Assembly: GCF_040054535.1 (NCBI RefSeq)
Contig: NC_090796.1
Location: forward strand, 14,349,501 to 14,413,500
From: Antennarius striatus
Lineage: Eukaryota; Chordata; Actinopteri; Lophiiformes; Antennariidae
DNA: 64,000 nucleotides
Direction: 5' to 3'
This document shows, piece after piece, positions 1 through 64,000 of the stretch. The position numbers were made by a program, and so were the translations under genes. The notes under the pieces were generated by a model. It saw nothing but the letters and a program-made list of their open reading frames with translations, searched no databases and had not been told where the DNA came from. Each line of letters opens with the position of its first letter. Within the stretch, counting starts at the first letter, position 1.

Positions 1-3000
1 TGGTTGAATGTGGTTCACAGTGTCTGATTGGATGATTTACTGCAAATGAAAGCACTTTCCGACTCAAGGACGACAAAAAAGAATGAAAAATTATGAGCAA
101 ATGACTTGAGTTAAAGAATTAGTCCATTAGGCTCAATCAATCGGCCATTATCTTCTTTTACTGGCAATTTAGTGGGCAAAGGGCCGTGTACGAGCCTTGA
201 TGGGAGATGATGTCTAATGCTATTGTCTTTCTACCATTCTATTTGTCCTGAAAGGGCCTAGCGAGCTTCACTGCAGTCATCAGCAGGTCCAGAGTTTCCT
301 CCTTTGATAGGCAAACACAAGCAACCAATTTCAATCCTTCTTAGGCTGCATGGCCTAATTGGAGCTTTGGTTGCTGAGTGAGTACAGACCTGGAGGTGGA
401 GGAGGAGGAGGAAGAGGAGGAAGGCATCTGTACAGTGAAAGTTTCCTATGAATGAGGATTTCTCCTCCCCTCAACCCTTCACTCCTCATTCCCACTGGCA
501 AAGACAATGTGTTTTACTACAGCTCATTAATGACAAAATGACGGATTTGATGGTGCTTTGAAAGGAAGTTGAGTCTCTTTGTTGAGCCACTGTCTCCATT
601 GGAAAGTTGGTTCATTTTGAGGTGACTGTTGTGGATTAGGGCACTTATGGCCTTTCAAAGTTGTTAATAACCTCTTTCATTACGCTTACTTGCATTACCA
701 TCAAAATGACCCCAAGTGATTAACTGGATTTCACTAAAGGAATAAAGTGTGGTTAGCACTGGGACATGTGATTACTCTTAATAGTTAATAAATGAGGTAC
801 ATCTCGATACCCAATCAAAAAATCAAGTAGCTTTGACTGAGAACTGTAGAAACGTTTATGCTATTATTTTACTGCCCTCTTCTTTCATTGCTCTAATTGT
901 GTCTTATATGGAAAACTGTTGCAGATAGAACTTACAAATTTTAATCATTAAAAAATATACCCTTCTCCACATTCCTACAAAACTCACTCCTGAAAGTCCC
1001 TATTTTGTGCATGTTTTGATCCTGATGGATCACAGTCTAAATTTATTCAAATATCAGTTTAAAAATTGGCCAGGAGGTGAGGATTCAGTTCAGATGGTGC
1101 ATCCGACACTACCAAGGCCTTGTTTGTTCAAAAATCAGATCCTGAACGACTCATCCCAGTCCTGCTGTGCTGTCCTTTGAAAATGTAGGATCTCTATTGT
1201 ATGACAAATTTGTCCCTGTTTGACACCAGAGAATGCCGTTTTCAAATGAGGTAATGCAAACTCCACAGTGGCTATCCTGAGGTCGTGACATGTGGAAGTT
1301 GGACACAGCTGGCGCCCACAGTCGGATGAAGGAAATGAGGTGATGGGACAGGAACAGCCCTGCTGTCCACCTGCCGCCTTTAGAACTCACTCTGGTACCA
1401 GGGTGCCCCTGCTGAGTGGCAACCAAAGAGCTCCCCACTGATTGCCCAGGCTATTACAAATCAGCACATTAGACAGCTCCATAGAGGCATTAGCATATAA
1501 AGAGATGAGCAGAGGGCAAGGAGGCGAGGTCATTTGGGGTTTCCCCTGCAGTGCCCCTGGTCCTCTATAATGACCACAGAGCCCCTTTATGGTGTCCCTG
1601 AACGCAGACAAGAAGGTGTGTGCCATGTCAGTCATTTGCCACTACTGCCTGCAGGCTATAGTGTGTCATTGGGGATGGCAGAACAGCGCCAAGGAGGGCA
1701 TAGAAGGGCCTTAAGGGATCAGCTAGGAGACCATGCCCTGGGGCAGAGATAGCGCGGACAGTGCAACATCAGCAACACTTCGCCCTTATCATCCAACGTT
1801 AGCCTCATCATTGACCTTCTACTCCTTCAGCTTCGCATAATCATCCATAAGCTCATTTCTTTCCTGTTCATTTCCCACCTCCACTGTCTTCATGTGTGGC
1901 CCACACAGTGACAGATGCCGAGCGCGTGACCTCACGGGAAACCGACTGACAGCTTACAGTTTAACCACTGTAACTCAGGCACCAAAGGTCAAACAGTAGG
2001 CGGTCAATGGGCAGCAGAAGGATCAATTCTTACCATCCGTCTAAATGAGACAGAACATCATTAAAAGCTACTTTCTCTTAATGAGGAGCTCCATCCCGGG
2101 TCGCCTCGCCTTGACTATTAGCTCGAGAGAGAATGATCCAAAAGCTTGTATTGATTTCACGACTGAAGAACGCAAGAAGTGTTGGTGATGATTACCTTTG
2201 ATTAAAGCTTAAAGTTGCTGTGATGGCAAAAATACCATCGTTTAAGATGAATTAAAAAAGAGTGAGAATCAAGACTTGTGAGATTTATTAAAGGTCAGAC
2301 AGTGACAACAGATTGGATATGCAGATTACGGAGCAGCTCATTGGATGGGGTAGAGCACTGTGATCATGTCAAGGTTTCATGATACAGAAGTTAAAATAGA
2401 CGTAATACAAAAAAGCCATTACTCTTGTGCGAAAAGAAAAAAAGACGGCTACAATAAAACAAAGTTGTTATCCGAGCGAGTCAGAAGACAGGCGCTGGCG
2501 GCCTTTGAACCGCCGCACAAGCAGTATATCACATGTGGTAGCACTTGGATTTCCTGCCTCTGTCTGGTTTCCTGAGAAGGAATGGCCGCCGTGGATTTGT
2601 TTCCTTCTCTATGAGAGAAGGGTGGGGTGGGGGGTGGGGTAAGTAGTTAGAACGTGTGAAACAATGTTAGCATGGTGGAACCAAACGTACGGAGTCTCTG
2701 TTGAGGACACATCCATCCTGAAGACGTTAAAAAACATTGAAAAGGCTCTTTTGTATTTCGACTATCTGATTCCATTTCTACATGTAATTTATCTCCCTGA
2801 CGTTGAGCAATGAGATCATATGTGGTGTCTGAGGCCATCTTTTTGTCCGTCTGGATACTAATGATTTCTTTAATTACAACGCTGGGAGATGCGGCGGCCG
2901 TAGGACAATAGCCCCCCCAGTGACGGCACCTCCCATGGTGCAATTAGCTCTCCGGTATTCTGGTGTGTCCTTCAGCTCACACCTGAGACGGAAAGGCTCT

Positions 3001-4748
3001 ACGATCCATTATCGCTCCTTTGCCGCCCCCCTTTCTATCTCCGTACCACACCGGCAAACTTCCTCCTGACTGGATAAACCATCCCTTCATCCCTTCACCC
3101 ATCCGGAGAGATTCCACAGAGCTGTGTTCACTTCTGTAGCGCGATCCTTCATCCTGAGAGCTGGGAGTCCACCCCAGGGCTCCACTGAGAACTCTTTCAA
3201 GTGCTTCAAGTAGTCCAGAGCACCAAGCTCCCTCTTCAGCGCTCTCCTCCTTTTGTTAGTGCAATGTTATCCCCGTTTTTTCCTCTTACATCGAGCCAGT
3301 ATCACAGTCTTTCAAGGACTACTTGTTTTCCATTTGGTGTGGAATGTTTCTCTTGACTCCTAATCCCTCAGCTGAAGCCATTTGCATGGCTGAGTACCGA
3401 CAGACCCTTTCAACACTTGAGAGATGGTGAAATTAGCAACAATTACCGTAGGGGAATACCAACTGTTAACATCTAATCGACCGTAACAGTAGAGGATTCA
3501 CAATCGAGGGTCGGGCATTTTTAAAGAGCTCCATGGTGAGTGGTTAGTCAGGGGGTATTTTATCTCCCATACTGCTGAATCTGCTGTTTTAATGATGATT
3601 CACAGTTAAAATCAGACTTAACAACATATGGCTTTCCCAGTTGATCGCTTTTCCTCCACGCTCAAGTCTGACTTCTTCCTTCTCAAATCTAGTCTTTCTT
3701 TCATTCCTCCATTGTTACCGTCCCGCTCCGTCGACCCCTCCTTCCAGTGACCCCCTCGGAGTTAAGGAGGAAGTTTTTTTTTCCAGATGGTTTAGCACTT
3801 GTCGGGGTGACTCCGGTGACCTCAGATGCTGTCCAGATGCAGGTCAACAGCCGGGTGCAGGATGCTGTCCGAGTGACTTACAGCATGTTCTAAAAAGGCA
3901 CTGGGAGAAGAAAGGCGAGGGGGGGGGGAGGCAAACCCTAGACTCCACCTTGCAGAATGGTCTAACAGGCATGAAATGCCTTGAAGATTGAGTTCCTAAT
4001 TATTGTGTTTAGTTTTGCTCTAATGTTGTGGCAGCTCGTTTTGGGGAAAGTTGACACGTTACTCTGCGGGTTGTCACCAGAGGTTCTGTTCTGGATCAGT
4101 GGAAAGCATTTAGTGGAGAGTCGAGGTTTCTTAATGTCGCTGAATTATTGCTCCCGACCAGTGATGGAAGCCATCGCTGCAAATATCCTCGTGTTAACAC
4201 CTCTACTTGTGCTCTATTCACACGTATCGTAGACTGAATCGCCTTGATCGGAGCAAAGGAGCCCAGACCCACTTTCTTACCCTCAGCAGAGTGCAATCCC
4301 TTTCACCCATTGGTCGATTCGATGTGACAACTGAGTCCCCCGGTGAAGCACGATTAGCTCCAATCAAATGACCACATGATGCATGAAGGGATTGATGCCT
4401 GTGGAGTTAGTGCAGAGGTGCAGAAGGAATCAGCAGGCAGCAACAACTGAGTCTGCTTTAGAACACATTAAGTGCTTGTGTTGTTCTTTCCTAATTAACC
4501 CGGGTCGGTTCAGTGATCCCAGAGTGCCAAGTGACTGGACTAATAGAAGTAACGGCTCTCTAATGGACTGAGGGACTTCTGTACTATTTTGCCCCTCAAA
4601 CTGCCCCCCCCCCCCCTTCGGAACACCCCTCAACCAAGCTACGACCAGTTCTTAAACAACAGGCATAAAAGCCAACGAACCGTCGGAATATGTTTGCCAT
4701 ATGGGCTTTGATTGTTAGAGGGAGAAAAAGGAGAATGCAAGAAAGCAT

Positions 4749-4752
<4 letters not shown>

Positions 4753-4799
<47 letters not shown>

Positions 4800-4812
4800 C
4801 GTGCGTGTGTGT
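4753..4812. repeat. (GT)n microsatellite with GCGT variants
   Basis: A pure GT run is followed by a short GTGCGT tail. It is the first of three dinucleotide arrays within 430 bp. Confidence 0.95.
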
Positions 4813-4903
4813 ATAGAGGTTTGGGGGTATCCTAAAAAATTCCCAATGCCGTATGGTGATCCAGCAAAGCTTGTGTGAGTGGTGACAGTGTGAACATTAT
4901 CCA

Positions 4904-5012
<109 letters not shown>

Positions 5013-5125
5013 TTTACAACACCGAACTTCAAGTGCAACAGTTTTTTTTTTTGGGAAGGGTGAGGGATTTTATGTAGGTTCTATGGGTCAGGCCATTGGG
5101 GGGGAGGGGTAGCACAAACCAGTAT

Positions 5126-5128
<3 letters not shown>

Positions 5129-5174
<46 letters not shown>
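5129..5174. repeat. (CA)n microsatellite
   Basis: About 22 CA units in the opposite orientation to the (GT) array 120 bp to its left, so the two can pair as a long inverted repeat on a single strand. Confidence 0.95.
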
Positions 5175-5175
<1 letters not shown>

Positions 5176-8100
5176 CAATGTGTCTTCGTGACAAATGACC
5201 GGCAGTAAGACCTTCTACAGGAACGTGAAACTGATATCCAAGCGGAGCCTCGGTGTTGTTGCGTTGTCTTTTTTTTTTGCGTGTGATTGCACGAGTCTTT
5301 GAATTCACACTTCAGCTCAATCATACAGGATAAAAGTTTTTAAATTAAACCTTTCCACTCTTCTATGGTGCATTTAGGGCCTGAAACCGCCTTTGTACTG
5401 TCAATAATATGTGTTATTCACATATAAATAGCATTTTCCATCAGTTTCTCTTCACTTCCTGTTACTCACAGCAGTTTTCTTGGAAGAAGACAACAATAAA
5501 CTGCTGACTGTTGTTTCTGCTGCGGCAGGAAAATGACACTTTCTTGATGGGGTGATATAAAATAGATCGGTGGAGTTCATGCATTTATATTTTTAATGTC
5601 TGCTGCTTGTATACGCATCACTATAATGCATCATTCCTCTTTGTCCTGCTGCCATACATCATAATGCTTTACGTCCTTCGCGGTGGACAGTCGAGCTCCT
5701 GTGTCCTGTCTTATCTGCCCTTAGCTCTGCTCCTTTGTCCCGGGATTCCACAGCTTTCCCAGCTACATGGGAGCAATGGTGCCCCAGCTATCAGCAGGGA
5801 CTGCTCTCAGTCCTGATGGGCCGGGGCAGCCACTCCATTGAGGGGAGATTACAGCATCCGTCTTTGTTCTGCTAATCACCCTGTCTCTATCCCATGTACA
5901 TGAATGGTAATTTCAGGACATGCAAAAGCTGTGAAAGTAGCTGACTAATTAGGTTTATAATCACAGTTTTATTAGCCTTTAGGTCAGACTCTGTTTCTGA
6001 AGACAAAAGATTTTTCTTTTTTTCTTCTAAGGATAATCTCGAATATTCAAAAGGAGAGTGGTATCGCATGAAATTAGTTTTATGTGTAACTTTCAGATCG
6101 TAAATAAAATCAATTTTTGTCCGACGGTGTCCTTCTTACACTTTTTAAGTCGTGCCTTGTTCGGGCTTCAGACGCGTCCCTCCTGCAGACGTTTGGTGCT
6201 CTTACGCACCATGTCCACGTGGTGGCAGCAGACGTGCACAGGCAAACGAATCATGACGCTGTTTTCACTCTTTCAGAATTGATGGAATATTTTTTTTGAG
6301 GTGTAGGTTGGATCAGGACGCAAAGCACCGAAGCGGAATGCGTGCCGTTACCCCGTTACCCCCAAAAGAACCACACCGATCTGTCATTCTCAACCTGTTC
6401 CAGGTTTATATCTGATTCATGAACGTTTGCTCCACAACCCGGAGTCACCAGTGCTGTGGTGACTCACCATCACTCCCCTCTCCCAGATCTGTAAATCTAC
6501 GCTGCGCGCACAGCCGTGCGTAAAGTGTCGCCCATGCGTAAAGCGTGCGCGTTTTGTGCGCCAGCGGAGTAGAATGGAATGGAGAGATCGTAAAAGAAGC
6601 ATCCATATAACTGCCGGTGGAGGGGCTCCAAATGACTGAGTATTCTGTTCTGACGTGAGGCCCTGTTATTACCGGGGGATTTACGAGGCTTCATCCGGTC
6701 AGAGCTTTTACTGCCACCCGTCTGTGCGTGTGCGTGTGTGTTTCACTCTCAGAGACTTGTAATCTTAAAAATTATTCATCTCTCCCGCCACAGTTCCATT
6801 TTTGACTCGGTCACAAACACAAGAGTCACGAGGCGTTCACTGAATATTCACTAAAAGCTAAAATGTGCATTTACTGACATCTGAGTCATTGTCCAATCAA
6901 ATTCAAGGGCAGCACCTTTCCACACCAGTGCACTAAATCTAGCACAAAGCCACGTCCGGCCCTCGGATTCGTCCTCCCTGCTCTGTCTGTCCTGATAAAG
7001 CGATTAGGGCCTCGGTGTCGCCGCCCGTCTGTGGAAGTGATTTTGATGTATGGCAGAAGCTGAAGTTGATTTAGTCCTCCATTATATCAGCTGCCAGTCT
7101 TTGCTTTATTTTCTAAGCATGATGGACGCCCACCCGGTCAGGGGTCAGGTGTATGTGGTCATGACCTTGTCCTGGACTTGACCTTGGAAATGGGTCATCG
7201 TGGTGGATGTAAGAACATGTTGACTCTGTCTGTTCCTTCATTTGTCATATTCTGATCCACATGATAAATGAAGAAATAATGTGGTTTGTGTAAAGATGGA
7301 TCCACTGGGTGAGAAGAACAGCTCAGATCTGGGTCAGATTTGACGGATGGATGACTTTTGGGATCACACGTCATGTAAATCTACCGGTGCTCGCGTGCGA
7401 ACACGCAAGTCGCTCCTCCTGAAGCGTAAGAGGTCAGATCTCCATGTGATCCATCCAGCTAATCTAAATCTAATCTCAGCCAGCTGCACCTCTTCGGCCT
7501 CTTCAGCCTCATCTCCTCCTTTTTCTCCTCCAGCCGAGAGAAAAAACTATTAAAAGCCACAAATTACCCAGACCCTGCGGTTCTTCCACTGGTGGTGATC
7601 ACGGGCAGATGGCAGCGGGACTGGGAGAGACCCTACCCTCCTCCCTGACGCCAACCCCTCACATGAAGCTACATTTGCATTTCATGAGCCTTAATTGCAT
7701 CTGTTGCCCTCCTCCCCACCGGCTCTGCGATTTTGTGCCTGTCACCCCGGACCCCCTGCACCCTTGAAGAAGCTGTGATAAATTAAGGTGGACCTTCTGT
7801 TTGCCTCCTCCTCATTGTGTTCCAGAAATTAGAAAAAATTATCTCCCAGTAGACTTGAGAGGGGGGATGTGGGCGTTGATGTGACATTGTACGGGACGGG
7901 AGGAGTTTTTTAGGCATTAATGGGAAAAGTGATTGTTTTAACAGCTTGTCTTTGACCTCATGATAGCGAGGCGATGATGTGTGGAACCCCCAGACGCCTT
8001 TAAAGCATTGAGGTAATAATGCATATCAGCCAATATTGATAGATACAACATACTGATTTCATGCTATATTCTTTCTAATTAAGCTTGTGCATATTTAGAT

Positions 8101-9440
8101 CCCTGGTAAGAGATTCATTCCACCATCATATAGTTCCAAATACCAAAATATTTTGTATTTACAAAGTTTAGCAGGTCAAAAACAATTTGAAATACTTTGC
8201 TTTACAATTTTAATTTAAATTCTCACAATCTCCAAACATTTCTTTTCTGTCTTCTACAGTCGTATGTGTTTTCTGACTGTATGAAATAATCAATCACATG
8301 TAGACAAGTTCACTGTCATTTACCTTCCTGCTAATAATCTACTGCATCATTAAAGCCTTAATAATGACTCTGGAGGAGGAGTTCTCATTAGATAGACTGA
8401 AAGGTAATGGAGGGAGAAACCCCCTCTCCCCATCATTTACCTTCCATCTAGTACAAGAAGTTATCCAGCCCAGTAAACAGGCTTAGAATTAAAGCTGCTT
8501 CTCATTTTAATCATGTTAAAATGATCTTGAGACCTCCCACGCCCTCCAGAATAAAGTAATAGGATTTAATTGTAATGCTCACATTGAACCACATGAGGAC
8601 GGTATCTGCTCGACTAACATGATGTATGCGTCTCGCTGTTGTACTCCATGTATCCAACAGAGGTAGCTACCGCCCTTACTATATTAATCTGAGTACCAGT
8701 AAGTAAAAAGATTTGTTAGAATTATATTTTTGCACCCAAAGTAAAGAGAAATTGTTGACGTCAGGGAAAGAAAATATGCACGCAGATAAACAGGGTTTTC
8801 TTTTTTTTTGTTTCTGGGACCCAAAAATGAATTATCAAACATAATAAACAGCAAAAAGCTTGAAAGCAGTGTCCCCAGTTCACCCGGCCTCTAGTATGTG
8901 AGAGTGGGAAGCAGTGGGAGGCTCTGACCTCTCCGGCCTGCAGAAAGAATCCTCTAGAGTACTCTTTCATTGCTGATTTAGATGCCTATCATCAGTTCGG
9001 ACACACAATGACACCAAAAGCTCCACTGTGGAGGTAAGAAACATCCTTTTAATGGTTAATATTGGCCAAAGCAGTTAGAACTTCAGGTATAAACATCGAC
9101 ACTTGAGCTCATTTTACACAAAACAGGAGGGCAGTTGTCATCAGAGGTGATCCCTTCAAACTGAACCCAGAATGGAGCATCGCGTCCAAAAACCACAGCA
9201 GACGAGCTGATGCAAGCTCTGAATTTAATACTTTATTCCACCACAACATAGCTGTTTGGGAAGCCTGCAGGATGTGACAGGAGATGTCGAGTGGAGGACA
9301 GACTCTGGCGGCGTTGGAGGCTACCCTTCCTTCCTATTTCTGATGCTATTCGCTTGACACTGAAACACTAGCTGCGTGTTTTGGATAACTGGACTTGGGT
9401 GCAAACAGCCGTGCCCGTTCACCAGTATTTGTGACATTTG

Positions 9441-9472
9441 CACACACATACACACACACACACACACACACG
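9441..9472. repeat. (CA)n microsatellite
   Basis: A short CA run interrupted by ATA, near the distal end of the likely pmp22 3' UTR region. Confidence 0.8.
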
Positions 9473-9795
9473 CATATACATACACAAGGCAGCTTATTTG
9501 ATCTGCCAGGACATGGTTTCATACTGTAAAGGCAGGTCTGGTGCTAGATTCTAATAAGATGCTGTCAGGCGGTTAAATGCGTCCCTGCAAACGGGTCAGA
9601 CTTTGCTTTCATTTATTTATGTATTTTTCCTCCACATATATGTGTGTGTCATTTTACAGCTAGATGTCAGCTTAGAGAGCAAGTTCAAATTCTGCTTTCT
9701 GTCATTTCCATCTCCGCGTGCATCAAAGCGTTAGCATGAATCCAGTCCTTCATGGTTACAGTGGAATACACAGTATTAGATCATGTGAGAGTAGT

Positions 9796-10264
9796 TTTAT
9801 TGAGTAAGTGAAGGTTTTTGTTGGTTTTTTTTTGGCTAGATTGTCATCAACAGCTGTTAAGCACAACATTTAAACAGTGTTTTATACAGTAGAAGAGGAA
9901 AACATCTAAAGGTCAGTGGGCAGAGACTGCAGCATGTCAAACTTCAAGTATGTAAAACAGACATTTTTATCATCACTGCAAACCACTCTGTCCTTTTCTC
10001 ACATATAAAGTTAATACTAATTATCTTTTTTCCTATCATCCGGCATTTTGTTATATGGCTTCGACTATGTGGCGTTTGTTTCTAGTAATGTTAATACTAC
10101 GTATACTTATGTCACAGGCTATAATGCCCCGCAGTGGTGTTGTTTTTCTTTTAATGATGTTCTACTAAAACAGGCAGTTTGGACTTTGGACACCGACAGC
10201 CACACACGAGGTGAACGCACACAACAGGATGAGAGACGATTAAGGTAAACAGAGCAAAAATAAG

Positions 10265-10349
<85 letters not shown>

Positions 10350-11392
10350 CACCGTTATCCAATGCTTCACAAACTCGCAGGATAATACTGACATAGTACA
10401 GGAGTGATGATGTCATCACAACACCACCCCAAACTCAGTTATTATTTCTTTTCTTTTTTTTTTTTTTTTACAGTAGCTGATAAAGAAAAAAAGATCAGAC
10501 ACCACTAAGTGTTCCCTAAAGAAGCAGTCAGTTGTACCCCTGTCTGATTCTCACTTCAATTCATGGCAAGTTGTTTTAATCCCAACGACAACAACACGGT
10601 AACGCTGTTGTAAATGATTGCTATCAGTAATCGGAATGATAAATACATAGCACCATCTTTTGTTGAAAATAAGAAATAGAAAATATCCCAAAGTAAAAAC
10701 ATTTATAAGTTGCAAATTCACAAATAGCAAATGGACCGAATCTGTTTCGTGACGATGCAACATCCGTTGATGTTACCTCTCCAACTCTTCTCTTTTTTGT
10801 TTTTTTAAGCAAGCCCTTCAAAAAATAAAATAAAATAAAATAAAATAAAAATCCTCTTCTAATCCATCTATTTCTACACATGCGCTTCGGTTAAAACACT
10901 TCCAGAAACTTTTTTTGTCTTTTACTCATTTGGCGTTAACCAAAAATGAGAACAGGCAACGAAAAAAATAAAAAAATAAAAAAAATAAAACGACAAAATA
11001 GCATTTAATTATTTCATCATTACAAACGAACACGAGGCACTTTAATCAGCTAAACTAAGCTCATCCGTTGTCGTAGCAACACAAAAACTATGTACATATA
11101 TGTAAAAAGTGTTATAAATATGTTTTAAACCATAGATACTATTTACATCTTTTAACTGAGACAATGTTGGTTGTTTCTGTGTTGGTTGGTTTGCAGGTGG
11201 ATCTTTGGTATTACCACACACACACACACCCCCGTCCCTCCCTATCCCCACATCCCACTCCCACCCCCTTTGGGGTATCTTGGCCTGATGGCTCCGTTGG
11301 CCTCTGATGTCGAAGCATCAGAACTTGGGGGGGTTTAGATGACACTTGCAGCTGGGCAGGGGGTTTTACTGGGAACACTGGGATGGAGCGAT
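9796..11392 (-). other. pmp22: Candidate pmp22 3' untranslated region
   Basis: This follows the pmp22 stop codon on the minus strand. Polyadenylation hexamers on the minus strand occur as ATTAAA at 11041-11046, AATAAA at 9796-9801 and AATAAA at 9232-9237. Mammalian PMP22 has a 3' UTR of roughly a kilobase, so either of the first two ends is reasonable. The interval holds a long TA array (10269-10347), an A/T-rich stretch (10820-11000) and no convincing open frame. Which hexamer is used cannot be decided from sequence alone. Confidence 0.5.
10269..10347. repeat. (TA)n microsatellite in the pmp22 3' UTR region
   Basis: About 39 uninterrupted TA units. A perfect TA array is self-complementary and would fold on itself if present in the transcript. 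Confidence 0.97.
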
Positions 11393-14300
11393 TCATTCTC
11401 GCTTCCTTAAGATGACGTAGATGAGCCCGCTGATCAGCGCCAAAGGGAAGGCCACCCACGCCAGGATGTAGGAGTAGCCGAAGGTGTTTGCATCCCCTAA
11501 CCAACTCGGACTCATCACCGTATAGATGATGGCTCCGCTCATCACGAACAAACCTGCAGGGAGAAACAAACAAAACAAAACAAAAACTCTTGTTCAATTA
11601 TCAGATCGGGTTTCTCTGAGGGAGGCGGGCGGGCGCTTCCCAGAAGGCATCTTTCAAGTCGTGCTTATCGAACGCCAATCCAAACATTGCGATCCTTTCC
11701 TCCTCGGTCGACATGACTTGTTCTTTTTTGTGGGACCCCCCCTCCCCCACACACACACACACACACGTCCAGTCTTTCTGACATTTCACGCTGCCCTAGC
11801 TGGCAGCGTGTTTGGCTGAGTAGACACCTGGGCGACAGGCTGTAATCTGGCAGACCTGGGATTTTGGAAAGGGCGGCCAAGAGACGGCACAATGGAGGCC
11901 CCCTCTGGCTGGTGGGGGGGGGTGCATTAAGAGCACAATTGGAGCATTATGCCTTCAGTGACTGGCTCAGGCTCTTTTAATTTAATTTTCTGCCACAGAA
12001 GACAAAGTAAGAGCAGCTCCTGTTGGTAATTTTGGTTTTACTCTAATAAAAGAGGAAATCAAGGAGAGTGCTTCGCTGGAAGGCTCTGGTTCGTCATTTG
12101 CCAGTCGTGGTGACTTTCTCTATCTAACGTCAAACAATAAATGAATGAAAAACTACAATAAAATTCCCAGTTGTGTATTTTCTGTTAATAAACGTGACCA
12201 TGAGGTCGATTGAACTCACTGGCGAGAATCTGGAAGGTTCCGGTGAGGAAGAAGCGTCCGCCTTTCTGCAAAGTGAAGAGCTGGCAGAAGAAGACGAAGA
12301 GGGAGAGGCAGCTGAAGATGATGGACAGGATCATGAGAGCCTGGACCGCTTGAATCCACTCTGCAAGGAAGGGGGGAGGGGGTAACAGGAAAGCATTGTC
12401 AGAAAATGTCCCACAGTGACTGAATTAATGAGTGTATGAGAGCACAAACAAACAAATGCCTGACTGTGTTGGTCTTGGCTGGATTTTTTAGCCTTATTTC
12501 ATTAAGAAGGTAATAAGTTAGCCCCTGGATGTTTACTTCTGGGAATGTGTAATGGATCCATAACAATGAGACGTGGGTATCCTGTTCCTAAAAGCTCTGT
12601 GCACGCCCCCACAACCCCCAGCAAGACCTACACCTAAATGTCCCAAATCGATCTTTACTGATAGTCCTCTAAGTCCAGGCTGCTGGAGGCCATTAACCCA
12701 TTAGATACCTGCGCTAACATGCAGGACCGTCTACCGGCGTTCGCCGTCCGGTCTGGTCGGGCTTCATTCGTGCCACAACGTTAGGAATCCTAGGATTTCC
12801 AAGCAGGGTCTATTTCTTGTCTCAGAGTTATGCACGCTGCCACCTGGCCTCTCCAGTTTCCTAAAAGAACACCTCCTACATCTCCGCTCACCGGGGGCCA
12901 GCTCTTCCTTTTAAGCACGTTCTTCCCGTTTTTGGCGCCATTGTCCGAGCTAGCCTGAACCTAGCATCATCAGATCGTCCAGAGAGACAGTCGTCCAATA
13001 AAAGCTGTTTTTTTTTTTTATGACTGCTCCATTCCTACGGTATCCTTTCATTCCCAGGGTATCTATGCTTTATCGATTTCCTTCCATTATGTAAATGTTG
13101 CGGTTTTAATGGAGGGCACTTACAAGGTGGGGGCGGGGGAGGGGGTACAAAATCATGATGCATAATTTATCGGCGCTCAAACAGCAAAAGAGGATGTTTA
13201 AGTAATGAGAGACTTACTTCGTGCGAAGTTTAGACTTTAGCCAACCGCGTTTTAACGCTGTGGGCTGAAATAAAAAGCACTTTGCAGCCCCCGTAAGTTA
13301 ACTGTAGAAAGAAAGGCGGCGGCTAAGGCTGAGTTTTCTCTCTTGTTATGGATTTAAATCTTGACTGATGGCGCTGGGTTTGAGGCGTGGAGTAAGGTTA
13401 CTCTCGATTGTCTCGGGGGTGGGGGTGAGATATGGTAAGGAAACTTGACCCTCCTTTCACGGAGCGGCACCAGAGCAACAATTAGATTCCACCGGACTGA
13501 TCCTTGCTTACATAACGCCGCGTGATACCAAGTGAGAAATGGGTGAAATGTTCCATCTCTGTCCTATGAATAGTCTTCACCTCCAAATGTAATCAATACA
13601 TCACTGCCTTCTGATAAACACACATCTTGTCCTCTTTCCTTCCTAGCACTGATGCTAGGAAGGAAACGGTGACACTAAGGGGGGGGGGGGGGCATTTCCT
13701 TGCATGAAGCCCAGCCCGGGGATCAGAATATCGCTGATAAGCACGTATGAGTCACGTTCATAAATGTGCACGACTGCTGCGGTTCATGTTTGAGGCGCTC
13801 TAGAACCAAAACGAACCATTTCCTTGTCGTTCCAAACAGGAAAAGCACCGTCCATGTTTGCCGCCTTTGCGCCTCCTACTCTACAACATCCTAAAGAGAC
13901 GTTCAAAACTCCAGCAGCTGCCGAAGCTACTTTGCTGTGTTTATGTATTTTAGGCCTGTGGTGGTGGTGGTAGTGGGGGGGGGGGGAGAGAAGACATTCT
14001 TCCTCAAAAGCTAATTTTAGCACCAGTGAATTCTATGAAGTAATTTTCCTGGCTGGCAGGACCTGATGTTTGATAACTATGACAAGAGAGTCTCTCTCTT
14101 TCTCCTTCTCTTGGCGGTGGTCAAAGCGAAATGCAGCCAATATTTTTGCAACCACGGCAACAGCGAAGACAGGGGGGAGGGGGGAGGGGGCTCTGACTTT
14201 CACAAATACCCTTAAAATAACGAACGGCAGCCATCGTTATGATTCAACCGGGAAGGAACTTGATTGCTCAGCAAAGCTTCATGAGAGCAAACTCTATCCT

Positions 14301-15693
14301 AAAAGCTTGAGGCTTCAGAAGCGGGCGCATGTGCCTTCTTAAACAAACACTGTGCGTCAGGGCGCTAATGAAAGCAAGTCAAACAAACCGGCTGCGCCAT
14401 CAAACTACCAGGCAGAATGTGCAGGCCTTGCTGCGCCCCCCTTGACAAAACACAAACACACTGGCTGAGCGGGGGCTCATTCTAGACAAATGACATCACC
14501 CCTCCCCGTTGCGGCCGAGCAGCTTCTGCGCCGCCGTGACGGCACATTTAGCAGCAAAAAAAAAAAAAAGCACGCAGAGCGTTGCTAAATCTCTCATTTT
14601 AGGACGTAAAATTCTTGGAAGGTTGGAGGTGTGAGATGGGATCTGATTCTAGAGTGTGTGCGGGCGGTTGACTCCGTCTAAAATAAATCTCCAAAATGCT
14701 GCAGCTGCTGCCTCACACTGTCCCAGTGATCCCAGCAAACCAACACTGGACAATGTGATCTGACACTGGGCGTGACCCGCCGCCCCTGCACGAGGTGGTC
14801 CAAGGTCTCCGACCGCATCACACGCCACAGATCTAAAACGACCCCTCCTCCACCGCCGCCGCCCCGCCCTGCTCGTTCCACAACTCCCAAACTCCTGTCA
14901 CTATGGGCTCCCAAACGTGACACCTGAATAAGGACATCACCCCACAACTATTTATACGGTGGCAGCCTATCGGCAAACAGCACCGCCACATTCTCTGCCC
15001 TAGATGGCACCAGAATCCCAGAGGATTGGAGACACACCCACATCACTGATCAGTTAAACTGCAGGAAAAAGGATGGATTTCCAGGAGTCACTCCCCTCCA
15101 GCTCCCATGAAGATCAATATAACTGGTTTATACTGGTATCAGTGCTTAAAAGCCTTGTGGTTAAGACAGTTTTGTTCAAATGAATCCTGAAAAGTAAGGA
15201 TGCCAAAGAATGTGTCACAATTTCACACCACAGCAAAGATTTGGAGGAACACAGTGTGAATATACAGTTTGAAGTGGTTTAAAATGCGAGGCAGGTGTCT
15301 GACCTCCAGTTGATGCCGGGTCACAGCGGTATTCTCCATTGATAGTGGAGCAGTTTAACCAGAGGTCTGTGGTGCCAGTTTGATTTGACGACCAGACCTG
15401 GAGTAAAAAAAAAAACACACACACACACAAGGTACTCAATAATGGGTGAAAAAGCACTGGAATAAAATCTTATTCCCTGAACATCTCAAATAAAAGAGGC
15501 AAAAAGTTAAAAGAGGAACGTCTGTAGCTTTCAGTGGTTCTCTTTTTAAATTTAATCCCCCAAAATGGCATCCGATTAAAAACAAAGAAGAAAAAAAATA
15601 GACGTTTTTACTCACGCTGATTATTGTCGACACAAACAGGAGAACCAGAGCAGCGATGTGCAGGAGGACGATTCCCAGTAGTAGGACCAGCAT
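11393..15693 (-). CDS. pmp22: Peripheral myelin protein 22, four coding exons
   Basis: PMP22 is a four-pass membrane glycoprotein of the PMP22/EMP/claudin family, needed for compact peripheral myelin and found in other epithelial and neural tissues. Coding exons on the minus strand are 15616-15693, 15304-15397, 12220-12360 and 11393-11553, giving 157 residues against 160 in human. All junctions are GT/AG and phases agree; the 78- and 141-nt exons match the sizes I recall for mammals. The protein begins [20 protein letters not shown] (first membrane segment), has W28, W39, C42 and C51 in the first loop, the conserved glycosylation site N41 (NCS), membrane segments around 64-85 and 98-116, and ends in [20 protein letters not shown] plus KRE, the family's hallmark tail. 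An extra sequon is at N31. I cannot tell which teleost paralogue (a or b) this is. Confidence 0.97.
13635..13666. repeat. Perfect 14-bp hairpin in a pmp22 intron
   Basis: TTTCCTTCCTAGCA is followed by loop CTGA and then its exact reverse complement TGCTAGGAAGGAAA. It lies in the intron between coding exons 2 and 3 of pmp22, 15 bp before a run of G. Confidence 0.9.
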
Positions 15694-15697
15694 CTTT

Positions 15698-15707
15698 TTA
15701 AGACGAT
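15698..15707 (-). other. pmp22: pmp22 5' UTR part of first coding exon
   Basis: On the minus strand, a pyrimidine-containing tract ending in CCAG lies just upstream of the ATG at 15693. This suggests that the first coding exon begins near 15706 with a short leader (ATCGTCTTAAAAAG) and is joined to an upstream non-coding exon, as in other vertebrates. Confidence 0.55.
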
Positions 15708-16265
15708 CTGGACAGTAAAGGAGAAGAGGAGAGAGGCTCCGTCAGACTGTGGGACATGGGTGTGTCGCTGCAGCGCGTCCACTACATCTGGACAGGGCCG
15801 TGGCAGAGAACGTAACAGGAATGGCATCACACCGTGCTACATGTGGAATCAAACTGGATTAAATCTACATTAAACTGCGAGATCTGTCGACGTGATTCAA
15901 CTCTGAAGCGGAAATGTGTCCATTTATGATATCTAGGGACAAAAACGCGCGCGTAAAGCTTCGTGTTTGTCCTTCTAAGTTCGCCTTAATGTCACGTCTG
16001 TCCCTTCTGACATTGAAAATGTTTTGGGGTGTTTTTTTTTATAAAATGCACTGTAATGTCATCTTCCGATGAGGCAGACAAGGAAAAACTTTGCGTAACG
16101 AATGTTTTTATCGCGCAAAATTAATTCTTTACGATGATATTTTCATTCCTCGGTCAGTGCGCGCAGTGCAGGCGCGGCTGTCCCCAGTTAAAAGCGAGTT
16201 GTTGGGGGGTTTTTTTTCCAAAGCAGCTGGGAAAGGAAGTTTAGAAGAGACTAAATTCCACTTAC

Positions 16266-16410
16266 TTAGAGCAGGGAGCTTGTATTTCCACAAAAAAAAA
16301 AAGCTTACGAGAGGCAAAAGCTTCCCAAAAAAGAGTCCGACAGCGGTAGTTCCTCAGTCCAAAGTCGCTCCCAGACTAGATTGATGCCAGGGTTGACGTT
16401 GTGTTATAAA
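16266..16410 (-). promoter_or_regulatory. pmp22: Candidate pmp22 non-coding exon 1 and TATA-like promoter
   Basis: Reading the minus strand, a TTTATAAC element (16403-16410) is followed about 25-30 bp later by a plausible start and a roughly 110-nt leader ending at a perfect GTAAGT donor (last exon base 16266). This lies 570 bp upstream of the first coding exon, the right place for a PMP22 5' exon. Mammalian PMP22 uses alternative non-coding first exons, so further starts may exist. Predicted from motifs only. Confidence 0.45.
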
Positions 16411-19400
16411 GTGTCTCATTATGGAAGACCAACGCCCTGCGTGCGTCGCTACGTCATGGAGCGACCCTCTGGTCCGCAGCCAGGTTTCCCAATATAGACA
16501 CTCCATGCGTAATAGCGCACGGGTTGCCTTAGTTACTCACTGTAATGTGTTGCGGCCTCGTCATTGTTTGGCTGTTGTGGTAACTAAATGTGGCTACTTT
16601 TTGAGGATGCTCCTGTCTCAGATAAGAATAGCTTTGGAATTTTGCATTCCATTTGTTGCTCATTGTAAAAACACTTCTGTTTTAAATGTCTCATTAATAG
16701 ATTATTCAAAAAGTAACAGAATTTTTGTTTTTTTTAAGTATCTAACTTTATTAAGATGGTCTAATTTCAGTAATTTAATTTACTTTTAGCAAACAAAATA
16801 TCTTTACATTTTTATTTACTTGTTTTGTTTGGTTTTACTACTGCAGCAGAGTAACTGTCATGTATTTTGACTTTATTCCAAATGCAGATGATTCTTTGTA
16901 AGCTTAGCTCGTCGTTGCCTTGGTAATTACAAACACAAACATTGTTGTAACGTGGCGTTGTGTGGCTGGTCTCCCACGGCCTGCCAGCCTGTGACTCACA
17001 GCATGTGTGAAAGTGTGGACGGGTATGCCCGGCGTACCACCAGTGAGTGATCACATCTGGGGCTCTCCTCTGCTTTATCGTGACTCATTTCCAGGGGGGG
17101 GGGAGGGAGTGAGGTGGCGTTCCACCCCATCCACTTACAACCCCTGCTGTTAATGTGTGCGAAAATACACAGATCGATGTTAGTCTCTTCCAAGTATGGG
17201 TGTTGTAATGAATGGAATTCCAGAAAAAAAAATATACAAAGAGTAAAGGGAGTGGTCAGAACTGTCAAGTATGAAGTTCCTTCCTCACCCTTTGGATCTC
17301 CTCCTGCACGTTTTAGATAGAACGTGAACCGTTGTCTGCTGTCGTACGTTAGCTGAAGCAGACTGACTCTCATATGCAACAGGCTTGCTTTCCAAATTTA
17401 GCATAGAAGTGAATGAGCAGCTTATAACTGCATCAAACCCTAGCGGTTCCATCAGAAAGGTTTCCACACCCTGCACTCGACGGACGGCACGTGACGTGAT
17501 GGAACTCACGCCTTCTTTGCATTTAGCGGGTCCGGCGGGAAGGTCGAGGGAGCCGTCCCGACCTCAGATAACCCCTTTCAACATCCACTCTGGCCATCGC
17601 CACTTAGCTCACTCTTCCCGGACACCTCTGCCTGGAGTTCTGACGCCGGAGTGAAAGCAGACAGAGGCTTTTTCTGCCACGCTCACGTCCGCACGAGCGT
17701 GAAGAAAGCAAACACGACCAGATCACAGTCGTGAAATGCTGCCCTGAGTGGCTCGCTCGCTAATCAAAGTACGCCGCATTCTCAGCCCGGCGAGCGCTGA
17801 AGTGCCTCTTTGTCACGTACGATGGTGGAAGCTGAAATCTGTATTTAGCATCTCTTAGCTTTGCTCGTGCAGGCCGGGAACTACGTTTGCGGTGACTTAT
17901 AGCGGAAAAGCTTGTTAAAGCTGGAGTAGCTGTGCAGGCGCTCCCCATTCCCAATCCCTTATATGTCAATGTTTGTGAAAGAGTGACAATCAGCGGGCCC
18001 AGCGGACACGGGAGTGTTAAGTTTACTGTGTTTGGGAAGCTGGAGTTGAAGCCAAACTCTCCGGGGGGAGGGCCGCATAGCAAACATACGAGATTGAGAT
18101 ACCGAATTATAATGCATCAAGAAGGGCCTCTCACGTTTCACGTCCGCCGTTAAAGTCGTACGGCTTCGCTTCACGTCAGAAGGAACGCATACCAAAAACT
18201 GTAGATAAGGCCTCAGGGGGGGCTGTGGAGGCCAGACGTGATTGAGTTACAGTAACTTCATACCACATACCAACATGGGAAGAGTGTTAAAACAGATGCA
18301 ACTACCCCAAGTCCTGTTTATCTCCAGAGAGAATTCTTGTAAAATCCGTCAAAGGAAGAGATAAAAACTGCAGCGAAGAAGTCGACGCCAAACACTGGAC
18401 CTCGTCCTTGGGGCGTGATTAGATTCTTGTGATTTCAAACAATGGTGACGGGACGCTCTCTTTCACTTGATTGCATTTTGTGCAGTTGCATTCACACTCG
18501 TCAGATATTCAGATGGACTTTGAGATCCTTTATCCGGCCGCAGGCTGGAGGGAAGACCCGTCTGGATCGCGGGCCGTCCGGGATCGTGGGCGAGTCCTCC
18601 TGTCCTTCAACAAGAATGTCACGTCCCACCGTCTGTCAGCTGGCGTTTAATCGCTCTCCTCCTACCGCGGCACAAAGTGTTGCAGACCTGAGGCTCGTGG
18701 CGAATTCAGACAAACCCACACCAGCAGGATTAGCATGCATTTACATGGAGACGGAAAACACACAATGCGGATAATTAGAATCAGGGATCGTATTTCATTT
18801 GGAGCTCTACTAATGATCATAAAGAGAAGCAGACACACAATAGGAAAGGCAGACTGGTGGAGGGATGAGAGATTGAATGGCCTCCCTGTTTGTTTGCTTG
18901 TCCGTAAGATTTTAGCCTTGTCAGCACAGTTTAATGAGAGCAGACACAGAGCGATGACAACAAACCGAGGCACGGCTCTTAAAATACACAAAACACACAG
19001 CAGATCTCCTGTGATGTGAGTACAGATGGCCGAATGAGTCAGACTAAATCGACTGGAACCCCCAAGGAATGAATGAAATAGAACAAGTAGGAAATCGAAG
19101 GTTTAAACCGGACCGAGAGGGATTTGATTGGGAAGGAAAGAAGCCTTTAACATTAATTGGTTCAGTGTGAATAAATGAAAGAAAAAGGGGGATTAATGCA
19201 GGAGACAGAATCATCATCACTCCAGCTCACAACAGGAAGGAGCACTGCACCTCCTGACCTGAGCACCGCTCTGACATCCACCCACTCCTTCACCCACAGG
19301 GACTATACTCTCCGATCAATATTATGGATCGTTGCAGAATTCCTCTCAGCGACACAAATGACCCTTCAAGTCTTTGTCAAAGTGTGTTCCGTGTACCAGT

Positions 19401-20705
19401 CTTTGTGGAATCCGGTTATCCCGTTGGGCTTATCTCACTTATCACAACTCCTCTGGTTGGGAGACACAGTTATGTGCAGAATGCTGACCCAATGTTGATC
19501 GAGTAAAAATGTAGAGGGGGTTAAGATTTGTCATGTGAGCAAAGATCAGCAGACAGTCACACACAGACCACAAAGGTTGGCAGTTGGTATGGAAAACCAC
19601 ATGGAATATTACGTGTCTTATCAGTCCGTCTCCAGCTTCCTCTCTCTCGCTCAACCCTCTCAACGGTTGCTAGGGCGATTACTCAACGGACTCCCTCCTC
19701 GTTTCTCTTCTTGTTTTTTAGCTAAGCTTCATGTAATTGACAGTCTTGGCGACTGAATGATGGAGCGGCCAAACGGCCTCTTGAGAAAACGTCCGGGCTC
19801 AGGTCCAAACAGTACAGGAAGAGCTGGTTCCCATGAACGTCTGGACTTTTATTTGGGAGGATTGGATGTTAAATTCAGGATGAATATTTTAAGTTATTTG
19901 CTCCAGTGATTATCTATGAACATAACAAACGCAGATGTGATGTCGCGACATACACACGCCTGAATCAGCACCTTAGCGAATTTTCCTAGACGTTCGCTAA
20001 TCGCTATGCTAATTTATCATGGTTTTCCCCTTCAGGAGCCCTCATTGGTTGAGGACTCCAGTCATCTGCAATCAGCTCTTCAGTATGATGGTATGTAAAG
20101 AACACAAAATAACATGGGGCGCTGGGCATCTATAACAAGAACAGGTGTTAAAAATAAACTGCCAATATGTCTGGACTGCTGAGAGAATTCCAGAGTACAT
20201 TCTCCATATGCGGGGGCGACGGCAGAGGTCAAATAGGAAGGCCTATTTGTGTTGCGCCCAGAAAAGGAACCATAACCTCAAATGAAGCATGAGAGAAAGC
20301 GGGATTCATTCCACTCAGCTGAACCGATTCTTCGCGGCTGAACCGTAAATGCGAGGAGTTGGAGAGCGGCGGGTGAAGATTAGGTGGTGTAAACCTCGTT
20401 GCTATCTGTCAGTGTGTTTAATTACGAGGTGATGAGAGCTCAGGGTCTTTTGATGCGAGCTGGACAACAGGGGGCCTTTCTTTTCAATACTAGGGTTCAG
20501 GAATGCACACACACACACACACACACATGCACACATACACGCACTCACACACACACATGGGAACACACACTGCATGTAGGAAACCATGGTGGAGATCTCC
20601 TTCCAGTGACGGTTTTAGTCAAACACAATGATGTTTGCACAGCAGAGAGAGCTCATCGGCTCTACAGTACGGCTGTAAAACATTACACCCGAATCAAAGT
20701 GCAAG

Positions 20706-20736
<31 letters not shown>

Positions 20737-22714
20737 TGGTGTAGTTTATCACTATGGTCACTCCCTCCGTCCTGTTAGGAATCTGTCCAGTAAAACTATT
20801 TTGTATTTACACAAGAGATATTGTCATGCTTTGAGTTAAACGCCGAAGCCACTGAAAGGATTTAGGCTCAACCTGATTTCATGCCCCCGACAGGATAGCC
20901 TTCAGGTCTCATCTTTTATCACACCCCCTCTCATTACTATTCCAGTACCGTTAGCGCCCGTCTCCAACCTTGATTCAATTTGTCAGCGGACACCCTATAA
21001 AACTCAGGCATATTTAGCCTTATGTGTCCTCCTCTTATGTGAATGTGAAGCAGAAATCAGCTACAAATGTAAAAAGCACAACATACAATTTAAAAATGAG
21101 AGAATTCAGATTTTTGCACTGACAAAGTAGCAGGAGTGGAAAAAAATATATAGTTACAACTTATCCCATTGCTCCAAACGGTGCAATAAATATTTTTGAA
21201 ATATTTTGTGTATTTTGGATTTCACGAGCCATGTCTCTTGGGATACTTTTCCCTATTAGGATATAAAATGTGAAACATTTTTGTGTTTTATTTGATGGAG
21301 GGAAATTCAGCATTTTTTTTCCCCCTCATCATTTACATCAAGTATTCTTGTTTTTATACTGATTTTATTATTTATATCCAAGCAGAGGCTCAACAGAGCC
21401 AACCTGTTCCAGCAATGTCAAAATAAAAGTAGATCTCAATTGTGTTTTTCAAAATAAGAGGGCACATTTGAATTAAAAATTCCTTTAAATTCTTAGTCAA
21501 GACTTTGTTTCAGTTTTTATTGAAAATCATTACAATTTAAAAAAAATGTCCTGCAACATTTGCAGACACAATGATTTATAATCAGGCTCGCTAATCAATG
21601 ACAGATAACTCCACACGATCTAGCTCCTGAAACTAAACAAGACTTCTGATAAGTGATCTGATTAGTTGACAACAAGAAACCAAGACGTCATATATCGTGT
21701 GTTTAAGGGTTAACTTCTGGAGCTGTGGTGACTCCTGTATACTCACTTTCAAACAGTGGAGATTCCAGCACAGTTTACATTCCCTCAGTGGAACCAGAGG
21801 TTATGCAGGGCTGCAATGGACGCCTCAGAGAGAGGAGTGATACGGTTTACATGTGTGTGTAAAAGTTGATTTTTATGCTCCAAACGGCGTTTCATGAGGG
21901 AATTAGTTGGTGGGAAGCGATTGTCGCACGGCTCAAGTCATTTAAGATGGGAGTGGGTTTTTATACATAACTTATAAGTTGTTTTCCCTTTGTGGGTGAG
22001 GTGAGGAGTCAAGGGGGCCACGCCAGTCGTTAAAGGCAGCAGTAAAAACACACAAGTCATTCACCGTCCTTACTGTATGCACAAAACTGATCCGAGGGTG
22101 TTTGCCTTGAGCTTCAAACCTTCAAGTCTTCAGTCTTCCAGGTCAGAGCTCCTCTGAGGTGACATTCAGGTCAGTTGGTGCTGATAGGTCCGAGTGAGCC
22201 TTCACAGACGTTGCGTGTTTGCCTTTGCTTGGAGGTGGTTAGTCCAGGCTGTATTTGGTGATTCCCGTCACGTGTCATTCGAGGACTGTCCTCAACCTGG
22301 TTGGCACGGGTCACATTTTACCTTAGTGCGGCTGTAAATTCAGCTTTCTTGAATGAACTGAATCATTAGCGTTCCATAATACAGTAGTAGCACTTAGCTG
22401 CTACTTCAAAGCAGAAAAAAATAATTGAAAATATCTTTGAATTGACAACTTCAGTTAAGGGAATCCTTAAGTTTCTGTGCTCAGAACCACCGTTTATCAG
22501 ATGCATGAAATTATCGTTTTTAACCACATAATTCTTGGTAATGCATCCATGAAATGTCACACAAGGCCACGGCTTCATCATATATTATCGCGTTATAGAG
22601 TTTTCATTCTATCTAAAATCACACCCTGTATCAGTGAGACTGTCTTTGATTTCCTCAATAAACTAAGGTGACTATTTTGTGTAGTATCAAATAAAAAATC
22701 ATGTCAATTTACTC
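16411..22714. other. Intergenic region between pmp22 and tekt3
   Basis: This 6.3-kb stretch has no open frame with family resemblance or splice support. It contains CA arrays near 20508-20560 and 20708-20737, a GC-richer part (17400-18700) and an AT-rich part (21050-21560). It is upstream of pmp22 and downstream of tekt3, so any enhancers would most simply act on pmp22, but I see no clear binding-site cluster. Confidence 0.5.
20508..20560. repeat. (CA)n-rich microsatellite
   Basis: CA runs interrupted by TG, TA and CGCACT variants. A second CA array lies at 20708-20737. Confidence 0.85.
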
Positions 22715-22730
22715 TTCAGTGACATTACAT

Positions 22731-23085
22731 TTTATTTTTGTTCTTCCATACATTACACATAAAATCCATACAATAAAGATAACCCATTATTCATAATGAA
22801 ATGTTTACTGCTATGCAAATGTTTCTCCATAATAAAACAGAAAATCACACTCATAGTTAGACTGATGTGACCGGCTGATATTTTAAAGGAGAATAATGTC
22901 TTTCATCATCCTTTGGATTTGAACACTGAATGTCTTGAAGTGTATTGAAAAAAATTCATGTATACAGAATTATTCATACATGAATCTTCAAATACATTTG
23001 CATCTGTACACAATGATACTGTGATTTTAAATAGTTTTGCTTACAGTCAAATCAGTCACACAACTCTATAGCTTCAAGTCTTGAT
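22731..23085 (-). terminator. tekt3: tekt3 3' UTR and polyadenylation signal
   Basis: On the minus strand an AATAAA hexamer (22731-22736) lies about 350 bp after the tekt3 stop codon, followed by T-rich sequence. This gives a short 3' UTR. No competing signal of equal quality was noticed between it and the stop. Confidence 0.6.
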
Positions 23086-26715
<3,630 letters not shown>

Positions 26716-26859
26716 GTCTGTTTCCAGTCAGACTTACTCTGATTGTAAAAACTCAATAAGTCCCAAAGAAAAAATGTCAAAACACAAAATAAAGGAGCTT
26801 ATCAAGATCTAACAGAGCTGTAACTCGGTACAGTCGGGTTACCTCTCAGCTGTGCTTAC

Positions 26860-26940
26860 CTGGAAATGAGCTCAAGAACTCACTAAAGGTGCACTGACAT
26901 ACATAATAGATAGCCAAGTTTGGAAGTCATTCATTCAGTC
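26860..26940 (-). other. tekt3: Candidate tekt3 non-coding first exon
   Basis: A strong donor (CCAG then GTAAGC on the minus strand, last exon base 26860) lies 145 bp upstream of the tekt3 ATG. The matching acceptor would be the CAG just before the ATG (exon from about 26717), though its pyrimidine tract is poor. The exon's upstream end is not visible, so the given limit is approximate. Confidence 0.4.
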
Positions 26941-27010
26941 AGCCAATGGTAGTGCACAGTCCTAGGCAGCTGGAGCTGGTCTGTCCAAGATGTCTGTTGA
27001 CACAGAAGCA

Positions 27011-27025
27011 GTTGCCATAGGTAAC
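27011..27025. promoter_or_regulatory. RFX X-box-like site upstream of tekt3
   Basis: GTTGCCATAGGTAAC consists of two inverted half-sites, GTTGCC and GGTAAC, with a 3-bp spacer. This fits the X-box bound by RFX factors, which control ciliary genes. It lies about 300 bp upstream of the tekt3 start and close to the predicted first exon. Function is inferred from motif and position. Confidence 0.55.
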
Positions 27026-30000
27026 CAAAACACTCGGCCTGGGATTTTCAGATCAGTGTTGAGCAGGTGCTTTTACTTGTTCCGGTAAATATACAGTAAA
27101 AGAAGGACCTGTCACCAGAGTCTTGATGCTATTTCCATCTCTGTAATTTATTTTTCTTTTTCTTTTCTTTTTTATTTGCATATACTGGCTTGCTTATAAA
27201 CCCACTCTAATTTTTCATGTCTATTTTTAACACACATTACAAATCCTTGGCGCAACAATCCCACATAGTTGCTGTAGATTTGTATACATTATCATAGCGG
27301 ACTTGACGTTTCCCTAAAGATTTTCTTGCCCTCTCCTTAACTTTGTAATCATTCTTCATCCATTCTTCAGATTTCTTGCGGTCAAATAACCACAATAAAT
27401 CTGAAATCCATTGCCAAAATTGTGTATGACTGTGTAGTTTAATTCACATTTTTGACAAGGTGAGCAATCTGAGCTTAGTCTTTGAAGCAGAAGAACTGTG
27501 TTTGGTTTCCAGGCATCAGATAGCTCACCCTCAGCCTGAGAAGATATCTGTATGGGTTACAATCACCTCTTTAAAGATTCATGCTGTAGGAAGAGTCCAC
27601 ACAACCCCCTGTAGCACAGAATAATAATCTGTGTTGTGTTACCTCCCTTTGGAAATGAGGATCATTTACTCTAATCTGGTCAGAAGGGGTAGAGCTGGAA
27701 ACACGATAGCCTTGTTTCCGCTGCACACTCAGGTGAAGTATGCTCATATTAAAGTACACGGTGCTTACACTTCAAATACAATGTCCTTCTTGTCTTGTCA
27801 GCGCTTATTTGTTAATTCTATCTTTATTCAAGTATAAGTAGACACAAGATTTCAATCATGCTGATCTAGCAGCTTTTTATTCATTACAAATCAACAACGC
27901 TTCGAACATCGTATACATTTCAAACAAAAAGTCTGTTCTGTGTTCTGTATTTGTCCACAGTTCTAGCGTACAGCAGCAGCCTTGGCTTTGTTTACCCCGG
28001 TTAGTTCCAACATGATCACATGAGCAAAGAATTCCATTTACTTTCTAGTATACAGTTTGTGTGGTGACTGTCAGCGCCACACTTGAAGCATTGTGACTTC
28101 TGTTTCGACAGTAGGCCATCATCGCTTTTTTTTAATTCAAAACCTAGAAGAAGTCAGTTGTATGCCCTGACATTCAATTTGAAGCCTATTCCTGAGGTAA
28201 ATGTTCATTTAGGGAGCAGAATCAAATTTGTAGATTCATTGCTGTCATGTTTCAACCTCCTTAAAAAGACCCTCTGTCTTGCTAATGCCTCTATCTATGT
28301 TGTTATCTACACCTTCATCCCCACCATCATCTTCTCATCCGCTTTTGGCTCCAGTTAATAAGGGGGTTCTGGACAGGAATGGCTGAATTAACATCTACAC
28401 TCCTCTGTGAATTCATGATTGCGCGTCAAAAAGATCAACGAGTATTGATTGCTATGTGATCGGCTTGCAGGTTTCTACACCAGAAATCTCCTCTGTGTCC
28501 ACAAAGGGCAGAACCGAGTAGGGATTTCAAAGAAGCCGCTCTGCAAACTCTTGTCACGGCTCCTGGTCGGGATACTTTTGTCATAAACAAGGAGGTTTGG
28601 ATTTAGAATGGAATGACATGTCACTGCTCCACCCCTATGGCCTCAGCATCACTTAACATGGCTAGGTTGAAGAAAGCCCACCCCGCATGCCTCCGCAGCC
28701 CTGATCTCAGCTGCTATAAATACACCCCTGAAAAGCATGAAAACCCAGCCCTCATATGAAATTCATCTCCTGGACAGAGCTGCCAGTGTCTGATGGAGAA
28801 GTGCTTCCAAGTAAATATCCAAACTGGCCTGTGAACGTGAGGAGAAACCGTAGGGGGAGCACATATAGTCAGTTACCTCGTGGCTCATGGGGGTATGTTG
28901 GGAATTACTGCATAGTGTGAATGTCTTCGGAGGCAAACATGCTATCAACGCTGTGGCCCTCAGTTGAAAACCGAAAATAGGAATGAAAATACAATAAATA
29001 ACTTCATAGATAAACTTCGGCCTGAAATATGTAGTATTCAGCAGCTCGTTCCCCTTCCCCCATTTTTGTGTTCATTCACCTAAAGCCGAACAGTTTTGGG
29101 AAAGAATACTGACTCAAGCAGGAAAAATCATCATTATGATTTTGGTTTTTTGCATGAAGGCAGTGAGTGCATGCATTTATACAGAAGAGACAAAAGAAGA
29201 GCTGCACGCAAGGTTCTCCTGTGTGAGATGTCACGTGACTGCACTGAGGATTGTATTTCATCGATCTGTAAGAGAGACGAGCTTCCACATTTATCTTCAT
29301 GTCCTTTTATTTTGCTGCACAAACACTGGACAACGCAACCGGCACCCGACATTTGCACGTCACGTCTCTAAAACTAAGTATCGGGTTTCGCTCGATCCAA
29401 TCGTGACCAATATCTGAGAGACGAGTGAAGTGAGCAAGTAAGTTGGGCCTTTTTTCAATGTCGTCTGTGACGTATGCAAAACCGTCATTATCACCAGCCA
29501 GATATAAACACAACCCTGCATTTACTATCGGACTAGCAGGAAGCGTCATGCAGAGACGGATGCTTTGACACACACAAACACAAATACACACACACACAGG
29601 CATATTCATACATCCTACGGCTGCGACATATCCTTCAGCTTATCAGAGGACGAGGTCAGAAGTGTTTTCTAAACATTCACACCCATGAAAACACGTCTAC
29701 GTCTTTTCCCCCTGGGCCCCAGGTGTTTCTACTCTTTCGACCCCTCACCCATCCACCAAGGGTCACGCTTCCTGCCCGAACTACCTTCAAGGCCTCTCCA
29801 AAACTTCCCCTCTTTAAAAAAAGTTTACTCTCAGCCTCCCACTGAGCTTTTCACGCTCCTTTAACTTCACAGTTCAGCGGGTAAAACAGTTTGGCTTTTT
29901 TGTCTCGTATAACACAGGAGGTATTGGTGCAAATCATAAGTGCCTTCTTGCACTTCCTCTCATACGACATCAACCCTTAGAGTTGTTACTTTGCTTATCA

Positions 30001-33000
30001 CTGAGGCTTTTTTTTCTCAGCAGTACCAGGTATGTATGGTGTTGACAGAAGTTGACCACATGGTTTGATAAAACTTGAAAACAATTTCTTGCATGGGTGG
30101 AGCAAAGAAAAAATGCAAGTCAGACCTCTCTGTTGGTACACACTGGTGCTTCATGTTGCAAAAAGATCGTTATTAAATTCAAATTTAAATTTGCTTTTTT
30201 AGTAAATGACCAGAGCTGCTCAAGCAGACACCATTATTAATTTGGTAATTGTATGAGTGCGTCATCTAAAAATAAAGCACCTTCCCATGATCGGTACTGC
30301 AGCTGTCGGTGATGCCAGTTGAACATATCCATGTTGTGTAGCCATTATAACCAAGTGGTATGCTTGTATGCCTTGTGCGTGTTTCTCGGGGGTTACATGG
30401 TAACTGTTTGATAGTGTTCAACTTTAGTGGAAAAGCCTCTGAGGCAGAGAGTACTCTACAAGCTCTATTATATTACCTACACAAAACGAATGGATAATGG
30501 ATTAGATATTCAGACAGAGGAAGTAGAGAGGGAGACAATCAGGCAGGCGGCAGATGATGCATGTGGATTGTTTCTCTTCTGTTATCTGGTCTAAAGTGAT
30601 TATCCATGACCCGGCATTGAAGTTGACATTTCCATCCACGCAATCACTAGCATGTCTTACTTTTGCCGTCCAGCAATCACCCATCTACAGCCCATGATTG
30701 AGATCTCCTACGTTACCATGGAGCGCAATGGGAGGAAGCAGACTAATGCATTTATTGTATTCCTTCCCAGTGTGGACAGTTTAATTCTACCTCCACAACA
30801 TCACCCTGCAGGAAACAACCATCACACAGAGGTGGCCAGCACTTGTCACGGGGTAGGTGGGGTGGATGAGTGTCCGACAGGACAGGACAAGCGAGCGGTG
30901 GATGGATTCTGGCCACCACCCCTTCCCCCCCACTCTGTGATCAAGGCTCCCAGTCGTTAACTTCCAGAGTGGGACGAGGGGCCATGAATGCAGGGCTTTG
31001 TCCGGGCCATGGTCATCACATTCCACTGGAGCCACTGTGTGGCGTGCAGCAGAGCGGAGGAGAGGGCAGGCCAGGGCAGGACACGGGAGGCCTGGACAGG
31101 AAGTACAGTCCAGAAGCTCTGCCTGTCTTTATGTGGTGAAAAATCAAGATCATATCAAGACTTTCTTCTGTGCCGTTGATGCACTTTCCATTTTCCTAAT
31201 AGCCTCTTGATGCAACCTGCTTCAAGCTAAAGTAATTCCAAAAAGGTGATGTTGGAGAGATCTATTTCCAGCAGAACAGCGCCTCTGCTGGTCAGTTTGG
31301 GGTACTGTAGTACCAGCTTCATGAAGGCCTTCATGTTTTTATCTTTGACCATTGGTCGGTGTAGGTCATCAGAAACAGAGTCCTTGCTGCTGGCACACCC
31401 ACACGGCATGTAAGTGAGCATTTAGCTTCAGTGAAAGATTCACAGGAAGAAGCCAAGTACTTCTAAAAGGGAGATCACTCATTTGTTTCCATGCTGACTC
31501 AGGAACTGACTTACACACCCTTGGCCCGGTCATTGCTCTCTCTCACACACGCACACCTCCACCCCAAATTAGGAAAAAATGCAGCTTGTGCTTGTCATGG
31601 GCAAGACAGGAAGTGAATGATAGAAACTTCAAATGGTTGCACAGTGACTCACAATCATGCATGTAATGGTCAGAGGAATATCTGGAGCCTTAATCATGGG
31701 GGAAGGACAATGCATTCCTCATGTTGATGCCACTTCGGGGTGACGGCCTGAGATGAGGCATGCTCAACATGTGGCCGGCTGATGTGTGAACTTGCATTGA
31801 GCTTCAGAGCCAATGAGAAGAGAATAAACGACACAAAGAAGCCAGTGTCTCTGCCTCAGAACCTATGGTTTCCTTTATTTTTTCGCTTCCATTCTTAATG
31901 CTGTATCTCCGGTTTTCCATATTCCTCCCTGGTTGTTCCCTTTAATCACTTACTGAATGTTCCGTTTGCTGCAGCACTCAGTACCCTTTTTATAGCCTGT
32001 CGTAGTCTATGTCCTCTCACACAAAGAGGTGTCTGTCAGTGTTTATGGGAGACTGTGCACAGCTGGACCTTGGCAGCATGGGAACAAGCTTGGAAGTGGG
32101 GCCGGGGCTGCAGAGTCCAAATGGACTCTGTGACTGTGGCCATTACTGCCACACGATTACAGGCTTCAAAAACACTGTAGAGGGGCCTGCCATGTTAAAA
32201 AGGGAAACACTCTCCTGCTCTTCTTTGACATGGATGTCTTTTAATTGATGTCTTTCTTTTGAGATGCGAGAAATCTTTCTTATGTTTTATTCCATGTTTC
32301 AACACTGACTTCTGGAGTTACTACCAACTTTGGTGACCTTGTGATTTCCTCTGAAACCAGTCAATCAATCGATCAATCCTCATCTACACGCTTCTTTCTA
32401 TTCACGTTTCTGTTCGCTCTAACATCTCATTAGACAAACAGATGCTCCGAACATAATTTTGCTTTATCTCGTAAACATGTGTCCTTGCGTAGTGACACGA
32501 GTTATGTGGCGCTCGTACATTTAACATATACACAGCTGAGGTTACTGCATTCCCTAGCTCTGCATTCCCTTTGCATAATGCCAAAGGGCCAGAGTGCATC
32601 AAGTGAGATATCAGATTGATCCAAAGGCATGTTCTCATGTTAGGCCTTCAGAGAGACACACCCTGCTGCAACGTAACCCTGTAACCCTCCATTTAGCAGC
32701 TTCTAATTAGACAGAGAGGATGCACAATTACTCATTTTTTTTATTCTGGACATTTTTTTACAATGTTGTTCTTCACTGCACGTTGCCTTCATGCTCAATG
32801 TGACCTCTGCAAGAACTGTAAGAAAAGTTGGTTTGTGGTTTCTTCAATTTCAGCACATTTTAACACCATTGTTCGCCATCTATGGTATGCTCTTGACCGT
32901 AAAACACATTTTTGTAAAGAATATAATCACATTCTCTCTTACTTGCACACACACACACTGTCTGAATTCTTGTCTAATCGCTCATTCCGGCAAAACAAAA

Positions 33001-35835
33001 GTCAAAGGAAGATTCAGATGTAACACTACAAGGCGGAGAAAGGCATTTGCAACCATGGCTTTTTTGTTCGGACGGCATTTTCCAACCCCTTCGCCCTCCT
33101 CCTCCCTCTGAAATGCCGAAGGCATCTGGTTGACGACTCCTCACAATCTTTTAAATTGTTCTCTTTCTCCAAAATTTTCACCGAAGTAGAAAGGGCCTTT
33201 GTCAGCGCTTTGAGGAGACTTATCTTCCAGGGCATCTTAACTTCCTCGTAGACGGCTGCATTGGGAAGTCTTAATTTTGAGCGACAACATGTTGCCTTTT
33301 CCATTTTTCTGCCTGACAGAGTAAAGCATTTGTTTGTCAGAAAAAGTTGCGGCTTGTAAATATGACTTTCATTAATTTAGAAATTGTGAGACAGAAATGG
33401 AGTGGGACATGTGACAACTAAGGTCACATGGTTCCCAATTTGGCCACTACACAAAGAGCTGAGCTGCAAAAATGTCTCAGTGGAATTCCAAGTGGTAACA
33501 TCTCCAGCCTCTGTCAAATCCCACATTTCATAGCGGCCCTTATTGCATCCAACTGAGATTACGATGATGTTTCAGTCGTCACGCGTGTCCTGCGCCGCCA
33601 TGTCAGGTGTGTTCGCCACGTGAGGCGAGGTGTCGTGAGACAGTCGTTCGCATGGCTCTGGTGAATACGCGGCAGCTATACGGCCTCGTCTTGTGTGTAG
33701 ACAGGACGGCCCGCAACAGCTGGGAATGTGCATTGACCTCAGTGGGAGGAGCCAAGGTCAGCAAAAGCGAGGTCAAAAGAAAGATCAGACCTGCTGCGCC
33801 GTGTCCAGAGGTCAGCATTGAAAACTAGATCAGGCTACAGCGGATAACGAATAGCGCCAAAATAAGTTCTTTGTCTTTTCTGAATTTCTTTGGGAGGGGG
33901 GACTTTAATGTCTTAACTGTCAGGAATTTGCAATACCCAAACCAACTTAGAACAGTAAACTCTTCCACTATATCAACTTCTTCTTCTACTCCTCAATGTG
34001 AGGCTCTGCCGGCTCTCCAGTCCTGGATCCAGGCCGCTGTGGTGAGCTCTCGGTTGTTTAACAGTTTTTTTCCATGAAGCATTTTGAGGTGACCACCCAA
34101 GGCCTCTGACCACACTGTGCATTACTTCCAACCAGAGGGAAGTGGAGGAAGACCTTTACTGTGCTACTGCCTCATTCCTCTCTCTCTCCCTCCTCCTCCT
34201 CACCCATCACGTGCCCACATAGTTGATCTTGGCCGCTGAGGACAGCGGGGCACAGCTGCACTCGGGACTGGATTTCACCCTCCTTGCATTGGTAAACCGC
34301 TTCACTCCCTCTCCTGGACAGCTGCAGTTGACCAACCGAAGGCATGTTGATGGTGATGTCTGCATTCATTCGGTGGCTGCGCAGACTCAACATGTTGGAG
34401 TTATAAGAGGCGATGGGCCTTGATAAGTGAGCAGACACGCCTCTGCCAATTCCATGGATACATTGAGCTATTTAAATAGATGCAGCGGTCTGAACGCAAG
34501 CAAACATTACCAAGATTTGTGTACCCTATGTACAGCAGCATGCTTTATTACCCAGCAACTAATACAACAAGAGTTTTTCTAGGATTTGTCCACTTTGTTT
34601 TTCATTTTCTTTCATCCAAACGGAGGACAAACAGGTTGTATTGAATGTAAATTAAATAATCTAAATTATATTTAAACCTTCATACTGAGGTCCTCTACTC
34701 GGAGCTACCAGAGCAAATACTGGCAAATGTTATGATACGGGGAAATTAAATAATGAAATGGGAGAGGCATAGTGCATAGAAGCTAATAATAGACATTATA
34801 ATGCAATCTGTGTAGAATGTTCTCAATAGGAAAAAGCTGAAACTGTCAAAGGCAGTGATTGAAAGTTGAATTTGAATAAACACTGAATGCTGAGCAGGGA
34901 TTGGTTCGTATATCTGAGGTGTAGAGCATATAGTTTAGCGCAAAACAGAGTAATGCGAACAATTAATAGACAGTGTGCACTAAGCAGTGGCGACACAGTG
35001 TGTAACATTTTCTTGGCTCGTGAGCACAGTTTCCACTCAGACCGTTATGGCACGTTGTGTGGAAACAGCATCCGTCCACTGCAAGGATATAAAAGACAGA
35101 AAATTCCTGATTGAAAGGTAATTTACTGCATTTACTGTCTTACTTTTGTTTGCAGCAGACATAATTGTCCTTACTGTTCCAGTAGAACGAGCTCTGCAGT
35201 CCTGGTGTGAACTGGATGCACAGGAAATAGATCGTATTGTCTTGTCCTTAGAAGGTCTGCAGTTGGAGAACCGTTGCATAAATGTTTGCAAGCATGAAGG
35301 AGGTGCAGGAGCACTATTTATTTGGAACAGTCAGTTAGACCTGACTCGCTGCTATCTGTTCCACATACCAGCCCAGTGCCCCTGTCAAAAAACTGATATA
35401 TGTCATATGAACAATGAAACCACGTCACTGATCCAAGCCACCACCGCGGTGTCACCTGTCATGCAGAGCAGAGAAGATGAGCCCACCTTGCAAACTGATC
35501 ACACCACTACCCTCAAACATGTAATCCTTGACATCTTTAATTTCTACATTTCAATGAAGCTCACTATGATGTAGTTACAACAGTACCCTTCCACATCCAG
35601 CCAGTGTCTGGAGTGGACAGTGGGAGTGACTGGTGTGAGCATAGGACAACTTGAAAATGCCTCAAGAATGGAGTCAGGTTTCTACTGGTATCAAGTATTA
35701 ATATTTCTATTTATTGAATTCAGTCTTCCACTGTTTCAAGCCCTCGTTGGGTTGGGTAAATTTTGGACCTCAGATAAGGGTCGATGTTGGAGCTGCGGTT
35801 AAGGTCAGGATTGGAGTTATGGAGTAGTTTGAGGG

Positions 35836-35985
35836 TTGAAGGTCAAGTTGGGGTTCAGGTTTGAGTATCTTTTGGGGTTAGGGTTATCAATGCAGCGAGC
35901 TCCAATTGTGACCCTAATCCTACCTTTAAAACTAGCTGCAACAGTAACCCTAACCCTAGGTTTGACCCTAATCCTAGCTGCAAAA
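35836..35985. repeat. Degenerate telomere-like repeats in both orientations
   Basis: GGGGTTAGGGTTA (35874-35886) is followed within 60 bp by TAACCCTAACCCTAGG (35945-35960) and related CCCTAATCCTA units. The orientation flips in the middle. A further CTAACCCTAGCTGCAACCCT piece occurs near 36480. Confidence 0.7.
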
Positions 35986-38900
35986 GGACATAGGCAGGGA
36001 TGCTCGACTGTGGTCTGCATCAGGGACCAGCCACACCATCGGATGACTCCCATGGAGACGAGAAAAGCATTTTGCCATTCATGCTATTCTCCACTACCAT
36101 CATTGTGTTAATAGTCTCCTCATTTTTGTCTAGAGATCGACAGCTACGGCTCCCTCTACAGGGGAGTAAGTGCATGGCCTGGAGAGATTTGGTTTCTCCA
36201 TGTAACAGTAATATTTATAATGATGCCACTGTAATTTGGTCTATTGGTGAAATACGGTGTGGATATAAGTCCAGCCGGTACCGATGGCGTAGCATGAATT
36301 CCCGCCCTGATATGGCATCTTGGATCCAGTTTAGAGAGTTGCTATTGGGGACTGGGTCTCCATGTCATTTATGGTCCCACCTCTCACTGTCGCCATACAG
36401 GGATCTGTGGTTTGGGAGTTTATGTCTGGAGTATTAAAGGGAGGGGTAGAGACTGGAGACTAGAAAGGAGATCCATTTCTCTAACCCTAGCTGCAACCCT
36501 CACTCTAAGAGCTTTCTGGAAAATCTTCTGTGGGTTGAGGAAGGAAAGATGAATACATCCAATTGGCTAGAAAAGCCTGAGGAGTCGGTCAATCTAGAAA
36601 AAGGGAGTGGAAAGAGGAAGGCAGTGGGGTAAATGTTGTAACAGGATAATAAGGACAAAGAATATGGTATGGTGGGAATGGCAGACCATTGAGAACTGTA
36701 GTAGAACTTAGCAGAAAAAGGGGAGACTTACCCAAACGTGAAAGGAGGCAGGCAATCCCCAAGACTCTTTTAGACATGCTGATGTTGTTGTCATGGCACC
36801 AACATATAAGTCATTAAAAGAGGACAAACAGAGAACAGAGAAGGTCAATGGGGAGAATGGTCAAGGTTAAAGAGCACAGAGAACAACTAGGGGAAGATGA
36901 ATGGAAGCGATGGGAAGAGAGGGGCCCGGGAGAGGAAATGGCAAGAGGGGAAAGTTAGTCACCAACAAAGTATGATGGACTTTATTCTGCTTTATATTGT
37001 TCAGCATGGAAGTTAAAGTTGTTCCTAATAAGGAAAATCAAGCTTATAACAACCTATAGGTTCACAACTTTTCTATCCCGGCCTCATTGTCACAGTTAGA
37101 GTCAAGTTCAAAAGTTGAAAAGGGGGGGGGGGCAGAATGAAGAGGACAGTTTGTGTCTTAAAATCTCATTTCCTGGCTCTAAAGCTTGCAAATTCCTTGA
37201 CTGTGCAGAAAAAATGAAGGAAGTGAAATCACAGGGCATCCGGGGCTATACTGTACACAGTCTCCTCACATACAGTATGGATCCTATGCACACATGGATA
37301 AATATTTAGTTTCCTGAACTGGTGGAAGATGCAGTCAAAGGATTCCGCCAAAGCGTAATTGGATCACTTAAAGTTTGCGAGTGACTTTTTATCGATTATA
37401 TTTTTGTTGTGGAAAATGTGGAAATTGAAAACCAGGAGTCAAACTAATTTTTTTTTTTTATGACGTCAGCAAGTTTGGAATCAGATGTCTTCTGAAGATG
37501 GACATCTGGAAGCCTGATCTGACTGAAATTAAATGGAGATTTGCAACTAAATAAAACCCACAGACTGCAATCTTCCTCACAGACGGACCGCCGGTCAGAC
37601 AATGTCCCGCTTTGTGATCGCCCTGTTTTACAAGATGCTCCAAATTATTAAGCCCCGAGCTGTTGTCGTGCATTACGATGCGCTTTTTTTGTGGCACAAA
37701 GCTTAAAATAATAATAAAACTGGATCTATTTGAAACCACAGGCAAGGTTTGGAATGGAAACGGAAGGATTGCGGCCAAATGTGCCCAATAGAAGTGTTTG
37801 AAATTAGAGTGGGAGAGTGAACACGAGTGGGGGGAGACAGAGGAAGCTATTTTCTGGACACGCTAAAGAGGAAGGTGCTGCCCTTGTGACCCGATATATA
37901 TGAATGTCAGTCAACATAGCGGACACACCCAGTTGCTTTACATGTCAGCAAGGGAGAGTTTCCACAAAAAGTGTCACAGCTGTTTATTTTCTTCAAACAA
38001 TAAATTGAAACCAGCATTTCGCACTTTTGCACTTGACAAAATTGACGTTGAACCCGGCTGTTTTGTGTCCGATCCGGCGGCTGCAGGAATGTCTCTGGCC
38101 TTTATTGGTGCCAGTTCTGGTAACACCCAAAGCATCCGAAGCATCCCAGGCCGGGTGGGCTTGCCATTTATAAATACACCCCTCTAAACGCGTCTGAAAT
38201 TCACTGTGTGGTTTCCACGGCCCTGAGGTTCACTCCTCGAATAATACGAAGAGGAGGCGCACGTGTGCTCACATTCGTCGTGCGTCAGGGCGTCCGTCCA
38301 GCGGCATAGACAGGTCGCAGCTACAGTAAAAACACTCATTATTTACGCGTCCTGGATTGGATTTATGCAAACGCGTCATTCAGTCCGAGCACGAGATGTG
38401 TCTGCGCAATCATGGGTCACATGACTGCACAAATATGATTTTACTCGACCACGGGACGTCATTAAACGAAATAAAACTCAAGATTAATTTCTTAAAAATG
38501 AAAACAGATCATCATGAGGTGTGAAATCCATACGGACAAGGTTACACCATAAAGGTTCTGACCCTTAAACCAAAGTTTCACTGCGATCCTCCAAAATAGC
38601 TGCTCCGCGCCAGGACATCAGTGACCTTTTGACCCCCTGCTAGGAATGTGTAGGGGTGTGGATTTAAGGTTCTGTGCAGTTTGTGTGAGCAGCACATCTC
38701 TTACGCTTGTTGGGGTTTTTTTTTATCCTTTACAGGTGATACGTTTCAGAATTATTGTTAGATGCCTGTACATCCGACACAGCAGATTTTTTGAATGTCT
38801 ATTTACACTCAAGGGAATGATTCATCCCGCCTCCTGGCGTGAAACATTGATTTCTGGGTTGAGGGACGATCGAAAAGCAGCGATTGGCCAATCAGCAACA

Positions 38901-40102
38901 TCGGGCAGGATACCGATTTCATGCCAAGGAAGGGTAAAATTATTGATCAATATCGACGAGACGGAGACATCCTTCAATTCTGTTCTGGGGACAATTAAAA
39001 GTACGGTCTCCCGTGTGCTGTTCTCTAGCGGTTGCTTTAGGAAAATCAAATCCCTCTATCCCACCAAAAGCAATTATGTCCGGCTCAGATAACAGAAGTG
39101 TCAGGCCGATGTAATCCCAATTCGCCCTTCCCGACAATCAGGGGTGAAATCTGGTCCGGTCTGGGATCATCCAGTAATGTGATGGGTTTCTGGATCCAGT
39201 TTTAAACTCCCAGACTCATCCATAACCCCCAGTGTTTTATATTTAGGATCTATCTGGATGATTTTGTCAAACAACCACTAACTTTTTTTGTCTTCAATCC
39301 AAACACGTTTGTCGGATTTCATGTTTTGAACCAATATTATTTTCTCCAAAGGTTTAAACGTGTTTCTTTGCAGACACTGTGATACTTTTATTCCCCCCCC
39401 CCCCCCAGTCAGCAGTCTTCAGGTGATGAATGATGTGATGCATGTCGGATGAGGCCAGCTGGAGCGGTTAGCGGCTCATTAGTCAGGTCGGTGGCTGTAG
39501 AGTCCATCGACTCTACGGCTCCTTTTCCAGGAAAACGGAAATTAAAGAACACTTCACAGTGTAGTAATAAATGTGTGTTGTTACACTGCAGAATTAATAT
39601 TTGGACATTTTTAAACCGTAATCCATCAAAGGGAATACTTAATCCAGAGTCTGTCATCCACGTGAAGGAGGATGATGGTTTGGATGGAATGTCGTTCGGA
39701 TCAAATCCAGCTCCGCATCCCAAATGAAATCCCTATGAGTAGCAGTGGAATGGAAATAGAGGCCATTTAGACTATTAGCATAGCAGGTGACCCCACACCT
39801 GAATCTTTATTCTGGAGACAGCCTGTCTCTCCCATCACTTCCACAGATTGTGAAACAAACTAGAGACGCTTTAATGCTCCTGTTTCATTCCTGTCTGTTT
39901 CTTGAGATGAAATCACTTAAAATTATTTCTTGTTTTTTTCTTTTTCCAATTACACCAAATGTCAGAGCTGGTATTAATTATGAGTCAGAGACAGAACAAG
40001 GGTGGAGCGACATCATCGGGGTGGATATCGGACTCGTCTGAGATCCGAGGCTTTAGACCCTCAGACCGGCTAGAAAAGCAGAAACACCTCTTTGGCAGAT
40101 GT

Positions 40103-40106
<4 letters not shown>

Positions 40107-40136
<30 letters not shown>
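40107..40136. repeat. (CA)n microsatellite
   Basis: About 14 CA units followed by TACATGCA. Confidence 0.9.
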
Positions 40137-40140
<4 letters not shown>

Positions 40141-40574
40141 TGCAGGCATCTGGTAAAAAATAAACGCCACAGGGAAAAGGGCGGTGCTGATGATGGAGTA
40201 GCGAAGCATCCGTCCAGTCCAATCCATTTCCTCTGTGTTTTGTTGTGAAATCCCTCTCGACCCCACCTTCAGCGTCTTCATCCAGAGGGAGAGAATGTGC
40301 GGCTACGCCCGTTTTCTGTAAATACATTCTGTCTCCTCTCCGCCACTTCTTCCCAGGGCACAGAAAAAAAAAGGAGCACACCTCCCCCCCACCGCCCTCC
40401 TTTCACCTCCCTCCATCCCTTCCCCTTCCTCCCTCCAAGCCTCCACATGCGAGAGGAAGCTGAACCCTCTCCACCCTGTGAGAGGTTGAATCCCGGAGGA
40501 GGGGGGGAAAGAGAAGGGTGTCGACCTGGATCCGTGGACTGACAGCAGGAAACGCTTGGAGGAAAACGCACAGG

Positions 40575-40578
<4 letters not shown>

Positions 40579-40625
<47 letters not shown>
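40579..40625. repeat. (GT)n microsatellite
   Basis: About 23 uninterrupted GT units. Confidence 0.95.
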
Positions 40626-40627
<2 letters not shown>

Positions 40628-42689
40628 TTTCAATAGTAACAGACAGGATATGTAATGTCAGAGCGGTGATGCAAAGCTGTGGCATGCAGGGAAAACGCAG
40701 CCTTAGAAACAGAAACGCCCCCCTTGTCTCATGGCTTAACTATCTCTGGCTGGTCTCCCGTGGAATTTAAGGGCATTAAATTGGCATTTAAGAGACTTAA
40801 ATCTTTCCGTGAAAGGCCGAGTAGGACGGACTCAGAGTGAGTCTGAAAGGACATCAGCTGTAAGCTGGAGGTGAAGGCCAGAGGGAATGAAATGTCACGG
40901 CTTCCTAGGCAAAGACATCTGAAGAAGTAGAAGAAACTGCCTCCATATCCTAAAAGAAAAATCTCCATAACAAGACTTTTTCCCTTGGTTCTGTTCAGCT
41001 GTTATTAACCACGGAGACCATTTGGGTGCACAAACAGCTTTACTGTGTTTTTTCTTCTTTTCTGAAAGTCTTTCATTGTTAAACGTAGCTTTGATGCTTC
41101 CTGGACAGTTTCTTCTCTTCACGTCAGGAACTCATTTTGAGATCTTGCAGCAGGTCAGTAGTTGATGGAGCCACCTGGACAAACTTCCAGCGGTGTGTTC
41201 CCTTTGATTTGAGGGTTCCCAGAACCTGAAAGCCCTCACTTAAGGACCAGAGTGGGGGGAAAAAAGCTCTCACACCAGCTCAAGAGGGCTATTTCCAAAA
41301 TCGTGTTATTCTAAAGTCCACAATTGCGAGCACTTTGGGTGAAAATGTTATCCCTTCATTGAAATGTGCTGAAAACAACTTTAATTATAATTTATGAGAG
41401 GCAGACTTGGAACCTGATTGGATGGTTTCTTTTAATCAGCTTTGCCAATCAATCGAACGTCGTATCAGGATCAAATATTCTCCCTCGTGAAGACCGTCAT
41501 CATTCAGACATACCGATCGCTAAATTCTATCGCAACTCGCACTTTATGCCCCCATCTTGGTTTGTTTGACCACTCTCTCATTTAAAAAGATTAATTGTCT
41601 GCTTCAGACTAGCTCAGCGCAACTAAACTAAATATTTAAGTGTTTGAGGCGCGTGTGGTTTGGCTTCAGATCCATCGGTGATGGTATATCCCTGACCCTG
41701 GTTTGTTTTTCTGAGCCCATGCTCCAACTTCACCCACCGTCTTCTTCTATAGAGGAAATTTATTTATTTTTAAATCACATGCATTTTACTCCATCTTTTG
41801 CCTCAGAGAAGCAGAACATGTGTGCTAAAAATAATCTCTCTGAGTCATTTCTATGTATTTATTTTTTTTCTATCTTGCGTTCACTGGAGGAACAAAATGC
41901 ACACAGGACAAATCTGTCAAGGATAAATCAGTGGATTACAAGGAATACAAGCCGGCTCAGACTAAACAAAGGAAGAAATGATTGCAGAGTTCTAAGAAAG
42001 ATTTTGGCTCTTTGTTCAAAGGTGCATTTAAATGACGCAGCATTAAAGGACTCAGAGTATGAGCTTGTCCACAAAAACGCATGAAATCCGATAAGAACTC
42101 TGGAAGATCAAGTGTAAAAGGAGTCTGACTGAGGTCAGCATAGTAAGAAAATACTTGAAATGAATGAAGGTATTTCAGAATTGTTGATTTCAGATGACCT
42201 GCACAATAAATAAATAAAAAATTTCTGCACACTTGAAAAGATTATTTCTCTATAAATAAGGGAAAATACATTTGAGTATGTCTTGGACTGGAAAGATACT
42301 AAGATGTTTGGTGGAATCAACACACAGGATTCCATAAACTTCCATTAATCCAATTATATCCTGAACCCAGGATGAGAAACAAATGTTGAGCAAGAACCGC
42401 TACCTCCATCTACTGGTCATAAATTGAACCAAATCACAAACAAACTACAGTCAGCAAGTCATGCTATTATTTCCTGGTCATGTTCCCATTCTGTTTGAAG
42501 ACTATCTTTAAGAAACTCTTCATGGATGTCAGTTAATTTTCCGGAGAGATTGTGAGTGGGAAACAGCAGGAAAGGATGAGGAGGATCCAGATCCAGAAGC
42601 TTTTTTCCTGCCTCATTCATTCATAAAAAGGTTTAAGAGATGTCAGATCATCATTGGGGCTCACAAGCTAGAAATAAATTCACGCTGTC

Positions 42690-43001
42690 TTCATAAAAAG
42701 AATAAAATCACTTCATGAAATGCAGCAGATTTTTGTCTTCACCGATAAAACCTCATCATTCAGGATAATTGCAGCTTTTCAAGAAATCAGGGAGGAAGAA
42801 AATAAGCAGCTGCGGGAGGTTGTGACTCTGTGAGTGATTGGTTTGGACGGTAAACAGAGGCTTTGTGTAATGTGTAGAACAACAAACAAGCAGAAATGCA
42901 GAGGAAAGAATCACAGCATCGCCCGCAGTGTTCCATTTGTCAGTAGGGAATTACATCTCTGGCATAAACACAGACTGGGTCACATGGTTCTGATCCTCCT
43001 G
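42690..43001. repeat. Diverged direct repeat, left copy
   Basis: About 310 bp that aligns, with scattered substitutions and small indels, to 59446-59748 in the same orientation. Shared blocks include AAACCTCATCAT, ATTTGTCAGTAG and ACATGGTTCTGATCC (ACGTGGTTCTGATCC in the other copy). It lies 1.3 kb beyond the stop codon of the receptor gene. No open frame is conserved between the copies. Confidence 0.8.
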
Positions 43002-44335
43002 TCCCGTCTGTGGTTCTGATTTCATATGCATGGATTTAAACAGAAATAAAAGATAAAAGAAAAAAATGTCAATTTGTGTGATAAAATGCAAAACATAAGT
43101 ATAGGAAATAAAAAATGAAACGAGATAATAAAGAATACATCAATGTGATCAACAGTGGGATTTTATTTTCACATCACTGAGAAAGTTTGGGCCTGGAAAG
43201 CAACTAATGTTTAAATTTAAATCTCTTTTTTTTTTTCATTGCATGTATTGTATTGTAATCTTTAAACGCTGATTTATTTTTTCGTGGTTGTATATTTTGT
43301 GTGATTTTGTTTTGATATGTAACATTTTAAAAATAGAATCTTATATATAGTATGCCTGACATAGTACCCAATGCTGTACTTAACCCTTGACCCGAACCCT
43401 TTTCTACTTCTACTTCACTTCCTGAAAAACAATTTCCTAACATTATGAAATAGGAGCCGTCCAATCCTAACCCCCTCCTGGACCTTAGAAACCCTCTACC
43501 CCCATTTTGTATCTAATCTCTCCTTTGAATTATTATATTCATTTAATTTTATATATTTGACGAAAGACGTGCTTTTTTCCCCCTCAAAACAGCACCATCT
43601 GGTGGATTCTATCTAGAACAACAACAGGATATCAGTTTTTTTTCAATTACTGTACTCTCAAGTGAAATCGATCAGTACAGCCCTTAAATGTTATCTAATG
43701 ATCAAGATCCAGGCATCTAAAAGTAATGATAAAGACCAACGATTGATCCATTAAGAATGAGGGTATTAACTAAAAAGCTTAAATAAACATCCAATTTTTA
43801 AAACTGAAAAACAATAAACCCATGAGACAAAAACACAAACCATTTAAAGTCCGGCAAGACAAAATTCAACTACATTAATGAAGAAATCAATTATCAAAAT
43901 TGAACTGGCTCTGGAACACACATCAGACACTTGATCCTGAGGAGAACCAACGAGGACGTCTTCCACGTGTCAGAAGTCCAACCAAAACTTACATTAACAC
44001 CCGGATGAATGAAAATAAAGCATCGGCAAGAGCTAAAAATTAAAATTAAAGTCTTATTACATTAAGGAAATGGCATTGTGGCTAAATAGGTGATTCGTGA
44101 ATGAAAACAAAAACCTTCCAAAGAGGCTTATTTAAAACTCCACAAAGACTCATGGAGACTCATCCAGCCAAACCCTCACCCACAGTTTTAAAATCATCTC
44201 TGATTCAATGCAGAAATTTCTTAAATCTACAGTTCTCAGTTTTTTTCCCTCTGTATCATTGTCTGATAACAAATCCTTCTTTTTCTGAAATCCTGTTTTC
44301 CCAAACTTCGCTCAATCCAGTTCAGGAGGTGCTGA

Positions 44336-45531
44336 TCACATGACCCCCCTGCTTCTGTCAGCTCCTAAGGATTGGAGTTCCTGTTGGGTGGTCGACTGCG
44401 TTCCCGACGACGTCGCCCCTTCCTCGCCTTCCCCTTCGCCCTGCCGGCAGCGAATGGCGCCAGGCAGCGAGCTGCAGAGCGCCTTCCTGAACATGCAGCT
44501 GGAGAAAACATAAATGATGGGGTCCAGGGCAGAGTTGAGGAAGTTCAGCCCCAAAGACACAATGGTGAGCTGCGTGAAGGTGTAGAAGGCGGCGCAGTCC
44601 CACGGCCGGTAGGAACGGATGATCCACACGCCGATGGTCGTCACAGTGGTGGGTAAGAAGCACACCATGAAAACGGCAACGATGGCGATGCACACTCGCA
44701 TCGCCTTCCTGATCTTCTCCGGTTTTCCCATCTGTCGCTTCTTCAAGAATCTGGAGATCCTGATGGTGCAGAAGAGCAGCATGATCAAAGGAATGATGAA
44801 CTCCAGCACGGTGAGGATCCGGTGCATTCCCACCAGGATGATGATGGCCCTCAGGGCCTCTTTGTACGAGGTGAAGAAGAAACACTGCGTGGTGTTGCCG
44901 CTGCTCTTGATGTGGTTGTAGGCCAGCATGGGAACCCGAGGGCTGATCACCAGCATCCAGACGAACGCCGACACAAAGACTGCCTGCTGCTTCGTCATGC
45001 GGTTGAACGGATGGTGGGGGTGAACGACCTGGGGCACAAAAAAAAAAAAAAAAAAAGACGAGGATGGTCACAAACAAATCCAAGTATCTATGAAAGTATT
45101 TGCATTCATTTCCTTACCTTAAAGTAACGATAGATCGCCACCACGGTCATGAGCGCGATGCTGGCCGAGCGGTTGGAAAACATTAAGAAAAGGTTGATTC
45201 GACACAATCCGTCTCCGAATATCCAGTAACCCCTGAGCAAGGCATCGATCCGAAGAGGCAGACTCACTAGAGCCAGGAAGTCCGCAATAACCAGGTTGAA
45301 AAGGAACAGGTTGTTCGGGTTCCAGGTCTTCAGCTTGAAGCAGAAAATCCACAGGGCAACCAGATTTCCCAGCAGTCCCAGTATGACATCGAGGGTGAGG
45401 ACTGGGGGGAGGATCACACCTTCCAGTTGGATACCAACCGGCGGGCACCCGCCGCCCCTTCCACCACCAGGAACTGGAGTGGTCATGTTGTAAACTGGGG
45501 TTGTGATGAATTCATTTTGCACTGACACCAT
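44336..45531 (-). CDS. Class A GPCR, hydroxycarboxylic-acid receptor-like
   Basis: Two coding exons on the minus strand, 45118-45531 and 44336-45028, join in phase 0 to give 368 residues. Receptors of this group (HCAR, OXER1, GPR31) are Gi-coupled plasma-membrane sensors of lactate, ketone-body-type acids or eicosanoids. Visible hallmarks are an N-terminal tail with sequon N15, TM1 LLGNLVALWIFCF (N56), TM2 NLVIADF (D84), C110 and C187 for the loop disulfide, FSNRSASI in TM3 whose R121 aligns with the acid-binding arginine of HCAR2, VVHPHHPFNR in loop 2, W162, P218 in TM5, CFLP in TM6 and DPIIY in TM7. The tail is Gln/Ser-rich. Two oddities: the DRY motif reads YRY (134-136), and an intron sits just after it, whereas mammalian HCAR genes have an uninterrupted coding exon. 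HCAR is my best match; OXER1/GPR31 assignment is possible. Confidence 0.9.
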
Positions 45532-45534
45532 TTT

Positions 45535-45554
45535 TTTTTTTTTTTTTTTTTTTA
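45535..45554. repeat. Poly-T tract abutting the receptor start codon
   Basis: About twenty T on the plus strand (poly-A in the sense of the gene) directly precede the receptor ATG. A second homopolymer of about 18 A lies in the receptor's intron (45038-45056). Confidence 0.9.
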
Positions 45555-47252
45555 CAGAATAAAATTTATAATTTACTATCTAGAAAAAAAAAAGAAACTG
45601 ATCAAATGTTTAGAAGAGAGAAGGAAGACTGTTTTATATTAAAAAAAAGATTTCAGTGGATGGATGAGAGGAGGTTTGGACAAACTGACGAAATAAACAG
45701 AATATCTGAAAGTTCCTCTTCTTGTTTTCACATAGAGAAAAATATCTGCAAAAAAAAATCACAGTCACAAAGAACTCTAATGTTTAAGACGCTTAAAGCA
45801 AACATCCAGGTCAGTACTCACTGAATTTTTCCAGTCATCCAGATGTCTTGACGGTGTGTTTACGTCTCTTATAGGATGGAGCCGGTGGCCACAACTCTTT
45901 CAGAGTAAAAGCAGAAGTGACGACGGAGATCAGAACTCCTGGATGAAGCCATCTCAGGACAGAGTTTCCCGTGTGAAGTAATAGTTCTGCAAATTCTACA
46001 GCAGAACAACACGAATATCAAATTACCTTCGCCCAATTCAACACTTCCTTATTGTTTCGGCGTGTGAAGGTCAAAGTTCACTGTCAAGCTGAAGTTATAT
46101 GTGACTGACGGAAGCTGTCAATCTGAGCCGTCTTTAAACTAATAAGTGGTCACGGTTTCCTCGTCGTGTTTGAATGCGTCACCCCGGAGACGCTGCAGGT
46201 CAAAAGGGGACGTTTAGAAATATGTTCCAGTGGTTGAGAAACTTTGGAAACCGCAAGATGAGAGTTGTTGATGTCGTGTGTGAGGACTTGGCAGGAGTTC
46301 TTTTATGTTAAGATGGGATGTTTCCATCGGTGGAGGGGAGGGGTCACAGGAGGTCATTTTTTAAATCTACCATAGGGGGTCTGCTAATGGTTCATTCTAT
46401 GGTCGCTGCTTTATTGTAAATCCGACTCAGATGAGATCAGGAGTGAAAAAGTCGTGATTTGAAAAGCACTCCGTCTCCTGGAGTTAAAGCCGTTGGTTAA
46501 AGTTTTGTTTTGTTAGGTTTGTGTCTGTTTTGTGTCACTGTTGCGTTTTATTTTGAAAGTTCATTCCTATACCATGTGTTTTTTGTACTTCTTGTCTGTT
46601 GTTGTTATTTATATTCATCTACATTTAATAATGTTATTTCATAGTGTTAGCATGTTACTGTTTGGAGAAGAAAGAAAGAAAATGTCGCTTCTGTTGAACT
46701 TTAGAGCATTTTCTTCATTCTGAACGATATTTACAGGTGTTTTATTTTTACTTTAATATGTACTAAGATCTCAGTCTGCGTCCAGTTTGGGTTCATAAGT
46801 CCTCTGTCTTCTGTATTTTCATTCTGTTTCAGGGAAAGTTGTATTTCACAAGATAAATGTGGTGGTTGACTTTTAAGGAACCAAGTCTGACTCAACAAAG
46901 CATTTAGAAATAAATCTGGAAATTGACTGACCTTGTGGACCTGATAAAATTAATGAAACAAGAGATAGTCCCACCTGGAATGGGAATTAATCCCTAAATA
47001 CCATAAACTTATTCCTAACACTAAATCTTACCAATTCATAAACCTAACCCTAAACCTATTTCTCACACAAACCCCAGCCCGGAAGACAATATATGATTTT
47101 TCTTGGTAAAAATTTAATCAGAAACCTGACAGATCTGCAAATAGTTTGAGTAGAAATATGTCATAAATGAACTACACTGCAAAACATTGACAAGATGCTA
47201 TAAATGTTTGGACCTTCTTTTTAGTTTTGACCATTAGATTTAACCCACAACT
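45555..47252. other. Upstream region of the receptor gene
   Basis: No exon is supported. A candidate 5' UTR could lie in the first few hundred bases, but no clear acceptor or TATA element was identified. Degenerate CCTAA-type units occur near 46985-47075. The region ends at the TTAA of transposon copy 1. Confidence 0.45.
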
Positions 47253-47558
47253 TTAAAGGGGCCCTATTATGAAAATCACACTTTTTCAGGTCTCTACATA
47301 TACATAGTGGTCCTCCATAACCCAACCAACTCCTAGAATCTGGTAAACAAACACTTCCTGCATCAATAGATATTTGGACTTTTAGGAAGTCATGGCTCTG
47401 AACGACTCGATTGCCAGAATAGGCATTGTTGACGTCAGACTTTGCACTCTGCTATTGGACAGAGTATTGGACGATATGGATTGGTGGACACGCCCAAGGG
47501 CGTGGCCATCCCCGAGACGGAGCTCTTCGTGTCAGACGTTAGGCAGCAGTCTGTTGAC

Positions 47559-47786
47559 ATGGCGTCTGTGACAAGGAAACAAGGTAGTTGCTCAGTTGTT
47601 GATTGTACAAATCAACACCAGTGTTTATTTTTCATCCCATCCAATGAAGAACAGAAGAGACCGTGGTTACATTTCATTTTTAATGGCTCTGTGCAGCTAC
47701 ATCGCCTGCACGTTTGTTTGTGTGTGAACCACTTCACTCCAGCCTGTTTTAGCAATGAGGGTCAGTCCAGACGGGGCTTTGCCTGA
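47559..47786 (+). CDS. THAP zinc-finger exon of transposon copy 1
   Basis: From ATG 47559 the frame reads MASVTRKQGSCSVVDCTN and is open for 75 codons. The THAP pattern is C11-x4-C16, W36, then C55-x2-H58-F59 (CVNHF) and C63-F64. THAP fingers are DNA-binding modules found in P-element, Kolobok and related transposases and in host THAP proteins. It sits near the left end of the element, where a transposase N-terminus belongs. This copy keeps all four zinc ligands, unlike copy 2. The frame stops soon after the finger, so without splicing it encodes little more than the finger. Confidence 0.7.
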   Translation: MASVTRKQGSCSVVDCTNQHQCLFFIPSNEEQKRPWLHFIFNGSVQLHRLHVCLCVNHFTPACFSNEGQSRRGFA

Positions 47787-47992
47787 GACTGATCCTCATT
47801 CAAGGATCACTCCCAACCATAGGGACCAAGGACCTGCACCCTGGACCAAGGACCTAGGACCTGCACCCTGGTTACAGGCTAGTCTCACCACATTTATCTT
47901 TTTAGCAGTTGTCTGTTAGCATGAGTGATCGAGTGCTATTTGGCTAATTAGGTGGTGCTGCTTTGTTTCGTGTTAGCGTGTGTGTGCGCTCC

Positions 47993-48112
47993 AACGTGTG
48001 TGTGCTGAACCTACAGTACCTACTGTAGGCACAACGTGTGTGTGCTGAACCTACAGTATCTACTGTAGGTACAACGTGTGTGTGCTGAACCTACAGTACC
48101 TACTGTAGGTAC
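47993..48112. repeat. Three 40-bp minisatellite units with internal palindrome
   Basis: Three nearly perfect tandem units begin AACGTGTGTGTGCTGAACCT. Each contains CCTACAGTA, two spacer bases and TACTGTAGG, a 9-bp inverted repeat. The same array is present in copy 2 at 55176-55295. Confidence 0.95.
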
Positions 48113-48384
48113 AACGCACCAGAGTTGGGCTCACATTTTATCATTTTTCTGTTTGTCGGTTAGCATGAATGAAGTCATGCTATGCTAGGCTATGTAGGGA
48201 GGTCTCCTTCGTTTTGCGTGTTGCGTGTGTTCGTACGCTCCAACACGTGTGTGCGTGCTGGACCTACAGTATAAAACTAAAACGCACGTAAGTTGGTTCA
48301 TATTTTCTTATTGTTTGTTAGCCTGAATGAAGTCATGTTATGCTAGGCTATGTAGGGAGGTCTCCTTTGTTTCCAGTTTGCGTG

Positions 48385-48453
<69 letters not shown>
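48385..48453. repeat. (GT)n microsatellite within copy 1
   Basis: About 34 GT units. The corresponding run in copy 2 (about 55410-55442) is about half as long. Confidence 0.93.
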
Positions 48454-48454
<1 letters not shown>

Positions 48455-48734
48455 CTGCACTCCCACACGTGCTGGACCTACAGTATAAAGCTAAAACACA
48501 CAGTAAGTTGGTCTCATATTTTCTTTTCTATTATCTGTCAGCATAAATAAAGTCAACTTATGCTAGGCTAAGTAGGGAGTTGTGCTTTGTTTCGTATTGT
48601 GTGTGCGCGCACGTGTTAGAGTCGATTGTTTGTTGGTCGTCATAGCGACAACTCACACAAGTCTGTCCTTCTTATACAAAATCAGAACATTGGTGTCCTG
48701 AAATCAGTGTCCCTCTTCCTTGTGCATCCTTTCA

Positions 48735-48841
48735 GCCTACAGCTTCAAGGGACGTGTGGGGCCAAACTGACCCAGTGGACACCCATACTGGTGGTACACA
48801 GCTGTCCTGCAGGACTCTTCATTCCCACTATTGAAGTAAAG
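48735..48841 (+). pseudogene. Internal exon of the transposon's plus gene, copy 1
   Basis: Bounded by an acceptor-like TTTCAG and a good donor (GTAAAG then GTATGT). One frame reads 32 codons including TQLSCRTLHSHY before an in-frame TGA that is also present in copy 2. It resembles linker segments of THAP-bearing fish transposases as I recall them, but I cannot confirm this. Confidence 0.35.
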
Positions 48842-49388
48842 GTATGTACAAGTCATATTCCATACAATGTTTTAATAAAATTGGTTAACTACGCTAATTT
48901 TCTGAATATACTGTAGTTGTCTGTAGGTGTTAGTGAATGCACATGTGTTGATAGTAGTTCAGAAAAAAATAAGAGTGTTGTGTATTAGAATTTTCCAGCA
49001 AGACAGTAAGTGAAGACTTTAGTATAAAAATTTCTGAGACAGATTCATGTATGTCATATATTGTTTTGGCTCCTTATTTCGTTACGTTTGGTGTACCCCT
49101 CTATAAGATCCACTTTCCAAAGGCTTTTGAAGGGACAATGCAGAGTCAAACCTCACGAGACAGAGCCAACATTCTGTTAGTGTTGTAATATTTTAATATT
49201 TCAAACAAACCTTGTTTGAAATTCTGTTGGTAATTGTTCGCAACAAAACACAGTAAAAAGTAACCATACAAATAAATAAATCAGTAGCAAGTACCAGGAT
49301 GTATTTTGAACACAATTTTTCTAAACTGAGAAATGAATCAAACAATATCAATAACAGTAGAGATCTATCTTTGTGTTTTATTGAACAG

Positions 49389-49567
49389 GTTTTGTAGCTG
49401 ACATGTTGGACCTCATATGTGACAAAGACTTGGTGGACCCTGTGCCATACACAAATGAGATGTTGTCCATTCCTCTCCCCGAGAATCTGTCTGCCCAGTG
49501 TGAGCGTCCGGACAAGGTGGAGGTCATTGCCAGCTACATGACCAGGTTCAACCAAGACTCTGTCTAA
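49389..49567 (+). pseudogene. C-terminal exon of the transposon's plus gene, copy 1
   Basis: After the acceptor TTGAACAG the exon reads VADMLDLICDKDLVDPV, then SIPLPENLSAQ and ends in SYMTRFNQDSV followed by TAA. The same exon in copy 2 is 56377-56554. An extra T at its start relative to copy 2 shifts the junction frame. The product looks like the tail of a transposase whose middle is missing in both copies. Confidence 0.5.
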
Positions 49568-50913
49568 ATCCAGCGTAGTGGCCTTTGTCTTCAGGACCAC
49601 ACATGCTGGGATGACAACCCGGATTCTGCACCCTAAGTAGCCCCAGCACCAGCCAACAAAGGTGCGATAGGCCAGATGTCTGCACCATCTACAGAAAAAG
49701 GACACAAAACTACTTATTTCACAATGTTTTCAATCCTGAGTATTACAACTGTTGTTGATTTCCTGACAGGATGGCCCTGTGGTCTCATTATTGTTATTGG
49801 ATGTATTGTTTTATGTAAATAAATGCTTGTATATGTCGACATAAATGGATTGTGAATACCAAAAAATGTTCAACATGTCTTTTAATAAGATAAAAATCAA
49901 GGTGTCGCAAATACAATATATTAGACTGTTGTACCTATACTGTATATGTCATGTTACTGCATTAATGAAGGAATGCCTAATGAAGCAAAATAAGACAACT
50001 AGTTTTTATTACGACATTTTTCAAAGAACGACTTACCGATGTATTTGTCTCAGACATGAAGGGCCATACTCGGCCCTCAGTACGTGACCGGCCGTTTGTA
50101 GGGTGTACACGTTTAGGCACACAGTCATGCACGGAACTTCATCAACCTCCTGCAGACGGCTCCTAACCTACAGTGAAAAAACATGGTAAAGGTCATTTGA
50201 ATTTACAATTGTAAAAGTAGTCGAATACCGTAGAGACATAACTTTGTGGTTTAGCTGTGAGCTTGCTACTTGTGTGTCTCCAAACAGATGTTTTCTGCTT
50301 CTGTTGGCTCACATTCAGTGTCCACAGGAACACCTGTACAACAGGTGAAGACACCTCAAAATAGAGTATATAAAAGCATCACTGCAATATGGTTACATCA
50401 TTTCACCATTAACCTGGTGTGATGGTAGCAGGTGTTAGCTCCGTGTGTCTTGTCACAGAGGACTGCATCAAATATCGTGCAGCTTAGTAACGGGTTAAAT
50501 CAATGTGATGGAAAAATAAAGTAACTTAGCCGTGAGCAGAAGCTAGCATTAGCCACATGGTAATAACTATCAGAACCACCATCAGACTTTACCGTCACTT
50601 ATAGAAATACAGCAACATTTTAGCAGTCAACACATCCGTACATATACAAAATACATAAGACATTTGACATTATTACTGTGATGAGAGGCGGGAGTAGAAG
50701 CTAAAGTAGCTACCGGACGATGCTAACGTCCTGTGATGCCGTAGGTTACACAACAACACAACACAGAACCAACTAAGTAGCGTTCACACGTACTAACCAT
50801 TCAGAAACGTCCTGCTGCAGCCGCACAGTCGGTGTTTCTTTAGGAGCCCCCGCTACTGGGTCCCACTCAGGGTCATAAATGTACGCCGACACGATGGGTC
50901 CTCCAAACGCCAT
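49548..50913 (-). pseudogene. P2X7-ballast-like gene in transposon copy 1, disrupted
   Basis: Minus-strand exons are 50798-50913 (MAFGGPIVSAYIYDPEWDPV start), 50270-50333 (WCSCGH), 50037-50167 (LQEVDEVPCMT, VCLNVYTLQTAGHVLRAEYG) and about 49548-49688 (WCRHLAYRTFVGWCWGYLG, RIRVVIPACVVL). The cysteine pattern and the tyrosine/tryptophan-rich segment match the cytoplasmic C-terminal ballast domain of P2X7. Relative to copy 2, exon 3 lacks 21 bp in frame and exon 4 lacks 22 bp, which shifts the frame after VVL. Exon 2 also has an in-frame TGA after the GH. It begins near the right end of the element and converges on the plus-strand gene. Confidence 0.7.
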
Positions 50914-51500
50914 AATGATAACAAACGTAACGCCGGTCAGTGTCCCGTTAGCCTAACGCTCTACTTCAGAGGGGCGTGGCCCAGGTGAAGGAGGCGTGGG
51001 CCAGAGGAGCTCATTAACATACTGCAGCCGGAGGCCTGAAACGAAGCGTTTTGTGAGTAGCTCAGATAAGTTGTTTGAAAAGCTGATATTTAGGACCACA
51101 GATCACTTTAGGTCAAAATATTTGGAATACAGTCTAGTTGGACATCTGGCAGCTGAATGACATTAAGTTAAAAATACATAATATGGGACCTTTAACACTT
51201 TTATACTAAGAATTAGACTTTGACACTTTAGTTTTCCCACTGTAAAAGCTTATAGCCGATTCCTGTTCTTGGACACAATTTCCTCATCTTTGGAGACCCC
51301 CCTCCCCCCCCTCACAGGGCACAGAGGACGCTGGTGTTGCAGGTGATTTGTGAGGAGGGAACAAGTTCGGATAGGAGCTTCTGGGATCTAAACATTTTAA
51401 CGATCAAACAGAACTATATGGTAAAATGAAACGTGACCAGGGTCGCGCCCGAGGCGAATTTATTTTTCCCAAACCAATCGCCAAGTGATAAGTACCTCAG

Positions 51501-51705
51501 CCAATCACAGCTGAGTTGTGACGTCATAATTTGAATCGTGAAATGTTTGGTGCGCCTGTTAAATTGTAGTGTTAGCCTCGTCGACATCGACGTTCCTTGA
51601 TTCAGTCCAACTGATCTTTGTGCACAAAGCCACAGCATCTTCAGCGTCCCAAAGATCTTTGAGCGCTCTCGGCCAATCACAGCTGAGTTATGACGTCGTA
51701 ATTTT
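51501..51705 (+). promoter_or_regulatory. Duplicated CCAAT plus CRE module
   Basis: CCAATCACAGCTGAGTTGTG followed by ACGTCATAATTT (from 51501) recurs as CCAATCACAGCTGAGTTATG followed by ACGTCGTAATTT (from 51673). The first holds a perfect cyclic-AMP response element TGACGTCA (51519-51526); the second has TGACGTCG. Spacing between CCAAT and CRE is identical. No gene start is visible nearby, so it may be part of an unclassified repeat. Confidence 0.5.
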
Positions 51706-51724
51706 GCAAAGTTTGCGCCCGTAA

Positions 51725-51950
51725 ATCCGCTGTGATAGGCTCCAGCGACCCTGTGCCCACCCCCCTCCCCAAAAGCGGAAACAGCGGTTTAGAGAATGAC
51801 TGAATAAACTCATGATTAGACATAGAAGATGAATCCAATAATAACACTAATAAAAGTTCATTTAATAGTAATCTTTAATACTTTAAAACAAAACTCCAGA
51901 CATGGACAAGGAACTAAAAGACTAATATGTAAAGACAAAGACGCTGAATA
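51725..51950. repeat. Diverged interspersed repeat, left copy
   Basis: Contains AGGCTCCAGCGACCCTGTG, AAAAGCGGAAACAGCGGTTT, a GAATGACTGAATAAA tail, then ACTCCAGACATGGACAAGGA. The last two parts recur in the same order and orientation at 53544-53705. The GCTCCAG...AAGCGG...GAATGAATG arrangement is typical of LINE 3' ends common in fish genomes. Confidence 0.6.
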
Positions 51951-52480
51951 TTAATCTATCAAAGCAGAACAATCATCATAAACAGCTTACACTTCAGAAA
52001 ATGGAATAGATGCTGGTATCACAATTAATCACAATCGTGGACAACTAAAGGAAAGAGATTCACGCCCTCTCAGAGGCCGGCATCAGAGAACAAGATAGAG
52101 TGCGCCTTGGAGTCTCTGTGCGTAATTGCCGCTGAGGCGGTGCGTCTGGTCAGGACTGAAACAAACCTCTCCCGAAGGCTCGTCCCTCCCGGTGTCACGT
52201 GACTGCCTGTGTTCTGCGTAAAGGAAAGACCCGACGCTTCAGAAATGTTTCTTAAATCTGGTGAGTGCCGATAAAGCAAAGGGTGAGAAGATGGTTTATT
52301 TACTAGATGGTGACATTTTGGTGCGTAAATGGTTCCCTCCCCTCCGCTGATTCGGAGCGGAGTGCTTGTGTGTCAGATAAATCTTCCCTCTGTGCTCCGT
52401 TCACATGTGTATCTGAACACCAAGGAATTACCTTTAAATCCAACTTGTTCAATCAGATACCAGCCACTAGGGATTCTGAA

Positions 52481-52548
52481 TTGGCGCCCGATGGGGTTTC
52501 GAACCGTTTGCGACAATTGTGCCCAAAACGGTTTCATTACTCGGCGCC
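52481..52548. repeat. Inverted-repeat structure flanked by GGCGCC
   Basis: GGCGCC (52483) and GGCGCC (52543) flank CGAACCGTTT (52500-52509) and AAACGGTTTC (52526-52535), an imperfect hairpin. The left edge TTGGCGCCCGATGGGG also resembles a retroelement primer-binding site complementary to a lysine-type tRNA end. Confidence 0.4.
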
Positions 52549-52671
52549 CCATTCATTGAGGATGTGGACCCCCTCTATGGCGGGGTGTCTATGTCTACAC
52601 TGCAACCACACAACGGTCGATGAGCCCAGCTGATTGGACGTCCGGAACACACTTCCGGTGTCACGGGACCC

Positions 52672-53032
52672 CCCCCCCCAGATGGGACCGGCTCGTTGCA
52701 TAGAAAACAAGCTCAGAGCTCCGCTAATTGTCTGCTACGTTGAACACTGATTTTAAGTCGCTACTTTTCAAAATAAACCCCAGCACAGTCACTGGGATAG
52801 GATTCTATTGTATTTATTGAAAATGATTTTTCATTCAAAAATAAATAATTTCTTTTTGCAGATATTTTAAGAACTAAAGTTTGTTAATTGTTGATGTCTG
52901 CCTTTGACATAAGAGCATTGTGGATGATTTATTACAGCCATCTTGTGGTTCTTGACGATTATCGAGCAAATGTAGGTCTTAGATGTCTTAGATGAAACCG
53001 GTCCGTGACGCAAAAAAGGTTGTGGGCCACTG
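52672..53032. mobile_element. hAT-like non-autonomous fragment
   Basis: The right edge, read on the minus strand, is CAGTGGCCCACAACCTTTTT followed by TGCGTCACGGACCGGTTTC. This closely resembles the CAGGGGTCCCCAACCTTTTT-type ends of hAT elements. Upstream AACAAGCTCAGAGCTCC and CAGATGGGACCGG match pieces often seen in such fish elements. The left inverted end is not evident, so it is probably truncated. Family assignment is from memory. Confidence 0.5.
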
Positions 53033-53280
53033 GGTTACAGTAGTTCCAACAATGAGCCCAACCCGTACTCGCTACATATCTGAGTCTCACACTGAAACAG
53101 AAAGTATCGACTAACAGAATTTTATTAATATTTTATAATATTCAACAGAAGCATAAAAAATTCAAGTTGAATCCATATATAAAAAAAATTAAATCGCCCA
53201 CAGTCCCGGAGCTCCCGGTGGTGGGAGGAGCTTCTGCAGCTGCAGCAGCTCGTTCCGGTTGGGAAGCTGTGGTAATGGGA

Positions 53281-53361
53281 ATTCCGGCTCTTTTTAGAGA
53301 ACCGTCTCTTTCGGCTCGGTTCACAAAAAAGAGCCGGCTCTTCCGGCTCTTCAGTTTTTTT
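53281..53361. repeat. Clustered GAGCCGGCTCTT palindromes
   Basis: AAGAGCCGGCTCTT (53329-53342) is a perfect 14-bp palindrome. Related CCGGCTCTTTTTAGAGAACC, CGGCTCGGTTC and CCGGCTCTTCAG units flank it. Likely part of a transposon end, but no family is assigned. Confidence 0.6.
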
Positions 53362-53492
53362 TGTTGTTGTTGCTTTAATCAATATATTACCAATAGTATA
53401 AAATTATAATGTAAATTCACGCGTCTCCTCCCTCTGCTCAGCGCAGTGAGCGCACTAAGGGCAGACACACAGGTGATAGCACCACACATATT

Positions 53493-53530
53493 GACCATAT
53501 ACATATATATATATACATATACATATATAT
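53493..53530. repeat. (ATAC/AT)n low-complexity array
   Basis: Alternating ATACATATATAT units. Confidence 0.8.
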
Positions 53531-53543
53531 TTTGTAACCCGTT

Positions 53544-53705
53544 ACAAAAGCGGAAACAGCGGTTAGGAAGATGATTGAATGAATGAATTCATGCTCCGAC
53601 TTTGAACAGGAATCAAATTTTTTAAAAAACGAATAATAATACTATTTCATACTTTAAAACAAATAAAACTCCAGACATGGACATAGAACTAAAATACTAA
53701 TATTT
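53544..53705. repeat. Diverged interspersed repeat, right copy
   Basis: AAAAGCGGAAACAGCGGTTA, a GATTGAATGAATGAATTC tail and ACTCCAGACATGGACATAGA repeat the order seen at 51770-51935, 1.8 kb to the left and in the same orientation. Confidence 0.6.
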
Positions 53706-54767
53706 AATTCACTATTACGTGTCATACATGTTTTTCTTCTGTGATGTTGCATCTTTTGATGAAATGTTCATATGATCATTAAAAGACACGTAAACGGTTG
53801 GTTCAAATGCAGACGGCCCCTGGATGCTACAGATGTTTTTCGTCGTAGCGCTTTCTCCATTATCTCGTCTGCCGCGTACGACTGTGATGCTGATACAGAT
53901 ACTCAAATACTAGAATTCATTCATTCTTATTACTCTTACTCGAATACATTTCCAAGGTAAAGATTTATACTCTTACTCGAGTTAATTTCTGAGAAGGCTC
54001 ATGAATACTCCTTACTTTTAGGTTTGCTTGTTTTTTTTGCCCCCACCCCTGTAAAATGCAATTGGCCACACGGAGTGTAGTCAATTTTCCCCACATATTT
54101 ATGACCACATTGACTATTTGTTGATTTTTCAGTGATTCAGTTGACAAAAGTTAATTTTTCAGTCTCTTAAATCTTTTTTTGGCTCAACATGAAGCATCAT
54201 TAAATTCCAACCTATAATCATCATTTGAGGTCATTTAAATGTCATTACTACTCTAAATACTAAGGTTTTATTCCCTAAGACTCACCAGAAAGTTACAGGA
54301 CATAAAAAACAATACATCCACTAAAGTTTTCCATCGCATTGACGTGATGACGCACTGACGTCACTTCCTGGTCATTACAAGTACGGCACGCCCATTTATG
54401 CTTGATTATTCCGTTTTATTTCATAAAGTTTCTCTTAAAGGGGCCCTATTATGAAAATCACACTTTTTCCAGGTCTCTACATATACATAGTGGTCCTCCC
54501 TAACCCGACCAACTCCTAGAATCTGGTAAACAAACACTTCCTGCATCAATAGATATTTGGACTTTTAGGAAGTCATGGCTCTGAACGACTCCATTGCTAG
54601 AATAGGCATTCCTGACGTCACACTTTGCACTCTGCTATTGGACAGAGTATTGGACGATATGGATTGGTGGACATGCTCAGGGGCGTGGACGATATAGATT
54701 GGTGGACACGCCCAACGGCGTGGTCATCCCCAAAACGGAGTTCTTCGTGTCGGACAGAGGTGTTGAA

Positions 54768-54962
54768 ATGGCGTCTGTGACAAGGAGACAAGGTAGTGGC
54801 TCAGTTGTTGATTGTACAAATCAACACCAGTGTTTATTTTTCATCCCATCCAATGTAGAACAGAAGAGACCGTGGTTACATTTCATTTTTAATGGCTCTG
54901 TGCAGCTACATCGCCTGCACGTTTGTTTGTTGGTGGAACCACTTCACTCCAGCCTGTTTTAG
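54768..54962 (+). pseudogene. THAP zinc-finger exon of copy 2, broken
   Basis: The frame begins MASVTRRQGSGSVVDCTN, so the first zinc-binding cysteine is glycine. Near the end, a small indel replaces the CVNHF motif with a shifted LLVEPLHSS reading. With two ligand sites lost, the finger cannot fold normally. Copy 1 keeps both. Confidence 0.75.
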
Positions 54963-55175
54963 CAATGAGGGTCAGTCCAGACGGGGCTTTGCCTGAGACT
55001 GATCCTCATTCAAGGATCACTCCCAACCATAGGGACCAAGGACCTGCACCCCGGTTACAGGCTAGTCTCACCACATTTATCTTTTTAGCAGTTGTCTGTT
55101 AGCATGAGTGATCGAGTGCTATTTGGCTAATTAGGTGGTGCTGCTTTGTTTCGTGTTAGCGTGTGTGTGCGCTCC

Positions 55176-55295
55176 AACGTGTGTGTGCTGAACCTACAGT
55201 ACCTACTGTAGGCACAACGTGTGTGTGCTGAACCTACAGTATCTACTGTAGGTACAACGTGTGTGTGCTAAACCTACAGTACCTACTGTAGGTAC
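55176..55295. repeat. Three 40-bp palindromic minisatellite units, copy 2
   Basis: Same unit and copy number as 47993-48112, with single-base differences. Confidence 0.95.
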
Positions 55296-55408
55296 AAGCA
55301 CCAGAGTTGGGCTCACATTTTATCATTTTTCTGTTTGTCGATTAGCATGAATGAAGTCATGCTATGCTAGGCTATGTAGGGAGGTCTCCTTTGTTTGGCG
55401 TTTGCGTG

Positions 55409-55409
<1 letters not shown>

Positions 55410-55442
<33 letters not shown>
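55410..55442. repeat. (GT)n microsatellite within copy 2
   Basis: About 16 GT units; the homologous run in copy 1 is about twice as long. Confidence 0.9.
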
Positions 55443-55444
<2 letters not shown>

Positions 55445-56376
55445 CTGCACTCCCACACGTGCCGGACCTACAGTATAAAGCTAAAACACACAGTAAGTTG
55501 GTCTCATATTTTCTTTTCTATTATCTGTCAGCATAACTAAAGTCAACTTATGCTAGGCTACGGACGGAGTAGTGCTTTGTTTCGTATTGTGTGTGTGCGC
55601 GCACGTGTTAGTCGACTGTTTGTTGGTCGTCATAGCGACAACACACACAGGTCTGTCCTTCTTATACAAAATCAGAACATTGGTGTCCTGAAATCAGTGT
55701 CCCTCTTCCTTGTGCATCCTTTCAGCCTACAGCTTCAAGGGACGTGGGGGGCCAAACTGACCCAGTGGACACCCATACTGGTGGTACACAGCTGTCCTGC
55801 AGGACTCTTCATTCCCACTATTGAAGTAAAGGTATGTACAAGTCATATTCCATACAATGTTTTAATAAAATTGGTTACACTAATTTTCTAAATATAGTTG
55901 TCTACAGGTGTTAGTGAATGCACATGTGTTGATAGTAGTTCAGTAAAAAATAAAGAGTGTTGTGTTTTAGAATTTTCCAGCAAGACAGTAAGTGAAGACT
56001 TTAGTATAAAAATTTTTGAGACAGATTCATGTATGTCATATATTGTTTTGGCTCCTTATTTCGTTACGTTTGGTGTACCCCTCTACAAGATCCACTTTTC
56101 CAAAGGCTTTTGAAGGGACAATGCGACAATGAGTCAAACCTCACAAGAAAGGGCCAACTTTCTGTTAGTGTTGCAATATTTTAATATTTCAAACAAAAAT
56201 GTTTTGAAATTCTGTTGGTAATTGTTTGCACCAAAACACAGTGAAAAGTAACCATACAAATAAATAAATTAGTAGCAAGTACCAGGATGTATTTTGAACA
56301 CAATTTTTCTAAACAAAGAAATGAATCAAAAAATATCAGTAACAGTAAAGATCTATCTTTGTGTTTTATTGAACAG

Positions 56377-56554
56377 GTTTGTAGCTGACATGTTGGACCT
56401 CATATGTGACAAAGACTTGGTGGACCCCGTGACATACACAAATGAGATGTTGTCCATTCCTCTCCCCGAGAATCTGTCTGCCCAGTATGAGTGTCCTGAC
56501 AAGGAGGAGGTCATTGCCAGCTACATGACCAGGTTCAACCAAGACTCGGTCTAA
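56377..56554 (+). pseudogene. C-terminal exon of the transposon's plus gene, copy 2
   Basis: After the acceptor TTGAACAG the exon encodes VADMLDLICDKDLVDPV, SIPLPENLSAQYECPDKEEV and ends SYMTRFNQDSV before TAA at 56552-56554. The exon itself is open and better preserved than in copy 1. Its last 20 bp overlap the end of the minus-strand P2X7-like coding sequence. Confidence 0.55.
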
Positions 56555-58288
56555 ATCCAGCGTAGTGGCCTTTGTCTTCAGGAAACTCCTGGCGTATGTG
56601 AAGGACCACACAGGTTGGAATGATGACCCGGATTCTGCGTCCTAAGTAGCCCCAGCACCAGCCAACAAAGGTGCAATAGGCCAGATGTCTGCACCATCTA
56701 CAGAAAAAGGACACAAAACTATTTATTTCACAATGTTTTCAATCCTGAGTATTACAACTGTTGTTGATTTCCTGACAGGATGGCTCTGTGTTCTCATTAT
56801 TATTATAGGATGTATTGTTTTATGTAAATAAATGCTTGTATATGTCAACATAAATGGATTGTGAATAACAAAAAATGTTCAACATGTCTTTTAATAAGAT
56901 AAAAATAAAGGTATCTCAAATACAATATATTAGATTTTGTTGTACCTATACTGTATATGTCATGTTACTGCATTAATGAATGCCTTTTCCTTTCGGCTTT
57001 TCCCTTCAGGGGTCGCCACAGCGAATCAATTTCCTCCATCTAGCCCTGTCCTTTGAATCCTCTTCTCTCACACCAACTACCTTCATGTCTTCCCTCATTA
57101 CATCCATAAACCTCCTCCTTGGTCTTCCTCTAGGCCTCCTGCCTGGCAGTTCAAAACTCAGCATCCTTCAACCAATATATTCACTATCTCTCCTCTGGAC
57201 ATGTCCAAACCATCTCAGTCTGGCCTCTCTGACTTTATCTCCAAAGCCTCTAACATGTGCTGTCCCTCTGATGTACTCATTCCTGATCTTATCCATCCTG
57301 GTCACTCCCAGAGAGAACCTCATAATGAAGGAATGCCTAATGAAGCAAAATAAGACTAGTTTTTATTCCGATATTTTTCAAAGAACGACTTACTGATGTA
57401 TTGGTCTCAGACATGAAGGGCCACACTCGGCCCTCAGTACGTGACCGGACCTTTGTAGGGTGTACACGTTTAGGCACACAGGCTGGAACCCAGGATGTTG
57501 AGTCATGCACGGAACTTCATCAACCTCCTGCAGACGGCTCCTAACCTACAGTCAAAAACATGGTAAAGGTCATTTGAATTTACAATTGTAAAAGTAGCCG
57601 AATACCGTAGAGACATAACTTTGTGGTTTAGCTGTGAGCTTGCTACTTGTATCTCCAAACAGCAGTTGTCTTCTGCTTCTGTTGACATACGTTCAGTGTC
57701 CACAGGAACACCTGTACAACAGGTGAAGACACCTCAAAATAGAGTATATAAAGGCATCACTGCAATATGGTTACATCATTTCACCATTAACCTGGTGTGA
57801 TGGTAGCAGGTGTTAGCTCCGTGTGTCTTGTCACAGAGGACTGCCTCAAATATTTAGCAGCTTAGTAACGGGTTAAATCAATGTGATGGAAAAATAAAGT
57901 AACTTAGCCGTGAGCAGAAGCTAGCATTAGCCACATGGTAATAACTATCAGAACCACCATCAGACTTTACCGTCACTTATAGAAATACAGCAACTTTTTA
58001 GCAGTCAACACATCTGTACATATACAAAACACATAATAAGACATGTGACATTATTACTGTGATGAGAGGCGGGAGTAGAAGCTAAAGTAGCTACCGGACG
58101 ATGCTAACGTCCTGTGATGCCGTAGGTTACACAACAAAACAACACAGAACCAACTAAGTAACGTTCACACGTACTAACCATTCAGAAACATCCTGCTGCA
58201 GCCGCACAGTCGGTGTTTCTTTAGGAGCTTCTGGGTCCGACTCAGGGTCATAAATGTACGCCGACACGATGGGTCCTCCAAACGCCAT
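56535..58288 (-). pseudogene. P2X7-ballast-like gene in transposon copy 2
   Basis: Minus-strand exons are 58179-58288, 57647-57711, 57394-57545 and 56535-56697, with GT/AG borders. The product starts MAFGGPIVSAYIYDPESDP, then WCSCGH, then LQEVDEVPCMTQHPGFQPVC, then WCRHLAYCTFVGWCWGYLG, IPTCVVLHIRQEFPE and HYAGFRPSLG before TGA. The WCxCG start, the paired cysteines, CMTQHPGF and the AYxxFVxWCWGxLG to IRxxFP block are diagnostic of the zinc- and lipid-associated cytoplasmic ballast domain of P2X7; no channel part is present. Exon 2 is 65 nt where phase requires 64 or 67, so the frame is broken there; exons 3 and 4 are otherwise intact. A LINE fragment sits in the last intron. The gene's 5' end lies near the element's right end. 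Confidence 0.75.
56981..57322 (-). mobile_element. 5'-truncated non-LTR retrotransposon fragment
   Basis: A 342-bp segment absent from copy 1 is bracketed by TAATGAA (56974-56980 and 57323-57329), a 7-bp target duplication. On the minus strand it encodes DKIRNEYIRGTAHV, VREARLRWFGHVQRRDSEYI, then LPGRRPRGRPRRRFMDV and DRARWRKLIRCGDP, the conserved C-terminal tail of a reverse transcriptase of the RTE-like type common in fish. An in-frame TGA follows SEYIG, consistent with CpG decay of an arginine codon. Its 3' end is at the left, so it inserted in the same sense as the P2X7-like gene. Confidence 0.8.
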
Positions 58289-59445
58289 AATGCTAACAAA
58301 CGTAACGCCGGTCAGTGTCCCGTTAGCCTAACGCTCTACGTCAGAGGGGCGTGGCCCAGGTGAAAGAGGCGTGGACCAGCGGAGCTCATTAACATACTGC
58401 AGCCGGAGGCCTGAAACGAAGCGTTTTGTGAGTAGCTCAGATGAGCGATTTTGAAAAGCTGATATTTAGGACCACAGATCACTTTAGGTCAAAATATTTG
58501 GAATACAGTCTAGTTGGACATCTGGCAGCTGAATGAGTTAAAAATAAATAATATGGGACCTTTAAGTAGACCAATAGTTCACATCAGCTAGGAAAACATT
58601 CAGAGTTCAGCGTTAGTTCATGCTTCCGGGTAGAAACCAAACCCGAAAACCTTGGTTCCACGTGTACAGTGGGACAACCTGACAATATAAAAACAGGTAA
58701 ATACAAAAAAAAAATACAGGCAGATTTCGTTTCGACTTAGGTCGTTCGCAATTAAAATAAAAAAGTACGGAAAAAAAAATAATTTTTGAGTCTTTTCACC
58801 CGACTTAACGTCTGTTCACCACAAACACTGAATTCTTACGATCACTCTTGTTTCACTTCAGATCGTTTAAATTTTTCGCCTTTTACTAAAGATTTCCGTG
58901 GAGTGGAACAGCAAGAGTTTTTTTTTAACAATCACTAAAAAACGAATACTGTATCCAAGGTAGGACGCCTGACGCACTGATGCTGATAAACGTCGTGCTG
59001 ATAAAGTGATGCACAGAGACAACAACAAACAAAAAGAGGTCGAGAGGAATGCCGGAGCTGCGTAAACGTAGCGGTGCTGCCCCCCTCGGAGGTTGTGGCA
59101 AAAAGTGGAACTGCAGGACAATAGTCGGATAAGGCCGAGCGCGTTGTTCGAATCACCGAATGTTCCTAAACCGAATGTTGATAAATTGAGCACTACCTGA
59201 ATATTTATTTTTTTTAAAAACTTGAAATGGATAACATTTAATTTTTCAGAGCAATGAGGAAGAGCTCATTAGGCTTTTTTTTTTAGGTGGATCCTCGCTG
59301 AGATGTAGATCCATCATGTTTGTTCTGCACAGCTTCACTCCTTTCTAATTTGGGAATAGACAAAGTGACGGGCTTCCTTCGTGAAAAGATCCAAGGTTCA
59401 ATAGATCTTTATCAGAGTTAGAGAGTTAGAGAGATTTCCTCTGGC

Positions 59446-59748
59446 ATCATAAAAAATGAATAAAAATACTGAATGAACCGCTCCAGATTTTTGCCTTTCA
59501 TGATTAAACCTCATCATCCAGTGATGCACAGAATAATTGTGGCATTTCATAAAATCAGAATTGAACAAAATAAGCACCTGCATGAGTTTATTACCCTCTG
59601 ATTGATTCATTAGAACAGTAAACAGGTACGCGAGATGGAACAATCTGCATCATGAAGAGAGAAGTGATCACAGCAGTGGTTAATTTGTCAGTAGAATTTA
59701 CATCTACACCGGGGAAAAAACAGACTGGACCACGTGGTTCTGATCCAG
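59446..59748. repeat. Diverged direct repeat, right copy
   Basis: Aligns in the same orientation to 42690-43001. Conserved pieces include CCAGATTTTTGCCTTTCATG (versus GCAGATTTTTGTCTTCACCG), AAACCTCATCATCCAG, AATAAGCACCTGC, AGTAAACAGG, ATTTGTCAGTAGAATTTACA and CAGACTGGACCACGTGGTTC. Confidence 0.8.
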
Positions 59749-60311
59749 CTATTCATCGTCTTCCAGACTGAAACAAAGAGGAGACATTAGTGAAGGCATC
59801 ATTTAGAAATCCTCTTAGCTGTCCGTGCAAAATGTGTTTTGTACGCTTTTTTGCTGTATTTTACAAATGACAAGTCGTACGGGCGGAATAGTAGGAAAAG
59901 TTTGCTGGCAATATGAGAATGTGCACCATTAACTGTTTTGTTCATTAAATATCCTGTAAAATAGTCAAGACGTGGTCAAAACAGACTCTTCAACATTCAC
60001 ACTTATAGTATTTGTGTTTTAATCTAAGCCTGCATCTTAATCCATCGTTTCCCTTCTAATTTGTTTGGTAGGCTATTAAGAAAATGTCCGATCATAGATT
60101 AATAGTCCACTCAAATACGGTACTGAGAGCACTTTTAGTGAAAAATAACAACAAAGTAATAAAACCATTCTTTCTATTTGACCACATCTGCTCAATTTCA
60201 CAGCCTGATTAAGTTTTGTGAGGCTCTTTTCATTGAATTATGGCTCTTGAAATGATTTAAACGTCATATAATCAAATTTGATCAACGTCAATATTATTGA
60301 GTGCAGTCGTA

Positions 60312-60325
60312 CCACTAGATGGCAG
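60312..60325 (+). promoter_or_regulatory. CTCF-type core motif
   Basis: CCACTAGATGGCAG matches the degenerate CTCF core CCASYAGRKGGCRS at all 14 positions. Weaker one-mismatch versions occur on the minus strand at about 42406-42419 and 43594-43607. Binding is inferred. Confidence 0.45.
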
Positions 60326-61241
60326 TAGATGTCCATTTATTAGATATAACGCAGTTTCTTTTGAGCTCATTTAGATGCGTCGTTCTTGCAATGAAATGCA
60401 TGTTTTTGAGTAGTTTTAAAGTTATTACCATAACAGGAAATAAAAACTGTTTCACTAACGCTATATTCCACCTGTCAAACAACCAGTGAGTAATAAGGGC
60501 GCTGGAAGCATTAAAATCCTTTATTCCTTATAATAATAATGCAATTTATGAATATTAAAAGGAGGAATCAGGTATCCAAAATAGAAATATCAACATAAAA
60601 GTGAAAGAAAAAGCAAACAGTGTAGGAAAATGTTGTATCAGAGGTGACAGGTGGTACAGTTAAAACAATTTGACGTCATTGTAAGGACAGATTTAGGAGT
60701 GTGTGTCACACATTCATGTGAGTCAAGTATTGGTGCAAAGAAAATAATTCTGCCGTGGCGTTTAATTGGATTTATGTGTGAAAAACAAGAAAGTGGGGAC
60801 GTTTTCCATCTGTTGTTAATCTGTCACAATCATTAACGCACCTCACACATATACAGTGGGTTAACTGGTTAATAAGAGAAAGGAAGTGGTTTAACTTCAA
60901 TGTTTTTACTTTTTAAAGCTTTTTGATGTTTTACCAGCTCAGGTTGGAAGATTCCAATCAGCTGACAAGACTGTCTGTGAAGTGGAATCTGATAAATGAG
61001 GTTTTGCTTTTATCTTTTTGAGGTGAGTCCATTGTCAAACTATCTGTTGTGACTGAAACCTGTTTAGCGGGTCCATCAACGATTCTACGGGTCAACAAGG
61101 AGGTCAGATTTCAGGATCGGTGCAGACTTTGGATAGCGAAGGCGAACAAAAGTGACAAAGGATGTTGAAAACGAGGCGGCACACGTATTGGATGTTAAAC
61201 GAAAACAGCCGAGGCACAGTTAAAGATTACCAGCTTTCTCT

Positions 61242-63777
61242 TTTATTGAAAAATATAGCTGTTATTTTAAAGAGAGAAAAAGTGAGGGAAGTAAATATAT
61301 TAATACACTGTGAAACCTGAATAAGGAATAGGAAAAGACAACAGCACATACTTGGCATTAAACTACAGCCACTGGATTAAAAAAAAGAAAACATTCTACA
61401 GCCGAACCAGATGTTTCTCGCAGTCCTTATCTTTTTTTGCCACTCACCAAACCCACTTCTGTCAGGGCACATGGAAAACTTTTTTTTTTTGTTTTAGCAG
61501 ACCTGGGGCAGAGAGTGTTTGCAAATTCCTTAATGTGGTTTGTTCTGGCCTACTTAAAAAGTTTCCCACAGAAAAACCTGACAAGTGCCAGAAAGTTAAG
61601 ACAATTATTTAAAAAAGTTTCTTGGAGTAATTTCTTATAATTTTCCATAACTCTACCTCCTCTAGATTTGAAGTTTGTGTGTTGCCAGGTTGGAGAAAGG
61701 ACTTTAAATGCAAAAAAACCCCAAACAGGTCAGAAATGTGAATGTAGTGTTAAAGTCACTAACGTTATTGTGCTTCTCACGTTACGACCACTTTAAAGAC
61801 TGCAATCATTATTGGCACAAAATATATAATCATTACATGATGAAAATAATAGCAGATACGGAGTGTTTCGTTCTTCTTTGAAAACTGTGCATTCCTTGGT
61901 GACAATTATGGAGAAAAAAAATTGCAACCAGATATTACACAACAAATTAAAAATACAAGACAAATTTGGCCCACTTTGCATGAAAATATGAAACAGGACT
62001 GACTGGAATTAAATTGCATCCTTTCAAAATTCATGAATAAAAAAAAAAAAAAATTCAACATCCTGCCAAGACACTGCAATAATATGGACAGAACATACTT
62101 TGTAATATCCTCTGGATAGCTTTTTTTTTTTTTTAATTTCAACACTTCTTTCCCTCAGACATGGTTCCAAAGCATTTACATAATCCGAGGCAGAATGGCA
62201 CAGCGTCCCGATCCGACATACACACCCCTGTATCGCTGCCACAGCTGGAAATTCAAAGCTCCCATTTGTCAAATGCGGCAATTATTTTTCTAAGACACAA
62301 AAAAAGGTCAGACATGAATCATGAACAGCTAACAATGAATGAATCGTACACTTCTTTTCTGACGTATGCGGTGGTGGCGATTACCCGGAGGAGCCTCCAG
62401 AGCGAGACTAAACGGAATGAAGCCAAAAGATCCACAGCCCACCGGTGTGTCCCTGACCCTGGATCAGTTCCAGCTAGTTGGAGAAGGGGGCAATAATTCA
62501 GCACATTCATTGAGCAGATTGGGAAAAGGGCAGACAATCAGCTGATTTTAACATCTGTTCCTTGCATCTCTCTCCCTGATGCCCAACTATATCCCCTCGA
62601 GTCCAATAAAACTACGTCCTTGCATTCTTTGCTTTCCTTTCAAGTCTGAACACACGACTATCGAGATGAGGTGTGTTTTGGACCCTAAAATCCCTTTTCT
62701 ACCACAGCAACTTTGCTCTTAAACATACGTCTTTCTGACGATCTGCGAATCCTGCCAAACTCCTGACGATGATGTGGAATGAGACGTAACACATAATTAT
62801 CCACATTTCCTCCTGCTGCTTGAAAAAGAACAAGACACAGAACAGAACAAGCCTTTTTTTTTTTTAATACAATTGGAAATTGTACTAGCAGAAATCCGAG
62901 TCATTTAATAGAGCTGTACCGTGAGCGATAGCAGGAATGGGATGTAGACAATTTAATGTCTACTAGAGTACAATAATTAAGTGCCAACCCAGTACAGAGA
63001 GAATCCGTCTCACCCTAAAGGAACTGAAGAACGTTAAACATATCAGAAAAAAAAAAAATCAAACTTTAAGACTTGGTGCACATGAATAACAACCCGTCCC
63101 TTATAAACATGAATGAATAAATACCACAGCTGTCGGTAAATGTAAAGGCTTTGCTAAAGAGAGACAACAGCAACACAATTCTAACGTAAAAGGTGTGTCG
63201 TACTCAGGCTCTCCAAGCTTTTACGTTACGATAAAAAATAAAAAATGTGGACGTAAAAGGAAAAAAAACAAAAACTGGAAAAACTTAACAGCCGCTTTGT
63301 CTATTTAGTGTCTAAATATTCCCGATAGCAAATGAAGTTCCGTGATAGATCCAACGCGTGTCGCAGCTGTCGGGAGTTTCAATTCTTGTTCTTTCTGTTT
63401 TCCAAATCCAGAATCTGTAGTGCACTCCTACTTCCTGTCTGTGACCTCACCCCAACTGAGGCGTCACGCTCACCTCACGATTGTTCAAAGGTTTCCATCC
63501 TTGTGGTTATCATTTGATTCTTGAATCCCTTTTGAGAGATTGTTGCTTTTCTACTTTATTAATGCACGTGTGACAGAGACGAGGTCGGACCACGTCTTAC
63601 TTCAATCTGGAGAATACAAAAATAATGATTTTAGAGACTGGTGTTGCAAAAAAAAACAAACCCCAAAAATACAAGTGCAACAATTCACAACCAGAACTTT
63701 AATGGTTCCACTTTGTGACCCAGTCTGCTTGCACTCACATCTCCTCACAACAGCACGTTGAATAAGGCTTAACTGGT
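61242..63777 (-). other. Possible long 3' UTR or intergenic region
   Basis: No exon is supported. Minus-strand AATAAA hexamers lie at 61242-61247 and 63778-63783. If the nearer one is used, this is intergenic; if the farther is also used, it is an alternative 3' UTR of the gene entering from the right. The region is A/T-rich with several poly-A and poly-T runs (62039-62053, 62118-62136, 62853-62867, 63046-63057). Confidence 0.35.
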
Positions 63778-63810
63778 TTTATTTATGATGCTGAACTAAG
63801 TGTACAGAGA

Positions 63811-64000
63811 CTAGATTGAGCTAGAAGACTCCTTCTCCTCTTTTGCCGCTTGGCCTCCAGATGCCTCGTCTTCCCCACCAGTGTCCTTCAAGTCTATTCG
63901 CGCCATCAGGTCTGCCTACACTCGAATCTCATCATCATCGTCGTCATCCATGAAGGTGAAATCATCCTCCCCGCGTGGCGAACTGTACTTTGCGCTGTCC
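63811..64000 (-). CDS. Possible 3'-terminal exon of an unrecognised acidic protein (partial)
   Basis: On the minus strand a frame entering from the right edge reads DSAKYSSPRGEDDFTFMDDD, continues with four more Asp-rich residues and EIRV, then meets TAG (63916-63918). The same frame stays open for 34 further codons (ADLMARIDLKDTGGEDEASG, then Lys/Glu/Ser-rich) until TAG at 63811-63813. An AATAAA hexamer (63778-63783) follows 28 bp later, as expected for a transcript end. The acidic, low-complexity composition suggests a disordered C-terminus. I do not recognise the family. Either the first TAG is the true stop, or the extension was once coding and the stop is new, or this is a decayed copy. 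Confidence 0.35.

Follow-up and report, generated by a model that had tools for sequence, protein, structure and literature searches.

A degenerate, shortened Kolobok-type DNA transposon with broken P2X7-tail-like exons in Antennarius striatus

Does a mobile element in the genome of Antennarius striatus carry a stand-alone gene for the P2X7 ballast domain, and in what condition are its genes? The window is the whole stretch of DNA analysed (64,000 nucleotides). The first-pass annotation had proposed that positions 54435-58565 hold a Kolobok-related mobile element, with a four-exon ballast gene opposite a THAP gene. This segment is a degenerate, shortened Kolobok-type DNA transposon with broken P2X7-tail-like exons. 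The kinship and the layout proposed for it were upheld; the ballast gene is broken, and the catalytic core of the transposase is lost. The carriage of the ballast domain by Kolobok elements, including the origin of the P2X7 tail, has been in print since 2022. Kojima and Bao named the protein KolX, assigned it to the Kolobok "Kol0" lineage and derived the P2X7 tail from KolX (PMC9587614). The bearing of the locus on how P2X7 acquired its domain was therefore already published. The novel part of the present analysis is the state of the element, in which the DDE core is gone and the THAP and KolX frames are broken. The features are collected in Table 1.

Table 1 Features of the element at 54435-58565 and of a second copy in the window.
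Feature	Position	Strand	Basis or remark
Left end: TTAA target site and terminal repeat AGGGGCCCTATTATG	54435..54453	.	Identical left end in L016 and L040; in L081 by BLAST
THAP exon remains of the Kolobok transposase, broken frame	54768..54962	+	Identity from open homologue L081:378-827
Minisatellite of ~40 bp within the element	55175..55297	.	Overlapping BLAST hits, element positions 741-863; copy number differs among copies
Second transposase exon remnant (...TASRDVGGQTDPVDTH...)	55726..55831	+	Homologous frame L081:1677-1862; consensus splice sites only
Junction lacking the DDE core	56071..56072 (between element positions 1637 and 1638)	.	L081 homology stops at 1637; L050 homology begins at 1638
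Transposase C-terminal exon (...FVADMLDLICDKDLVDP...)	56377..56554	+	Open homologue in L050 beside DDE-region frames; present in 51/53 copies
KolX exon 4 (WCRHLAY...WCWGYLG...IRQEFPE...), frame uninterrupted up to a stop	56535..56697	-	PF20478 and P2X7 structure matches
Non-LTR retrotransposon 3' fragment, 339 bp, nested in KolX intron 3	56984..57322	-	Matches at unrelated places in L005 (96%) and L040 (95%)
KolX exon 3 (...PCMTQHPGFQPVCLNVYTLQ...)	57394..57545	-	Inferred splice sites
KolX exon 2 (WCSCGH, then stop; broken frame)	57647..57711	-	Frameshift seen
KolX exon 1 (MAFGGPIVSAYIYDPESDPE...)	58179..58288	-	Inferred splice sites
Right end: terminal repeat and TTAA	58548..58565	.	Identical end in 7 other copies, unrelated flanks
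Second complete copy, TTAA ends	47253..51195	+	Orientation as the 54435-58565 copy; without the retrotransposon fragment

The element was compared with 52 other copies; about 140 similar exon matches are present genome-wide. At position 54435 TTAA is followed by AGGGGCCCTATTATG, and at 58565 ATAATATGGGACCT is followed by TTAA; the inverted ends are imperfect. The right end is common to seven other copies and the left end to two, with different flanking DNA each time, which confirms the TTAA-bounded element described earlier. The 4-bp target site is found at both ends of this copy, of the second window copy and of copy L016, and at further single ends. Kolobok elements are reported to use TTAA target sites and to end in 5'-RR...YY-3' (PMC9587614), and the termini AG...CT agree with this rule. 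Remains of both the transposase gene and the KolX gene lie between the common ends in both window copies, as the first-pass annotation would have them; with the profile match given below, neither of the outcomes that it had named as refuting was seen. L016, seen end to end, contains KolX exons 1, 2 and 4 together with the C-terminal exon of the transposase, but no THAP part.

The plus strand carries three remnants of a Kolobok transposase, from its THAP, middle and C-terminal exons. The THAP-like exon itself gave no Pfam match at E<=10. Its identity is given by relative L081, since the open version of the exon in L081 matches PF05485 THAP over the cut-off (E=1.1e-8); L081 has 88% DNA identity to the window element across element positions 1-771. 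In a sister copy in L040 the exon matches Pfam THAP at E=0.028 only. The THAP exon noted at one end thus takes its probable identity from L081, and in the window copy it is broken. Elsewhere in the genome, the best eight THAP matches (L001-L008) were tried as relatives and gave no element-specific match; a further THAP locus, L039, likewise showed no match to it at the DNA level. L001 matches only a simple-repeat part of the element, and L005 only the retrotransposon fragment.

The DDD/E catalytic core is absent from the window copy, which is filed for this reason as a nonautonomous derivative and not as an autonomous element. The junction without the core is unbroken in 40 of the 52 other distinct copies. 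Relative L081 combines the left part of the element with DDE-region frames, and relative L050 combines DDE-region frames with the right part including KolX; these frames lie beyond the left part in L081 and before the right part in L050, and are assigned to DDE by homology only. The first DDE piece of L081 had no meaningful Pfam match, and the link to the L041 frame is at 32% identity (E=8.4e-4). The two halves were seen in L081 and L050, and a complete autonomous element in one copy was not found among the copies and relatives examined. A THAP and DDE transposase with TTAA sites, as in the Kolobok relatives here, is described for the Xenopus XKol Kolobok; the terms KolX and P2X7 do not occur in the main text of that paper as available to us (PMC6004289).

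The minus strand carries a P2X7 ballast-domain gene, KolX, in four exons with inferred splice sites; its 3' end shares 20 bp with the transposase C-terminal exon. The motifs WCSCGH, CMTQHPGFQPVC, WCWGYLG and IRQEFPE listed by the first-pass annotation were all found on this strand, within the exons of Table 1. The four exons of its ballast gene were recovered, and its intactness was not: in exon 2 a frameshift brings a stop after WCSCGH and cuts the zinc-coordinating cysteine pattern. The profile check that it had called for gave a significant result, as exon 4 alone matches PF20478 P2RX7_C with E=2e-10 (41.3 bits against a cut-off of 23.5). Exon 4 also matches solved P2X7 structures (E=1.1e-5). 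No P2X channel family was found by Pfam among the nine frames scanned.

A better preserved KolX is provided by copy L015, whose spliced frame is open as it stands and matches P2RX7_C with E=6.1e-16 and P2X7 chains with E=2.3e-9. KolX has in common with the P2X7 ballast (PF20478) the RH at 546-547 of chain 9e3m, the IRxEFP motif and, in L015, a WCxCGxC...CC...C...C cysteine pattern. As far as the alignment of residues can tell, L015 appears to keep most of this pattern; of the late pair of cysteines, the second (C573) is missing. KolX differs from P2X7 in having no channel and in being divided into four exons, and the window exon does not keep the residues at the positions that correspond to C573, R574 and K583. 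The window family shares TTAA sites, RR...YY ends and a separate KolX of ballast fold with Kolobok Kol0 of the Kolobok-1_XT type (PMC9587614). Intact Kol0 members encode a DDD/E transposase, whereas this family is without the DDE core and its KolX is mostly broken.

These comparisons bear on the assignment to piggyBac. TTAA is the target site of both superfamilies, and some piggyBac elements have been reported with a KolX-like protein (PMC9587614). However, the termini follow the Kolobok rule, DDE-region frames come after a THAP domain in L081, and the piggyBac versions are reported to miss most of the seven cysteines (PMC9587614), while the L015 KolX keeps WCxCGxC, CC and later cysteines. A piggyBac-type element is therefore very improbable.

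The state of KolX was then compared across copies. Among the 31 copies with all four exons, 28 do not read through; 3 read open, one of them with the complete cysteine motif. The two bases that keep exon 2 in frame are lost in 35 of 53 copies and kept in 6, with 12 not called. They are missing in all members of a weakly supported (0.63) group of 15 copies that includes both window copies. A single origin of this lesion was not recovered: 4 changes were needed on a tree of the 29 cleaner copies against a shuffled-label mean of 3.84, and an earlier test on 41 copies with noisy flanks gave 5 changes against 5.75. In exon 4, the changes private to single copies (15 silent, 33 replacement and 2 stop) fit the neutral expectation, with neutral fractions of about.28/.68/.04. 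Variants common to several copies number 17 silent and 23 replacement, and the overall pN/pS is 0.46; from these two measures, older KolX lineages may have been under constraint.

KolX might still be functional and under selection in these nonautonomous elements; short copies could, for instance, supply it as a repressor or helper. Exon 4 is open in most copies examined, 3 of the 31 all-exon copies read open, including the one with the complete cysteine motif, and the shared variants lean silent, as does the overall pN/pS. Set against this are the failure of most all-exon copies to read through, the widespread loss of the exon 2 bases and the neutrality of the singletons. In addition, exon 4 is more divergent (0.057) than intron 3 (0.034) among 16 copies, which were recruited by intron likeness. 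Continued selection on KolX is accordingly improbable. Since single-copy changes look neutral, the window copy says little on what the ballast domain does without a channel, a matter on which the first-pass annotation had expected the locus to bear.

The retrotransposon fragment in intron 3 is not part of the element. It is flanked by an 8-bp repeat, GAATGCCT, and is matched in only one of the 52 other copies, L013, at a different junction.

Genome-wide, PF20478 has 146 matching places, of which 2 are at the P2X7 gene. The 32 matches outside P2X7 that were inspected (29 of the window type, 3 of a second family) are all repeat-borne or seemingly so. Against these 146 places, the L050 DDE-region query returned 24 rows at 15 distinct places with 40-100% identity, so not all belong to one family. 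Seven of 28 distinct DDE-like places have a PF20478 match within 10 kb, all seven tail-to-tail; the other 21 have none within that distance. In the second, distinct family (L041, L042), too, a ballast gene, here a diverged one, lies tail-to-tail. That family argues against a recent pick-up of host P2X7 or nanor exons by the element, an explanation that draws on the significant P2X7 similarity. The P2X7 ballast of this genome is a single exon (L009) and KolX is split into four, and KolX is placed in Kol0 elements of many animals (PMC9587614). Host-exon capture can hardly be credited.

Taken with the observed ends, homologies, common deletion, tail-to-tail layout, broken frames and exon 4 singleton neutrality, the element is very probably a nonautonomous, internally deleted Kolobok of the Kol0 lineage, whose ancestor carried a THAP-DDE transposase and an opposed KolX and which multiplied while its frames decayed. 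The ancestral element would have had the transposase on one strand and a short KolX gene converging from the other end. Once the DDE core was lost, the element could presumably move only in trans, by transposase from other copies. The short element would then have multiplied, the THAP and KolX frames decaying meanwhile. In intact elements, we infer, KolX may be zinc-stabilised and act in trans to help or regulate transposition, perhaps without being indispensable. The family is one of nonautonomous Kolobok fossils with a decaying KolX.

The ballast domain is also described in other animals (PMC7016195). Zebrafish nanor, like KolX, has a stand-alone ballast, preceded by only a short N-terminal part and not joined to a channel. 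The nanor genes are described as host genes (PMC7016195) and have been suggested to be domesticated KolX (PMC9587614), whereas the copy in the window is a pseudogene carried by a repeat. It is conceivable, though unlikely, that a few copies such as L015 still make KolX, that its supply in trans could have aided or restrained the spread of copies without transposase and KolX, and that the many dispersed ballast exons could serve as a standing source of domains for capture by host genes, as proposed for P2X7.

The analysis gives independent support, from one genome, to the published link between the KolX of Kolobok and the P2X7 tail, and adds the tail-to-tail placing of transposase and KolX in 7/7 neighbouring pairs. 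In such genomes a Pfam P2RX7_C match does not by itself mark a receptor gene. Many copies have no intact KolX, which suggests that an element does not need its own KolX in cis.

The first-pass annotation had described a TTAA-bounded mobile element with a THAP exon opposite a four-exon P2X7 ballast gene. Both strands of 54435-58565 were read. The left end is TTAA followed by AGGGGCCCTATTATG, and the right end, reading inward, is TTAA followed by AGGTCCCATATTAT. The same right-end bases, followed by unrelated DNA, were found in seven other loci of this genome (L010, L014, L016, L021, L023, L038, and L040), and the same left-end bases, again beside unrelated DNA, in two (L016 and L040). A further left end was found by BLAST in locus L081. 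Because other copies end at the same bases in unrelated surroundings, and a second complete copy with TTAA at both ends lies in the window, these boundaries are those of a transposed unit, and the element is indeed TTAA-bounded. The second copy lacks the nested retrotransposon. On the copy tree it groups with the 54435-58565 copy as its sister (support 0.88), the pattern expected of a local hop. Remains of both genes lie between the ends in both window copies, which bears out their joint enclosure; in the window copy, the transposase and KolX coding regions share their last 20 bp (56535-56554). Read end to end, L016 lacks the THAP part.

Features of the window element, its neighbours, and related loci
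Feature	Position	Orientation or place	Remark
KolX exons 1-4	58288-58179, 57711-57647, 57545-57394, 56697-56535	minus	predicted from splice-site consensus and homology
Second complete element copy	47253-51195	same as window copy	TTAA at both ends; 3.2 kb upstream
Nested non-LTR retrotransposon 3' fragment, 339 bp	56984-57322	KolX intron 3	8-bp flanking repeat
Tandem repeat, approximately 40 bp	55175-55297	inside element	copy number varies among copies
DDE-like and PF20478 neighbours	C8:9.24 Mb, C13:12.20 Mb, C2:6.17 Mb, C1:6.23 Mb, C9:0.17 Mb, C7:0.14 Mb, C17:6.41 Mb		
Second-family elements with PF20478 gene	L041 (C9:170500-176500), L042 (C7:143700-149700), L043 (C23:8967200-8973200)		

A longer relative of the nested retrotransposon, with a reverse-transcriptase-like frame, is present in L040, and L013 carries a similar fragment at a different junction.

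The minus-strand gene encodes KolX, the ballast-like protein of Kol0 elements. Exon 4 alone matches the Pfam family PF20478 (P2RX7_C) at E=2e-10 (41.3 bits, cut-off 23.5) and residues 545-592 of the solved P2X7 C-terminus at E=1.1e-5. When aligned to the structure, R546, H547, C572, and R578 are kept; C573, R574, and K583 are not. The guanine-nucleotide site described for the rat consists of R546-H547 and R574-R578-K583 (PMC7016195). The four-exon ballast gene is recognizable in its exons and its PF20478 match, but exon 2 is frame-broken in the window copy, so that its protein would stop after WCSCGH. All four exons are open as they stand in L015, and the spliced product matches P2RX7_C at E=6.1e-16 and P2X7 chains over residues 470-592 at E=2.3e-9. 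No catalytic family beyond P2RX7_C was found in KolX in Pfam.

PF20478 gave at least 146 rows genome-wide, of which two fall at the P2X7 gene; the figure is a lower bound since 150 of 185 candidates were scored. The copy sample combined 29 PF20478 loci (L010-L038), all matched by the window element, with 30 from an intron-DNA search (L051-L080); removal of L051, the window's own, and six loci at duplicate places brought the sample to 52 distinct places, not counting the window copy. Exon 2 was alignable in 44 of the 53 copies, window copy included, and its two frame-keeping bases were lost in 35 and kept in 6, with no call in 12. No single clean origin of this loss was seen on the copy tree; a 15-copy group including both window copies (support 0.63) lacks the two bases throughout. 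Only 3 of the 31 copies with all four exons covered are open (L015, L017, and L068), and only L015 has the full cysteine pattern.

Exon 4 variation was measured in 46 distinct gap-free sequences from 59 loci, with duplicates collapsed. Single-copy changes (15 silent, 33 replacement, 2 stop) match the expectation without selection. Among variants common to several copies, 17 are silent and 23 are replacements. The overall pN/pS is 0.46, and on these values older, active lineages may have been under constraint. The 29 loci picked by exon 4 score are biased to a conserved exon 4. Divergence among 16 copies was higher in exon 4 (0.057) than in intron 3 (0.034), these copies having been recruited by intron likeness.

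The plus-strand gene holds transposase remains without a DDE core. The junction at element position 1637/1638 is spanned unbroken in 45 loci (40 distinct places without duplicates). Although the loci extend no more than about 1.5 kb beyond the match, 51 of 53 sequences contain the C-terminal transposase exon, and 2 of 53 show DDE traces; the short reach accounts for a THAP-exon match within the covered stretch of only 5 of 52 copies. L081 resembles the element at 88% (positions 1-771), 80% (825-1107), 89% (1101-1478), and 87% identity (1474-1637). Past 1637, it has three stretches with 88-96% protein identity to frames of L050, where the C-terminal transposase exon comes next, with KolX exons 4 and 3 on the other strand; L050 homology to the window element begins at 1638. 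Since L081 matches up to 1637 and L050 from 1638, with shared frames between, the window element is an internally deleted derivative. The shared frames resemble (32% identity, E=8.4e-4) a frame of L041, a diverged second-family element; that frame's own Pfam matches, to Mutator-type transposases among others, all fall below the cut-off. They also carry motifs that we take to be those of the Kolobok DDE core, and on both grounds they are putatively assigned to it. An L050 DDE-region query gave 24 rows at 15 distinct places (identity 40-100%). In L050, the place expected for the THAP half, directly beside the DDE part, is taken by an apparent Gypsy-like LTR retroelement.

As for the THAP exon, the window frame (54768-54962) has no Pfam match and a sister copy in L040 only a sub-threshold one (E=0.028), but the open frame at the same place in L081 is a THAP domain above the Pfam cut-off (E=1.1e-8); by way of L081, the window frame is a putative THAP remnant.

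Both families together have 28 distinct DDE-like places. Of these, 7 have a listed PF20478 row within 10 kb and 21 have none; all seven pairs are tail-to-tail, including the DDE-like frame and PF20478 gene of L041 and L042. Nine second-family DDE-like matches lie in about 170 kb at C4:1884432-2051991 (L045-L049 cover five) in strictly alternating orientation, with frames of 267-500 aa, two with an internal stop, and no PF20478 match among those listed; this is possibly an amplified or domesticated array.

According to Kojima & Bao 2022 (PMC9587614), the only paper matching 'KolX' in the library searched, Kolobok elements of the Kol0 lineage code for KolX as well as a transposase, KolX resembles the cytoplasmic ballast of P2X7, and P2X7 originated when a P2X4-like gene fused with KolX. 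Ballast-only animal proteins were described by Rump et al. 2020 (PMC7016195), whose main text, as available, has no term beginning 'transpos'. The THAP and DDE parts of frog Kolobok transposases are described in PMC6004289; its accessible text contains neither 'KolX' nor 'P2X7'. The element is real in outline, its concept is already published, and the window copy is a fossil.

Judging from family membership, the transposase of an intact element would use its THAP domain to bind the ends and would mobilise the element by cut-and-paste at TTAA. The most likely of the possible roles for KolX, at about an even chance, is that of a trans-acting, zinc-stabilised helper or regulator. That so many copies lack an intact KolX speaks against a requirement in cis but is compatible with supply by other copies. 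In the genome's P2X7 gene (L009, C3:8739040-8742465), a single exon encodes the ballast, whereas KolX of the window family has four; in the second family, at least the last two parts are in one frame (L041 and L043). Any capture by P2X7 would have started from a KolX with few introns or from a spliced copy, or would have been followed by loss of introns.
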